A DNA stretch of 37,335 bases from a virus. The position numbers and the translations under genes are program-made. Below the pieces are notes generated by a model. It did not search any database. It saw only the letters and a program-made list of their open reading frames with translations, and was not told where the DNA came from. The DNA lies in the IMG/VR virus record IMGVR_UViG_3300007770_001204, positions 1 through 37,335 of that record. One strand, given 5' to 3'. The stretch's first letter is position 1. Each line of letters begins with the position of its first letter. Positions 1-37,335 of the stretch are shown here, piece after piece.

Positions 1-1017
1 CAGGACTTTCCGGTACGTGGAGCCGATGTGACGTGTGCAGGGGGTCAGACGACCTCTACGGCGGTCACAAATGACGATGGAGAGTATCAGTGCAGCATCA
101 TGGTTGGCGATTATGTCAGCTTCACCGGACACACTTTTGTCGGTGGGCAAGATTGGCAAAAGACGAAGGGATCTATCTTTATGGATAGTGAAGGTTCGTC
201 GGCTGCAGACTGTGAGCCGATTCCAGACATTCAGATTGACGTCTGCCGTATTGCCGGCGCCGTTAATATTGAAAACTACGACGCGATTGTAGATATCAAT
301 GAACCACAAGGCGTTGGAGCAGACGGAATTTCGGCTGTCTTTTGGGAACCACCCGGACCTATTTCATATTGTGAAAACCCTTGGGATAGCTTAGAAGCCG
401 GCGAATGCTGGAGTGGAACTAATGAAGAAATTGTTTCTATGTTCCCAGAGAGCGCTTTCCCTGGAATTCCTGATAGTGCCCGTTCCGCAGGCAACTGGGT
501 TGAACTTTCGAATGATTATCGTTCTTATCGAATGGAGAAAAGCTTTGAAGGGACTTTGCCCTTTTATGTGTGGAATTCTCACGAAATGGAAGAAGGTCGT
601 ATCTTAACAGATCGTCCGGACTTCAAGCAAGGACAAAATATCAGTGTCGAAGCCGATGGCGATTTTACGTCGTATTTTGGCACCTGGAGCGTCGAAGAAT
701 TTGCGACCATACCTGACCAAGTATATTTTTCTGCAGACAATCTAGTGTACAATGGCGGCGGCTTACTCGTAGATTATGGCAATGCCAGTGGAGATCATGT
801 CTTCTTTGCAGCCATTTTAGGCGATCAGCAAATGCTGTGCAAGTTTGATAACGATGGTGGGTTTATGGTGCCTGCTGACGCTCTCAACAAGTTAGATGAA
901 GGGTGGGGAGGAGCATCGGTGTTTAATTTATCGATGGAACTTTCCGCCGGACCTGATGGTTTGCCAATTTATTCGCAAGTATTTTCAGGAGAAACCGTTC
1001 CTCTGCAAGTTGAGTAA
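1..1017 (+). CDS. Secreted/surface-type protein with Ig-like or carboxypeptidase-regulatory-like repeat (5' partial)
   Basis: The frame is open from base 1 to a TAA at 1015-1017, so the start lies left of the window; the GTG at 28 is inside the gene. 338 residues are visible. The first stretch (GADVTC...TTSTAVTNDDGEYQC) resembles the beta-sandwich repeats of carboxypeptidase-regulatory or SdrD-B-like domains, where a variable substituent is followed by T-N-D-x-G-x-Y. Seven or eight Cys and many acidic and aromatic residues suggest an extracytoplasmic or virion-surface protein. No enzyme motif is seen. The gene ends 19 bases before a strong terminator, so it closes its transcription unit. It could be a tail appendage or a secreted moron protein; the sequence does not decide between them. 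Confidence 0.7.
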   Translation, partial: QDFPVRGADVTCAGGQTTSTAVTNDDGEYQCSIMVGDYVSFTGHTFVGGQDWQKTKGSIFMDSEGSSAADCEPIPDIQIDVCRIAGAVNIENYDAIVDINEPQGVGADGISAVFWEPPGPISYCENPWDSLEAGECWSGTNEEIVSMFPESAFPGIPDSARSAGNWVELSNDYRSYRMEKSFEGTLPFYVWNSHEMEEGRILTDRPDFKQGQNISVEADGDFTSYFGTWSVEEFATIPDQVYFSADNLVYNGGGLLVDYGNASGDHVFFAAILGDQQMLCKFDNDGGFMVPADALNKLDEGWGGASVFNLSMELSAGPDGLPIYSQVFSGETVPLQVE

Positions 1018-1036
1018 ACTAAGTAATAAGAACCTC

Positions 1037-1066
1037 GGGGGCCAGAGCAATCTGGCTCCCTTTTTT
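1037..1066 (+). terminator. Rho-independent terminator
   Basis: A 10-bp stem (1037-1046 with 1051-1060, one G-T wobble) is closed by a GCAA tetraloop of the GNRA type and followed directly by six T residues (1061-1066). It lies 20 bases after the stop of the first gene and 15 bases before the next start, so it separates the two units. It is the clearest terminator in the window. Confidence 0.92.
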
Positions 1067-1081
1067 ATAGGAGACAAGAAA

Positions 1082-1297
1082 ATGGACAGACTTCAACAAA
1101 GGCGTGATCAAATTCGTGCACGCAATCGTGTTCGCTATACTGCGGACCAAGAAATTATGAGAACATATCACATTAATGCTGATTTAACTCGCGAAACAAC
1201 CGATGAAATCGAGAAGGCTCTGTGGGAGTTAAAAGACTCGATGGACTTACCAACTGAAGAGATTGAATTGGCTATTGCATCCCGACGTTTAAAATAA
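1082..1297 (+). CDS. Small charged protein of unknown function
   Basis: 71 residues. The ATG at 1082 follows AGGAGA at 1068-1073, a good ribosome site just downstream of the terminator. The frame is open further upstream, but that extension would cross the terminator and the end of the preceding gene, so the internal ATG is chosen. The N-terminus is Arg/Gln-rich (QQRRDQIRARNRVR) and the remainder is helical and acidic with a basic tail. No family recognised. It sits alone between a terminator and the next promoter, so it may be read by leakage through the terminator or from a promoter I cannot see. Confidence 0.7.
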   Translation: MDRLQQRRDQIRARNRVRYTADQEIMRTYHINADLTRETTDEIEKALWELKDSMDLPTEEIELAIASRRLK

Positions 1298-1330
1298 ATT
1301 ATTTTTTTATCCTTCTGTTAAAAAATATGG

Positions 1331-1336
1331 TATAAT
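1331..1336 (+). promoter_or_regulatory. Extended -10 promoter element
   Basis: TATAAT preceded by TGG forms an extended -10 (TGnTATAAT). No convincing -35 exists at the right distance (TATCCT at 1308-1313), so recognition would depend on the extended -10. It lies 23 bases before the GTG start at 1359 and would drive the coupled genes 1359-3659. Confidence 0.6.
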
Positions 1337-1358
1337 TATTAATGAAGGAGGACTATGA

Positions 1359-1805
1359 GTGGGAACTGTTTTTGCGTTTAGTCTTGGATTGCTTTATGCA
1401 AATTTCATGGAATGGTACGTCCACAAATATTTCTTTCATGGTTTTGGGAAAAAACAAAATAGTGTTTTCGCTTTTCACTTAAGACAACACCATATCGAGT
1501 CACGCAATAATAAGTTCTTGGATGCTCGCGTAACCAAACGCGAGACCCTAGGGCTTTTAGCGTTTCTGGCGCTTTATTGGCCGCTTTATCATGTAGTCCC
1601 TGCGTTCTATATAGCGTTGGTTACATATGGGGCGGCATTTCTAGTTGTGCACAAGCTTTTGCATATGTATCCCCATGTAGCTAAAAAGCATTTTTGGTGG
1701 CACTGGAACCATCACATGCACAATCAAAACAAAAGTTGGAATGTTGTCTTTCCTTTGATGGACTGGATTACGGGCACACTGGAGGAGCGACAAGATGAAG
1801 GTTAA
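1359..1805 (+). CDS. Membrane fatty-acid hydroxylase/sterol-desaturase-like protein
   Basis: 148 residues with the histidine clusters of the membrane di-iron hydroxylase/desaturase superfamily: H22-x4-H27, H40-x3-H44-H45 and H115-x2-H118-H119. They are separated by hydrophobic helices at about residues 3-17 and 68-96. Members hydroxylate lipid or carotenoid chains with O2 at the membrane. The start is GTG 1359 behind AAGGAGG (1344-1350); the nearer ATG at 1354 is in another frame and hits TAG after eight codons. The protein is shorter than typical hydroxylases (about 200-300 residues) but the His boxes look complete. Its end overlaps the next gene by 11 bases. Role inferred: envelope lipid modification. 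Confidence 0.78.
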   Translation: MGTVFAFSLGLLYANFMEWYVHKYFFHGFGKKQNSVFAFHLRQHHIESRNNKFLDARVTKRETLGLLAFLALYWPLYHVVPAFYIALVTYGAAFLVVHKLLHMYPHVAKKHFWWHWNHHMHNQNKSWNVVFPLMDWITGTLEERQDEG

Positions 1806-2289
1806 AGTTGCGTTCTACAAAGGGAAGGGAAATTGGAAACATAAAATAGTGCGGTGGTGGACAAAAAGTCCCTATAGCCACGCCGAACTTATCATGCCAG
1901 ACAATTATACCTGGATAAGTATCAGTCCTCTCTTGACAGCTACAGTTTCAAAAAGAATTAAAACTGATTTTGATTTAGACAATTGGGATTTTGTATCTTT
2001 AGAAATTGATGAAGCACAACACGAAGTTATTCAAGATTTTTATCAAGAAACCAAAGGTTGTAAATACGACTGGGTAGGAATGATTTTGTCTCAATTGTTG
2101 TCTTTTAATATTAAACAAAAAAACAAATGGTATTGTAGTGAATGGATCGCTTATGCTCTCCGTATTGCAGGAATTATTGATTGGAGAGTAATAAAAATTT
2201 ATGATCAAAGTGATTTATCTCCCAAAAAGCTTTATGAGATTATAACAAGCCAAAAAGAGGAACAACAGGAATGTCCTCCGGAAAATTAA
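1795..2289 (+). CDS. Permuted papain-like (YiiX/NlpC-P60-type) hydrolase
   Basis: 164 residues. The early S-H motif (YSHAEL, H29) and late Cys (KWYCSEW, C114) are in the order expected of circularly permuted papain-like enzymes, in which the catalytic His precedes the Cys. The central CKYDW segment is also typical. Relatives act as amidases, acyltransferases or peptidases on cell-wall or lipid substrates. ATG 1795 follows a GGAGGAG ribosome site and overlaps the upstream hydroxylase gene by 11 bases, so the two are translationally coupled. No signal peptide. A role in envelope processing with its neighbour is inference. Confidence 0.75.
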   Translation: MKVKVAFYKGKGNWKHKIVRWWTKSPYSHAELIMPDNYTWISISPLLTATVSKRIKTDFDLDNWDFVSLEIDEAQHEVIQDFYQETKGCKYDWVGMILSQLLSFNIKQKNKWYCSEWIAYALRIAGIIDWRVIKIYDQSDLSPKKLYEIITSQKEEQQECPPEN

Positions 2290-2519
2290 TCGAAGAAATC
2301 AAGGCGGGCGATTTGGTTCTCTTAAGAGAGCGTCGCAAAAAATATAAGAAAAGGCCCGCATTAATATTAAAAGTTTTGAGCGACCATGAGCGTATTTTCG
2401 TCGAATCTACGATCTGGACCGATTTTCACTATATGGTATACACCGAAGGAAAGACTATGTACGTGTCGGAGGGTCACATAGATCGAGTTATAAGTAGTAA
2501 TGAAGAGCCGGAAATTTAA
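2271..2519 (+). CDS. Small SH3-like beta-barrel protein, unknown function
   Basis: 82 residues. The pattern IKAGDLVLLRERRKKYKKRPALILKVL is that of a KOW/SH3-like barrel (G-D-V-V-x-L opening, then I-L-K-V-L). It overlaps the upstream gene by 19 bases and uses GAGGAAC at 2256-2262 as a likely ribosome site. A similar small barrel follows at 2500 and another at 5848. Function unknown; nucleic acid or protein binding is possible. Confidence 0.65.
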   Translation: MSSGKLIEEIKAGDLVLLRERRKKYKKRPALILKVLSDHERIFVESTIWTDFHYMVYTEGKTMYVSEGHIDRVISSNEEPEI

Positions 2520-2706
2520 AGTCGACGAATGGGTACTATATGACCCTTATCTATCTGGTGAAAACACTACACTACGACTCAAAGCAGTGGTCCTGGAGGT
2601 GTTAGAAAATGATTTATTCTATGATTACAGGGTTTTTATCGATGGTAGGGGTACTATTACAAAAGTGCGGGAGGAAAATCTGTTTCTCTGTGAAGAAACT
2701 ACGTAA
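2500..2706 (+). CDS. Small SH3-like protein, unknown function
   Basis: 68 residues. The opening FKVDEWVLYDPYL and later LKAVVLEVLENDLFYDYRV resemble the short SH3-like barrel of the upstream gene. It overlaps that gene by 20 bases at an ATG with only a weak ribosome site, so it is probably translated by coupling. The C-terminus (EENLFLCEETT) is acidic. Function unknown. Confidence 0.6.
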   Translation: MKSRKFKVDEWVLYDPYLSGENTTLRLKAVVLEVLENDLFYDYRVFIDGRGTITKVREENLFLCEETT

Positions 2707-2773
2707 TAATGAGGAGCCACCATTCCGTTGCCCTTGCTGCGGTTTTGCTCCTTGCGACTGCGATGACCATTAA
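2690..2773 (+). CDS. 27-residue Cys-rich zinc-ribbon-like peptide
   Basis: A GTG-started frame, 27 residues, with the C-terminal pattern C-P-C-C-G-F-A-P-C-D-C-D-D-H. It has five Cys and a final His within 15 residues, like a compact metal-binding knuckle. It overlaps the end of the 2500 gene by 17 bases and the preferred start (2763) of the lipoprotein gene by 11 bases, matching the overlapping style of this segment. GGGAGG near 2669-2674 is a possible but distant ribosome site. An in-frame ATG at 2642 would add 16 residues. Without this gene there would be an unexplained 56-base gap before ATG 2763. Confidence 0.5.
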   Translation: MKKLRNNEEPPFRCPCCGFAPCDCDDH

Positions 2774-3659
2774 AAAGATAAAATTACTACTTTTAACAGC
2801 TTTAATAGTGCTCGGTTGCCAGCCCGATTATGGTATGCAGTACGAGGTGATAGAAGAGATCCAGCCAACTGAGGTAGTTGTAGATTCGTTCGTACAACCA
2901 AGCCCTCCGACCAAATTAGATGTATTGATTGTGCTTGATACTTCGGGTTCAATGAACGATAATTTTCAACAAGTAAGCACAGGAGTGGAGTTGTTGCGCG
3001 GAGATATCGAAGCCCTAACACTTGATTATAAAATTGGCTTTATAAACTCAGGATTGGTCAGTCCGTATTTTGCTGGTCCTTATGACTATAATTCGGATTC
3101 TATTGATTTTTTGTTGGCCCCTTATATATTGGGCGCTGATTGGTACGAAAGAGCGTTCCAGACAATGCATGGATTCGTCTCAAGCACGCCTGAAGGCATC
3201 GCATTCTTTCGAGATGATGCAGACAAATTAATTATTTTTGTTTCTGATGAAGACGAGCAAGGGGCCATCCCAACAAATACTTTTCATGATTGGCTTGTAG
3301 ACAAGTTTAAAGGAGTGCAACATGACGTAGTGGCCATTGTGCAAGTTGAAGATGGTGAATGCGCAAGCACTTGGCAATATGATGTAGGTCAGAAATTTAT
3401 TGATTTAGTAGCTTATTATGGAAAAGTGGGAATTGACATTTGCAGCGATTGGGAAGCATGGTTGGCTGATAGTACATTTTTAGTAGGTGAAATTAATTAT
3501 ATTAACCTTACCCAAACTCCGCTACCAGATAGCCTTGTGGTCTATAGAAATGGGTTAGAAACAGAATTGTGGTATTATTTACCGAGTACTAATACTATAT
3601 ATCTCGACTTTGTGCCAGATCCAGGCGAACTTATTGAAGTAGGATATGTTGTTTTATAA
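2763..3659 (+). CDS. Lipoprotein with von Willebrand factor A domain
   Basis: 298 residues from ATG 2763. Residues 1-19 are a textbook lipoprotein signal: basic n-region (KKIK), hydrophobic core and lipobox V-L-G-C with Cys19. A VWA domain follows, with strand LDVLIVLDTSGSM carrying the MIDAS D59-x-S-x-S motif and a later FVSDEDEQG strand. VWA domains bind protein ligands through a metal ion. A longer start at ATG 2709 is in frame, but it would put 18 unrelated residues before the signal peptide. The product should be anchored to a membrane facing outward. It may alter the host surface, for example by blocking superinfection, but that is inference. Confidence 0.82.
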   Translation: MTIKKIKLLLLTALIVLGCQPDYGMQYEVIEEIQPTEVVVDSFVQPSPPTKLDVLIVLDTSGSMNDNFQQVSTGVELLRGDIEALTLDYKIGFINSGLVSPYFAGPYDYNSDSIDFLLAPYILGADWYERAFQTMHGFVSSTPEGIAFFRDDADKLIIFVSDEDEQGAIPTNTFHDWLVDKFKGVQHDVVAIVQVEDGECASTWQYDVGQKFIDLVAYYGKVGIDICSDWEAWLADSTFLVGEINYINLTQTPLPDSLVVYRNGLETELWYYLPSTNTIYLDFVPDPGELIEVGYVVL

Positions 3660-3665
3660 AAATAC

Positions 3666-3693
3666 TTGACTTTGTTAAAAATGGTGTTATAAT
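3666..3693 (+). promoter_or_regulatory. Sigma-70-type promoter
   Basis: TTGACT (3666-3671), 16-base spacer, TATAAT (3688-3693). It lies 25 bases before the ATG at 3718, with AAGGAGG in between. The preceding bases AATACTTG recur in the promoter at 8246. Confidence 0.82.
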
Positions 3694-3717
3694 ATAAAAG
3701 GAGTCAAGGAGGAAACA

Positions 3718-3936
3718 ATGGACCCGAGCAATGAAAACAATAAAAGCTGGAAACAAGAAGGTATTTTTGATACTTACGATGAAGCTGATAGTACCCGCGC
3801 GGTAATGCTTTCAATGAATACTGATAATAAGCTATTAGTAAAAATAAAAAGGTGCGGACCAGGAGGAACACGGTTTAAAGTTAAGTCGTATTACCCACCT
3901 AAGCCTAACAATAAAAAGAAGAGGAAGAAAGAATGA
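3718..3936 (+). CDS. Small protein with basic tail, unknown function
   Basis: 72 residues; ATG 3718 is preceded by AAGGAGG about 5 bases upstream and a good promoter. The N-terminal half is polar, the middle (LLVKIKRCGPGGTRFKVKSYY) is beta-rich, and the C-terminus ends KKKRKKE, suggesting nucleic acid binding. It overlaps the next gene by 4 bases (ATGA). No family recognised. Confidence 0.72.
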   Translation: MDPSNENNKSWKQEGIFDTYDEADSTRAVMLSMNTDNKLLVKIKRCGPGGTRFKVKSYYPPKPNNKKKRKKE

Positions 3937-4433
3937 CAATTCACACTGAAATGTTTGATAAACCCAAAGAGAAATCCCCGGAAACAGTAATGGTCTCCGG
4001 AGGTTTTGACCCCGTACATGCAGGTCACATTCGTTTAATTCGAGCCGCGGCAGAACATGGCGATGTAATAGTAATAGCCAACTCGGATGAATGGTTATTT
4101 CGGAAAAAGGGATTTGTTTTTATGTGTTTTGAAGCACGAGCAGAAATCTTAAATGCGATTAAGGGTGTTATTGTGGTAGACTCCGTCGACGACTCCGATG
4201 GCACTGTTTGTGAAGCCATTTATCGTCATCGTCCCACTTATTTCGCCAATGGCGGCGACCGGGGACGTAGCAACACTCCGGAACAATCGGTATGCGAAGA
4301 ATTAAAAGTAAAATTACTATGGGGCGTTGGTGGAGATAAAAAACTAGCTAGCTCTTCCGAGTTAGTAGAGAACGCACGAGAATTCGAAGAAAAACCACCA
4401 CGACGATATACTACTAAGGTCTCAGAAAAATAA
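3933..4433 (+). CDS. Cytidylyltransferase-like nucleotidyltransferase (RfaE C-terminal/TagD-type)
   Basis: 166 residues. The N-terminal motif GGFDPVHAGHIRLI contains the HxGH signature (H29-A-G-H32) of the HIGH nucleotidyltransferase superfamily. ANSDEW, a second motif ANGGDR and a late S-S-S-E-L-V correspond to the ISSTxL segment. Closest in style to the adenylyltransferase domain of RfaE/HldE and to glycerol-3-phosphate cytidylyltransferase; these couple a sugar phosphate or polyol phosphate to CMP or AMP. It starts in the ATGA overlap of the upstream gene. It may feed activated sugars to the glycan island 6 kb downstream, although it lies outside it. Confidence 0.83.
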   Translation: MTIHTEMFDKPKEKSPETVMVSGGFDPVHAGHIRLIRAAAEHGDVIVIANSDEWLFRKKGFVFMCFEARAEILNAIKGVIVVDSVDDSDGTVCEAIYRHRPTYFANGGDRGRSNTPEQSVCEELKVKLLWGVGGDKKLASSSELVENAREFEEKPPRRYTTKVSEK

Positions 4434-4437
4434 TTGT

Positions 4438-4466
4438 TTGACAAATGAAAAATTTTAGATTATATT
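4438..4466 (+). promoter_or_regulatory. Sigma-70-type promoter
   Basis: A perfect TTGACA (4438-4443), 17-base spacer and TATATT (4461-4466), five bases after the upstream stop. It would drive the 4522 gene, tRNA-Asn and the following small genes. A hydrophobic 29-codon frame starting at 4445 overlaps it; see findings. Confidence 0.75.
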
Positions 4467-4521
4467 ATGAATTAGTATTATTTTCCCTCGCGGGATTTAT
4501 AATGTGTTATATAATTGATGG

Positions 4522-4800
4522 ATGGTTAGCGTAGACTATCAAAAAAACGATATTGTGCTGGTAAAATCAGTCGCAGGCGATGCAATTCCGCCAATTCATG
4601 TTCGTCTACTAGAAAGAGAGATCAGAGCGCCCTCTAAGGGAAACGCTTTTGATTGGCCCGGATATTCAGGATGGATGGCAACGCCAATTTATCAAAAAGA
4701 GATCGAGATTTTAAAAAAAGAATGGAATATTCCATTTAAAAAAGCAAACAAAGATTTAACATTTATTTATGATGAAAATATCATTAAAAAAATTATTTAA
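4522..4800 (+). CDS. Small protein of unknown function upstream of tRNA-Asn
   Basis: 92 residues from ATG 4522, the first usable start after in-frame stops. No Shine-Dalgarno sequence is visible, unlike most neighbours. Content: YQKNDIVLVKSV at the N-terminus (SH3-like opening), a tryptophan-containing central part (DWPGYSGWMATP) and a Lys/Ile-rich C-terminus. The TAA at 4798-4800 ends one base before the tRNA. Function unknown. Confidence 0.55.
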   Translation: MVSVDYQKNDIVLVKSVAGDAIPPIHVRLLEREIRAPSKGNAFDWPGYSGWMATPIYQKEIEILKKEWNIPFKKANKDLTFIYDENIIKKII

Positions 4801-4801
4801 T

Positions 4802-4877
4802 TGGGGTGTAGTTCAATCGGCAGAACGCGTGGCTGTTAACCACGAAGTTGCAGGTTCGAGTCCTGCTGCCCCAGCCA
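4802..4877 (+). tRNA. tRNA-Asn (anticodon GTT)
   Basis: A complete cloverleaf: acceptor TGGGGTG (4802-4808) with TGCCCCA (4867-4873), including two G-T wobbles; D arm GTTC/GAAC; anticodon stem CGTGG/CCACG around CTGTTAA, anticodon GTT; T arm GCAGG/CCTGC with loop TTCGAGT. The discriminator is G and CCA is encoded (4875-4877). It lies between two coding genes in one unit. Phage tRNAs usually supply codons used more by the phage than by its host. Confidence 0.95.
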
Positions 4878-4897
4878 CACTCAAAACAGGAGAAGAA

Positions 4898-5062
4898 ATG
4901 AGTACCAAAGAAGTAAAAGAACTTAAAACACAAGTCGGAACTTTAAAAAATCGAATTAATCAACTTGTTGATGAATTAAAGATTTTGAAGAACGAGGTAG
5001 GTCGTTTTAAAACTGATGTTGCCGCCGACGTAAAATATTTGACTGAACGCGTCGATAGTTAA
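4898..5062 (+). CDS. Short coiled-coil protein
   Basis: 54 residues, ATG 4898 with AGGAGA at 4888-4893, starting 20 bases after the tRNA. Almost the whole protein is a heptad-patterned helix (LKTQVGTLKNRINQLVDELK and onward), rich in Lys, Glu, Leu and Val, so an oligomerising coiled coil is likely. A longer reading of this frame starting at 4769 runs through the tRNA and is an artefact. Function unknown. Confidence 0.72.
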   Translation: MSTKEVKELKTQVGTLKNRINQLVDELKILKNEVGRFKTDVAADVKYLTERVDS

Positions 5063-5257
5063 GTGAAAAAATTTGCCAAGTTTTCATTAATTTGGTATAG
5101 CCAACAATTTGCCATTCCTTTTTGGATTGTTGGCCATGTACACTTGCATTTAAATGATTATCATGATATAATAGAATTATCAAGCTCGATTATAATGCAC
5201 TGCATGGTCGGACTTGGATTTTGGTTGGATTGGAAAGAACACAATAAAGGAGATTAA
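5063..5257 (+). CDS. Small two-helix membrane protein
   Basis: 64 residues. The GTG start at 5063 directly abuts the upstream TAA, suggesting coupled translation. Two hydrophobic segments (about residues 8-27 and 38-55) are joined by a His-rich turn (HVHLHLNDYHD), and the tail is charged (DWKEHNKGD). Small phage membrane proteins of this kind include holin-like and superinfection-exclusion proteins, but nothing specific supports either. A promoter for the next gene lies inside this one. Confidence 0.65.
   Translation: MKKFAKFSLIWYSQQFAIPFWIVGHVHLHLNDYHDIIELSSSIIMHCMVGLGFWLDWKEHNKGD
5144..5172 (+). promoter_or_regulatory. Intragenic sigma-70-type promoter with extended -10
   Basis: TTGCAT (5144-5149), 17-base spacer, TATAAT (5167-5172) preceded by TGA (extended -10). 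It lies inside the small membrane-protein gene and 86 bases before the ATG at 5258. The -35 and its left flank (ACTTGCATT) match the promoter at 8246. Confidence 0.72.
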
Positions 5258-5731
5258 ATGTCGTTTGTTCAAAAATTAAAAAAATTAAAGGTGGACCCCA
5301 CTACCATGGTTACACTTTCATATGTGGATGGAGTAGATGTATTCGTTCACAATGAAACTGAAGTAGAAACAGCGCTAACAGAAACAAATGTTGTAGAAGA
5401 GTTTTGCGAACTGGTGGCCACACCGGGCCTACATGTAACCACTATGTATGGTGCACCTATTTTAGAAGAATTGCGTGCTTCTTCCTTGCTGGAAGAGTAC
5501 GAAAGAGGCACTCATGCGTTTGCTGAATATTTAACGGAAGTCGTAAATGATAATTTTTATGAATTTGATTTTATTGATACGAATATTCAGAAATTTGATC
5601 ACAAGCGTGGCTTTTGTGAGCTACGTGCCGAGGTTAAAGTACCCGCAGGAGAACTTATTGATTCCAGCGCTTTCGTGAATTCATGGACTGTTTCTGTGCC
5701 GACAGAAACTGGTGTCCTAACTCTCGATTAA
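5258..5731 (+). CDS. Acidic phage protein of unknown function
   Basis: 157 residues, ATG 5258 with AAAGGAG just upstream. It starts with a short basic helix (VQKLKKLKV) and continues as an acidic alpha/beta protein with no Cys cluster, signal or membrane segment. I recognise no family. It is followed by the structured intergenic segment at 5735-5836. Confidence 0.75.
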   Translation: MSFVQKLKKLKVDPTTMVTLSYVDGVDVFVHNETEVETALTETNVVEEFCELVATPGLHVTTMYGAPILEELRASSLLEEYERGTHAFAEYLTEVVNDNFYEFDFIDTNIQKFDHKRGFCELRAEVKVPAGELIDSSAFVNSWTVSVPTETGVLTLD

Positions 5732-5734
5732 AGC

Positions 5735-5836
5735 GCGTCCGCTGTATCGTCGGGTAAATAATAACGATACGTGGCTGCCGAACGTTACGCAGGCAGGGGT
5801 TTACGGTTATCCTAGGACGCTAAAAACCGTTTACTC
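5735..5836 (+). ncRNA. Candidate structured RNA / cis-regulatory element (three-way junction with alternative pseudoknots)
   Basis: The 116-base gap between two genes can fold as a closed three-way junction. P1 pairs 5735-5740 with 5815-5820 (GCGTCC/GGACGC). P2 pairs 5744-5750 with 5764-5770 (GTATCGT/ACGATAC, 13-base loop). P3 pairs 5775-5779 with 5792-5796 (CTGCC/GGCAG). The P2 loop (GGGTAAAT, 5752-5759) can pair either with GTTTAC in the junction (5799-5804) or with TTTACTC at 5830-5836, just before the 5848 start. A further stem, 5803-5808 with 5825-5830, competes with both. The downstream gene lacks a visible ribosome site. This looks like a riboswitch-style layout, but no known family is recognised. 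Confidence 0.5.
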
Positions 5837-5847
5837 CCTATAATATC

Positions 5848-6063
5848 ATGAAACACAGAATTGATGTCCTATGTAATAATTATTTTGTGGGAGAAAGCGT
5901 TCTTCATCGACAAACTCATTTAACAGGGGTTATCATAGAGATGTATCCGTTAGACAAAGCAAAAATTTTATGGGAAAACGGACAAGAAGAATGGTTAAGA
6001 ATTTATCGAGGCAAAGGATATAACGAAGGGGCTATTGAGAATGTAGCCAAGATACTTAAATGA
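5848..6063 (+). CDS. Small SH3-like protein downstream of the candidate RNA element
   Basis: 71 residues from ATG 5848. The segment ESVLHRQTHLTGVIIEMYP...AKILWENGQEEWLRI has the strand pattern of a small SH3/Tudor-like barrel, similar in style to 2271 and 2500. No Shine-Dalgarno site precedes it; the expected position is CTCCCTATA, which the alternative RNA pairing partly covers. It overlaps the next gene by 4 bases (ATGA). Function unknown. Confidence 0.65.
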   Translation: MKHRIDVLCNNYFVGESVLHRQTHLTGVIIEMYPLDKAKILWENGQEEWLRIYRGKGYNEGAIENVAKILK

Positions 6064-6845
6064 TTTTTTTTCACCAATATGGCGCCCGCCGAACCGGCAC
6101 CAATTACATTAAAGAATTATTAGAAGTCAATTTTGCTAATATTTTAGTACTCCCGCGTCTAACATGGAAACACGGCGCAATGGCAACGAGCCAGGAATAT
6201 CTTAATGCTATTTTCCCCATGTATCCAGATCTGGACGTTATCCGCTTACGGTATTATCTATACGAGTGTCAATCTGAAGGTGAAATTTTTGAAGCCCTAG
6301 CTAATGCAGTTATTTTTAAGGAGATTAAACACCTAATCATGATTAAAGATCCGTATGCATGGATCGATAGTATGTGGAGGTGGGCTTTAAACGCAGACGA
6401 ACAAGACCAACCTTATATCTTTTTTAAAACTGATAAGATAGCAGATCGAAATCTAAAAAGCAGTTATCGTCTGCGAGATAATGAACAAGCAGTGATCGAA
6501 TCCATTCACTCCTTCAACACACGGTATACACAATGGCTAGCCGCGGCCACAGAAACCATTAGATATGAAGATCTTCTCTGTGACGAACAGCGAATGATTA
6601 TCTTAAAGGAATTGAGCACTAAATATAACCTTATAGGGCGCGCCGTGTTTGAAAATTGTGAGCGCACTAAAGATCCCCTCCCAGCCAATATGCTGGGCTC
6701 CGCCTCTCCGGCCATGCACGTCGACTATAAAGATTATTATCTAGGAAAAAAATATTTAAATAATCTACCACCGAATATTATCGATCTAATCAGTCAGGAA
6801 GTAAATTGGGAATTGCTGAAGCCTTATGGGTATGGCCCAATTTAA
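6060..6845 (+). CDS. Sulfotransferase-like P-loop protein
   Basis: 261 residues. The N-terminal strand-loop-helix FFHQYGARRTGTNYIKELL (G8...T12-G-T14-N15) matches the 5'-phosphosulfate-binding loop of sulfotransferases. The later IMIKDPYAWIDSMWRWA resembles the 3'-phosphate-binding segment, which is usually R-D-P-x-D-x-x-x-S. Such enzymes move sulfate from PAPS to sugars, lipids or proteins. The start overlaps the upstream stop (ATGA) and is followed by a run of eight T. A second, different sulfotransferase-like gene lies at 23453 inside the glycan island. Substrate unknown; a kinase-like P-loop protein is the main alternative. Confidence 0.7.
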   Translation: MIFFHQYGARRTGTNYIKELLEVNFANILVLPRLTWKHGAMATSQEYLNAIFPMYPDLDVIRLRYYLYECQSEGEIFEALANAVIFKEIKHLIMIKDPYAWIDSMWRWALNADEQDQPYIFFKTDKIADRNLKSSYRLRDNEQAVIESIHSFNTRYTQWLAAATETIRYEDLLCDEQRMIILKELSTKYNLIGRAVFENCERTKDPLPANMLGSASPAMHVDYKDYYLGKKYLNNLPPNIIDLISQEVNWELLKPYGYGPI

Positions 6846-6893
6846 AATGATAGACTATATAGGAGAAAGACCGGTGGGCGTTGTAAATCCATA

Positions 6894-8240
6894 ATGGCTA
6901 AAAAAAATTATGTACTAGACACTAGTGTTTATCTAACAGATGCAGAAGCCATCTATAAATTTGATAATCATGATATTTTTATTCCTCTTAAAGTTTTAGA
7001 AGAGATCGATAAACACAAGAAACGTCAAGATTCTGTGGGTGTAAACGCCCGCAAGATTATTCGTATTCTTGATGAACTGCGCTCTAAAGGCGATCTAAAC
7101 AAAGGTGTACGCATCGACAAAGGAAAGGGCATCTTAAAAGTGATGTCTTATGACTGTCTAAAAAGATCCCTCCAATTTCCCCCCGATCTAGATTTACGCA
7201 TTCCAGATCATACCATTATAGCCACCGCCTTAGCGGTCAAGCTTGAATCGCAAGAAACGAAGCCCCTGCGCAAGACGTTACTTTTATCGCGCGATATTAA
7301 TATGCGCGTCATTTGTGACTCTCTTGGAATTGAAGCTCAAGATTATATTTCAGAAAATGCCGTTAGCACATCCGACGAGCTTTATCAGGGCTTTGTAGAA
7401 CACCTAGTAGATGATGCTGTTATTGATCGTTTCTACGCCGGCGAAGCTATTTTAATTGAAGAAGACAAAAGCAATAGTGGATGGTATGCTAACCAGTATG
7501 TTATGATGGTCTCCAATGCTCACCCGAAAAAATCGGCTTTGGCGCGCTTTGACACCTACCACACTCCCTTAAAAAAAATAGTCCATAGCTCCATCCCCGA
7601 TTGGAATATTAAATCAAGGAACAAGGAACAAGCCTTTGCCATTGATCTCTTGATGGATCCTAGGATTAAGGTGGTTAGTTTAGTTGGACGAGCCGGCTCG
7701 GGTAAAACACTTTGCGCTATCGCCGCTGGATTACAGCAAACAATTGGCCTCAGAGAGAATTCCTATTCACGACTTATTGTCTCTCGCCCAGTACAACCCA
7801 TGGGAAAGGACATCGGCTTTTTACCGGGGACCATGGAAGAAAAAATGCTTCCCTGGTTAATGCCGATTCAGGACAACTTACAATATTTAATGGGAGGCGA
7901 TAAGAGCGCTTTACAATTATATTTAGATAAAGGCAAGATTGAAATTGAAGCCTTAACATATATTCGAGGCCGCTCGATTTCGAATGCTTTTATTATTATT
8001 GATGAAGCTCAAAATCTTACTATGCATGAAATTAAAACTATTATTACACGTATTGGAGAAGGCTCTAAAATTGTACTAACAGGCGATATTGAACAAATTG
8101 ATAATATTTATGTAAATGAAACATCTAATGGGCTAGCTCATGCCGTTGAGAAGTTTAAAGAATTTCCGCTAGCTGGACATGTTACATTTAAGAAAGGCGA
8201 ACGAAGCGAAGTCGCCACACTTGCATCGAAAGTTTTGTAA
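6894..8240 (+). CDS. phoH: PhoH-like ATPase with N-terminal PIN domain (PhoH2 type)
   Basis: 448 residues. The N-terminal PIN nuclease domain (about 1-150) has D9 in YVLDTS, the acidic cluster VLEEIDKHK, PDHTIIATAL and SRDINMR. A PhoH ATPase domain follows, with Walker A GRAGSGKT (265-272) and Walker B FIIIDEAQ (about 366-373). This is the PhoH2 architecture, linked in other bacteria to RNA unwinding and cleavage; phoH is common in marine phages. ATG 6894 overlaps the stop of a short leader frame (TAATG), and AGGAG at 6861-6865 is too far to serve this ATG directly, so coupled translation is possible. Activity in this phage is inferred. Confidence 0.93.
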   Translation: MAKKNYVLDTSVYLTDAEAIYKFDNHDIFIPLKVLEEIDKHKKRQDSVGVNARKIIRILDELRSKGDLNKGVRIDKGKGILKVMSYDCLKRSLQFPPDLDLRIPDHTIIATALAVKLESQETKPLRKTLLLSRDINMRVICDSLGIEAQDYISENAVSTSDELYQGFVEHLVDDAVIDRFYAGEAILIEEDKSNSGWYANQYVMMVSNAHPKKSALARFDTYHTPLKKIVHSSIPDWNIKSRNKEQAFAIDLLMDPRIKVVSLVGRAGSGKTLCAIAAGLQQTIGLRENSYSRLIVSRPVQPMGKDIGFLPGTMEEKMLPWLMPIQDNLQYLMGGDKSALQLYLDKGKIEIEALTYIRGRSISNAFIIIDEAQNLTMHEIKTIITRIGEGSKIVLTGDIEQIDNIYVNETSNGLAHAVEKFKEFPLAGHVTFKKGERSEVATLASKVL

Positions 8241-8245
8241 AATAC

Positions 8246-8274
8246 TTGCATTAATAAAAAGAATATGTTATAAA
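8246..8274 (+). promoter_or_regulatory. Sigma-70-type promoter, overlapping a T4-late-like TATAAATA
   Basis: TTGCAT (8246-8251), 17-base spacer, extended -10 TGTTATAAA (TATAAA at 8269-8274), followed by AAGGAG and ATG 8292. Bases 8269-8276 read TATAAATA, the exact T4 late promoter core, so this site could be read by host sigma-70, by the phage gp55-like factor, or by both in turn. Confidence 0.78.
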
Positions 8275-8291
8275 TAAAATAAGGAGACATT

Positions 8292-8603
8292 ATGAGCGAC
8301 AATAAAGAAGAAATTTCTAAGGTTTTAACGGAAGAACAAATATCCTCAACACCGTTAATTGCGATACCAGAGAACAACAATTCTTTACTAAAAGATTTTT
8401 TAATTGATTATGCGGGGGAGAAATTTGATCCCGAAGATGGACGAGTTACTGTAGATATGATCGCACAAACAGTAGCCACGGAATTTCCCGAATTCATGTA
8501 CGCAATCGCTGAAGAGAATTTTTTACGAGGATATCAACTAGGACTAGACGATGCTACAACACTTAATAAAGAAACAGAAGCAGATACAGGAAATGAGGAG
8601 TGA
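8292..8603 (+). CDS. Small acidic protein of unknown function
   Basis: 103 residues, ATG 8292 with AAGGAG 8281-8286 and its own promoter. Highly acidic with no Cys and no membrane segment; two helical regions (LLKDFLIDYAGEKF and YAIAEENFLRGYQLGLDDA) are joined by a PEDGRVTVDMIAQ segment. The last 11 bases overlap the metallopeptidase gene. Function unknown. Confidence 0.75.
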   Translation: MSDNKEEISKVLTEEQISSTPLIAIPENNNSLLKDFLIDYAGEKFDPEDGRVTVDMIAQTVATEFPEFMYAIAEENFLRGYQLGLDDATTLNKETEADTGNEE

Positions 8604-9249
8604 CTTCTACACTTCTCGGGGAACCCATGTATTTTTTAAAGATGATTTAGAGAACACCGAAATCGATCCCGAAAACGTGGTTGCTAAAGTAGAAAGCAAG
8701 CTTCCCGATCACCTCCTTTCAGAATTAGAAATGATTGTGATTGGAGAATTTGATGAATTTAAAGAGCGTCATATTAATGCATTTTACAAAGATGGCATCT
8801 TGCACGTTTCTAACATTCAGGATGATGAAGATGATTTAATTGATGATATTATCCACGAAGTTGCTCACTCGATTGAAGAGCCATATGGATATGAAATTTA
8901 TGGAGATCAAGAGATTAGAGGGGAATTTCTTCGTAAACGTAAGATTTTACATGATAAACTCTGGGCCCTGGGCTATAAAGCCCCTCTTAAGTGGTTTATG
9001 GATACCGAATATAATCAAGAGTTTGATGACTTTTTGTTAAAGACAATTGGATATGACAAATTACGAATGATATGCATGGGACTATTTATTAATGCGTATG
9101 CTCCCACATCGCTGAGAGAGTATTTCGCCACCGGATTTACGGATTTTTACTTATATTCTAATCACGGATTTCTTCAAAAAATTAGTCCCGCACTCACGAA
9201 GAAGTTAATATTACTTCAAGATATAAAAAATCTTGACAACTCTCGCTAG
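8593..9249 (+). CDS. Putative zincin metallopeptidase (HExxH)
   Basis: 218 residues from ATG 8593; an in-frame ATG at 8551 would add 14 residues inside the upstream gene. Residues 88-92 are H-E-V-A-H, the zinc-binding and catalytic motif of zincins, in the context DDLIDDIIHEVAHSIEE, where the upstream helix is strongly acidic. GDQEIRGEFLRKRK and ATSLREYFATGF follow; the glutamate in LREYF could be the third zinc ligand (an ExxH-type gluzincin arrangement, inferred). No signal peptide, so action inside the cell or in the virion is likely. Its 3' end contains the strong promoter for the next gene. Target unknown. Confidence 0.75.
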   Translation: MRSDFYTSRGTHVFFKDDLENTEIDPENVVAKVESKLPDHLLSELEMIVIGEFDEFKERHINAFYKDGILHVSNIQDDEDDLIDDIIHEVAHSIEEPYGYEIYGDQEIRGEFLRKRKILHDKLWALGYKAPLKWFMDTEYNQEFDDFLLKTIGYDKLRMICMGLFINAYAPTSLREYFATGFTDFYLYSNHGFLQKISPALTKKLILLQDIKNLDNSR

Positions 9250-9261
9250 AAGGGTTATAAT
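9233..9261 (+). promoter_or_regulatory. Consensus sigma-70 promoter at the head of the nuclease and glycan gene run
   Basis: TTGACA (9233-9238), exactly 17 bases, TATAAT (9256-9261): full consensus at both hexamers with ideal spacing. It overlaps the end of the metallopeptidase gene and lies 19 bases before GTG 9280. No comparable promoter or terminator is visible in the following 16 kb, so it may drive a very long message. Confidence 0.9.
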
Positions 9262-9279
9262 ATATAAAATGGAGTATGT

Positions 9280-10053
9280 GTGCCACATATAAGTTATAGT
9301 GAGCTTAAGGATTGGGCCTTTTGCGCATTTTATCATAAACTAACCCGCGTCGACAAAATTGATGGTTTCAAAGGGAATGCTTTCACAGCGTTCGGAACTG
9401 CCATTCATGATGTCTGCGAAAAGAAATTATTAAAGGAAGACATTAATGACGATGAGCACTTTCTGCAGTCCTTCGAGAAAAACTTAGCTAAATTGCCCGA
9501 CGATGTCGAAGTTGATCCAAAGCTTGTATCGGATATGCGAGAGCAGGGCAAGAAGATTTTACCTGAGATTGAAGACGCCTTGGACGATTATTTTGAGGAA
9601 TATGAAGTTCTGGCTGTAGAATTCCCTCTCATGCTCGATATTGAAGGTGAAGAAGATTACAAATTCAAAGGCTATATTGATGCCATTGTCGTCACCCCTG
9701 ACGGCAAGATTCATATCTTCGACTGGAAGACTTGTTCTTGGGGCTGGGACGCCCGCAAAAAGAATGACAAAATGGTCACGTATCAGCTTACTTTATATAA
9801 GCACTTTTTTGCGCTGGCAGCATGTCAGGACCCCAAAGACATTGAAACACACTTTGCACTTCTTAAGAGAACCGCAAAGAACAACAGAGTAGAGTTTTTT
9901 CGAGTCACCAGTGGTCCGAAAAAGACACAAAACGCTCTCAAGCTTTTGAACATGGCCCTTTGGAATATTAAGAAAAAGCGCTACATCAAAAACAGATTAT
10001 CATGCACCGCAGGGTACGGATGCAAATTTCATAAAACTAAACACTGCCCTTAA
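9280..10053 (+). CDS. PD-(D/E)XK nuclease with likely 4Fe-4S cluster (Cas4/RecB-like)
   Basis: 257 residues. Nuclease motifs appear in order: H43 (FGTAIHD), D134 (GYIDAI), D148-W-K150 (FDWKT, the D-x-K lysine) and a downstream QLTLYK corresponding to the RecB-family QxxxY. Four Cys, one N-terminal (C15, in WAFCAFYHK) and three C-terminal (C242, C248, C256), have the spacing style of Cas4 and AddB iron-sulfur domains. Relatives cut or degrade DNA ends as exonucleases in recombination or packaging. The start is GTG 9280 with GGAG at 9271-9274; ATG 9276 is out of frame. Sits between the consensus promoter and the glycosyltransferases. No other CRISPR gene or array is present. Confidence 0.88.
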   Translation: MPHISYSELKDWAFCAFYHKLTRVDKIDGFKGNAFTAFGTAIHDVCEKKLLKEDINDDEHFLQSFEKNLAKLPDDVEVDPKLVSDMREQGKKILPEIEDALDDYFEEYEVLAVEFPLMLDIEGEEDYKFKGYIDAIVVTPDGKIHIFDWKTCSWGWDARKKNDKMVTYQLTLYKHFFALAACQDPKDIETHFALLKRTAKNNRVEFFRVTSGPKKTQNALKLLNMALWNIKKKRYIKNRLSCTAGYGCKFHKTKHCP

Positions 10054-10061
10054 GGAAAAAA

Positions 10062-11345
10062 ATGAAAAAAATCAAAATTTTAACTTTATCTGATCATCCT
10101 CTATCACCATCGGGGGTAGGAACACAAACCAAGTATGTAATTGAGGCCCTGCTAAAGACAGGGCGTTATAGCTTTATATGTTTGGGCGGAGCTATGAAAC
10201 ACGATAGCTACCAACCCACACAAGTAGAGCCATATATGAAAGATTGGATAATTTATCCTACTGATGGATACGGATCCGCCGATCAAATCCGGTCGATCAT
10301 GCAAAAAGAGAAACCAGATGTTTTATGGTTTATGACAGACCCACGCTTTTATGTATGGCTATGGGAAATTGAGAATGAAATCCGACCTAATATACCCATG
10401 GTGTATTATCATGTTTGGGACAATTTTCCTACCCCTCATTATAATGCGCGGTATTATAACTCCACTGATGAGATTGTAACTATCTCCAAGGTAACCGATG
10501 CCATTGTACGTGAAGCAGCCCCCAAAGTAAGCACGACTTATCTCCCCCATGCAGTAAATGGAGAATGGTTTTATAAATTTAAAAGCGCGGAAGACAAAGC
10601 TCGTGTGGCCACAGCCCGAAAGGACATTCTAGGCGTGAACCCGGCTCTATCTAATCCTAAGAAAAAGATATTTTTCTGGAATAATAGAAATGCGCGTAGA
10701 AAACAAAGCGGCACCTTAATATATTGGTTTAAAGAATTTTTAGACGACGTAGGTCACGACAAAGCAACCCTGGTAATGCACACTGCTCCTAAAGATCCAC
10801 ATGGACAAGATTTACCGCATATTCTAGAACATCTAGGAATTACCGATGGCCAAGTACTATTATCTACAAACAAAATTCCCGCTGAGGAACTGGCTGTGGT
10901 TTATAATGCTGCAGATTTTACTATTAATATTTCTGATGCCGAAGGCTTTGGCTTAGCCACTTTAGAATCTTTAGCCTGCGGTACTCCTATTATTGTGAAC
11001 ATGACCGGAGGATTACAAGAACAAGTAACAGATGGAGAAAATTGGTTTGGCTATGGAATCCAGCCAGCCTCCAAAGCTGTGATTGGTTCGTTGACAGTAC
11101 CGTATATCTATGAAGATAGAATAAATCAAAAAGACTTTCATCGTTCTCTTAAAGACGCGATTAATTTATCTGATAAGGCATATAAGAAAATGTCACTTTT
11201 AGGGCGCCAACATATACAAAAGAATTATAATTTCGAAACCTTTCAAGAGAGATGGGTAGAAATTATGGACGATATAGTAGAGCGTCACGGATCATGGGAA
11301 ACACGCAAAGGATATGAACGCTGGCAATTATTGGAGGTAGCATGA
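10062..11345 (+). CDS. Glycosyltransferase, GT-B fold (GT4-like)
   Basis: 427 residues. The Rossmann-like start MKKIKILTLSDHPLSPSGVGTQTKYV has the glycine-rich acceptor loop of GT4 enzymes. The C-terminal donor domain carries DAEGFGLATLESLACGTP with the E294-x7-E302 pair that binds the nucleotide sugar. Retaining transferases of this type pass a sugar from UDP-, GDP- or ADP-sugar to a growing glycan in the cytoplasm. First gene of the glycan island, 8 bases after the nuclease stop, ending in an ATGA overlap with the next transferase. Donor and acceptor cannot be deduced. Confidence 0.9.
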   Translation: MKKIKILTLSDHPLSPSGVGTQTKYVIEALLKTGRYSFICLGGAMKHDSYQPTQVEPYMKDWIIYPTDGYGSADQIRSIMQKEKPDVLWFMTDPRFYVWLWEIENEIRPNIPMVYYHVWDNFPTPHYNARYYNSTDEIVTISKVTDAIVREAAPKVSTTYLPHAVNGEWFYKFKSAEDKARVATARKDILGVNPALSNPKKKIFFWNNRNARRKQSGTLIYWFKEFLDDVGHDKATLVMHTAPKDPHGQDLPHILEHLGITDGQVLLSTNKIPAEELAVVYNAADFTINISDAEGFGLATLESLACGTPIIVNMTGGLQEQVTDGENWFGYGIQPASKAVIGSLTVPYIYEDRINQKDFHRSLKDAINLSDKAYKKMSLLGRQHIQKNYNFETFQERWVEIMDDIVERHGSWETRKGYERWQLLEVA

Positions 11346-12598
11346 AGAAAGCCAAGATTTTAGTTAAAGGTCCTGTACTCACTCGGTCAGGATATGGAGA
11401 ACAAGCTCGATTTGCACTACGAGCTTTAAAGTCGCGATTAGACTTATTTGAAGTGTACATCCAGCCAATTATTTGGGGACAGACATCTTGGATTTTTGAT
11501 ATAGATGAAGAAAGAAAGTGGATGGATGAGCGCATCGAGGATACTATTCATTATATCCAAAATGGAGGAGTTTTCGACATGTCGCTACAGGTTACTATCC
11601 CTTTGGAGTTCGAACCAATGGCCCCAATAAATATTGGCTATACGGCAGGAATCGAAACTACAAAAGTAGCATATCCCTGGTTGATTAAAAATAATGAAAC
11701 ATTAAACCGATTAATTGTGGTATCGGATCATTCTAAGCATGTCTTTGAAAACTCTGTCTTTAATGGACAGAACCCTGACACTGGCGAGCCTGTAGTACTA
11801 AAAAATGAAATCCCTATTATAACTGTTAATTTTCCAGTTCGCGAACACACCAAATTAAAACCTCTGGAACTATCGCTCCCCCATCCGGTGAACTTCGTAG
11901 CTGTAACCCAATGGGGCCCCCGAAAGAATCTGGATAATACTATTAAATGGTTTATGGAAGAGTTCCATGATGAAGAGATAGGTTTAGTAGTGAAAACTAA
12001 CATGATTAAAAACTGCCTGATGGATCGCAACATGACTTATGGCAAGTTGCAACAAATTAAATCCCACTTCCCGGATGCTAAATGTTCTTTGCATTTGCTT
12101 CATGGTGACATGTCGGGCGAAGAAATCCATGCGCTCTATCGTCATCCCGCAATTAAGGCCTTACTAAGTCTTACGCACGGAGAAGGATATGGCTTACCTT
12201 TATTTGAGGCAGCATACAGCGGCCTTCCTGTGATTGCGCCCGGGTGGTCAGGCCACTTGGATTTTCTTATAGATCCAGAAACCGCACAAAACGTTTTTTA
12301 TGATGTGGCATTTGATCTGCAACCCGTACCTCCAGAGGTGCATTGGGAAAATGTTATTATTCCCGATTCCATGTGGTGTTATCCGCGCGAAAAGTCCGCT
12401 AAACATCAAATGAGACAATGTTATAATGATATATGCGCCACTGATCAAGATTTGGTCAAACGCTGCGCAGAACATGCTAAAACGCTTCACGAAACGCACG
12501 CACCCGAAAAGATGTATAAAGACTTTGTGGACGCCGTATTAGGAACCGACTCCGCTGATATACAAATGGAAGAGCCCCAGATTTTGGAGTTTGAATAG
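11342..12598 (+). CDS. Glycosyltransferase, GT-B fold (GT4-like)
   Basis: 418 residues. The N-terminus KILVKGPVLTRSGYGEQARFALRAL is a variant glycine loop. The donor domain has THGEGYGLPLFEAAYSGLPVIAP with E281-x7-E289, and VTQWGPRKNLDNTIKWF corresponds to the usual R-x-x-K-N phosphate-contact segment. Related to but clearly different from the upstream transferase. It begins inside the upstream stop (ATGA) and ends in TAGTG shared with the next gene. Likely a second step in the same glycan chain. Confidence 0.88.
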   Translation: MKKAKILVKGPVLTRSGYGEQARFALRALKSRLDLFEVYIQPIIWGQTSWIFDIDEERKWMDERIEDTIHYIQNGGVFDMSLQVTIPLEFEPMAPINIGYTAGIETTKVAYPWLIKNNETLNRLIVVSDHSKHVFENSVFNGQNPDTGEPVVLKNEIPIITVNFPVREHTKLKPLELSLPHPVNFVAVTQWGPRKNLDNTIKWFMEEFHDEEIGLVVKTNMIKNCLMDRNMTYGKLQQIKSHFPDAKCSLHLLHGDMSGEEIHALYRHPAIKALLSLTHGEGYGLPLFEAAYSGLPVIAPGWSGHLDFLIDPETAQNVFYDVAFDLQPVPPEVHWENVIIPDSMWCYPREKSAKHQMRQCYNDICATDQDLVKRCAEHAKTLHETHAPEKMYKDFVDAVLGTDSADIQMEEPQILEFE

Positions 12599-14220
12599 TG
12601 AAAAAAATTGTCTATATTGCTGATTTTTTTGTAGATAAAATTGCTGGTGGCGCTGAAATTTATGATGATATTTTAATCACCTTGTTACAAGATGATGGTT
12701 TCGATGTAATAAAATTTCAAAATAATGAAATTACCGATAAACATATTAAACTTTATCGTTCTTCGGGCTATCATTTTATCGTTTCTAATTTTACAATGAT
12801 GACAGATCCGGTATCTATAGAGCTAGTAAAGTATCCTGGCTCTTATAGTATCATGGAACATGATCACAAATATGTCAAGACTCGCAACCCGGCTGTATAT
12901 AAGGACTATCTAGCACCCCCGGAAGACATTGTTAATCGCGAGATTTATAATAATGCTAAATATATTTTCGCTCAATCTAAAATTCAAGCTGAGTGTATTA
13001 CTAAAAATTTAAATATTTCTCATGTGATTAATTTAGGAATGAGTTTGTGGACTGATGAACAATTAAAAATTATCGAAGACAATATAGAAAACGATAAGCA
13101 AGCAGACGCATCTATTGTTAACAGCAAAAATCCTACTAAAAACACCCGTGCCATTATCCAGCATTGCGAAGACAAAGAAATTGAATATACTTTAATTGGA
13201 TCCGCAGATTATGCTGAATTTATTAAGCAGCTTTCATCGCATGAAGCCCATGTGTTTATTCCGCGGGTGCTAGAGAGTTTTAATCGGGTAATAATTGAAG
13301 CTCGAATGTTAAATTGTAAATTGATGACCACTAATTTAAATGGTTGTATTTCGGAAGATTGGTTTAAAAAATATAAAGGCAAAGAATTAATAGAATTTGT
13401 ACGCTCACAACGCCACCGCGTTTTTGAAGATATTAAAGTAGCAATTCTAGAAGAACGCCCCCAAGAAAACCCATCAGATATATCGGACATCACAGTCATC
13501 TTAAATGCTTATCGACGTCCTTACAACTTAAAGATGCAGATTGAGGCCATTCGTAATCAAACTAATCCTCCCAAAGAAATTTGGCTGTGGGTAAATGCTC
13601 ACGATGATAACGAAGGTTATGACTTTAAGAGCTTAGGTGTGGATAAGGTATTCCACAATGACTATAATTGGAAATTTTACGGCCGATTTGCCGCCGCCCT
13701 TTTAGCTGATACTGAATATATTGCCATTTACGATGACGATACGGTACCGGGCTCTCGATGGCATGAAAATTGCTTAACAACGATGAAGACCCATGAAGGT
13801 ATTTTAGGAAGTGCTGGTATATTATTAAATAGTAATCAGTATATGAATCATGAACGCTGCGGCTGGCCCTCTCAAAATTCTGAAACCACTGAAGTAGACT
13901 TAGTTGGCCATTCATGGTTTTTTAAGCGCGAATGGCTGCGTTACTTATGGCAAGAAAAGCCCACAACTTGGGACAACGGGGAAGATATCCAGTTCGCCTT
14001 CATGGCCAAAATCCATGGAGGTGTCCCAACCTATTGTCCCCCCCATCCTCCGGATGATAAAGAACTTCATGGCTCGATCATGGGGAATGAACTAGGCATA
14101 GATAACAAAGCGACGTCTACCAACCAAGCAGTTTCACATGCACAATTTTTTTATGAACGGGATGTTTGTGTACAGAATGGCCTTCAGAAGGGCTGGAATA
14201 CAGTAAGAAAGGTGAAGTAG
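12598..14220 (+). CDS. Two-domain glycosyltransferase: GT-B-like N-terminus fused to GT-A (GT2-like) C-terminus
   Basis: 540 residues, GTG start in a TAGTG overlap. Residues 1 to about 290 are GT-B-like: KIVYIADFFVDKIAGGAEIYDD, then FIPRVLESFNRVIIEARMLNC, with a divergent E-x7-E (LESFNRVIIEA). From about residue 297 a GT-A domain begins (ITVILNAYRRPYNLKMQIEAI) with a metal-binding DxD at 379-381 (IAIYDDDTVPG) and, further on, TTWDNGEDIQFAFMAK containing the typical E-D acid pair. Two catalytic folds in one chain suggest two consecutive transfers by one protein. The frame is unbroken and no internal start stands out at the junction. Confidence 0.85.
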   Translation: MKKIVYIADFFVDKIAGGAEIYDDILITLLQDDGFDVIKFQNNEITDKHIKLYRSSGYHFIVSNFTMMTDPVSIELVKYPGSYSIMEHDHKYVKTRNPAVYKDYLAPPEDIVNREIYNNAKYIFAQSKIQAECITKNLNISHVINLGMSLWTDEQLKIIEDNIENDKQADASIVNSKNPTKNTRAIIQHCEDKEIEYTLIGSADYAEFIKQLSSHEAHVFIPRVLESFNRVIIEARMLNCKLMTTNLNGCISEDWFKKYKGKELIEFVRSQRHRVFEDIKVAILEERPQENPSDISDITVILNAYRRPYNLKMQIEAIRNQTNPPKEIWLWVNAHDDNEGYDFKSLGVDKVFHNDYNWKFYGRFAAALLADTEYIAIYDDDTVPGSRWHENCLTTMKTHEGILGSAGILLNSNQYMNHERCGWPSQNSETTEVDLVGHSWFFKREWLRYLWQEKPTTWDNGEDIQFAFMAKIHGGVPTYCPPHPPDDKELHGSIMGNELGIDNKATSTNQAVSHAQFFYERDVCVQNGLQKGWNTVRKVK

Positions 14221-15209
14221 TGCTTTTAATTGCTTTTGGAACTCGTCCTGAATATATTAAAATTAAACCTGTAATAGATGCCATCCAAGGACACATCCCT
14301 TATAAACTCTTATTCACAGGACAACATGTAGATCTATTATCCAGCCTGCAAGAAGATCTTCGGCGCCTTAAAATTGAAAGCGGAGATAATCGGCTAGACT
14401 CGATTGTTTCAGCGGTAATGAATAATAGCTATTTGTTTAAAGATGTAGATGCTGTCTTGGTGCAGGGAGATACCACTTCCGCATTTGCCGTAGCACTAGC
14501 GGCCTTTCATCGACAACTTAAAATTGTTCATTTAGAGGCCGGCCTACGTACCTACAATAAAGAACATCCGTATCCCGAAGAATTTAATCGTCGTGCAATT
14601 TCTTGTTTAGCTGATATTCATTTATCTCCTACTCAAACTTGTACCGATCAATTACAAAAAGAGAGCGCTCCCGGAAAGGTGTTTACCGTGGGCAACACTG
14701 TTTTAGACAATTTATCTCACATTATACCGGAACGCACCAATACAATAGTGCTTACTATGCACCGCCGCGAAAACCACTCTCTGCTTCCACAATGGTTTGC
14801 CGCGTTTGATAAATTGGCTCACGACAATCCTGAATTCGATTTTGTATTGCCTATTCATCCGAACCCAAATGTTCAGAAACATCGAGGCTTGTTAGAGTTT
14901 GTGAGAGTAACAGAGCCACTTCCCTATCATGAGTTTTTACAATTACTTGCATCGTCTTTTATGGTGATCACCGACAGCGGGGGGCTGCAAGAAGAATCAT
15001 CGTTCTTTGGTAAAAAGTGCCTTGTGTGTCGAGAGAAGACAGAACGCATTGAAGGCATGGGTACTTTTTCTTTTATGGCCAATATACACGATTTAGAGAA
15101 TTTATTTTATATGATTAAAGACGATCCTATTCCTGTGGGTGCATCGCCATATGGTGATGGTAACTCGGCCTCGCGTATTAAAGATATATTGATAAAAGAG
15201 CTATTATAA
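14220..15209 (+). CDS. wecB: UDP-N-acetylglucosamine 2-epimerase (non-hydrolysing, WecB-like)
   Basis: 329 residues from GTG 14220, which shares TAGTG with the upstream stop; the frame is open further left but only inside the upstream gene. Family motifs in order: FGTRPEYIK (G7 onward), QGDTTSAFA (82-90), HLEAGLRTYN, PEEFNRR, VGNTVLD, TMHRREN and the UDP-binding D252-S-G-G-L-Q-E-E. Slightly shorter than E. coli WecB (about 376). The enzyme converts UDP-GlcNAc to UDP-ManNAc, the precursor of ManNAc- or ManNAcA-containing polymers. In the glycan island it would supply a donor to one of the transferases. Confidence 0.92.
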   Translation: MLLIAFGTRPEYIKIKPVIDAIQGHIPYKLLFTGQHVDLLSSLQEDLRRLKIESGDNRLDSIVSAVMNNSYLFKDVDAVLVQGDTTSAFAVALAAFHRQLKIVHLEAGLRTYNKEHPYPEEFNRRAISCLADIHLSPTQTCTDQLQKESAPGKVFTVGNTVLDNLSHIIPERTNTIVLTMHRRENHSLLPQWFAAFDKLAHDNPEFDFVLPIHPNPNVQKHRGLLEFVRVTEPLPYHEFLQLLASSFMVITDSGGLQEESSFFGKKCLVCREKTERIEGMGTFSFMANIHDLENLFYMIKDDPIPVGASPYGDGNSASRIKDILIKELL

Positions 15210-16003
15210 TGAAAAATTTTAGACAAGAATTCACAAAGCTCTTAACTAAGATAAAAAACAATGAACAATTTGCATTTGCTCGGTTTTCGGATGGTGAGTT
15301 GTTTATTATGCAAAATAAGACAGTCATTTTAGCCGAGAACCATTACGTAACGGGGGACATTAAGGGGTCAAATATTTATACCGAAGAAGAGCAAAAGGAA
15401 TTTCTCCCAGAACGTGATCAGGTTTACCGCGAGAAATTGATCGAATGTTTTAAAACACGAGCCCCCAACTATTTTAAGGGTATCTGTACTTCTAGCGACC
15501 CCCACTTGGCTAACGAAAATTTTCAATATCAAATTGATTTGCATGGCGGGGATCATGAAACCCTCACCTATTCTAATCTTTTAATTAACGCCAACTATAG
15601 TCGCTTTATAGAAGAGATGGTGCCTCTCTTTATAAATCGTGATATTATTTATGTGGTTAACAAATTAGCAGATACTACGCAGCTTCCCTTTCCGATTAAG
15701 AAAAAATTTGAAATTGGATCCAATTGTATGATTGAGGATTATTGTCGAGTAGATGAAATAAAAGAATATATTACTACTAATAATATCAAAGATCATATCG
15801 TTTTATGCTCTGCGGCATCGTTAAGTAATTTCATTATTCATGATTGTTTTATGGACAATAATAATAATACATTTTTAGATATTGGCAGTTGTCTCAATCC
15901 TTTATTGGGCTTAGAAGGCTGGAAACATACGCGTGGGTACCTAACTCATTATTGGCTTAATAGCGGAAGCCCCTTCGGAACGCAGGTGGATGTATGGAAT
16001 TAA
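15209..16003 (+). CDS. GT-D-type glycosyltransferase (DUF1792-like)
   Basis: 264 residues starting in a TAATG overlap. The N-terminal FAFARFSDGELFIMQ holds R25-F-S-D28-G-E30, the R-x-x-D-G-E signature of the GT-D fold, first described for glucosyltransferases that extend the serine-rich adhesin glycan in streptococci. Later segments IIYVVNKLADT, HIVLCSAASLSNFIIHDCF and FLDIGSCLNPLLG fit the nucleotide-binding core, where D-I-G-S-x-x-D is usual. The role is assigned from the signature and neighbours; substrate unknown. Overlaps the next gene by 10 bases. Confidence 0.75.
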   Translation: MKNFRQEFTKLLTKIKNNEQFAFARFSDGELFIMQNKTVILAENHYVTGDIKGSNIYTEEEQKEFLPERDQVYREKLIECFKTRAPNYFKGICTSSDPHLANENFQYQIDLHGGDHETLTYSNLLINANYSRFIEEMVPLFINRDIIYVVNKLADTTQLPFPIKKKFEIGSNCMIEDYCRVDEIKEYITTNNIKDHIVLCSAASLSNFIIHDCFMDNNNNTFLDIGSCLNPLLGLEGWKHTRGYLTHYWLNSGSPFGTQVDVWN

Positions 16004-16383
16004 TTCAGAATAGTCCTAAATATTGGGAATTCATTCGAACGCTCCGAAATATGGAAGGTGTTCGAGAAGGATTCATACAACAAGAAACTATTGATGAAAT
16101 TCAACATGCGACGTATATGCTGCAATATAATAATAATTTTTGGATTTGTCTTGACAATGAGCAGCCTATGGGTTATGTTGGAGTTATAGAAGACGACATT
16201 CGGGTAGCTACTCATCCCGAGGCGCAAGGTCGGGGCGCCGGCGCATTCATGATTAATGAGATTATGAAAAAGCACCCAACGGCCATGGCAAAAGTCAAAT
16301 TGGATAATGAGGCCAGTATACGCTTATTTGAAAAATGTGGATTTAAAAAGAAATATTATCTTTTGGAAAAAAATGAGACATAA
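15994..16383 (+). CDS. GNAT-family N-acetyltransferase
   Basis: 129 residues. The strand GYVGVIEDDIRVATHPEAQGRGAGAFMINEIM includes motif A (Q-G-R-G-A-G), the acetyl-CoA pyrophosphate loop, followed by KVKLDNEASIRLFEKCGFKKKYYLL, the typical motif B end. It overlaps the upstream gene by 10 and the downstream aminotransferase by 11 bases. Next to an aminotransferase and in the same unit as a 4,6-dehydratase, it most plausibly acetylates an amino group made on a deoxysugar nucleotide. Acetylation of a protein or antibiotic is the alternative. Confidence 0.87.
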   Translation: MELIQNSPKYWEFIRTLRNMEGVREGFIQQETIDEIQHATYMLQYNNNFWICLDNEQPMGYVGVIEDDIRVATHPEAQGRGAGAFMINEIMKKHPTAMAKVKLDNEASIRLFEKCGFKKKYYLLEKNET

Positions 16384-16984
16384 TCCTTATAAAATTGTAA
16401 AAATGTTTGAAGAAACAATGGCCGACTATTGCGGATCCAAATATGCGGTATGTACTGATAATTGCACCGATGCATTATTAATGTGTTGCGAATATCTCAA
16501 AGTAAAAGAAGTCGTTATCCCTTCACGCACCTATCTTTCGGTACCTCAGTCTATTTTACATGCCGGCGGAACTTTAAAATTTAGAGATTATAGATGGAAA
16601 GGTGTGTATCAATTAGAACCTTATCCTATTTATGATGCAGCAAAGCGGCTCACTAGTGGAATGTATATTCCCGATAGCTTTATGTGTCTTTCTTTCCATA
16701 TCAAAAAGCATTTGAAGATAGGGAAAGGAGGAATGATTTTAACGGACAGCGAAGAAGCTGCGCAGTGGTTTAGAAAAGCACGCTATGAAGGCCGCGGCGA
16801 AGTTATGTATCACGAAGACAACATCGAGATTAATGGGTGGAACGCTTATATGAGCCCCGAACAAGCAGCCAGAGGATTAATGCTAATGCAGAATTATCCC
16901 GACCATGTAGAAGATATACCAGAAGAGCCTTTTTACAGAGATTTGCGTGAATTTGACTTATTTAAAAACGTGGAGGTAATATGA
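16373..16984 (+). CDS. Short DegT/DnrJ/EryC1-type sugar aminotransferase
   Basis: 203 residues from ATG 16373, inside the end of the GNAT gene. FEETMADYCGSKYAVCTDNCTDALLMCCEYL corresponds to the family's E-F-x-x-Y-x-G-x-x-x-A opening. PSRTYLSVPQSILHAGGTLKF and LSFHIKKHLKIGKGGMI carry the S-F-H-x-x-K PLP-lysine site (K112 most likely). The usual family length is about 370-400 residues; here the normal C-terminal domain is reduced to roughly 60 residues. It would transfer an amino group from Glu to a keto-sugar nucleotide, if active. The short size may be a compact phage form or a decayed enzyme; motif retention argues for the former. Confidence 0.8.
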   Translation: MRHNPYKIVKMFEETMADYCGSKYAVCTDNCTDALLMCCEYLKVKEVVIPSRTYLSVPQSILHAGGTLKFRDYRWKGVYQLEPYPIYDAAKRLTSGMYIPDSFMCLSFHIKKHLKIGKGGMILTDSEEAAQWFRKARYEGRGEVMYHEDNIEINGWNAYMSPEQAARGLMLMQNYPDHVEDIPEEPFYRDLREFDLFKNVEVI

Positions 16985-17862
16985 AAATCGCACTCTGCTT
17001 ATCAGGATATTTTAGCTCACTTAAAGACACAAGCTCTTTAGGAGAAGACGGCTATGCATATATCCAAAAACACATTTTTAAATACCGAGAAGAAGGTCAC
17101 GAAATCGACGTCTTTTTGCATAATTGGGAGCCGCACCTAGAAGAAGTGCTCGTAGAGCTATACGCTCCCAAAAAATATATCATTGAACCACAGATTAATT
17201 TTGACACCATCGCCGACGACCATAAGATCAGTCGACGCTTTTTAGACCCCCAAGGCTCCCTTGGTAGCTGGACAGTGAATTCCACACAAGGTCATGGCTA
17301 TGTGGGCCCCGAACGAATTTTAAGTCAATATTATTCTATTCAAAAATCTTTTGAACTCAAAAAAGAGTATGAAGAAGAAAATAATTTTAAATATGATTGT
17401 GTCATTAAGTCGCGATTTGATTTAGGACGTGTCAACAGGGCGACGAGCGGCCCCGGCAAAGGCAATCCTTGGCCATGTCAATGTATTGATTTTAATCCGG
17501 CATATGACATGTCTAAATTTTATCAAGTATATTGGGACTTGTTTAACGAAGGCCCCGCAGACATGTGGTTTTATTCGAATTCTGAGAACATGGATTGTTT
17601 TGCCCAAATTTATGATAAAACCTTAACCGAGTACTTACAACTCGGGAGCGATTACGCCGAAGCTGTAACAACCGGCTGGCCAGATTCGTCAGCCGGCCAG
17701 TATCGTACTAATGAAATGCTTAAACCGGTAGAAGAAAGAACTACCAATTTACACAAATATCCCCCACATATGGTAGTAAATGCAATCTTGTTAATGAAGT
17801 GGTTTTTAATTGACCATGAACAGTGGGAAAATAGTGAATTATTAAAAACTGAATGGGAGTAA
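16981..17862 (+). CDS. Putative glycosyltransferase-like protein (KIALCLSG family)
   Basis: 293 residues starting in an ATGA overlap. The opening KIALCLSGYFSSL, then EIDVFLHNW, KYDCVIKSRFDL and EGPADMWFYSNSENM, is the pattern of a family found in capsule clusters where these strands form a GT-A-like core; the R-x-D-L and A-D-x-W segments may replace the DxD. No signal peptide. Position between an aminotransferase and a nucleotidyltransferase supports a sugar-transfer role. An inverted repeat at 17672-17696 lies within the coding region and has no T tract. Exact activity unknown. Confidence 0.65.
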   Translation: MKIALCLSGYFSSLKDTSSLGEDGYAYIQKHIFKYREEGHEIDVFLHNWEPHLEEVLVELYAPKKYIIEPQINFDTIADDHKISRRFLDPQGSLGSWTVNSTQGHGYVGPERILSQYYSIQKSFELKKEYEEENNFKYDCVIKSRFDLGRVNRATSGPGKGNPWPCQCIDFNPAYDMSKFYQVYWDLFNEGPADMWFYSNSENMDCFAQIYDKTLTEYLQLGSDYAEAVTTGWPDSSAGQYRTNEMLKPVEERTTNLHKYPPHMVVNAILLMKWFLIDHEQWENSELLKTEWE

Positions 17863-17865
17863 CGA

Positions 17866-19266
17866 ATGAATATTTTAATTCCAATGGCCGGCGCCGGCTC
17901 TAGATTTAAAGAGGTAGGATATAGCCTACCGAAGCCATTAATTGATGTAAGTGGCAAACCTATGATTCAACGTGTAGTTGAAAATATGGGTATCAAAGGA
18001 AAATACATCTTTGTAGTACGACAGGAACATTGTGATAAATATAATGTTCATCTTTTTCTTAAGAAGGTCGTACCTACTTGTGAGATTATTATTACCGAAG
18101 GTCTCACCGAAGGACAAGCCTGTAGCGCTTTGTTAGCGACAGACCTTATTGATAGCGCAGAGCCGCTATTAATCGTAAATTCGGATAATTATTTTATTTG
18201 GGATACCGACAATTTCCTCCATAGCGTGCAAGACCCCGATGTCAAGGGAATGATCTTTACTTTCAAAGATCCAGAAAAGAGCCCTCACTGGAGTTACGCG
18301 CGCGTCGATAATAACAACAATGTACTGGAAGTGGCCGAGAAGGAAGCTATTTCAGATAATGCGCTAGCTGGTGCATTTTATTGGCGCCAAGGAAGCGATT
18401 TTGTTAAATATACTCAAGCCATGATCGATCAAGATCTGCGTGTTAACAATGAGTTTTATATTGCTCCAGTGTTCAATCAAGCCATCAAAGATAACCATCA
18501 AATTAAAAATTACACCATTCACGATATGAAATCAATGGGGACACCCACAGAACTAGACTCTTTTCTAAATTGGGTCGAAACCAAAAAATCATCTTTACAA
18601 CTGGATGATTTTATGCTAAACTATAACAAATATATAAAGGAAAGAAAAATGTTAAACAATCGCAAATTTCAATCGGCCCTCGAAGACTTACGAACGGGAA
18701 AGCCGATTATTTTGGTAGACGAATATGATAGAGAAAACGAAGGAGATATTGTTATCGCCGCGGAGGTATGCAATGAAGAAAACTTAGTCTTTACTATGAA
18801 CAAGGCTCGTGGGCTAATGTGTTTACCCTGCGATGGAAGCATTTTAGATCGCCTAGAAATTCCTCCCATGGTCGCTACCAACACTGATAAAAATGAAACT
18901 CCTTTCACCGTGTCTATAGATGCTCGCGATGGGACCACCACCGGTATGTCGGTACAAGATCGTTTGAGCACCATCCGGGTCCTTCTAGATCCTGATTCAA
19001 CTCCGGACGAACTTACACGCCCGGGCCACCTCTTTCCTTTGCGCGCGAGACCGGAGCTTTTAAAAGTACGCCGCGGCCACACTGAAGGTTCTATTGAGCT
19101 TTGTAAGCTAGCTGGCCTACAGCCAATAGCGATGATCTGTGAGATTATGAACGATGATGGCACCATGAAAAAGGGCGGTGATTTAGATAAATTTGCAGTG
19201 GAACATGGATTGAGCATTATCTCCATTGAGGAAGTATATGAAGCAGCATATAACGAGAGCTTATAA
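17866..19266 (+). CDS. Fusion: sugar-phosphate nucleotidyltransferase + 3,4-dihydroxy-2-butanone-4-phosphate synthase (RibB)
   Basis: 466 residues in one unbroken frame. Residues 1 to about 240 are an NTP-transferase domain: ILIPMAGAGSRF, PKPLIDVSGKPMI, EGQACSALLA, IVNSDNYF and the final MGTPTELDSFL. It closely resembles the separate enzyme at 22743. After a Lys-rich linker (about 241-261), residues 262-466 are a complete RibB: DEYDRENEGD acidic loop, GLMCLPC, TTTGMSVQDR, RPGHLFPL and GHTEGSIELCKLAG. RibB turns ribulose 5-phosphate into DHBP plus formate for riboflavin. ATG 18649 at the junction has AAGGA seven bases upstream, so free RibB could also be made. RibB is normally alone or fused to RibA; I know of no established fusion of this kind. 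Confidence 0.88.
   Translation: MNILIPMAGAGSRFKEVGYSLPKPLIDVSGKPMIQRVVENMGIKGKYIFVVRQEHCDKYNVHLFLKKVVPTCEIIITEGLTEGQACSALLATDLIDSAEPLLIVNSDNYFIWDTDNFLHSVQDPDVKGMIFTFKDPEKSPHWSYARVDNNNNVLEVAEKEAISDNALAGAFYWRQGSDFVKYTQAMIDQDLRVNNEFYIAPVFNQAIKDNHQIKNYTIHDMKSMGTPTELDSFLNWVETKKSSLQLDDFMLNYNKYIKERKMLNNRKFQSALEDLRTGKPIILVDEYDRENEGDIVIAAEVCNEENLVFTMNKARGLMCLPCDGSILDRLEIPPMVATNTDKNETPFTVSIDARDGTTTGMSVQDRLSTIRVLLDPDSTPDELTRPGHLFPLRARPELLKVRRGHTEGSIELCKLAGLQPIAMICEIMNDDGTMKKGGDLDKFAVEHGLSIISIEEVYEAAYNESL
18636..18651 (+). promoter_or_regulatory. Internal ribosome binding site and ATG at the RibB junction
   Basis: AAAGGA (18636-18641) stands 7 bases before an in-frame ATG (18649-18651) that begins the RibB domain exactly where stand-alone RibB proteins start. 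The site is better than those of several genuine genes in this window. It would yield a 205-residue RibB in addition to the 466-residue fusion. Confidence 0.6.
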
Positions 19267-20206
19267 TTCATTTTCTATTAATAAAAATCTAGGAACCATT
19301 ACCAAAACGAGCCAAGAAGAGCGACTCAAAAACGAGATCAATTATTATAAACAAATCGCTCAAACTAACAATAAAGGGCGTATTTTCTTTCCGCGTCTTT
19401 TAGATTCTTATGAAAGTGATGCCGGATATGGAATGGAACTAGAATATTATGCATATGATAACTTAGGCGATTATATGGTATATCGAGATTATGATGAGAA
19501 TTTTTGGACCTTAGCAGCCACTAGCCTCCAAGAGGCTTTGACTCAGTTTTCTCAAACGCAAGAAAATATTAACGGATCCCCAATCGCTGAAGCAATGTAT
19601 ATCGATAAAACTGAACACTACTATAAGGACTTAATTGATAATTTTGACAAATTTAAACACTTAGCACAACAATCATCTGTTAAGATTAATGGAACTCAAT
19701 ATTTAAATTTTGAACAAATTTGGGATGACGTAAAAAAAATAATTCAAGAACGATTGCTAGATTTAAACAAGGTGTCGATTATTCATGGAGATTTTTGTTT
19801 TTCTAATATCTTATGCGGAGTTAATACTAAAACGAACACGGCCTTATTGAGATTTGTAGACCCACGTGGAAACTTTGGAAAGAATGGAATATACGGCGAT
19901 CCGCACTATGACACAGCAAAGTTGGTTCATTCATATCAAGGCGGTTATGAATATATTATTTATGATGAATTTAAAATTGATGAAAGTCCCACATTAGATG
20001 CCTATGAAATTACCTTTGCAAATAACAACAAAGAAAAGATTAATAAGGTGTTTGAGGAACTCACAAGTTTTCACAACCCCTATTCTAAATTAATTGAGGG
20101 ATTAATTTATATTGGAATGTGCTCCCGGCATTATGACAGCGAAGCACGACAAACCGTAATGTACCTAAATGGTATTAGAATTTTAAATGAGATTTTAGAG
20201 AGTTAA
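19238..20206 (+). CDS. APH/choline-kinase-like phosphotransferase
   Basis: 322 residues from ATG 19238, chosen over TTG 19226 because AGGA (19229-19232) lies 5 bases upstream; it overlaps the fusion gene by 29 bases. Kinase motifs: IIHGDFCFSNIL with H183-G-D185-x4-N190 (Brenner catalytic loop) and RFVDPRGNFG with D208 in the place of the metal-binding D-x-x-G. GDPHYDTAKLVHSY follows, as in choline/aminoglycoside kinases. It should phosphorylate a small hydroxylated molecule such as choline, ethanolamine or a sugar. Directly after a LicC-like nucleotidyltransferase domain, a kinase-then-cytidylyltransferase route to an activated head group is plausible. Confidence 0.8.
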   Translation: MKQHITRAYNSFSINKNLGTITKTSQEERLKNEINYYKQIAQTNNKGRIFFPRLLDSYESDAGYGMELEYYAYDNLGDYMVYRDYDENFWTLAATSLQEALTQFSQTQENINGSPIAEAMYIDKTEHYYKDLIDNFDKFKHLAQQSSVKINGTQYLNFEQIWDDVKKIIQERLLDLNKVSIIHGDFCFSNILCGVNTKTNTALLRFVDPRGNFGKNGIYGDPHYDTAKLVHSYQGGYEYIIYDEFKIDESPTLDAYEITFANNNKEKINKVFEELTSFHNPYSKLIEGLIYIGMCSRHYDSEARQTVMYLNGIRILNEILES

Positions 20207-20207
20207 T

Positions 20208-20573
20208 ATGTTAAAGATTTGTGTAGACCTAGATGGAACTATATGCGAAAATACGCGCCCTGGTGTAACTTATGCGGATGTTAAGCCGCTTCCCGGCGCC
20301 GTCGATACACTCGAAGAATTAAAGCAGCGTGGATATTACATTGTAATTTTCACAGCTAGAAATATGCGTACCTGCAATAATAATATCGGACGCGTGGTGG
20401 CTCGGCAGGGAAAGTTAATTTTTGATTGGTTAGAAAGATATGGAATTCCATATGACGAAGTAAGGTTTGGAAAGCCGCATGTAGATTACTTTATTGATGA
20501 TAAAGGAATCAAGTTTACCAATTGGAATGATATTAAAAAACAATTATTAGAAGCAGAACAGGAGGCAAAGTAA
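20208..20573 (+). CDS. HAD-superfamily phosphatase (capsule type)
   Basis: 121 residues. Motif I is VDLDGTICE (D7, D9), motif II FTARN, and a late KPHVDYFIDDKG provides the acidic motif IV. The small size with no large cap matches the HAD hydrolases often found beside nucleotidyltransferases in capsule clusters. It likely removes phosphate from a sugar or polyol phosphate. It starts one base after the kinase stop and ends in TAATG shared with the transaldolase-like gene. Confidence 0.82.
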   Translation: MLKICVDLDGTICENTRPGVTYADVKPLPGAVDTLEELKQRGYYIVIFTARNMRTCNNNIGRVVARQGKLIFDWLERYGIPYDEVRFGKPHVDYFIDDKGIKFTNWNDIKKQLLEAEQEAK

Positions 20574-21415
20574 TGTTTGATTTTTTCTTTGATACAGCGG
20601 ATGACCAATATATTTTAAATGTATGGGACAAAGCTCATAAGCACTTAGATGCTAAAAATATTCGAGGGATCACAACGAATCCCAACGCGTTTAAAAAAGT
20701 AGATTTATTTAAACTTCGAGAATGGGAAGCCAAGCTCCCCGTCTTGTGTTCATTGGTCTCTGACTTGCGTGGTGATGCCGAAGGGGTGGTATATGTACAG
20801 GCACCAGTTTCTACAATGACCCCCGAACAAGTATATGCCTATGTAAAACACATAAGTCAATTTAATGATGGCCAAACAAAGATCGGCCTTAAGATCCCGC
20901 CCTTTAGACCGATCCTGGAAATGGTAGACGATCTAAACCAATATGCGGAAACGAATGTAACTGGTCTGGCCGATTGCTCGACCGCTCTGTCTTGTCTTTC
21001 CTATAAGGTAAAATATATCAGCCTCATCCCGGGCCGCATGGAAGAGCAAGGTCTTGATGCGAAGGCTCACGTCCTGTTTACACGGCGTAGAAAAAACGAA
21101 GGGAATGATGGCGCGGGAGAAATTATTGCGGGCTCTATGAGGACGCTGGAGGGCTTAGAGTGGGTATGTAGCCATGGCACCGTGCCTACAATTGGAACGC
21201 GCGTCTGGGATCAAATTGTGGCAGATGATGAAACCTTACAAAGCGTGGCAGCTTATCAGTATGGTACTATTGGATGCGATCATTTAAAGTTCTCTCCACT
21301 TATTAGCGAGACCAACACACAATTATCAATTGACTTCTTTGCGCAAATGGATGAATGTGGGAAACAGGCACATGCCGACTTCATGTACGATCACATCGAA
21401 GATTGGGGAAAATAA
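20573..21415 (+). CDS. Transaldolase / fructose-6-phosphate aldolase-like enzyme
   Basis: 280 residues beginning in TAATG. FFFDTADDQYI (D7) and IRGITTNPNAFKKV match the TalC start. IGLKIPPF gives the Schiff-base lysine K107. NVTGLADCSTALSCL, YISLIPGRMEEQGLDA and GSMRTLEGLEWVCSHGTVPTIGTRVWDQI follow the family order. It is longer than typical TalC (about 215-220), with additions around 155-200 and at the C-terminus. These enzymes exchange three-carbon units in the pentose phosphate pathway; talC is known from cyanophages. In this cluster it could adjust pentose/heptose phosphates needed by RibB or a sugar-nucleotide route. Confidence 0.82.
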   Translation: MFDFFFDTADDQYILNVWDKAHKHLDAKNIRGITTNPNAFKKVDLFKLREWEAKLPVLCSLVSDLRGDAEGVVYVQAPVSTMTPEQVYAYVKHISQFNDGQTKIGLKIPPFRPILEMVDDLNQYAETNVTGLADCSTALSCLSYKVKYISLIPGRMEEQGLDAKAHVLFTRRRKNEGNDGAGEIIAGSMRTLEGLEWVCSHGTVPTIGTRVWDQIVADDETLQSVAAYQYGTIGCDHLKFSPLISETNTQLSIDFFAQMDECGKQAHADFMYDHIEDWGK

Positions 21416-21416
21416 G

Positions 21417-22136
21417 ATGTTTGCTTTAGTATTCTATTCTCATAGCGATTATTCAGATGTCTGGGGCCCTATGTTTAGCCAAACCGATAAATATTTTCCC
21501 ACACACAAAAAATATCTCTTTTCAAATACCGAAACTGCCCCTTTGGATAAAGAAAATTGGCACCTTATTACCTATGATGACACTGAACGCTATCAACAAA
21601 GAATGACACACTGCTTAGAGCAAGTACAAGAAGAAATTCTTTTATTTCATCATGAAGATATGTTCTTGTATGAGGAGCCTCAATATGAGATCTTAAATGA
21701 AATAACTGAGACCATTCACGCCAATGAGGTGGATATCGTAAAGCTCATTTGTGCGGCTTACGAAGACACAGCTTTACGCGAGATTACTTCAAAGCCCTAT
21801 ATCTATGCCAACCCTCCTAATTTAAAATTTGCTATTCAGCCAAGTTTGTGTAAGAAGTCACAACTAATGCGCATTTATGATCTGACTGGCGGAGATGACA
21901 TTTGGCAATTTGAACACAACTCTTCGGGTGTAGTAGATTATCTTAATATTAAAACTGGAATGACTTATTTACAAGAAGACAAAAAGAAGGGAATGTTTCA
22001 TTGGGAAAGTAATATATATCCATATTTTGCCACGGCTGTGGTGAAAGGAAAATGGAATCTATCGGAATATGGCGACGATCTTTTGCCGATTTTGGAAAGT
22101 AATGATATAGACCCAGACACGCGAGGAACCTGCTAA
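21417..22136 (+). CDS. Putative glycosyltransferase-like protein
   Basis: 239 residues from ATG 21417, one base after the upstream stop. ALVFYSHSDYSDVWGPMF, KKYLFSNT, a central EEILLFHHEDMFLYEEP that could act as the metal-binding acidic site of a GT-A fold, and GTMYLQ-like strands near GMTYLQEDKKKGMFHWESNIYPYFATAVVKGKWNLSEY. I recognise the general pattern from capsule clusters but not a named family. The context (HAD enzymes either side, TAATG into the next gene) supports a sugar-transfer function. Confidence 0.55.
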   Translation: MFALVFYSHSDYSDVWGPMFSQTDKYFPTHKKYLFSNTETAPLDKENWHLITYDDTERYQQRMTHCLEQVQEEILLFHHEDMFLYEEPQYEILNEITETIHANEVDIVKLICAAYEDTALREITSKPYIYANPPNLKFAIQPSLCKKSQLMRIYDLTGGDDIWQFEHNSSGVVDYLNIKTGMTYLQEDKKKGMFHWESNIYPYFATAVVKGKWNLSEYGDDLLPILESNDIDPDTRGTC

Positions 22137-22771
22137 TGTTAAAACTTGTTATTTTCGATCTTGATGGTGTGTTGGTTGACGCATGCGAATGGCATCGCGT
22201 AGCCTTAAATGAAGCACTGCAAGAAGTGTGTCAATATGAAATTTCTTTGGAAGACCACTATAACACATTTAATGGGACACCGACAAAAGTAAAACTTAAC
22301 AAGCTAACTGAGATGAATGTTTTAGATGAATCTCAACATGATGCTGTTTACGATCTCAAACAGGTGAAAACTATTAAGATTATCAACGAAGAAGCACCAA
22401 TACGAGAAGAGAAGATCGCCCTCTTAAAGTGGCTGCGCGCAAGCGGCATTCCTGTGGCGTGTTTTACTAATAGTATTCGGGAAACTGCGTTGCTGATGTT
22501 GGAAAAAACAGGCATCATTGAATATTTTGATTATATTTTGACCAATGAAGATGTGACATTTGCAAAGCCCCATCCGGAAGGGTACTTGCATGTTGTGGAA
22601 CATTTTTATGTATCAAATCAAAATACCTTAATTGTGGAAGATTCACCCAAAGGCCGAGAAGCTGCATATGCTTCTGGATGCAAGGTGTTGGAAGTAGAAA
22701 ATCCTGACGATGTAACGATTGCAAACTTAAAGGAGTTTATCGATGAAAATTTTAATCCCTATGGCAGGTGA
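22136..22771 (+). CDS. HAD phosphatase, beta-phosphoglucomutase-like
   Basis: 211 residues. Motif I is IFDLDGVLVDACEWH (D8, D10), followed by a helical cap. Motif II is ACFTNS, motif III lysine in TFAKPHPEGY, and motif IV VEDSPKGREAA. This order defines HAD subfamily IA, which includes beta-phosphoglucomutase and phosphoglycolate phosphatase. It could isomerise or dephosphorylate a sugar phosphate before the nucleotidyltransferase at 22743, whose gene begins inside the last 29 bases of this one. Confidence 0.87.
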   Translation: MLKLVIFDLDGVLVDACEWHRVALNEALQEVCQYEISLEDHYNTFNGTPTKVKLNKLTEMNVLDESQHDAVYDLKQVKTIKIINEEAPIREEKIALLKWLRASGIPVACFTNSIRETALLMLEKTGIIEYFDYILTNEDVTFAKPHPEGYLHVVEHFYVSNQNTLIVEDSPKGREAAYASGCKVLEVENPDDVTIANLKEFIDENFNPYGR

Positions 22772-23456
22772 AGGAAGCCGTTTTAGTAAAGAAGGGTATA
22801 CTTTTCCTAAGCCGCTCATCGATGTCAATGGAAAGCCCATGATCCAGACAGTGGTAGAAAATTTAGATTTTGATTGTGAATATATTTTCTTAATTCGTAA
22901 AGCTCATGTAGAAAAATATTCGGGCCTTCTTGACACGTTGCAACGAATCACCAATGGTAATTGTGAATACGTAATAGTGGACACCCTCACCGAAGGCGCC
23001 GCCTGTACGGCCTTGTTAGCCGAAGAATATATCGACAATGATGAGGATCTCCTTATCGCAAATTCAGATCAGTTTATTGAATACGAAGTTCAAAACTTTA
23101 ATATGTTGCGAAACCTTACGAACGTAGATGCAATTGTCTTCACGTTTAATGCAGTTCATCCAAAATGGTCTTTTGTTAAAACTAATTCTCGTGGCTATGC
23201 CACAGAGGTTGCAGAGAAAAGACCTATCTCTAATATTGCCACATGTGGAATTTATTGGTATCGCAAGGGCTCTGACTTCGTTAAATATGCAAAACAAATG
23301 ATCCAAAAAGATATTCGTGTGAATAATGAATTTTACATCGCACCGGTATATAACGAACTAATTGGCGACGGAAAGACTTTGATTCCGTTCTATGTGCATG
23401 AAATGTGGGGTATTGGAACACCAGAAGATTTACGGAGATTTCTGAAAGAAAAATGA
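22743..23456 (+). CDS. Sugar-phosphate nucleotidyltransferase
   Basis: 237 residues. ILIPMAGEGSRF is the GxGxR-type NTP loop, PKPLIDVNGKPMIQ the second signature, EGAACTALLA and IANSDQFIEY the NTP/metal site, EVAEKRPIS the sugar site, and GTPEDLRRFL the C-terminal motif. It is a paralog of the N-terminal domain of 17866, sharing nearly all motifs, but stops cleanly where the other continues into RibB. The opening is closer to LicC-like cytidylyltransferases than to RmlA. The two copies may activate different substrates. Confidence 0.88.
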   Translation: MKILIPMAGEGSRFSKEGYTFPKPLIDVNGKPMIQTVVENLDFDCEYIFLIRKAHVEKYSGLLDTLQRITNGNCEYVIVDTLTEGAACTALLAEEYIDNDEDLLIANSDQFIEYEVQNFNMLRNLTNVDAIVFTFNAVHPKWSFVKTNSRGYATEVAEKRPISNIATCGIYWYRKGSDFVKYAKQMIQKDIRVNNEFYIAPVYNELIGDGKTLIPFYVHEMWGIGTPEDLRRFLKEK

Positions 23457-24250
23457 CAAAAACCCCACCCGATATTCCCACATTAACTGCCGAAGAAGAA
23501 TGGGTGCATCACGCTATCGTCAATGGCAAGCTACAACGCATCTTAATTGCTGGCATGCCTCAAGCGGGAAGTACCTTATGTTTTAATTTAGTCAGATTGC
23601 TCGTAGAAAATAGCGACGATCACCTGTTGGTTCATTTTCAGGGCGATACCTACGGAGATGGCGTCCCTTCCACATCCGAGGATCTATGGGTGAAAGGCAA
23701 TAGCAATCGTATATTTCAACTTATGAAACAACACTTTCTTCCTCCTAATTCTATTTGCTTTAAAGCCAATGATACTACTTGTAGCGATTTGCGTGTATTC
23801 GTGGTTAAAAGAGATTTAAGAGATACCATTGCATCGGCTATTCGGAAAGACCCCTCACTAGCAGACGATATATTAGGACTTTGCCAACGCAATATTGATT
23901 GGTTTACATCTAGTTGCAAGATACGGGCTAGAGTGTATGAATGGGTATATGAAACATATAAAGCTGATCCTCTATCCACGGTCTACCACATGCGCAATCA
24001 TCTCCGAATCAATACTCCTCTTAAAGTATTACCTTCTATTATAGACACGGCCGAAGATCTTAAAAAGAAAGCCCTGAGCCTGAATCTCGACACCGACGAC
24101 ATGTTCTGGAGAATAACACGCCTTCGGGCTGCCCATCTTACTAATAGTGGAATTATAGGAGGATATAAGGCCACCCTTACTCCCCAACAAATTGAAGCCA
24201 TTGAAACAGAATATGGATGGTGGTTGAAAAAACATGGATATATGGATTAA
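23453..24250 (+). CDS. Sulfotransferase-like protein
   Basis: 265 residues, ATG 23453 in an ATGA overlap. LIAGMPQAGSTLCFNLVRLL has the P-x-x-G39-S40-T41 5'-phosphosulfate-binding loop, and FVVKRDLRDTIASAIR (from about V117) the R-D-x-R-D-x-x-x-S 3'-phosphate-binding motif, the best-conserved pair in the family. It would place sulfate from PAPS on a glycan. With 6060 this gives two such genes in the window. I see no PAPS-synthesis gene, so sulfate donor would come from the host. Confidence 0.82.
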   Translation: MTKTPPDIPTLTAEEEWVHHAIVNGKLQRILIAGMPQAGSTLCFNLVRLLVENSDDHLLVHFQGDTYGDGVPSTSEDLWVKGNSNRIFQLMKQHFLPPNSICFKANDTTCSDLRVFVVKRDLRDTIASAIRKDPSLADDILGLCQRNIDWFTSSCKIRARVYEWVYETYKADPLSTVYHMRNHLRINTPLKVLPSIIDTAEDLKKKALSLNLDTDDMFWRITRLRAAHLTNSGIIGGYKATLTPQQIEAIETEYGWWLKKHGYMD

Positions 24251-24253
24251 AAA

Positions 24254-24694
24254 ATGAAATTGATCGCCCATCGCGGAAACACCAAAGGCCCAAACGCGAA
24301 GTTCCAAAATCGCCCTGAGTATATCTTAGCTGCTGCCTATCGCGGATATGATGTAGAGATAGATGTATGGTATGTGGATAAAAAGTGGTTTTTAGGCCAT
24401 GATAAACCTTTGCACGAAGTCGAAAGAGAGTTCTTTAACAATGAACAATTATGGTGTCATGCCAAAAATTTAGAAGCCTTACACAAGTTAAACGCGCTGG
24501 GGGTTCATTGTTTTTGGCACCAAGAGGATGATTATACTTTAACGAGCCGCGGCCACATTTGGACGTATCCTGGAAAAAAAACTTGCGCAAATAGCGTAAT
24601 CGTGATAAAAGATAAAGAGACTACATTAAAGATGTGCGAGGATAGGGAAATTTATGGAATTTGTAGTGATTATGTGGGAATGCTAGACGAATGA
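24254..24694 (+). CDS. Short glycerophosphodiester-phosphodiesterase-like (PLC-like) protein
   Basis: 146 residues. LIAHRGN (H6-R7-G), YDVEIDVWY (E35, D37) and FLGHDKPL (H49) match the GDPD catalytic set HRG, E-x-D and G-H-D. The usual TIM barrel is about 240-300 residues; this protein has only about half, though the C-terminal GICSDYVGMLDE resembles the last barrel strand. It may be a reduced family seen next to capsule genes. It would hydrolyse glycerophosphodiesters or related head groups. Three bases after the sulfotransferase stop and ATGA-coupled to the dehydratase. Confidence 0.7.
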   Translation: MKLIAHRGNTKGPNAKFQNRPEYILAAAYRGYDVEIDVWYVDKKWFLGHDKPLHEVEREFFNNEQLWCHAKNLEALHKLNALGVHCFWHQEDDYTLTSRGHIWTYPGKKTCANSVIVIKDKETTLKMCEDREIYGICSDYVGMLDE

Positions 24695-25641
24695 AGCTCG
24701 TAACAATAACAGGATGTTTGGGACTTATTGGCTCTCACTTGACTCGTAAGTGTCTAGATTTGGGATGGAAAGTCTATGGAGTTGATTGTTGCACCTACGC
24801 AGCCAATCTCCAATTCTTAGATGAATTTCAACAAAGTTCTAATTTTACCTTTACAAAAGAAAATATTGCTAATTTAAAATATTTGCCCGACTGTGATTAC
24901 GTTATTAATGTGGCAGCCGAGTCACACGTAGGAAATAGTATTGTGGATAGCACTGATTTTTTGGAATCCAATGTCACGGGAGTGAAAAACCTGCTGGACT
25001 TAATTCGCAACAAACAAAACAATGTAACCGAGCGCCCCATTCTTTTCCACTTCAGCACAGATGAAGTTTATGGAGACATTACGCACGGAGAACACATCGA
25101 AACAGATCGCCTCATGCCAAGCAATCCATATTCAGCCTCGAAGGCTGCAGCAGATATGTTAATTTTGGCATGGGCACGAACTTATGGATTGAATTATCTT
25201 ATTTTACGTCCGACCAATAATTATGGAATCGGCCAATATCCTGAAAAACTTATCCCCGTCACAGTAAAATTGCTCATGAGAAAAAAGGAAATTCGACTTC
25301 ACGACGAAGGCGCCCCCATCCGAAATTGGCTACATTCAGACGATACTGCAGCCGCTGTTATTGCCCTGATCAATGCTGGTGTAACTAATGAAATTTATAA
25401 TGTGGCCGGCGGCTATGAGCAGAAAAATATTGAAACTGTTCAAAAGATTATTAATTCTTATTTTGGAAAAGAAACGGATGCTACAAACTTTTTAGACTTA
25501 TCACACAAACGCCCGGGCCAAGATGTTCGGTATGCTTTAAATGATGATAAATTGCGGGCCCTCGGCTGGACACCGCAAAGACATTTTGATCAAGAAATTG
25601 ATCCGATAGTAAAATACTATAAACGTAATTTTAAATGGTAA
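24691..25641 (+). CDS. NAD-dependent sugar-nucleotide 4,6-dehydratase (RmlB-like)
   Basis: 316 residues, extended SDR. Dinucleotide loop TGCLGLIGSH (7-16, with Cys at one usual Gly-adjacent position), FSTDEVYGD carrying T123-D124-E125, the 4,6-dehydratase catalytic triplet, and Y147-S-A-S-K151. RPTNNYGIGQYPEKLIP and IRNWLHSDD are standard RmlB segments. It would turn a dTDP- or UDP-hexose into the 4-keto-6-deoxy form, the substrate for the aminotransferase at 16373. Last gene of the glycan island; the next gene follows after a new ribosome site. Confidence 0.9.
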   Translation: MKLVTITGCLGLIGSHLTRKCLDLGWKVYGVDCCTYAANLQFLDEFQQSSNFTFTKENIANLKYLPDCDYVINVAAESHVGNSIVDSTDFLESNVTGVKNLLDLIRNKQNNVTERPILFHFSTDEVYGDITHGEHIETDRLMPSNPYSASKAAADMLILAWARTYGLNYLILRPTNNYGIGQYPEKLIPVTVKLLMRKKEIRLHDEGAPIRNWLHSDDTAAAVIALINAGVTNEIYNVAGGYEQKNIETVQKIINSYFGKETDATNFLDLSHKRPGQDVRYALNDDKLRALGWTPQRHFDQEIDPIVKYYKRNFKW

Positions 25642-25654
25642 AGGAGAAACCCCA

Positions 25655-25861
25655 ATGAAATTATCACCCCAAGCCCTTGGAGCTATTATGATGGCGCTCC
25701 AGGAATCATTAATGACTGAGACGGATATTGTTCCGATTTTACAAAGCTTTGATCTTGAAGATGGTAGCGATGGTCTCACCGTAATGAATCCCCCTACGAT
25801 CCGCGTGAGTAACAATCAGGCCGTGACGAGTGAAGATTTAGAGACACTAGGCAGAAAATAA
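25655..25861 (+). CDS. Small phage protein of unknown function
   Basis: 68 residues, ATG 25655 with AAGGAG (25641-25646). Helical N-terminus (LSPQALGAIMMALQESLM), acidic centre and a polar C-terminus. It begins the block of conserved-looking small phage genes before the late sigma factor and ends in TAATG with the zinc ribbon gene. Not recognised. Confidence 0.72.
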   Translation: MKLSPQALGAIMMALQESLMTETDIVPILQSFDLEDGSDGLTVMNPPTIRVSNNQAVTSEDLETLGRK

Positions 25862-26127
25862 TGCCACGATATCGTTATGAATGCAGTGCATGCAAAAACG
25901 TGCATATAATCTTTCATCGTATATCGGAAACACCAACATCTTGTACAGGATGTGGTGTTAAAAATCAACTCACAAAACTTCTCACTACCCCTACAATCGT
26001 AGGAAAAGAAGAAGAAATAGTTGATGGTGAGGTTGGCGAACTTACTCGTGAGTATATCGAAGCCAACCGCGAAGTATTAAAACAACAAAAAGAAGAAGCA
26101 AAAAAGGACACATATGAGCCGTCTTGA
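25861..26127 (+). CDS. FmdB-like zinc ribbon protein
   Basis: 88 residues. MPRYRYECSACK with C8-x2-C11 and SCTGCG with C28-x2-C31 form the zinc ribbon of the FmdB family, whose members almost all begin M-P-x-Y-x-Y. The C-terminal half is a charged helix (EANREVLKQQKEEAKKD). Such genes are common in tailed phages near late and baseplate genes; function unknown, possibly a regulator or adaptor. Confidence 0.85.
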   Translation: MPRYRYECSACKNVHIIFHRISETPTSCTGCGVKNQLTKLLTTPTIVGKEEEIVDGEVGELTREYIEANREVLKQQKEEAKKDTYEPS

Positions 26128-26467
26128 AGTAATTTTGTCAGCGTCGCTGGCGTTATCTATTATAGCAAACCTGGGCCTATTTATTTATGCCCGGGCAGCT
26201 ATTGTTCGTTTGATTTCTGTAGCTGATGAGTTAGCGGATTTACAAACCATGGTAAATTCATTTGCACATCATTTGCAATCAGTCTATGAATTAGACTCAT
26301 TTTATGGAGATGAAACACTGCGTGGATTATTAGATCATGCAATCTCGTTTAATGAACAAATGGATACTTTTGAGTATGTTATTTCTTTAACTCAACAAGA
26401 ATTAGACGCTCCAGTAGAAGATATAAATGACAACTCCCCCCCAGAAGAAGAAACGAACGCGTCGTAA
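26114..26467 (+). CDS. Membrane-anchored small phage protein
   Basis: 117 residues, ATG 26114 with AAGGA at 26104-26108. One N-terminal transmembrane helix (about residues 4-28, VILSASLALSIIANLGLFIY) is followed by a helical, probably cytoplasmic, acidic domain. Overlaps the zinc ribbon gene by 14 bases and the sigma factor gene by 41 bases. Function unknown. Confidence 0.75.
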   Translation: MSRLEVILSASLALSIIANLGLFIYARAAIVRLISVADELADLQTMVNSFAHHLQSVYELDSFYGDETLRGLLDHAISFNEQMDTFEYVISLTQQELDAPVEDINDNSPPEEETNAS

Positions 26468-27131
26468 AAATCATTATTTTACCTCCGATCATGAAGAAGC
26501 AATAATTCGTTATGCGCGCTCCACCAATCAGCGTGAGCGCACAGAATTATATATCGAATACATCCGTCCCGCATTTAATGAAATGGTGGACAAGATTGTT
26601 TTTACGTATAAATTCACTAACCTTCCGAATATTGATTCCTTGCGTGAAGAGTGTAAGATATGGTTGATGACAATTTTAGATAAATACGATCCCAATAAAG
26701 GCTCCAAAGCCTTTTCTTATTTCTCAGTAATAACCAAAAATTGGTTTATCCACAAAGTAAAACGCCAACAAAAGCGCAACAAGCGCGAAGTAGATTTGGA
26801 CAATATCTCCAAAGCCTATGAAGAAGAATATTTATCGACCAATGACTCTTATGTCACTCAGCGAGTAGAAGAAGAATTTTGGAAATCGTTTTATGCTGAA
26901 TTGAAATCTTGGGATGTTTCCCAAATGAAAGAAAACGATCTTAAAGTTTATCAAGCTATAAACATCTTGTTCGAATCCAAAGAAGACATCGATATTTTTA
27001 ATAAAAAAGCTATTTATCTATACTTGCGAGAGATTACGGGGCTCAATACCAAACAGATTGTAAATTCCCTTAAAAAATTTCGTAAAAAATATTATAGTTT
27101 TAAAGATGATTGGGAGAGCGGAGACTTATGA
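26427..27131 (+). CDS. 55: Late-transcription sigma factor, T4 gp55-like
   Basis: 234 residues. After a basic N-terminus (QKKKRTRRK), HYFTSDHEEAIIRYARSTNQRERTELY and FNEMVDKIVFTYKF lead into LDKYDPNKGSKAFSYFSVITKNWFIHKVKR. This is the sigma region 2 core of gp55 in T4-like phages, where F-D-P-x-x-G-S-K-A-F-S-Y-F is characteristic. A helical C-terminus follows. gp55 replaces region 2 of the host sigma factor and reads the -10-only promoter TATAAATA together with the sliding clamp. That motif occurs at 8269-8276. The gene precedes the baseplate block, ATGA-linked to the next gene. Confidence 0.82.
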   Translation: MTTPPQKKKRTRRKNHYFTSDHEEAIIRYARSTNQRERTELYIEYIRPAFNEMVDKIVFTYKFTNLPNIDSLREECKIWLMTILDKYDPNKGSKAFSYFSVITKNWFIHKVKRQQKRNKREVDLDNISKAYEEEYLSTNDSYVTQRVEEEFWKSFYAELKSWDVSQMKENDLKVYQAINILFESKEDIDIFNKKAIYLYLREITGLNTKQIVNSLKKFRKKYYSFKDDWESGDL

Positions 27132-27436
27132 GTAAGCAGGATTTAAATAGCTTAGTATCGGAAGCCCTAGGCAACATACGCAAAGATCGAAAGATTGCGC
27201 GCGAATTTTTAAATGAGATCGCCAATCAGATTGCTAGCGATCCGGAACAAAATAAATATTTAAGTCCTGTTGCCGCAAAGCACGTGGAGACCATGCAGCG
27301 ATCAAACGAACAACTAGTTAAGATAATCTCGTTACAACAAAAAGCAGAAGGCACAAGTAAGGGCCTTTCTGATAATGACAAAGATACTCTTTTTGATCTA
27401 ATTCAAGGAGACAAAGGAACCATTATCGATGAGTAA
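27128..27436 (+). CDS. Small helical phage protein of unknown function
   Basis: 102 residues from ATG 27128, in an ATGA overlap with the sigma gene; GGAGA just upstream may serve as ribosome site. Mostly helical and charged (SKQDLNSLVSEALGNIRKDRK and KHVETMQRSNEQLVKIISLQQ), ending acidic. Overlaps the hub gene by 8 bases. No family recognised; position suggests a late or regulatory role. Confidence 0.72.
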   Translation: MSKQDLNSLVSEALGNIRKDRKIAREFLNEIANQIASDPEQNKYLSPVAAKHVETMQRSNEQLVKIISLQQKAEGTSKGLSDNDKDTLFDLIQGDKGTIIDE

Positions 27437-28679
27437 GTGGAATAGGCCCACCATCGATGCGGATTTGGCGTCTACCCCGAGCCTAGCCGCCGAAGAGACA
27501 CTTCAAGCCGGCGTCGATGCTATCTCCACAGACGTTTACGGAACTCAAAATACTTTTCAAGCAATCGTACTTTCTCCTCCGATACCCCGTGTTATATCGG
27601 ATGTTGTCGCGTTGAGCTATGGATCACGCCCGGACCTCCCGGCCCTTCCGGATATAACTCCTAGTGCACCGGCGTTTATGTTTCGTGCCCGAATATTAGA
27701 CGGCGCAGTTCCCTCACCGCATGCTCCTCTTGTAGATCCGTGTGATCTTTCTACTACGGATGACGCTGAGGCCGCATTAAACGCCGTAGTCTTGCATACG
27801 ATGTTTTATTCGGTTCAAGGTTACAATGGCCCACTTCCTAGCGTAGGAGACATAGTTAATGTCCGCTTACGGCCGGGAGATACTAAATTCAATTTACAGC
27901 ATGGTATTTTCCTTAATCTTGAATCAGATCGCCGCCGCCAAGTTGCGGCCGGCCTAAGCACCCAGTGCGATTCCCTTAAGGCGGCCTTTGAGGGGGCTAG
28001 CGAGATCGGTGCGCTTGGCGATAATGCTCTGCAACCAGCCGCAATACAATTTGAAACAGATCTTGAAGCCGCATTTACTGCTGCAGGCTTACCCTTTACA
28101 GTAACCGACCGCGCGCGCTCAGTGGATATCCAAGTTCAACGAATAAAATCCATGTATAGACACTCCGGAGGAGCCGAAGTAATATCCAACTATAGGACAA
28201 GCGGCCCCGCAATGGTACGCGCAATTGAGACTGGAAACGATGGTGCTCTTTTTGAGGCCGCAAGAGGTTCCAGTTCTCATCTTAGGGGAATGGCCATCGA
28301 TATTCGCTCGAAGGAATATGATGTAGAGCCGGGAACTACCGGCACCCAAATTAATCGAGCATTGGCTATAATTCGAGGCCTGGGAGGAATAATCAACTTG
28401 GAGCCCTCTTCAACAGATTGCTGGTCAGTAAAGGGAACCGCTGTGCGTCCAGCGGGAACCACCACTCATCGAAAGGTCACGACCCCCCCCGGCGGCTCTG
28501 GAGACCCGTGCCGCGGCGCATGTTGCAATGAGCACATTCATATTACTATACCGGAGGGTTATGATGGGCAGGCCTATGCTGCCCTGCTCGCCCGCACAGA
28601 AGAGATCCGCGAAGAGCGCACCGCCCACCGGGCCGCGAATCGAGACCCCAATCGCAACCCCCACACCGGCTACCGCTGA
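27429..28679 (+). CDS. gp5-like baseplate hub/spike protein with M15-type DD-peptidase domain
   Basis: 416 residues. About residues 60-160 include GPLPSVGDIVNVRLRPGD, like the OB domain of gp5/VgrG spikes. A peptidase domain follows with S-S-H284-L-R-G-M-A-I-D291 and E368-H-I-H371, the S-x-H-x6-D and E-x-x-H zinc sites of M15/hedgehog-type D-Ala-D-Ala peptidases. In T4, gp5 carries a lysozyme that opens the wall during injection; here a peptidase seems to replace it. The C-terminus is Arg/Asn-rich. Followed by other virion genes; start ATG 27429. Confidence 0.75.
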   Translation: MSKWNRPTIDADLASTPSLAAEETLQAGVDAISTDVYGTQNTFQAIVLSPPIPRVISDVVALSYGSRPDLPALPDITPSAPAFMFRARILDGAVPSPHAPLVDPCDLSTTDDAEAALNAVVLHTMFYSVQGYNGPLPSVGDIVNVRLRPGDTKFNLQHGIFLNLESDRRRQVAAGLSTQCDSLKAAFEGASEIGALGDNALQPAAIQFETDLEAAFTAAGLPFTVTDRARSVDIQVQRIKSMYRHSGGAEVISNYRTSGPAMVRAIETGNDGALFEAARGSSSHLRGMAIDIRSKEYDVEPGTTGTQINRALAIIRGLGGIINLEPSSTDCWSVKGTAVRPAGTTTHRKVTTPPGGSGDPCRGACCNEHIHITIPEGYDGQAYAALLARTEEIREERTAHRAANRDPNRNPHTGYR

Positions 28680-28698
28680 ATAGAACAAAAAACTAATT

Positions 28699-29688
28699 AT
28701 GACAACCTTATCTCCCGACAAAGAAGCCTCGATTAATTTGGCAAATAAAGCCAAAGAAAACAAACTTAATAGTATTCCAGGTACATCTGGAATTCTGCAC
28801 ACTTATGTGCCCGAAAAGCACATTATATTTGACCAAGCCCCAAATGAAAGAGTAGTTCAGCAAGGAAATACTTATATTGTTCAAGGCACAGATCGGCCTA
28901 CCAATCTCGCTAGCGGCTATGGCGCAGTCGGTGCGGATGGCTGCAACACAATTGATATTGTAGTGGGGCGCATGTCGTCAGAATTAAAAGCTTCTCCACC
29001 GCGCGTCAATGATGGTACTATGGCCCAGAACAATTTTGTATGTGATGCCGCGCGTATTTATATTAGCCAAATGACCGATGTAGATGATAACTTTTCGTTG
29101 GCAAATGGAAAGATTGGTTCTAAAAAAGCAGCATCGGCAATTGCCCTTAAGGCAGACGGAGTGAGGATCATTGGCCGCGAAGGGGTAAAGATTGTAACAG
29201 GCGGGGCAGTAGGATGGTCTACGAATGGCCGCGGCGAAACTAATTCTAAAGACGAAGCGCTTCCAAGAGCCGCCCCTATTGAATTAATAGCCGGCAATAG
29301 AACTGGCGATGTGAAATTTAAAGCTGGCTTACCACCTCTCATTAATGGCGGTCAAGAAATGACAGTCAAGGCGTTACAACCTCTCCTCAAGGGAGATAAT
29401 ACCCGTATGGCGCTTCAAGAAATGGCCGACTTATTACAAGATATGCTAGGAATAATGTTAAATATTTCAGTAATGCAGACGAGTTTTAATTCCATTTTAG
29501 GGGTGACGGTATATCCTGGGATACAGCCTCACTATGCAGGAGCCTCCACACAAACAGCTACTCAGTATATCTCTAAATATGTTAATAGTATTTATCAAAG
29601 TCGACTCACTTTAGGGTTGTTAGAGTTTAATTATCTTCAATCTCCCGGCCGGCGTTTTATTTGTAGTCCAAATGTATACTCTACATAA
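28699..29688 (+). CDS. Baseplate-associated structural protein (putative)
   Basis: 329 residues from ATG 28699 with no clear ribosome site. A middle stretch, KADGVRIIGREGVKIVTGG, looks like beta-helix or beta-prism rungs of spike proteins. The C-terminal half is helical with a long stretch (LQEMADLLQDMLGIMLNISVM). No signal peptide. Between the hub gene and the giant structural gene, so probably part of the baseplate or spike. Assignment rests mainly on position. Confidence 0.6.
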   Translation: MTTLSPDKEASINLANKAKENKLNSIPGTSGILHTYVPEKHIIFDQAPNERVVQQGNTYIVQGTDRPTNLASGYGAVGADGCNTIDIVVGRMSSELKASPPRVNDGTMAQNNFVCDAARIYISQMTDVDDNFSLANGKIGSKKAASAIALKADGVRIIGREGVKIVTGGAVGWSTNGRGETNSKDEALPRAAPIELIAGNRTGDVKFKAGLPPLINGGQEMTVKALQPLLKGDNTRMALQEMADLLQDMLGIMLNISVMQTSFNSILGVTVYPGIQPHYAGASTQTATQYISKYVNSIYQSRLTLGLLEFNYLQSPGRRFICSPNVYST

Positions 29689-29713
29689 TTATTAAAAGAG
29701 CTAAGAATTCTAA

Positions 29714-32700
29714 ATGGCAGAATCTAAATTTTTAAGATATCAAGATAAAACTGGCGATGGCTTAATAGATCTGTGCGATGATGTAGTTGGCGTTGTTGAA
29801 ACACCGGCATGTCCTGAATGCACCCCAGATCCTAATGCCAGTGTTCCCAGTTGGAAAAATCAGACAGTTAACAATCCATGGCTGAATGAAAAGATTTGTA
29901 AATATCAAGTTACGGTTTTGTGTGCCAACCATTCGAAAGTAGCCCCTTCAAGTAACGCAAGTCGCTCCGAAGTGAGCGAATACATGGATAGCATTTTTAA
30001 AGAATATGAAGAAGCTGCTATTACTTCTTTGTTGACAAACTTTAATAAAGAAAATACTAATGAAACGCGCCAACTAATTCGGGATGATCTAGAGTATTCT
30101 ACTTATGATCTCGATGCCTATGCCGGCTCTAGAGTACAGCTTTTGTACTCGCTCCCATATGATACCCTAGCGCCAATCCCGGCCTCGGTTGAAGAAGAAG
30201 AAGCCGAGGAGACACCTCCCTATACTGCACCTATGCAAGGCGCAAGAAGTGTTACTTATTTAGCCAATGAACTTAATGAAGATTTATTGGTATTACGGCG
30301 CGCCTTATATCTTTACAATCTTTATTATAAAGTTTATCGCTCTGTAGATAAAGGCAATCTGGTTTTTGATAAAACAGGAAAAGTTTTTGACCTAGAGCCC
30401 TATGGAGATTGGAAGATTAAATTAAAAGGCACTTTGGGGAGCCTTTTAAAAGATTTAGACAAGTGGTTAAATAAAAAAGGGTACAACATTGCCTTTGTGG
30501 GGAGTTTTGGACCCTTTACTGCCGCTGTGACCCAATTAAAATTTACGTTTGATAAGGATTCTAAATTAATAGAAATAGCGGTATATACTGCTGCGTGCGG
30601 CGAAAATCCTGAAGCTGTATTTAAAAAAGGTACTTTAAAGGGGCTTACTGAAGAATCGGAAGCCTTTAGAGATCCTACTGCGGTAAATTATTTTATTCGC
30701 ATGAAAGAAATGGTATCGGATTTGAACGCCCGAGAGCCGGCCCCCTGGATTGAGTTTATAAAAAAATATACCGTTCCGGCTGTCGTAGAAAAGGTTAATT
30801 ATCCTTTAAGCGAAGAAGCTGGACTCGGCCCAACCGTTGGGGCATGCCTATTAGAGAATTTAGCAGAAGAAGGCAAACAACTTGGTCAAGATATATTAGA
30901 TGAAGCTTTTGGATTAAAAGAAGCAATCGCATATAAGTTTAATGTAAACTTATGTAATCAAGATCTCCAAGAAACAAATACTCAACGCGCCGAATGGGGC
31001 CTTGTATACGATCCTCATACTACTGATTTAAAAACTATGAACGATTTGGCGATTGAACAAGCTTATAGAGATCTTAAAGAAGGCGGCTGGAAAGATCAAA
31101 TGTGTGTAGGCCTCTTTGGAGGCGCTTCTCAAGGAGGAAATCCTACGCTTGACCAGATGTGGCAAGATGGGTTTGATCGTATTAAACTATGCGGCCTCCA
31201 AGATATTTTATTAGAAACTATTAGTTGTTTAATCAAAGGAATGACCCTTGAACAAGCTTTAAGTAAGATTTTACAAGCAGCGTTGCGAGCAATGGGTATT
31301 ACACAATTTGGAGATCTGATCGGCCAATTGCCGGGAAATGTTAAGTATGAATTAAACAAATTAGTAAAAGATCAACTTAATACAAACCAGTTGCTTCAAG
31401 AAGGAAGCACGATGCAACAAATTTCTGATACCGCATCGGGAGAATTAGAGTGGACTGAGCCCTGGCAAGATGAACAATATGTGGCATCTCAAGAAAATAA
31501 CGAAGCTAGTACTACAACACAGCCAACAGTACGCACGTTAGCCCAGCAGTTTGATTTGCCGGCTATCGGAGCCTCCAAACTAAATCCCGGTCAAGTTCAC
31601 GAAGCTTATATTCTAGCTGTCTTAGAATATTTTGCTGACGATTATTTTGGATTATTGGATGTTCTTAATCGCTATCCCGGCGCTAAGTTGATTGCCGACA
31701 CTCTTGTGGCAACAAGTTGTCCGTCGCCTCCTATCCTAGATCCAGGGGTTTTTGATACTATTAGTGATATCCAGCTTCCCATTTGTAATAACACAGATGA
31801 TATTCGGATGCCTAAATTAAAAAATCCCTTTGGGTGGATTCCTGCGCAAATGGATTGGAGCGCAGCAATCAATATTGCTTTAAAGCAAGCTCTGCAACAA
31901 GCTGTGGTAACCATAATGACTAAACTTATGGCTAAGTTGTGTGAGATTATTGGAAGTGCAAGTTGCACAGCCCTGGAACAAGCCGGCGATCTAGCTGCAG
32001 GAATTCCCGATATGCTAACTGGGAAGAACACTTTTGGTGACATTGTGCGAGAGACTATTTGTGGCCAAGACGCATCTCAAGAGCAGGTCGACGAAACCGT
32101 TACCGGCCTCATGGGGCTCTTGGGCCCGGGCGCCGCAGCATTCGCCGATCCGGATACAGCCATTCAATTTGCTGCTGACATGTCTGGATTTGCTACTCGG
32201 AATGAATTATTAGGAGCATTTACCGGAGAGCCATCACAAATGTTCTTGAAAGGCGTAGACAATTTAATTGATATATCGTATCCTCAATATCGAGAAGGTC
32301 TTCCAAACAAAGCGGCCATCGGAAGTTTCCTTAATAATGTAGGAAATGCGATGCCGGCAGCAGTAAAAGCGCAAGCTCAAGATATCTTGGACGAGCTTCC
32401 AGAAAATGACCAACAGCCGGCTTATCCTTCTCTTTGCGCAACCCCTGAAGATTTAGAGAATTTCTGTTCTTATAGAACTAGTGTTTTAAATGGGCGCGCC
32501 ACCCCATCTCAAGCTGCAGCGATGTGCGAGCAAATTCGTCAAGATTTAGAAGATGACCTAGGAGATATTGCTCAAGCTGCACAAAATGGTGTCCCTCCCG
32601 GGATGCCGGGCACACCGGGCGGCCCTCCCATCGTTTCAGCGCCGGGATGTGATGATGGTCTTGTGCCGTTTGAACCGGAACAAGTTACCAAAACAGCCAC

Positions 32701-35700
32701 AGGGGTGGTAGGTGACGGGCTTGAACAATTAAGAACAGCCTATATTACGGACATGATGGGCAACGGGCCCTTTGAGTCGGATTGGGGCTTCTTCAATATG
32801 ATCTTAGCGGATACTCAGGGCAACCCCTATACCGCCCACCAGCGCAAAGTGGCCACAGATTTCGGAAAAAAACAATATGTAGATTTTGTTATTTCGGGAT
32901 CAGACGGCGAATCTGGAAATTTTGATACCGTCGATAAACAACATGGAGAATTTCCATGGAAGGTCGCCGAATGGCTCCAAACAGAATTAGGAGAAAATTT
33001 GCAAAGCGGAGATACTGCAATTAATTTTATTGCGACCAACGATTATGAGGCCCCCACAACTTCTTCTGCAACATTTAGCGAGTTGTTTGGTTCGGCCGAC
33101 CCGGACATAACCTTGGTGCCAAATGAGGAATATGGAGTTCGCATGGAAACCAATTATGACAATGAAACTATTAAATTTATTTCCTCGGGCCGGAAAGCAA
33201 CCCCAGACACGACTTTAAGTTTTAGAAATAACAATCAAGGTCAAGGGAACCCAGGAGATTTCGACTTTGGATATAATATTGATGTATTTTTAAATGACCT
33301 ACAGGGCCCCTATACTAATCAAGAAAAAGATAATGCGGCCCCTATTAATATGAATGTTAGTAACGCGCGTATTAGGATTAAGGACGTAACCGTACTGAAT
33401 ATGCCAATGTTGCCTATGGCCGCTTTGGTAGCCCCGACTCCATTACTGCCACTCCCGATACCTTCTATTAAACTTGAACAAGAAGAAGTCCTCTATGAAT
33501 TTCTTGCGGAAGATGACACGTTAGAGGATTTCGACAGCAATGAATATCCGGATACCGCAGCCAACTTTATAGCTGAAAGGACGCTGGCTCCTCAAGTCGT
33601 ATTATTGAGAGAGCTTTTAAGTAACAAAGGGAGCAATATAGACTATGGTGTGGTGAACACCAGCTATAATACAATTATGACTTCGATTTTAAAAACGATG
33701 GCCCTAGAAGTTTCGGGGAACAACGAAGCATTTTTATATGGAGCCAAAGTGGATACCATCACGGAAGAACAATTTGAATATGTGGTAGGGGACGGACAAG
33801 TGGACGGAGTAGATGGTGGCACGCCTTATGCTGATTTAAATTTAAAGAATAAAGATCATATTTTTGGCTTAAGTCGAGATCAATATGACAACAAAGACGA
33901 TGCCCGCGTAATTTATTTACATCCGGGGTCCTATGGAGGCTCCTATCTTAGTCCTCCGCTATATGTAAAACCACTTAAAAACGAAGGGTGGCTCGGATAT
34001 GTAGACATCGCCTTTCCAGAATTAACTGCATGCAAGCCTAAAAATTCGGATATGATTAATTTTGGAGAGATTAGAGAAAAGGTAGAAGAAACTTATTCCT
34101 CTATTCCCGAAGACGAACGTTTGCGCGGCAATCCCGATTGTATTTTAGAAGTTCCCTATAATCGAATTTTGTCGCGACCCTCCAAGGCTGGCATCGAAAC
34201 ATTAATTACAGCTACGTTACGTATTTATGCGAGCACCCATTTAACAAAAGCTATCGCGACCTTTACTACATTTGAGCCCACTTTCCCGGATATGTTTGGG
34301 CCTTCTTATGCGCGCTATATCGTAGAGGCTATGGAAAATAGTCTTAAAGATGCACAAGGAAACGGGTGGGAACTTTTCACCCTTTTTAAAGATAATGAAT
34401 TTTGGTATGCCTTTTTAGAACAAGCAGTACAAACTTATGGACGCAAAGTGGATAGTGGCCAAATAGTTGCCCCACCGCCGGCAGTACTTCGAGCATTAAA
34501 TAGATTAAACAATCTACAAGAACAATATCCATTCTATAAAAAGAAAGATCTTAAAGAAGCTCGTAAATTAGACGATGCGGGCCTCTTTCAGAGTCTACAA
34601 TCATGGAAAGAAAAGAAAGTATTTGAAGCTGTACGATATAGTGAAGAAGATGCTAAAGTGGTACTTACAGAGATGATGAATCAAGAACTATCTCAAGTGG
34701 CTAAAGATATTTTAGCCAACGTCAAGTCTGTCAATCCGGCCCGCGCGCCCCTCTATACTAATTTGGCTTACTATATGTTTAGCCGTTTATCGCAAGGCGT
34801 ATCCGCAGGTTTTAATCTAAGCGAAGAAAGCCAAAAAGAATTATCAGGATTGCCTACGAGCGGAAACGATCACTATACTTATGGCGGCGAACTTTATGTG
34901 GATGAAGACAATTCGGAAGCCATATCGTCGGCCAAAAAAGGCGCAGATTATGTAGGCTATTTCCATGTACATGTTGATGATTATGGAGTTCCGCAGTATA
35001 TGGCCGGCGAGACACATGCCATGGTCGCTCACGATCTATTAAAGCCTTATGGAACGCAGTTGTCTAATAACATTGGAAATGTTGAAGATTATCCTTTTAC
35101 TCCCGATGTAACTGATACTGAGCATCCTTTCGTCTTAGAAAAATACATCCGCCTGGAAGGTGTGAAAATGGCGCCTGAAGATGCGCGCCAGCTTATAGAA
35201 GCCAACGATGGAGAGCTTAGTCTTTCTGAGGCTTATCCGGGTACTTTGGCCCACGTCTTAAATTCTGGCGGACAAGTTGTTGGACTTCAAGGAAAGTTAG
35301 GAGTGCGACAAGGCCTCCAATTCTCTATTATAATCGATGGCCAAAAGCGAGAATTGCTATCGGCAGAAGTAAACGCCTTAGATGTAAAAATAAAGCAATT
35401 TGAGCCGATTAGAGGAAATAGTAAATTATTATTGTGCCTTTTGGGTCATTTACGAGATGATCCTACCTTCAAATTAATTCAGAATTATATTTTTGCAATG
35501 AATAAAAACACCTCGTTGTTAGCTATTTATAATGATATCTCCTTTTTACCTTCCATTGGTGAAGTAACAGTGGCCCCCGGTGAGTCCGAAGGCCCCGGTT
35601 CCACGGAAGCCTCCAAAAAGCCCGGTTCCCGGGTCGCCGTAAACGAAGAGACGGAAGGAGACAAAACAATTTATTTTACGGAATATGAATATACCCCGGG

Positions 35701-36022
35701 CTGGGCTGCATATTCAGATCGCCAACCCGGCTTTTTTGCGGGCCTTTTTGTAAAAGAATGGGACGACTGGGATAAGATATTATTGCGAAACTCTAAATCG
35801 AGGATTAAAAAGCTATTTAGAACCTATTATTATTCTCGGGATTTCGATCCCAAAAAGGATACGTTGTCCGGAGACGAGAGTGCTTCCAATTTTCAATTAA
35901 AAATTCTTAGAAGAGCTTTTAATACTACGACCGCCAAACGGATGCTTCCGTGGTGGAAATGGAGAAAATTGCGGTCAAATCCTTACAATGCAAAGGGCGA
36001 GCTTTGTAGTAAAAAAGATTGA
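29714..36022 (+). CDS. Giant virion structural protein (2102 residues)
   Basis: One continuous frame of 2102 residues. The start (QDKTGDGLIDLCDD) contains a calcium-loop-like D-x-T-G-D-G-x-I-D. Around residues 950-985 a Pro/Gly stretch (GVPPGMPGTPGGPP) resembles a collagen-like hinge. Near residues 1745-1775, YVGYFHVHVDDYGVPQYMAGETHAM holds H-x-H and further His, a motif seen in phage tail proteins that may bind iron. No enzyme domain is evident. Located between spike and gp25/gp6 genes, it is most likely a baseplate or tail-fibre-attachment protein; T4-like phages of aquatic bacteria often have a very large ORF here. Confidence 0.75.
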   Translation: MAESKFLRYQDKTGDGLIDLCDDVVGVVETPACPECTPDPNASVPSWKNQTVNNPWLNEKICKYQVTVLCANHSKVAPSSNASRSEVSEYMDSIFKEYEEAAITSLLTNFNKENTNETRQLIRDDLEYSTYDLDAYAGSRVQLLYSLPYDTLAPIPASVEEEEAEETPPYTAPMQGARSVTYLANELNEDLLVLRRALYLYNLYYKVYRSVDKGNLVFDKTGKVFDLEPYGDWKIKLKGTLGSLLKDLDKWLNKKGYNIAFVGSFGPFTAAVTQLKFTFDKDSKLIEIAVYTAACGENPEAVFKKGTLKGLTEESEAFRDPTAVNYFIRMKEMVSDLNAREPAPWIEFIKKYTVPAVVEKVNYPLSEEAGLGPTVGACLLENLAEEGKQLGQDILDEAFGLKEAIAYKFNVNLCNQDLQETNTQRAEWGLVYDPHTTDLKTMNDLAIEQAYRDLKEGGWKDQMCVGLFGGASQGGNPTLDQMWQDGFDRIKLCGLQDILLETISCLIKGMTLEQALSKILQAALRAMGITQFGDLIGQLPGNVKYELNKLVKDQLNTNQLLQEGSTMQQISDTASGELEWTEPWQDEQYVASQENNEASTTTQPTVRTLAQQFDLPAIGASKLNPGQVHEAYILAVLEYFADDYFGLLDVLNRYPGAKLIADTLVATSCPSPPILDPGVFDTISDIQLPICNNTDDIRMPKLKNPFGWIPAQMDWSAAINIALKQALQQAVVTIMTKLMAKLCEIIGSASCTALEQAGDLAAGIPDMLTGKNTFGDIVRETICGQDASQEQVDETVTGLMGLLGPGAAAFADPDTAIQFAADMSGFATRNELLGAFTGEPSQMFLKGVDNLIDISYPQYREGLPNKAAIGSFLNNVGNAMPAAVKAQAQDILDELPENDQQPAYPSLCATPEDLENFCSYRTSVLNGRATPSQAAAMCEQIRQDLEDDLGDIAQAAQNGVPPGMPGTPGGPPIVSAPGCDDGLVPFEPEQVTKTATGVVGDGLEQLRTAYITDMMGNGPFESDWGFFNMILADTQGNPYTAHQRKVATDFGKKQYVDFVISGSDGESGNFDTVDKQHGEFPWKVAEWLQTELGENLQSGDTAINFIATNDYEAPTTSSATFSELFGSADPDITLVPNEEYGVRMETNYDNETIKFISSGRKATPDTTLSFRNNNQGQGNPGDFDFGYNIDVFLNDLQGPYTNQEKDNAAPINMNVSNARIRIKDVTVLNMPMLPMAALVAPTPLLPLPIPSIKLEQEEVLYEFLAEDDTLEDFDSNEYPDTAANFIAERTLAPQVVLLRELLSNKGSNIDYGVVNTSYNTIMTSILKTMALEVSGNNEAFLYGAKVDTITEEQFEYVVGDGQVDGVDGGTPYADLNLKNKDHIFGLSRDQYDNKDDARVIYLHPGSYGGSYLSPPLYVKPLKNEGWLGYVDIAFPELTACKPKNSDMINFGEIREKVEETYSSIPEDERLRGNPDCILEVPYNRILSRPSKAGIETLITATLRIYASTHLTKAIATFTTFEPTFPDMFGPSYARYIVEAMENSLKDAQGNGWELFTLFKDNEFWYAFLEQAVQTYGRKVDSGQIVAPPPAVLRALNRLNNLQEQYPFYKKKDLKEARKLDDAGLFQSLQSWKEKKVFEAVRYSEEDAKVVLTEMMNQELSQVAKDILANVKSVNPARAPLYTNLAYYMFSRLSQGVSAGFNLSEESQKELSGLPTSGNDHYTYGGELYVDEDNSEAISSAKKGADYVGYFHVHVDDYGVPQYMAGETHAMVAHDLLKPYGTQLSNNIGNVEDYPFTPDVTDTEHPFVLEKYIRLEGVKMAPEDARQLIEANDGELSLSEAYPGTLAHVLNSGGQVVGLQGKLGVRQGLQFSIIIDGQKRELLSAEVNALDVKIKQFEPIRGNSKLLLCLLGHLRDDPTFKLIQNYIFAMNKNTSLLAIYNDISFLPSIGEVTVAPGESEGPGSTEASKKPGSRVAVNEETEGDKTIYFTEYEYTPGWAAYSDRQPGFFAGLFVKEWDDWDKILLRNSKSRIKKLFRTYYYSRDFDPKKDTLSGDESASNFQLKILRRAFNTTTAKRMLPWWKWRKLRSNPYNAKGELCSKKD

Positions 36023-36043
36023 GGTTGATATATATTAAAGATT

Positions 36044-36412
36044 ATGGCATCATTAAGTGTTAAATTACCCCTAAAGTATAGCTCCATCGATGGTTTTGTA
36101 ATGAACAAAAGCATTCAACGAATGCTTCAACAAAACTTAAAAATGCTCTTATTGACCAATCCGGGCGAAAGAGTGATGGCGCCCACTTTTGGAGTAGGTC
36201 TAAAAATGTATTTGTTTTCCAATCAATATGAAGGAATTCAAGATCGTATTAGTACTAAAATTCACGAGCAAGTGAAGATTTATTTGCCCGCGATTGTTAT
36301 AAGTCGTCTAGACTTCTCGGGAACTAATTTAGACACCAACACCCTTTCTTTAAAGATTTATTATCATGTGCCCGGTATTAATGTTAGAGATTTAGTAGCA
36401 ATAACTATTTAA
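36044..36412 (+). CDS. 25: Baseplate wedge protein gp25
   Basis: 122 residues. MNKSIQRMLQQNLKMLLLTNPGERVMAPTFGVGL carries the gp25/GPW family signature L-L-x-T-x-P-G-E-R-x-x-x-P-x-F-G, and IRLDF-like strands follow. gp25 shares its fold with the lysozyme-like sheath initiator of T6SS TssE; it joins gp6 and gp53 in the wedge and helps begin sheath assembly. Length is close to T4 gp25 (132). Start ATG 36044; GAGG is 19 bases away, unusually far. gp6 follows after 15 bases, as in many T4-like phages. Confidence 0.94.
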   Translation: MASLSVKLPLKYSSIDGFVMNKSIQRMLQQNLKMLLLTNPGERVMAPTFGVGLKMYLFSNQYEGIQDRISTKIHEQVKIYLPAIVISRLDFSGTNLDTNTLSLKIYYHVPGINVRDLVAITI

Positions 36413-36427
36413 ATTTGAGGTTATTTA

Positions 36428-37335
36428 ATGGCTGATTCACAGACCAAAATTCTTCCCATAGATTATACTCATCGAGATTTTCAGAGTATCCGTGCTGATT
36501 TGATGCAAATTGCAGAGAGATTCTATCCGGATACTTTCCAAGATTTCTCAGAAGCATCATTTGGCGCACTGATGTTGGATTCGGTAGCGTATGTAGGAGA
36601 TCAGCTTTCTCTCTACTTGGATTATAACGTTAATGAAACGTTTCTAGATACAGCCTACCAGTATAGTAATATTTTACGCCATGGCCGTATTCTCGGATAT
36701 CGGGATACTGGACGAAGCTCCACATATGGCCAAGCTCAATTTTTTATTCTTGTACCCGCTAGCGCCACCGGCCTAGGCCCCGACACGCGATACTTGCCAA
36801 TCTTAAAACGAGGCTCACGTTGTACTTCTCAAAGTGGGCTTAATTTTGTCCTCACAGAAAATATTGACTTTAACAATGTGGCCAACCCTGTAGTAGTAGC
36901 GCGCGTCGATGAATCGACTGGCGCACCTACGTTTTTTGCAGTCAAAGCATCTGCAAATGTTGTTTCTGGCTTTTTCTCCCAGCAAAGCCTGACTATTAAA
37001 AACTATCAACGATTTTTAAAATTAAAACTTACTAATAGTAATGTAGCGGAGATTATTTCCGTAGTGGATAGTGATGGTAACGATTACTATGAAGTTGATT
37101 ATTTATCACAAGATATTGTTTTTAAAGAAGTAGCGAACAATAATTTTAAAAACGATAACGTCCCTTCGATTATTAAACCTTATTTGGTGTCACGCAAGTT
37201 TGTAGTAGAGCGCGACCGCAATAATACATATTTACAATTTGGAAGCGGTAAAGCCGGCGAAACCAATGTAGTAGCCGATCCCCAAAATGTAGCGCTAGAT
37301 ATTTATGGAAAGTCCTATGTTACCGATATAACATT
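36428..37335 (+). CDS. 6: Baseplate wedge protein gp6 (3' partial)
   Basis: ATG 36428, preceded by TTGAGGTT, opens a frame that continues to the window end; about 302 residues are visible. ILPIDYTHRDFQSIRADLMQIAERFYPD, then FGALMLDSVAYVGDQLSLYLDYNVNETFLDTA, and NILRHGRILGYR match the N-terminal region of gp6/GpJ-like baseplate proteins. In T4, gp6 forms the inner ring of the baseplate and changes shape when the sheath contracts. Its position after gp25 is the standard order. Confidence 0.92.
   Translation, partial: MADSQTKILPIDYTHRDFQSIRADLMQIAERFYPDTFQDFSEASFGALMLDSVAYVGDQLSLYLDYNVNETFLDTAYQYSNILRHGRILGYRDTGRSSTYGQAQFFILVPASATGLGPDTRYLPILKRGSRCTSQSGLNFVLTENIDFNNVANPVVVARVDESTGAPTFFAVKASANVVSGFFSQQSLTIKNYQRFLKLKLTNSNVAEIISVVDSDGNDYYEVDYLSQDIVFKEVANNNFKNDNVPSIIKPYLVSRKFVVERDRNNTYLQFGSGKAGETNVVADPQNVALDIYGKSYVTDIT

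Follow-up and report, generated by a model that had tools for sequence, protein, structure and literature searches.

A conserved RNA with a pseudoknot, found beside tRNA genes in uncultured viruses

Background

The 3'ETS-leuZ RNA of E. coli is a short small RNA formed from a tRNA spacer, located 3' of the tRNA. In phage T4, rnaC and rnaD are about 120 to 140 nt long and are annotated as stable RNAs, with their function unstated (AF158101). Structured RNAs of marine phages and metagenomes include manA (RF01745), for which a pseudoknot was suggested, and wcaG (RF01761); both lie in likely 5' untranslated regions (UTRs) of metabolic genes (PMC2864571). The L17 downstream element (RF01708), which is also structured, follows a gene (PMC2864571).

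The RNA family described here, about 95 nt in length, is previously uncatalogued, having no match in Rfam 15 or in phage records. This agrees with an initial sequence-only reading, which could assign the RNA to no known class. Across the whole window (all 37,335 nucleotides analysed, from IMG/VR record IMGVR_UViG_3300007770_001204), only tRNA exceeded the curated threshold of Rfam 15, and at E ≤ 10 positions 5700-5880 gave three chance eukaryotic matches only. A scan including manA and wcaG, which the sequence-only reading had proposed as a check, produced no covariance match to the window RNA, and four relatives matched tRNA and tmRNA only. Searches (blastn) of 50,697 phage records with three family members gave no match. 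Neither did a search for the RNA in 200 Pseudomonadota genomes, run with strict filters and without a positive control. A pattern scan of a genome collection returned 119 loci, and among the matches listed these were chance-like and lay in coding DNA. No description of the family was found in open-licence papers.

A structured RNA downstream of gene X

The RNA is contained in a gap (5732-5847) between the stop of a gene here called gene X (5731) and an ORF starting at 5848. The features of the locus are as follows.

4802-4877, + strand: tRNA-Asn(GTT), upstream, called by ARAGORN and Rfam
5258-5731, + strand: gene X, encoding a protein of 157 amino acids, the usual upstream neighbour of the RNA
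5732-5833, + strand: structured RNA (conserved core 5739-5830), supported by sequence conservation relative to gene X and by covariance-model match
5848-6063, + strand: downstream ORF of 71 amino acids, not conserved and no constant partner of the RNA

Between the window and relative L002, the RNA is 96% identical, as against 46% at third codon positions of gene X; for L003 the values are 88% and 59%. In these three sequences the RNA is conserved far beyond the synonymous sites of the gene that adjoins it. Viral contigs with a relative of gene X retain nearly the same gap sequence despite a drifted gene and a different next gene. Readthrough of the gene X stop codon into a coding extension was rejected, as the frame meets a stop at 5759-5761, and a coding role for the RNA was rejected because indels among relatives are not in threes. 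Single-sequence folding of the window RNA was no better than that of shuffles (z -0.40 and -0.24); the single-sequence case is therefore not above chance and comparison decides.

The gene X protein belongs to no Pfam or PHROG family, had no match at E ≤ 0.001 in a fold search of PDB and BFVD, and has no relatives in phage records. The 71-amino-acid ORF is absent in L002 and L003 and had no relative in viral contigs; neither it nor the downstream 261-amino-acid ORF has a Pfam family. Elsewhere in the window, inspection by eye suggested a phage sugar-metabolism block that includes a nucleotidyltransferase with a RibB-like domain fused to it (17866-19266) and a transaldolase-like protein (20573-21415).

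Relatives of the RNA

Relatives are present in many IMG/VR contigs. Pattern scans added further members. As these scans had fixed part of the sequence in advance, another set was gathered via gene X alone. The RNA was carried nearby by 55 of the 78 loci found only in this way (covariance model; weakest 29.8 bits). The two sets share some contigs and are thus not fully independent. The comparison set comprised 51 distinct RNAs, and covariation statistics were calculated on 44 distinct rows drawn from loci found through gene X and not by RNA pattern. There was one strong covariance-model match per contig, even in contigs of 190-205 kb, and the window RNA, itself part of the training set, scored 103.6 bits. 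The family is spread among uncultured tailed phages, apparently mostly marine.

Fold of the RNA

The fold shown by the aligned relatives combines two hairpins, P2 and P4, with an H-type pseudoknot consisting of PK1 and P3 and with a conserved linker, RGGUUU. Its elements in the window, together with a pairing found only in the window's clade (P1), are given below.

5735-5820, + strand: clade-specific P1, pairing 5735-5740 (GCGUCC) with 5815-5820 (GGACGC) in the P4 loop
5744-5770, + strand: hairpin P2, stem 5744-5750/5764-5770 (GUAUCGU/ACGAUAC), A/U-rich loop, with covariation
5770-5784, + strand: pseudoknot PK1, 5770-5772 (CGU; optionally from 5769) with 5782-5784 (ACG; optionally to 5785), with covariation
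5775-5796, + strand: hairpin P3, stem 5775-5779/5792-5796 (CUGCC/GGCAG), with covariation
5797-5802, + strand: conserved linker GGGUUU, read as RGGUUU in most relatives and nearly invariant in two alignments (A2 and A5)
5803-5830, + strand: hairpin P4, stem 5803-5808/5825-5830, CCUNG in a conserved loop, with covariation

In the 44 rows, whose alignment was fitted to nested P2, P3 and P4 and so favours those stems while leaving PK1 outside the model, 96.1% of cells across the whole fold were paired, with both-sided changes in 15 of 19 pairs compared with 8.7 in shuffles. The covariation score was 0.417, compared with 0.171 in shuffles and at most 0.142 in slid controls. P2 was paired in 99.2% of cells and had both-sided changes in all six counted pairs, its sequence varying freely (UAUCGU, UUCUGC, CACCGU); the 18 G-U cells in this stem point to an RNA and not a DNA palindrome. 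For P3 the values were 99.1% and three of five pairs (CUGCC/GGCAG, CCGCC/GGCGG, UUGCC/GGCAA, UCGCC/GGCGA and GCACC/GGUGC all occur), and for P4 99.5% and four of five, with stem swaps such as CGGUU/AACCG and CGACUU/AAGUCG, among others. An extended P2 (CCGC/GUGG) was rejected since its covariation was not above shuffles.

PK1 joins the P2/P3 junction to the P3 loop. Its column pair 35-50 is G-C in 25 rows and C-G in 18, with a different combination in the one remaining row. This column pair ranks first in a structure-blind mutual-information screen of alignment columns. With register shifts allowed, 43 of the 44 rows make at least three consecutive pairs, a total reached by 0 of 1000 shuffles.

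The sequence-only reading had proposed a pseudoknot-forming RNA in which P1, P2 and P3 close a three-way junction. All the complementarities it described are present, and P2 and P3 withstood the covariation check on homologous gaps that it had called for; closure by P1 as a general feature did not. P1 is kept in the window, L002, L003, L007 and L012 with one compensatory change (in L003), was not found in 18 other sequences tested, and in the window's clade crosses P4 by pairing with its loop. That the RNA forms a pseudoknot was borne out through PK1 (5770-5772/5782-5784), which had been overlooked, as had P4 (5803-5808/5825-5830). A junction-closing stem between the 5' flank and the linker was also considered and rejected, because its pairing energy did not surpass that obtained with permuted partners (p 0.38).

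Genomic context

A tRNA gene begins 3-9 nt past P4 in 33 of the 51 RNAs, always on the same strand (Asn-GTT in 21, Thr-TGT in 11 and Gly-GCC in 1). Upstream of the RNA is usually gene X, itself preceded by tRNA-Asn(GTT) in many relatives as in the window. The RNA sits in a same-strand phage RNA gene cluster, typically in the order tRNA-Asn, gene X, RNA and tRNA-Asn, -Thr or -Gly. The next feature in close relatives is a sulfotransferase-like gene (identified by eye) or phoH, and elsewhere also other ORFs.

The mutually exclusive pairings of the P2 loop noted in the sequence-only reading, 5754-5758/5800-5804 and 5752-5758/5830-5836 (the latter beside the start codon), led it to propose a translational riboswitch for the downstream gene. 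Both complementarities exist in the window; outside close relatives neither is conserved. There is no constant link to a downstream coding gene or pathway: the feature that follows differs between genomes, and a tRNA gene, as in the majority of these RNAs, has no start codon to mask. A lack of a Shine-Dalgarno site, also part of the original claim, is real for the ORF at 5848 but is not distinctive, as 16 of the 35 gene starts inspected in the window, this one included, have none. A riboswitch is thus contradicted by genomic context and we regard it as highly improbable.

Genes for tmRNA occur near the RNA in many loci. That of L181 (3230-3575) passes Rfam RF00023; those of L178, L183, L257, L264, L266, L283, L306 and others are ARAGORN calls, and some of the tmRNAs so called have doubled stops after the tag.

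Some tRNAs that follow the RNA are called as Asn(GTT) yet are 92-97 nt long, their body being Leu-like and their variable arm long (L266, 3177-3272; L258, 3072-3167; also L264, L270, L278, L285 and L304). By eye, these are class-II-like tRNAs bearing an Asn anticodon, and that of L266 keeps U-A as its first pair and a G ahead of CCA. In L266 (3007-3069), a Cys-rich ORF of about 20 amino acids (MEKCECCGC.APC.C.CCCK type) with a good Shine-Dalgarno site is located in the interval from gene X to the RNA, and such ORFs are also present in L270, L278, L279, L285, L296, L304, L306 and L309 (approximately 2980-3075). In L190, the 5' flank AGUGGCGAA (1703-1711) is complementary to UUCGCCACU (1808-1816), which runs across the 5' end of the tRNA-Thr located downstream; the complementarity is similar in L177, L179 and L208, all of one clade.

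Possible roles

The usual place of the RNA before a virus-encoded tRNA gene makes a stand-alone viral RNA tool, and not a switch for the next gene, the most likely interpretation. Varied neighbours on both sides, one strong copy per contig and the close spacing to tRNA genes all favour a new family of tRNA-linked phage noncoding RNAs that would be co-transcribed, cut free and act in trans, a reading to which we give about even confidence. The RNA would be transcribed together with the neighbouring genes and then cut free, with RNase P probably making its 3' end by cleaving at the 5' end of the tRNA, 3-9 nt past P4. RNase P cannot account for all the 3' ends, because roughly one third of the members have no tRNA directly behind them, and in the window the RNA is kept although no tRNA follows. 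Where a U-run exists behind P4, termination there might provide the 3' end instead. The product would be pseudoknotted, with a hairpin protecting its 3' end and a short tail that is often U-rich; it may work in trans as a decoy, guide or protein-binding RNA and would not control the next gene.

In most genomes the RNA lies close to gene X, as would also be expected of a 3'-UTR element, and a cis-acting 3'-UTR or processing element is the next best reading, one that we consider possible but rather doubtful. P4 and the pseudoknot would either guard the gene X message against 3' exonucleases or set RNase cleavage before the tRNA. Indeed, the gene X stop lies 0-15 nt ahead of the RNA core in many genomes, and the tRNA spacing described above would suit such an element. 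In L254, L256, L260 and L261, a lone P4-like hairpin comes after gene X (just after approximately 2970) and precedes tRNA-Asn, as if P2, PK1 and P3 were lost or not yet gained; this arrangement is in line with a cis role and suggests that P4 may act independently. However, the RNA also occurs behind another gene or a tRNA (L017, L187, L194 and L196) and about 850 nt past gene X in L264, and a pseudoknot with conserved loops would be superfluous for a pure stability element.

A U-rich stretch (at least 5 U in 8 nt) follows P4 in 33 of the 51 RNAs, and many of these lie immediately in front of a tRNA; the window RNA has none. P2, PK1 and P3 could thus act as a sensor, with P4 and the U-run as a conditional terminator ahead of phage tRNA genes. 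Such an attenuator is unlikely, however, since the U-run that would be expected in all members of an intrinsic terminator or attenuator family is missing even from tRNA-adjacent copies (L312, L258, L281 and L194), and some copies are not before a tRNA at all. P4 loops are long and conserved, and no conserved antiterminator was seen, the linker being unable to pair with the P4 3' strand in RNAs of the L257/L262/L281 type.

If the RNA is indeed trans-acting, its tie to tRNA and tmRNA genes tentatively suggests a job in translation takeover or in protection of phage tRNAs, though on balance we doubt so specific an assignment. Were it correct, the family would represent a new class, and phages would have a third kind of RNA in their translation kit alongside tRNA and tmRNA. 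A counter-defence RNA mimic, such as a decoy that imitates an antitoxin RNA with a pseudoknot, is an improbable alternative role for a compact H-type pseudoknot carried by a phage. Phage PhiTE offers a precedent, as it is reported to escape ToxIN through RNA-based mimicry (PMC3475682). Type III (ToxI-like) antitoxins are recognized by tandem pseudoknot repeats beside a toxin gene; here, each contig has a single strong copy of the RNA, and no toxin gene was seen.

Comparison with known systems

The family resembles manA and wcaG in being structured and in its marine and phage habitat. It differs in having no Rfam match even at E 10 and in preceding tRNA, phoH, sulfotransferase-like or unrelated ORFs, whereas manA and wcaG are in likely 5' UTRs of metabolic genes. 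With the L17 downstream element it shares a position after a gene, but the taxa are different and, again, Rfam gave no match. Like 3'ETS-leuZ, it would be released from a shared transcript when the tRNA is processed; unlike that RNA, the family RNA is 5' of the tRNA and has a conserved fold with a pseudoknot.

The closest setting is that of T4 rnaC and rnaD (species 1 and 2; AF158101, 70908-71171), which are also small phage RNAs in a tRNA cluster. These come after the last tRNA of their cluster, whereas the family RNA precedes a tRNA. Their sequence also differs: the covariance model had no match at E ≤ 1 on the T4 region (L210). From the shared setting and the lack of a model match, the family is placed among phage tRNA-cluster small RNAs, within no named family; it is missing from current catalogues and is ready for Rfam. 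The small stable RNAs of the T4 tRNA cluster are annotated without function. The present family offers a fold that covariation establishes, that occurs in many viruses and that is fixed beside tRNA genes, which opens its function to tests with mutants that break or restore the structure.
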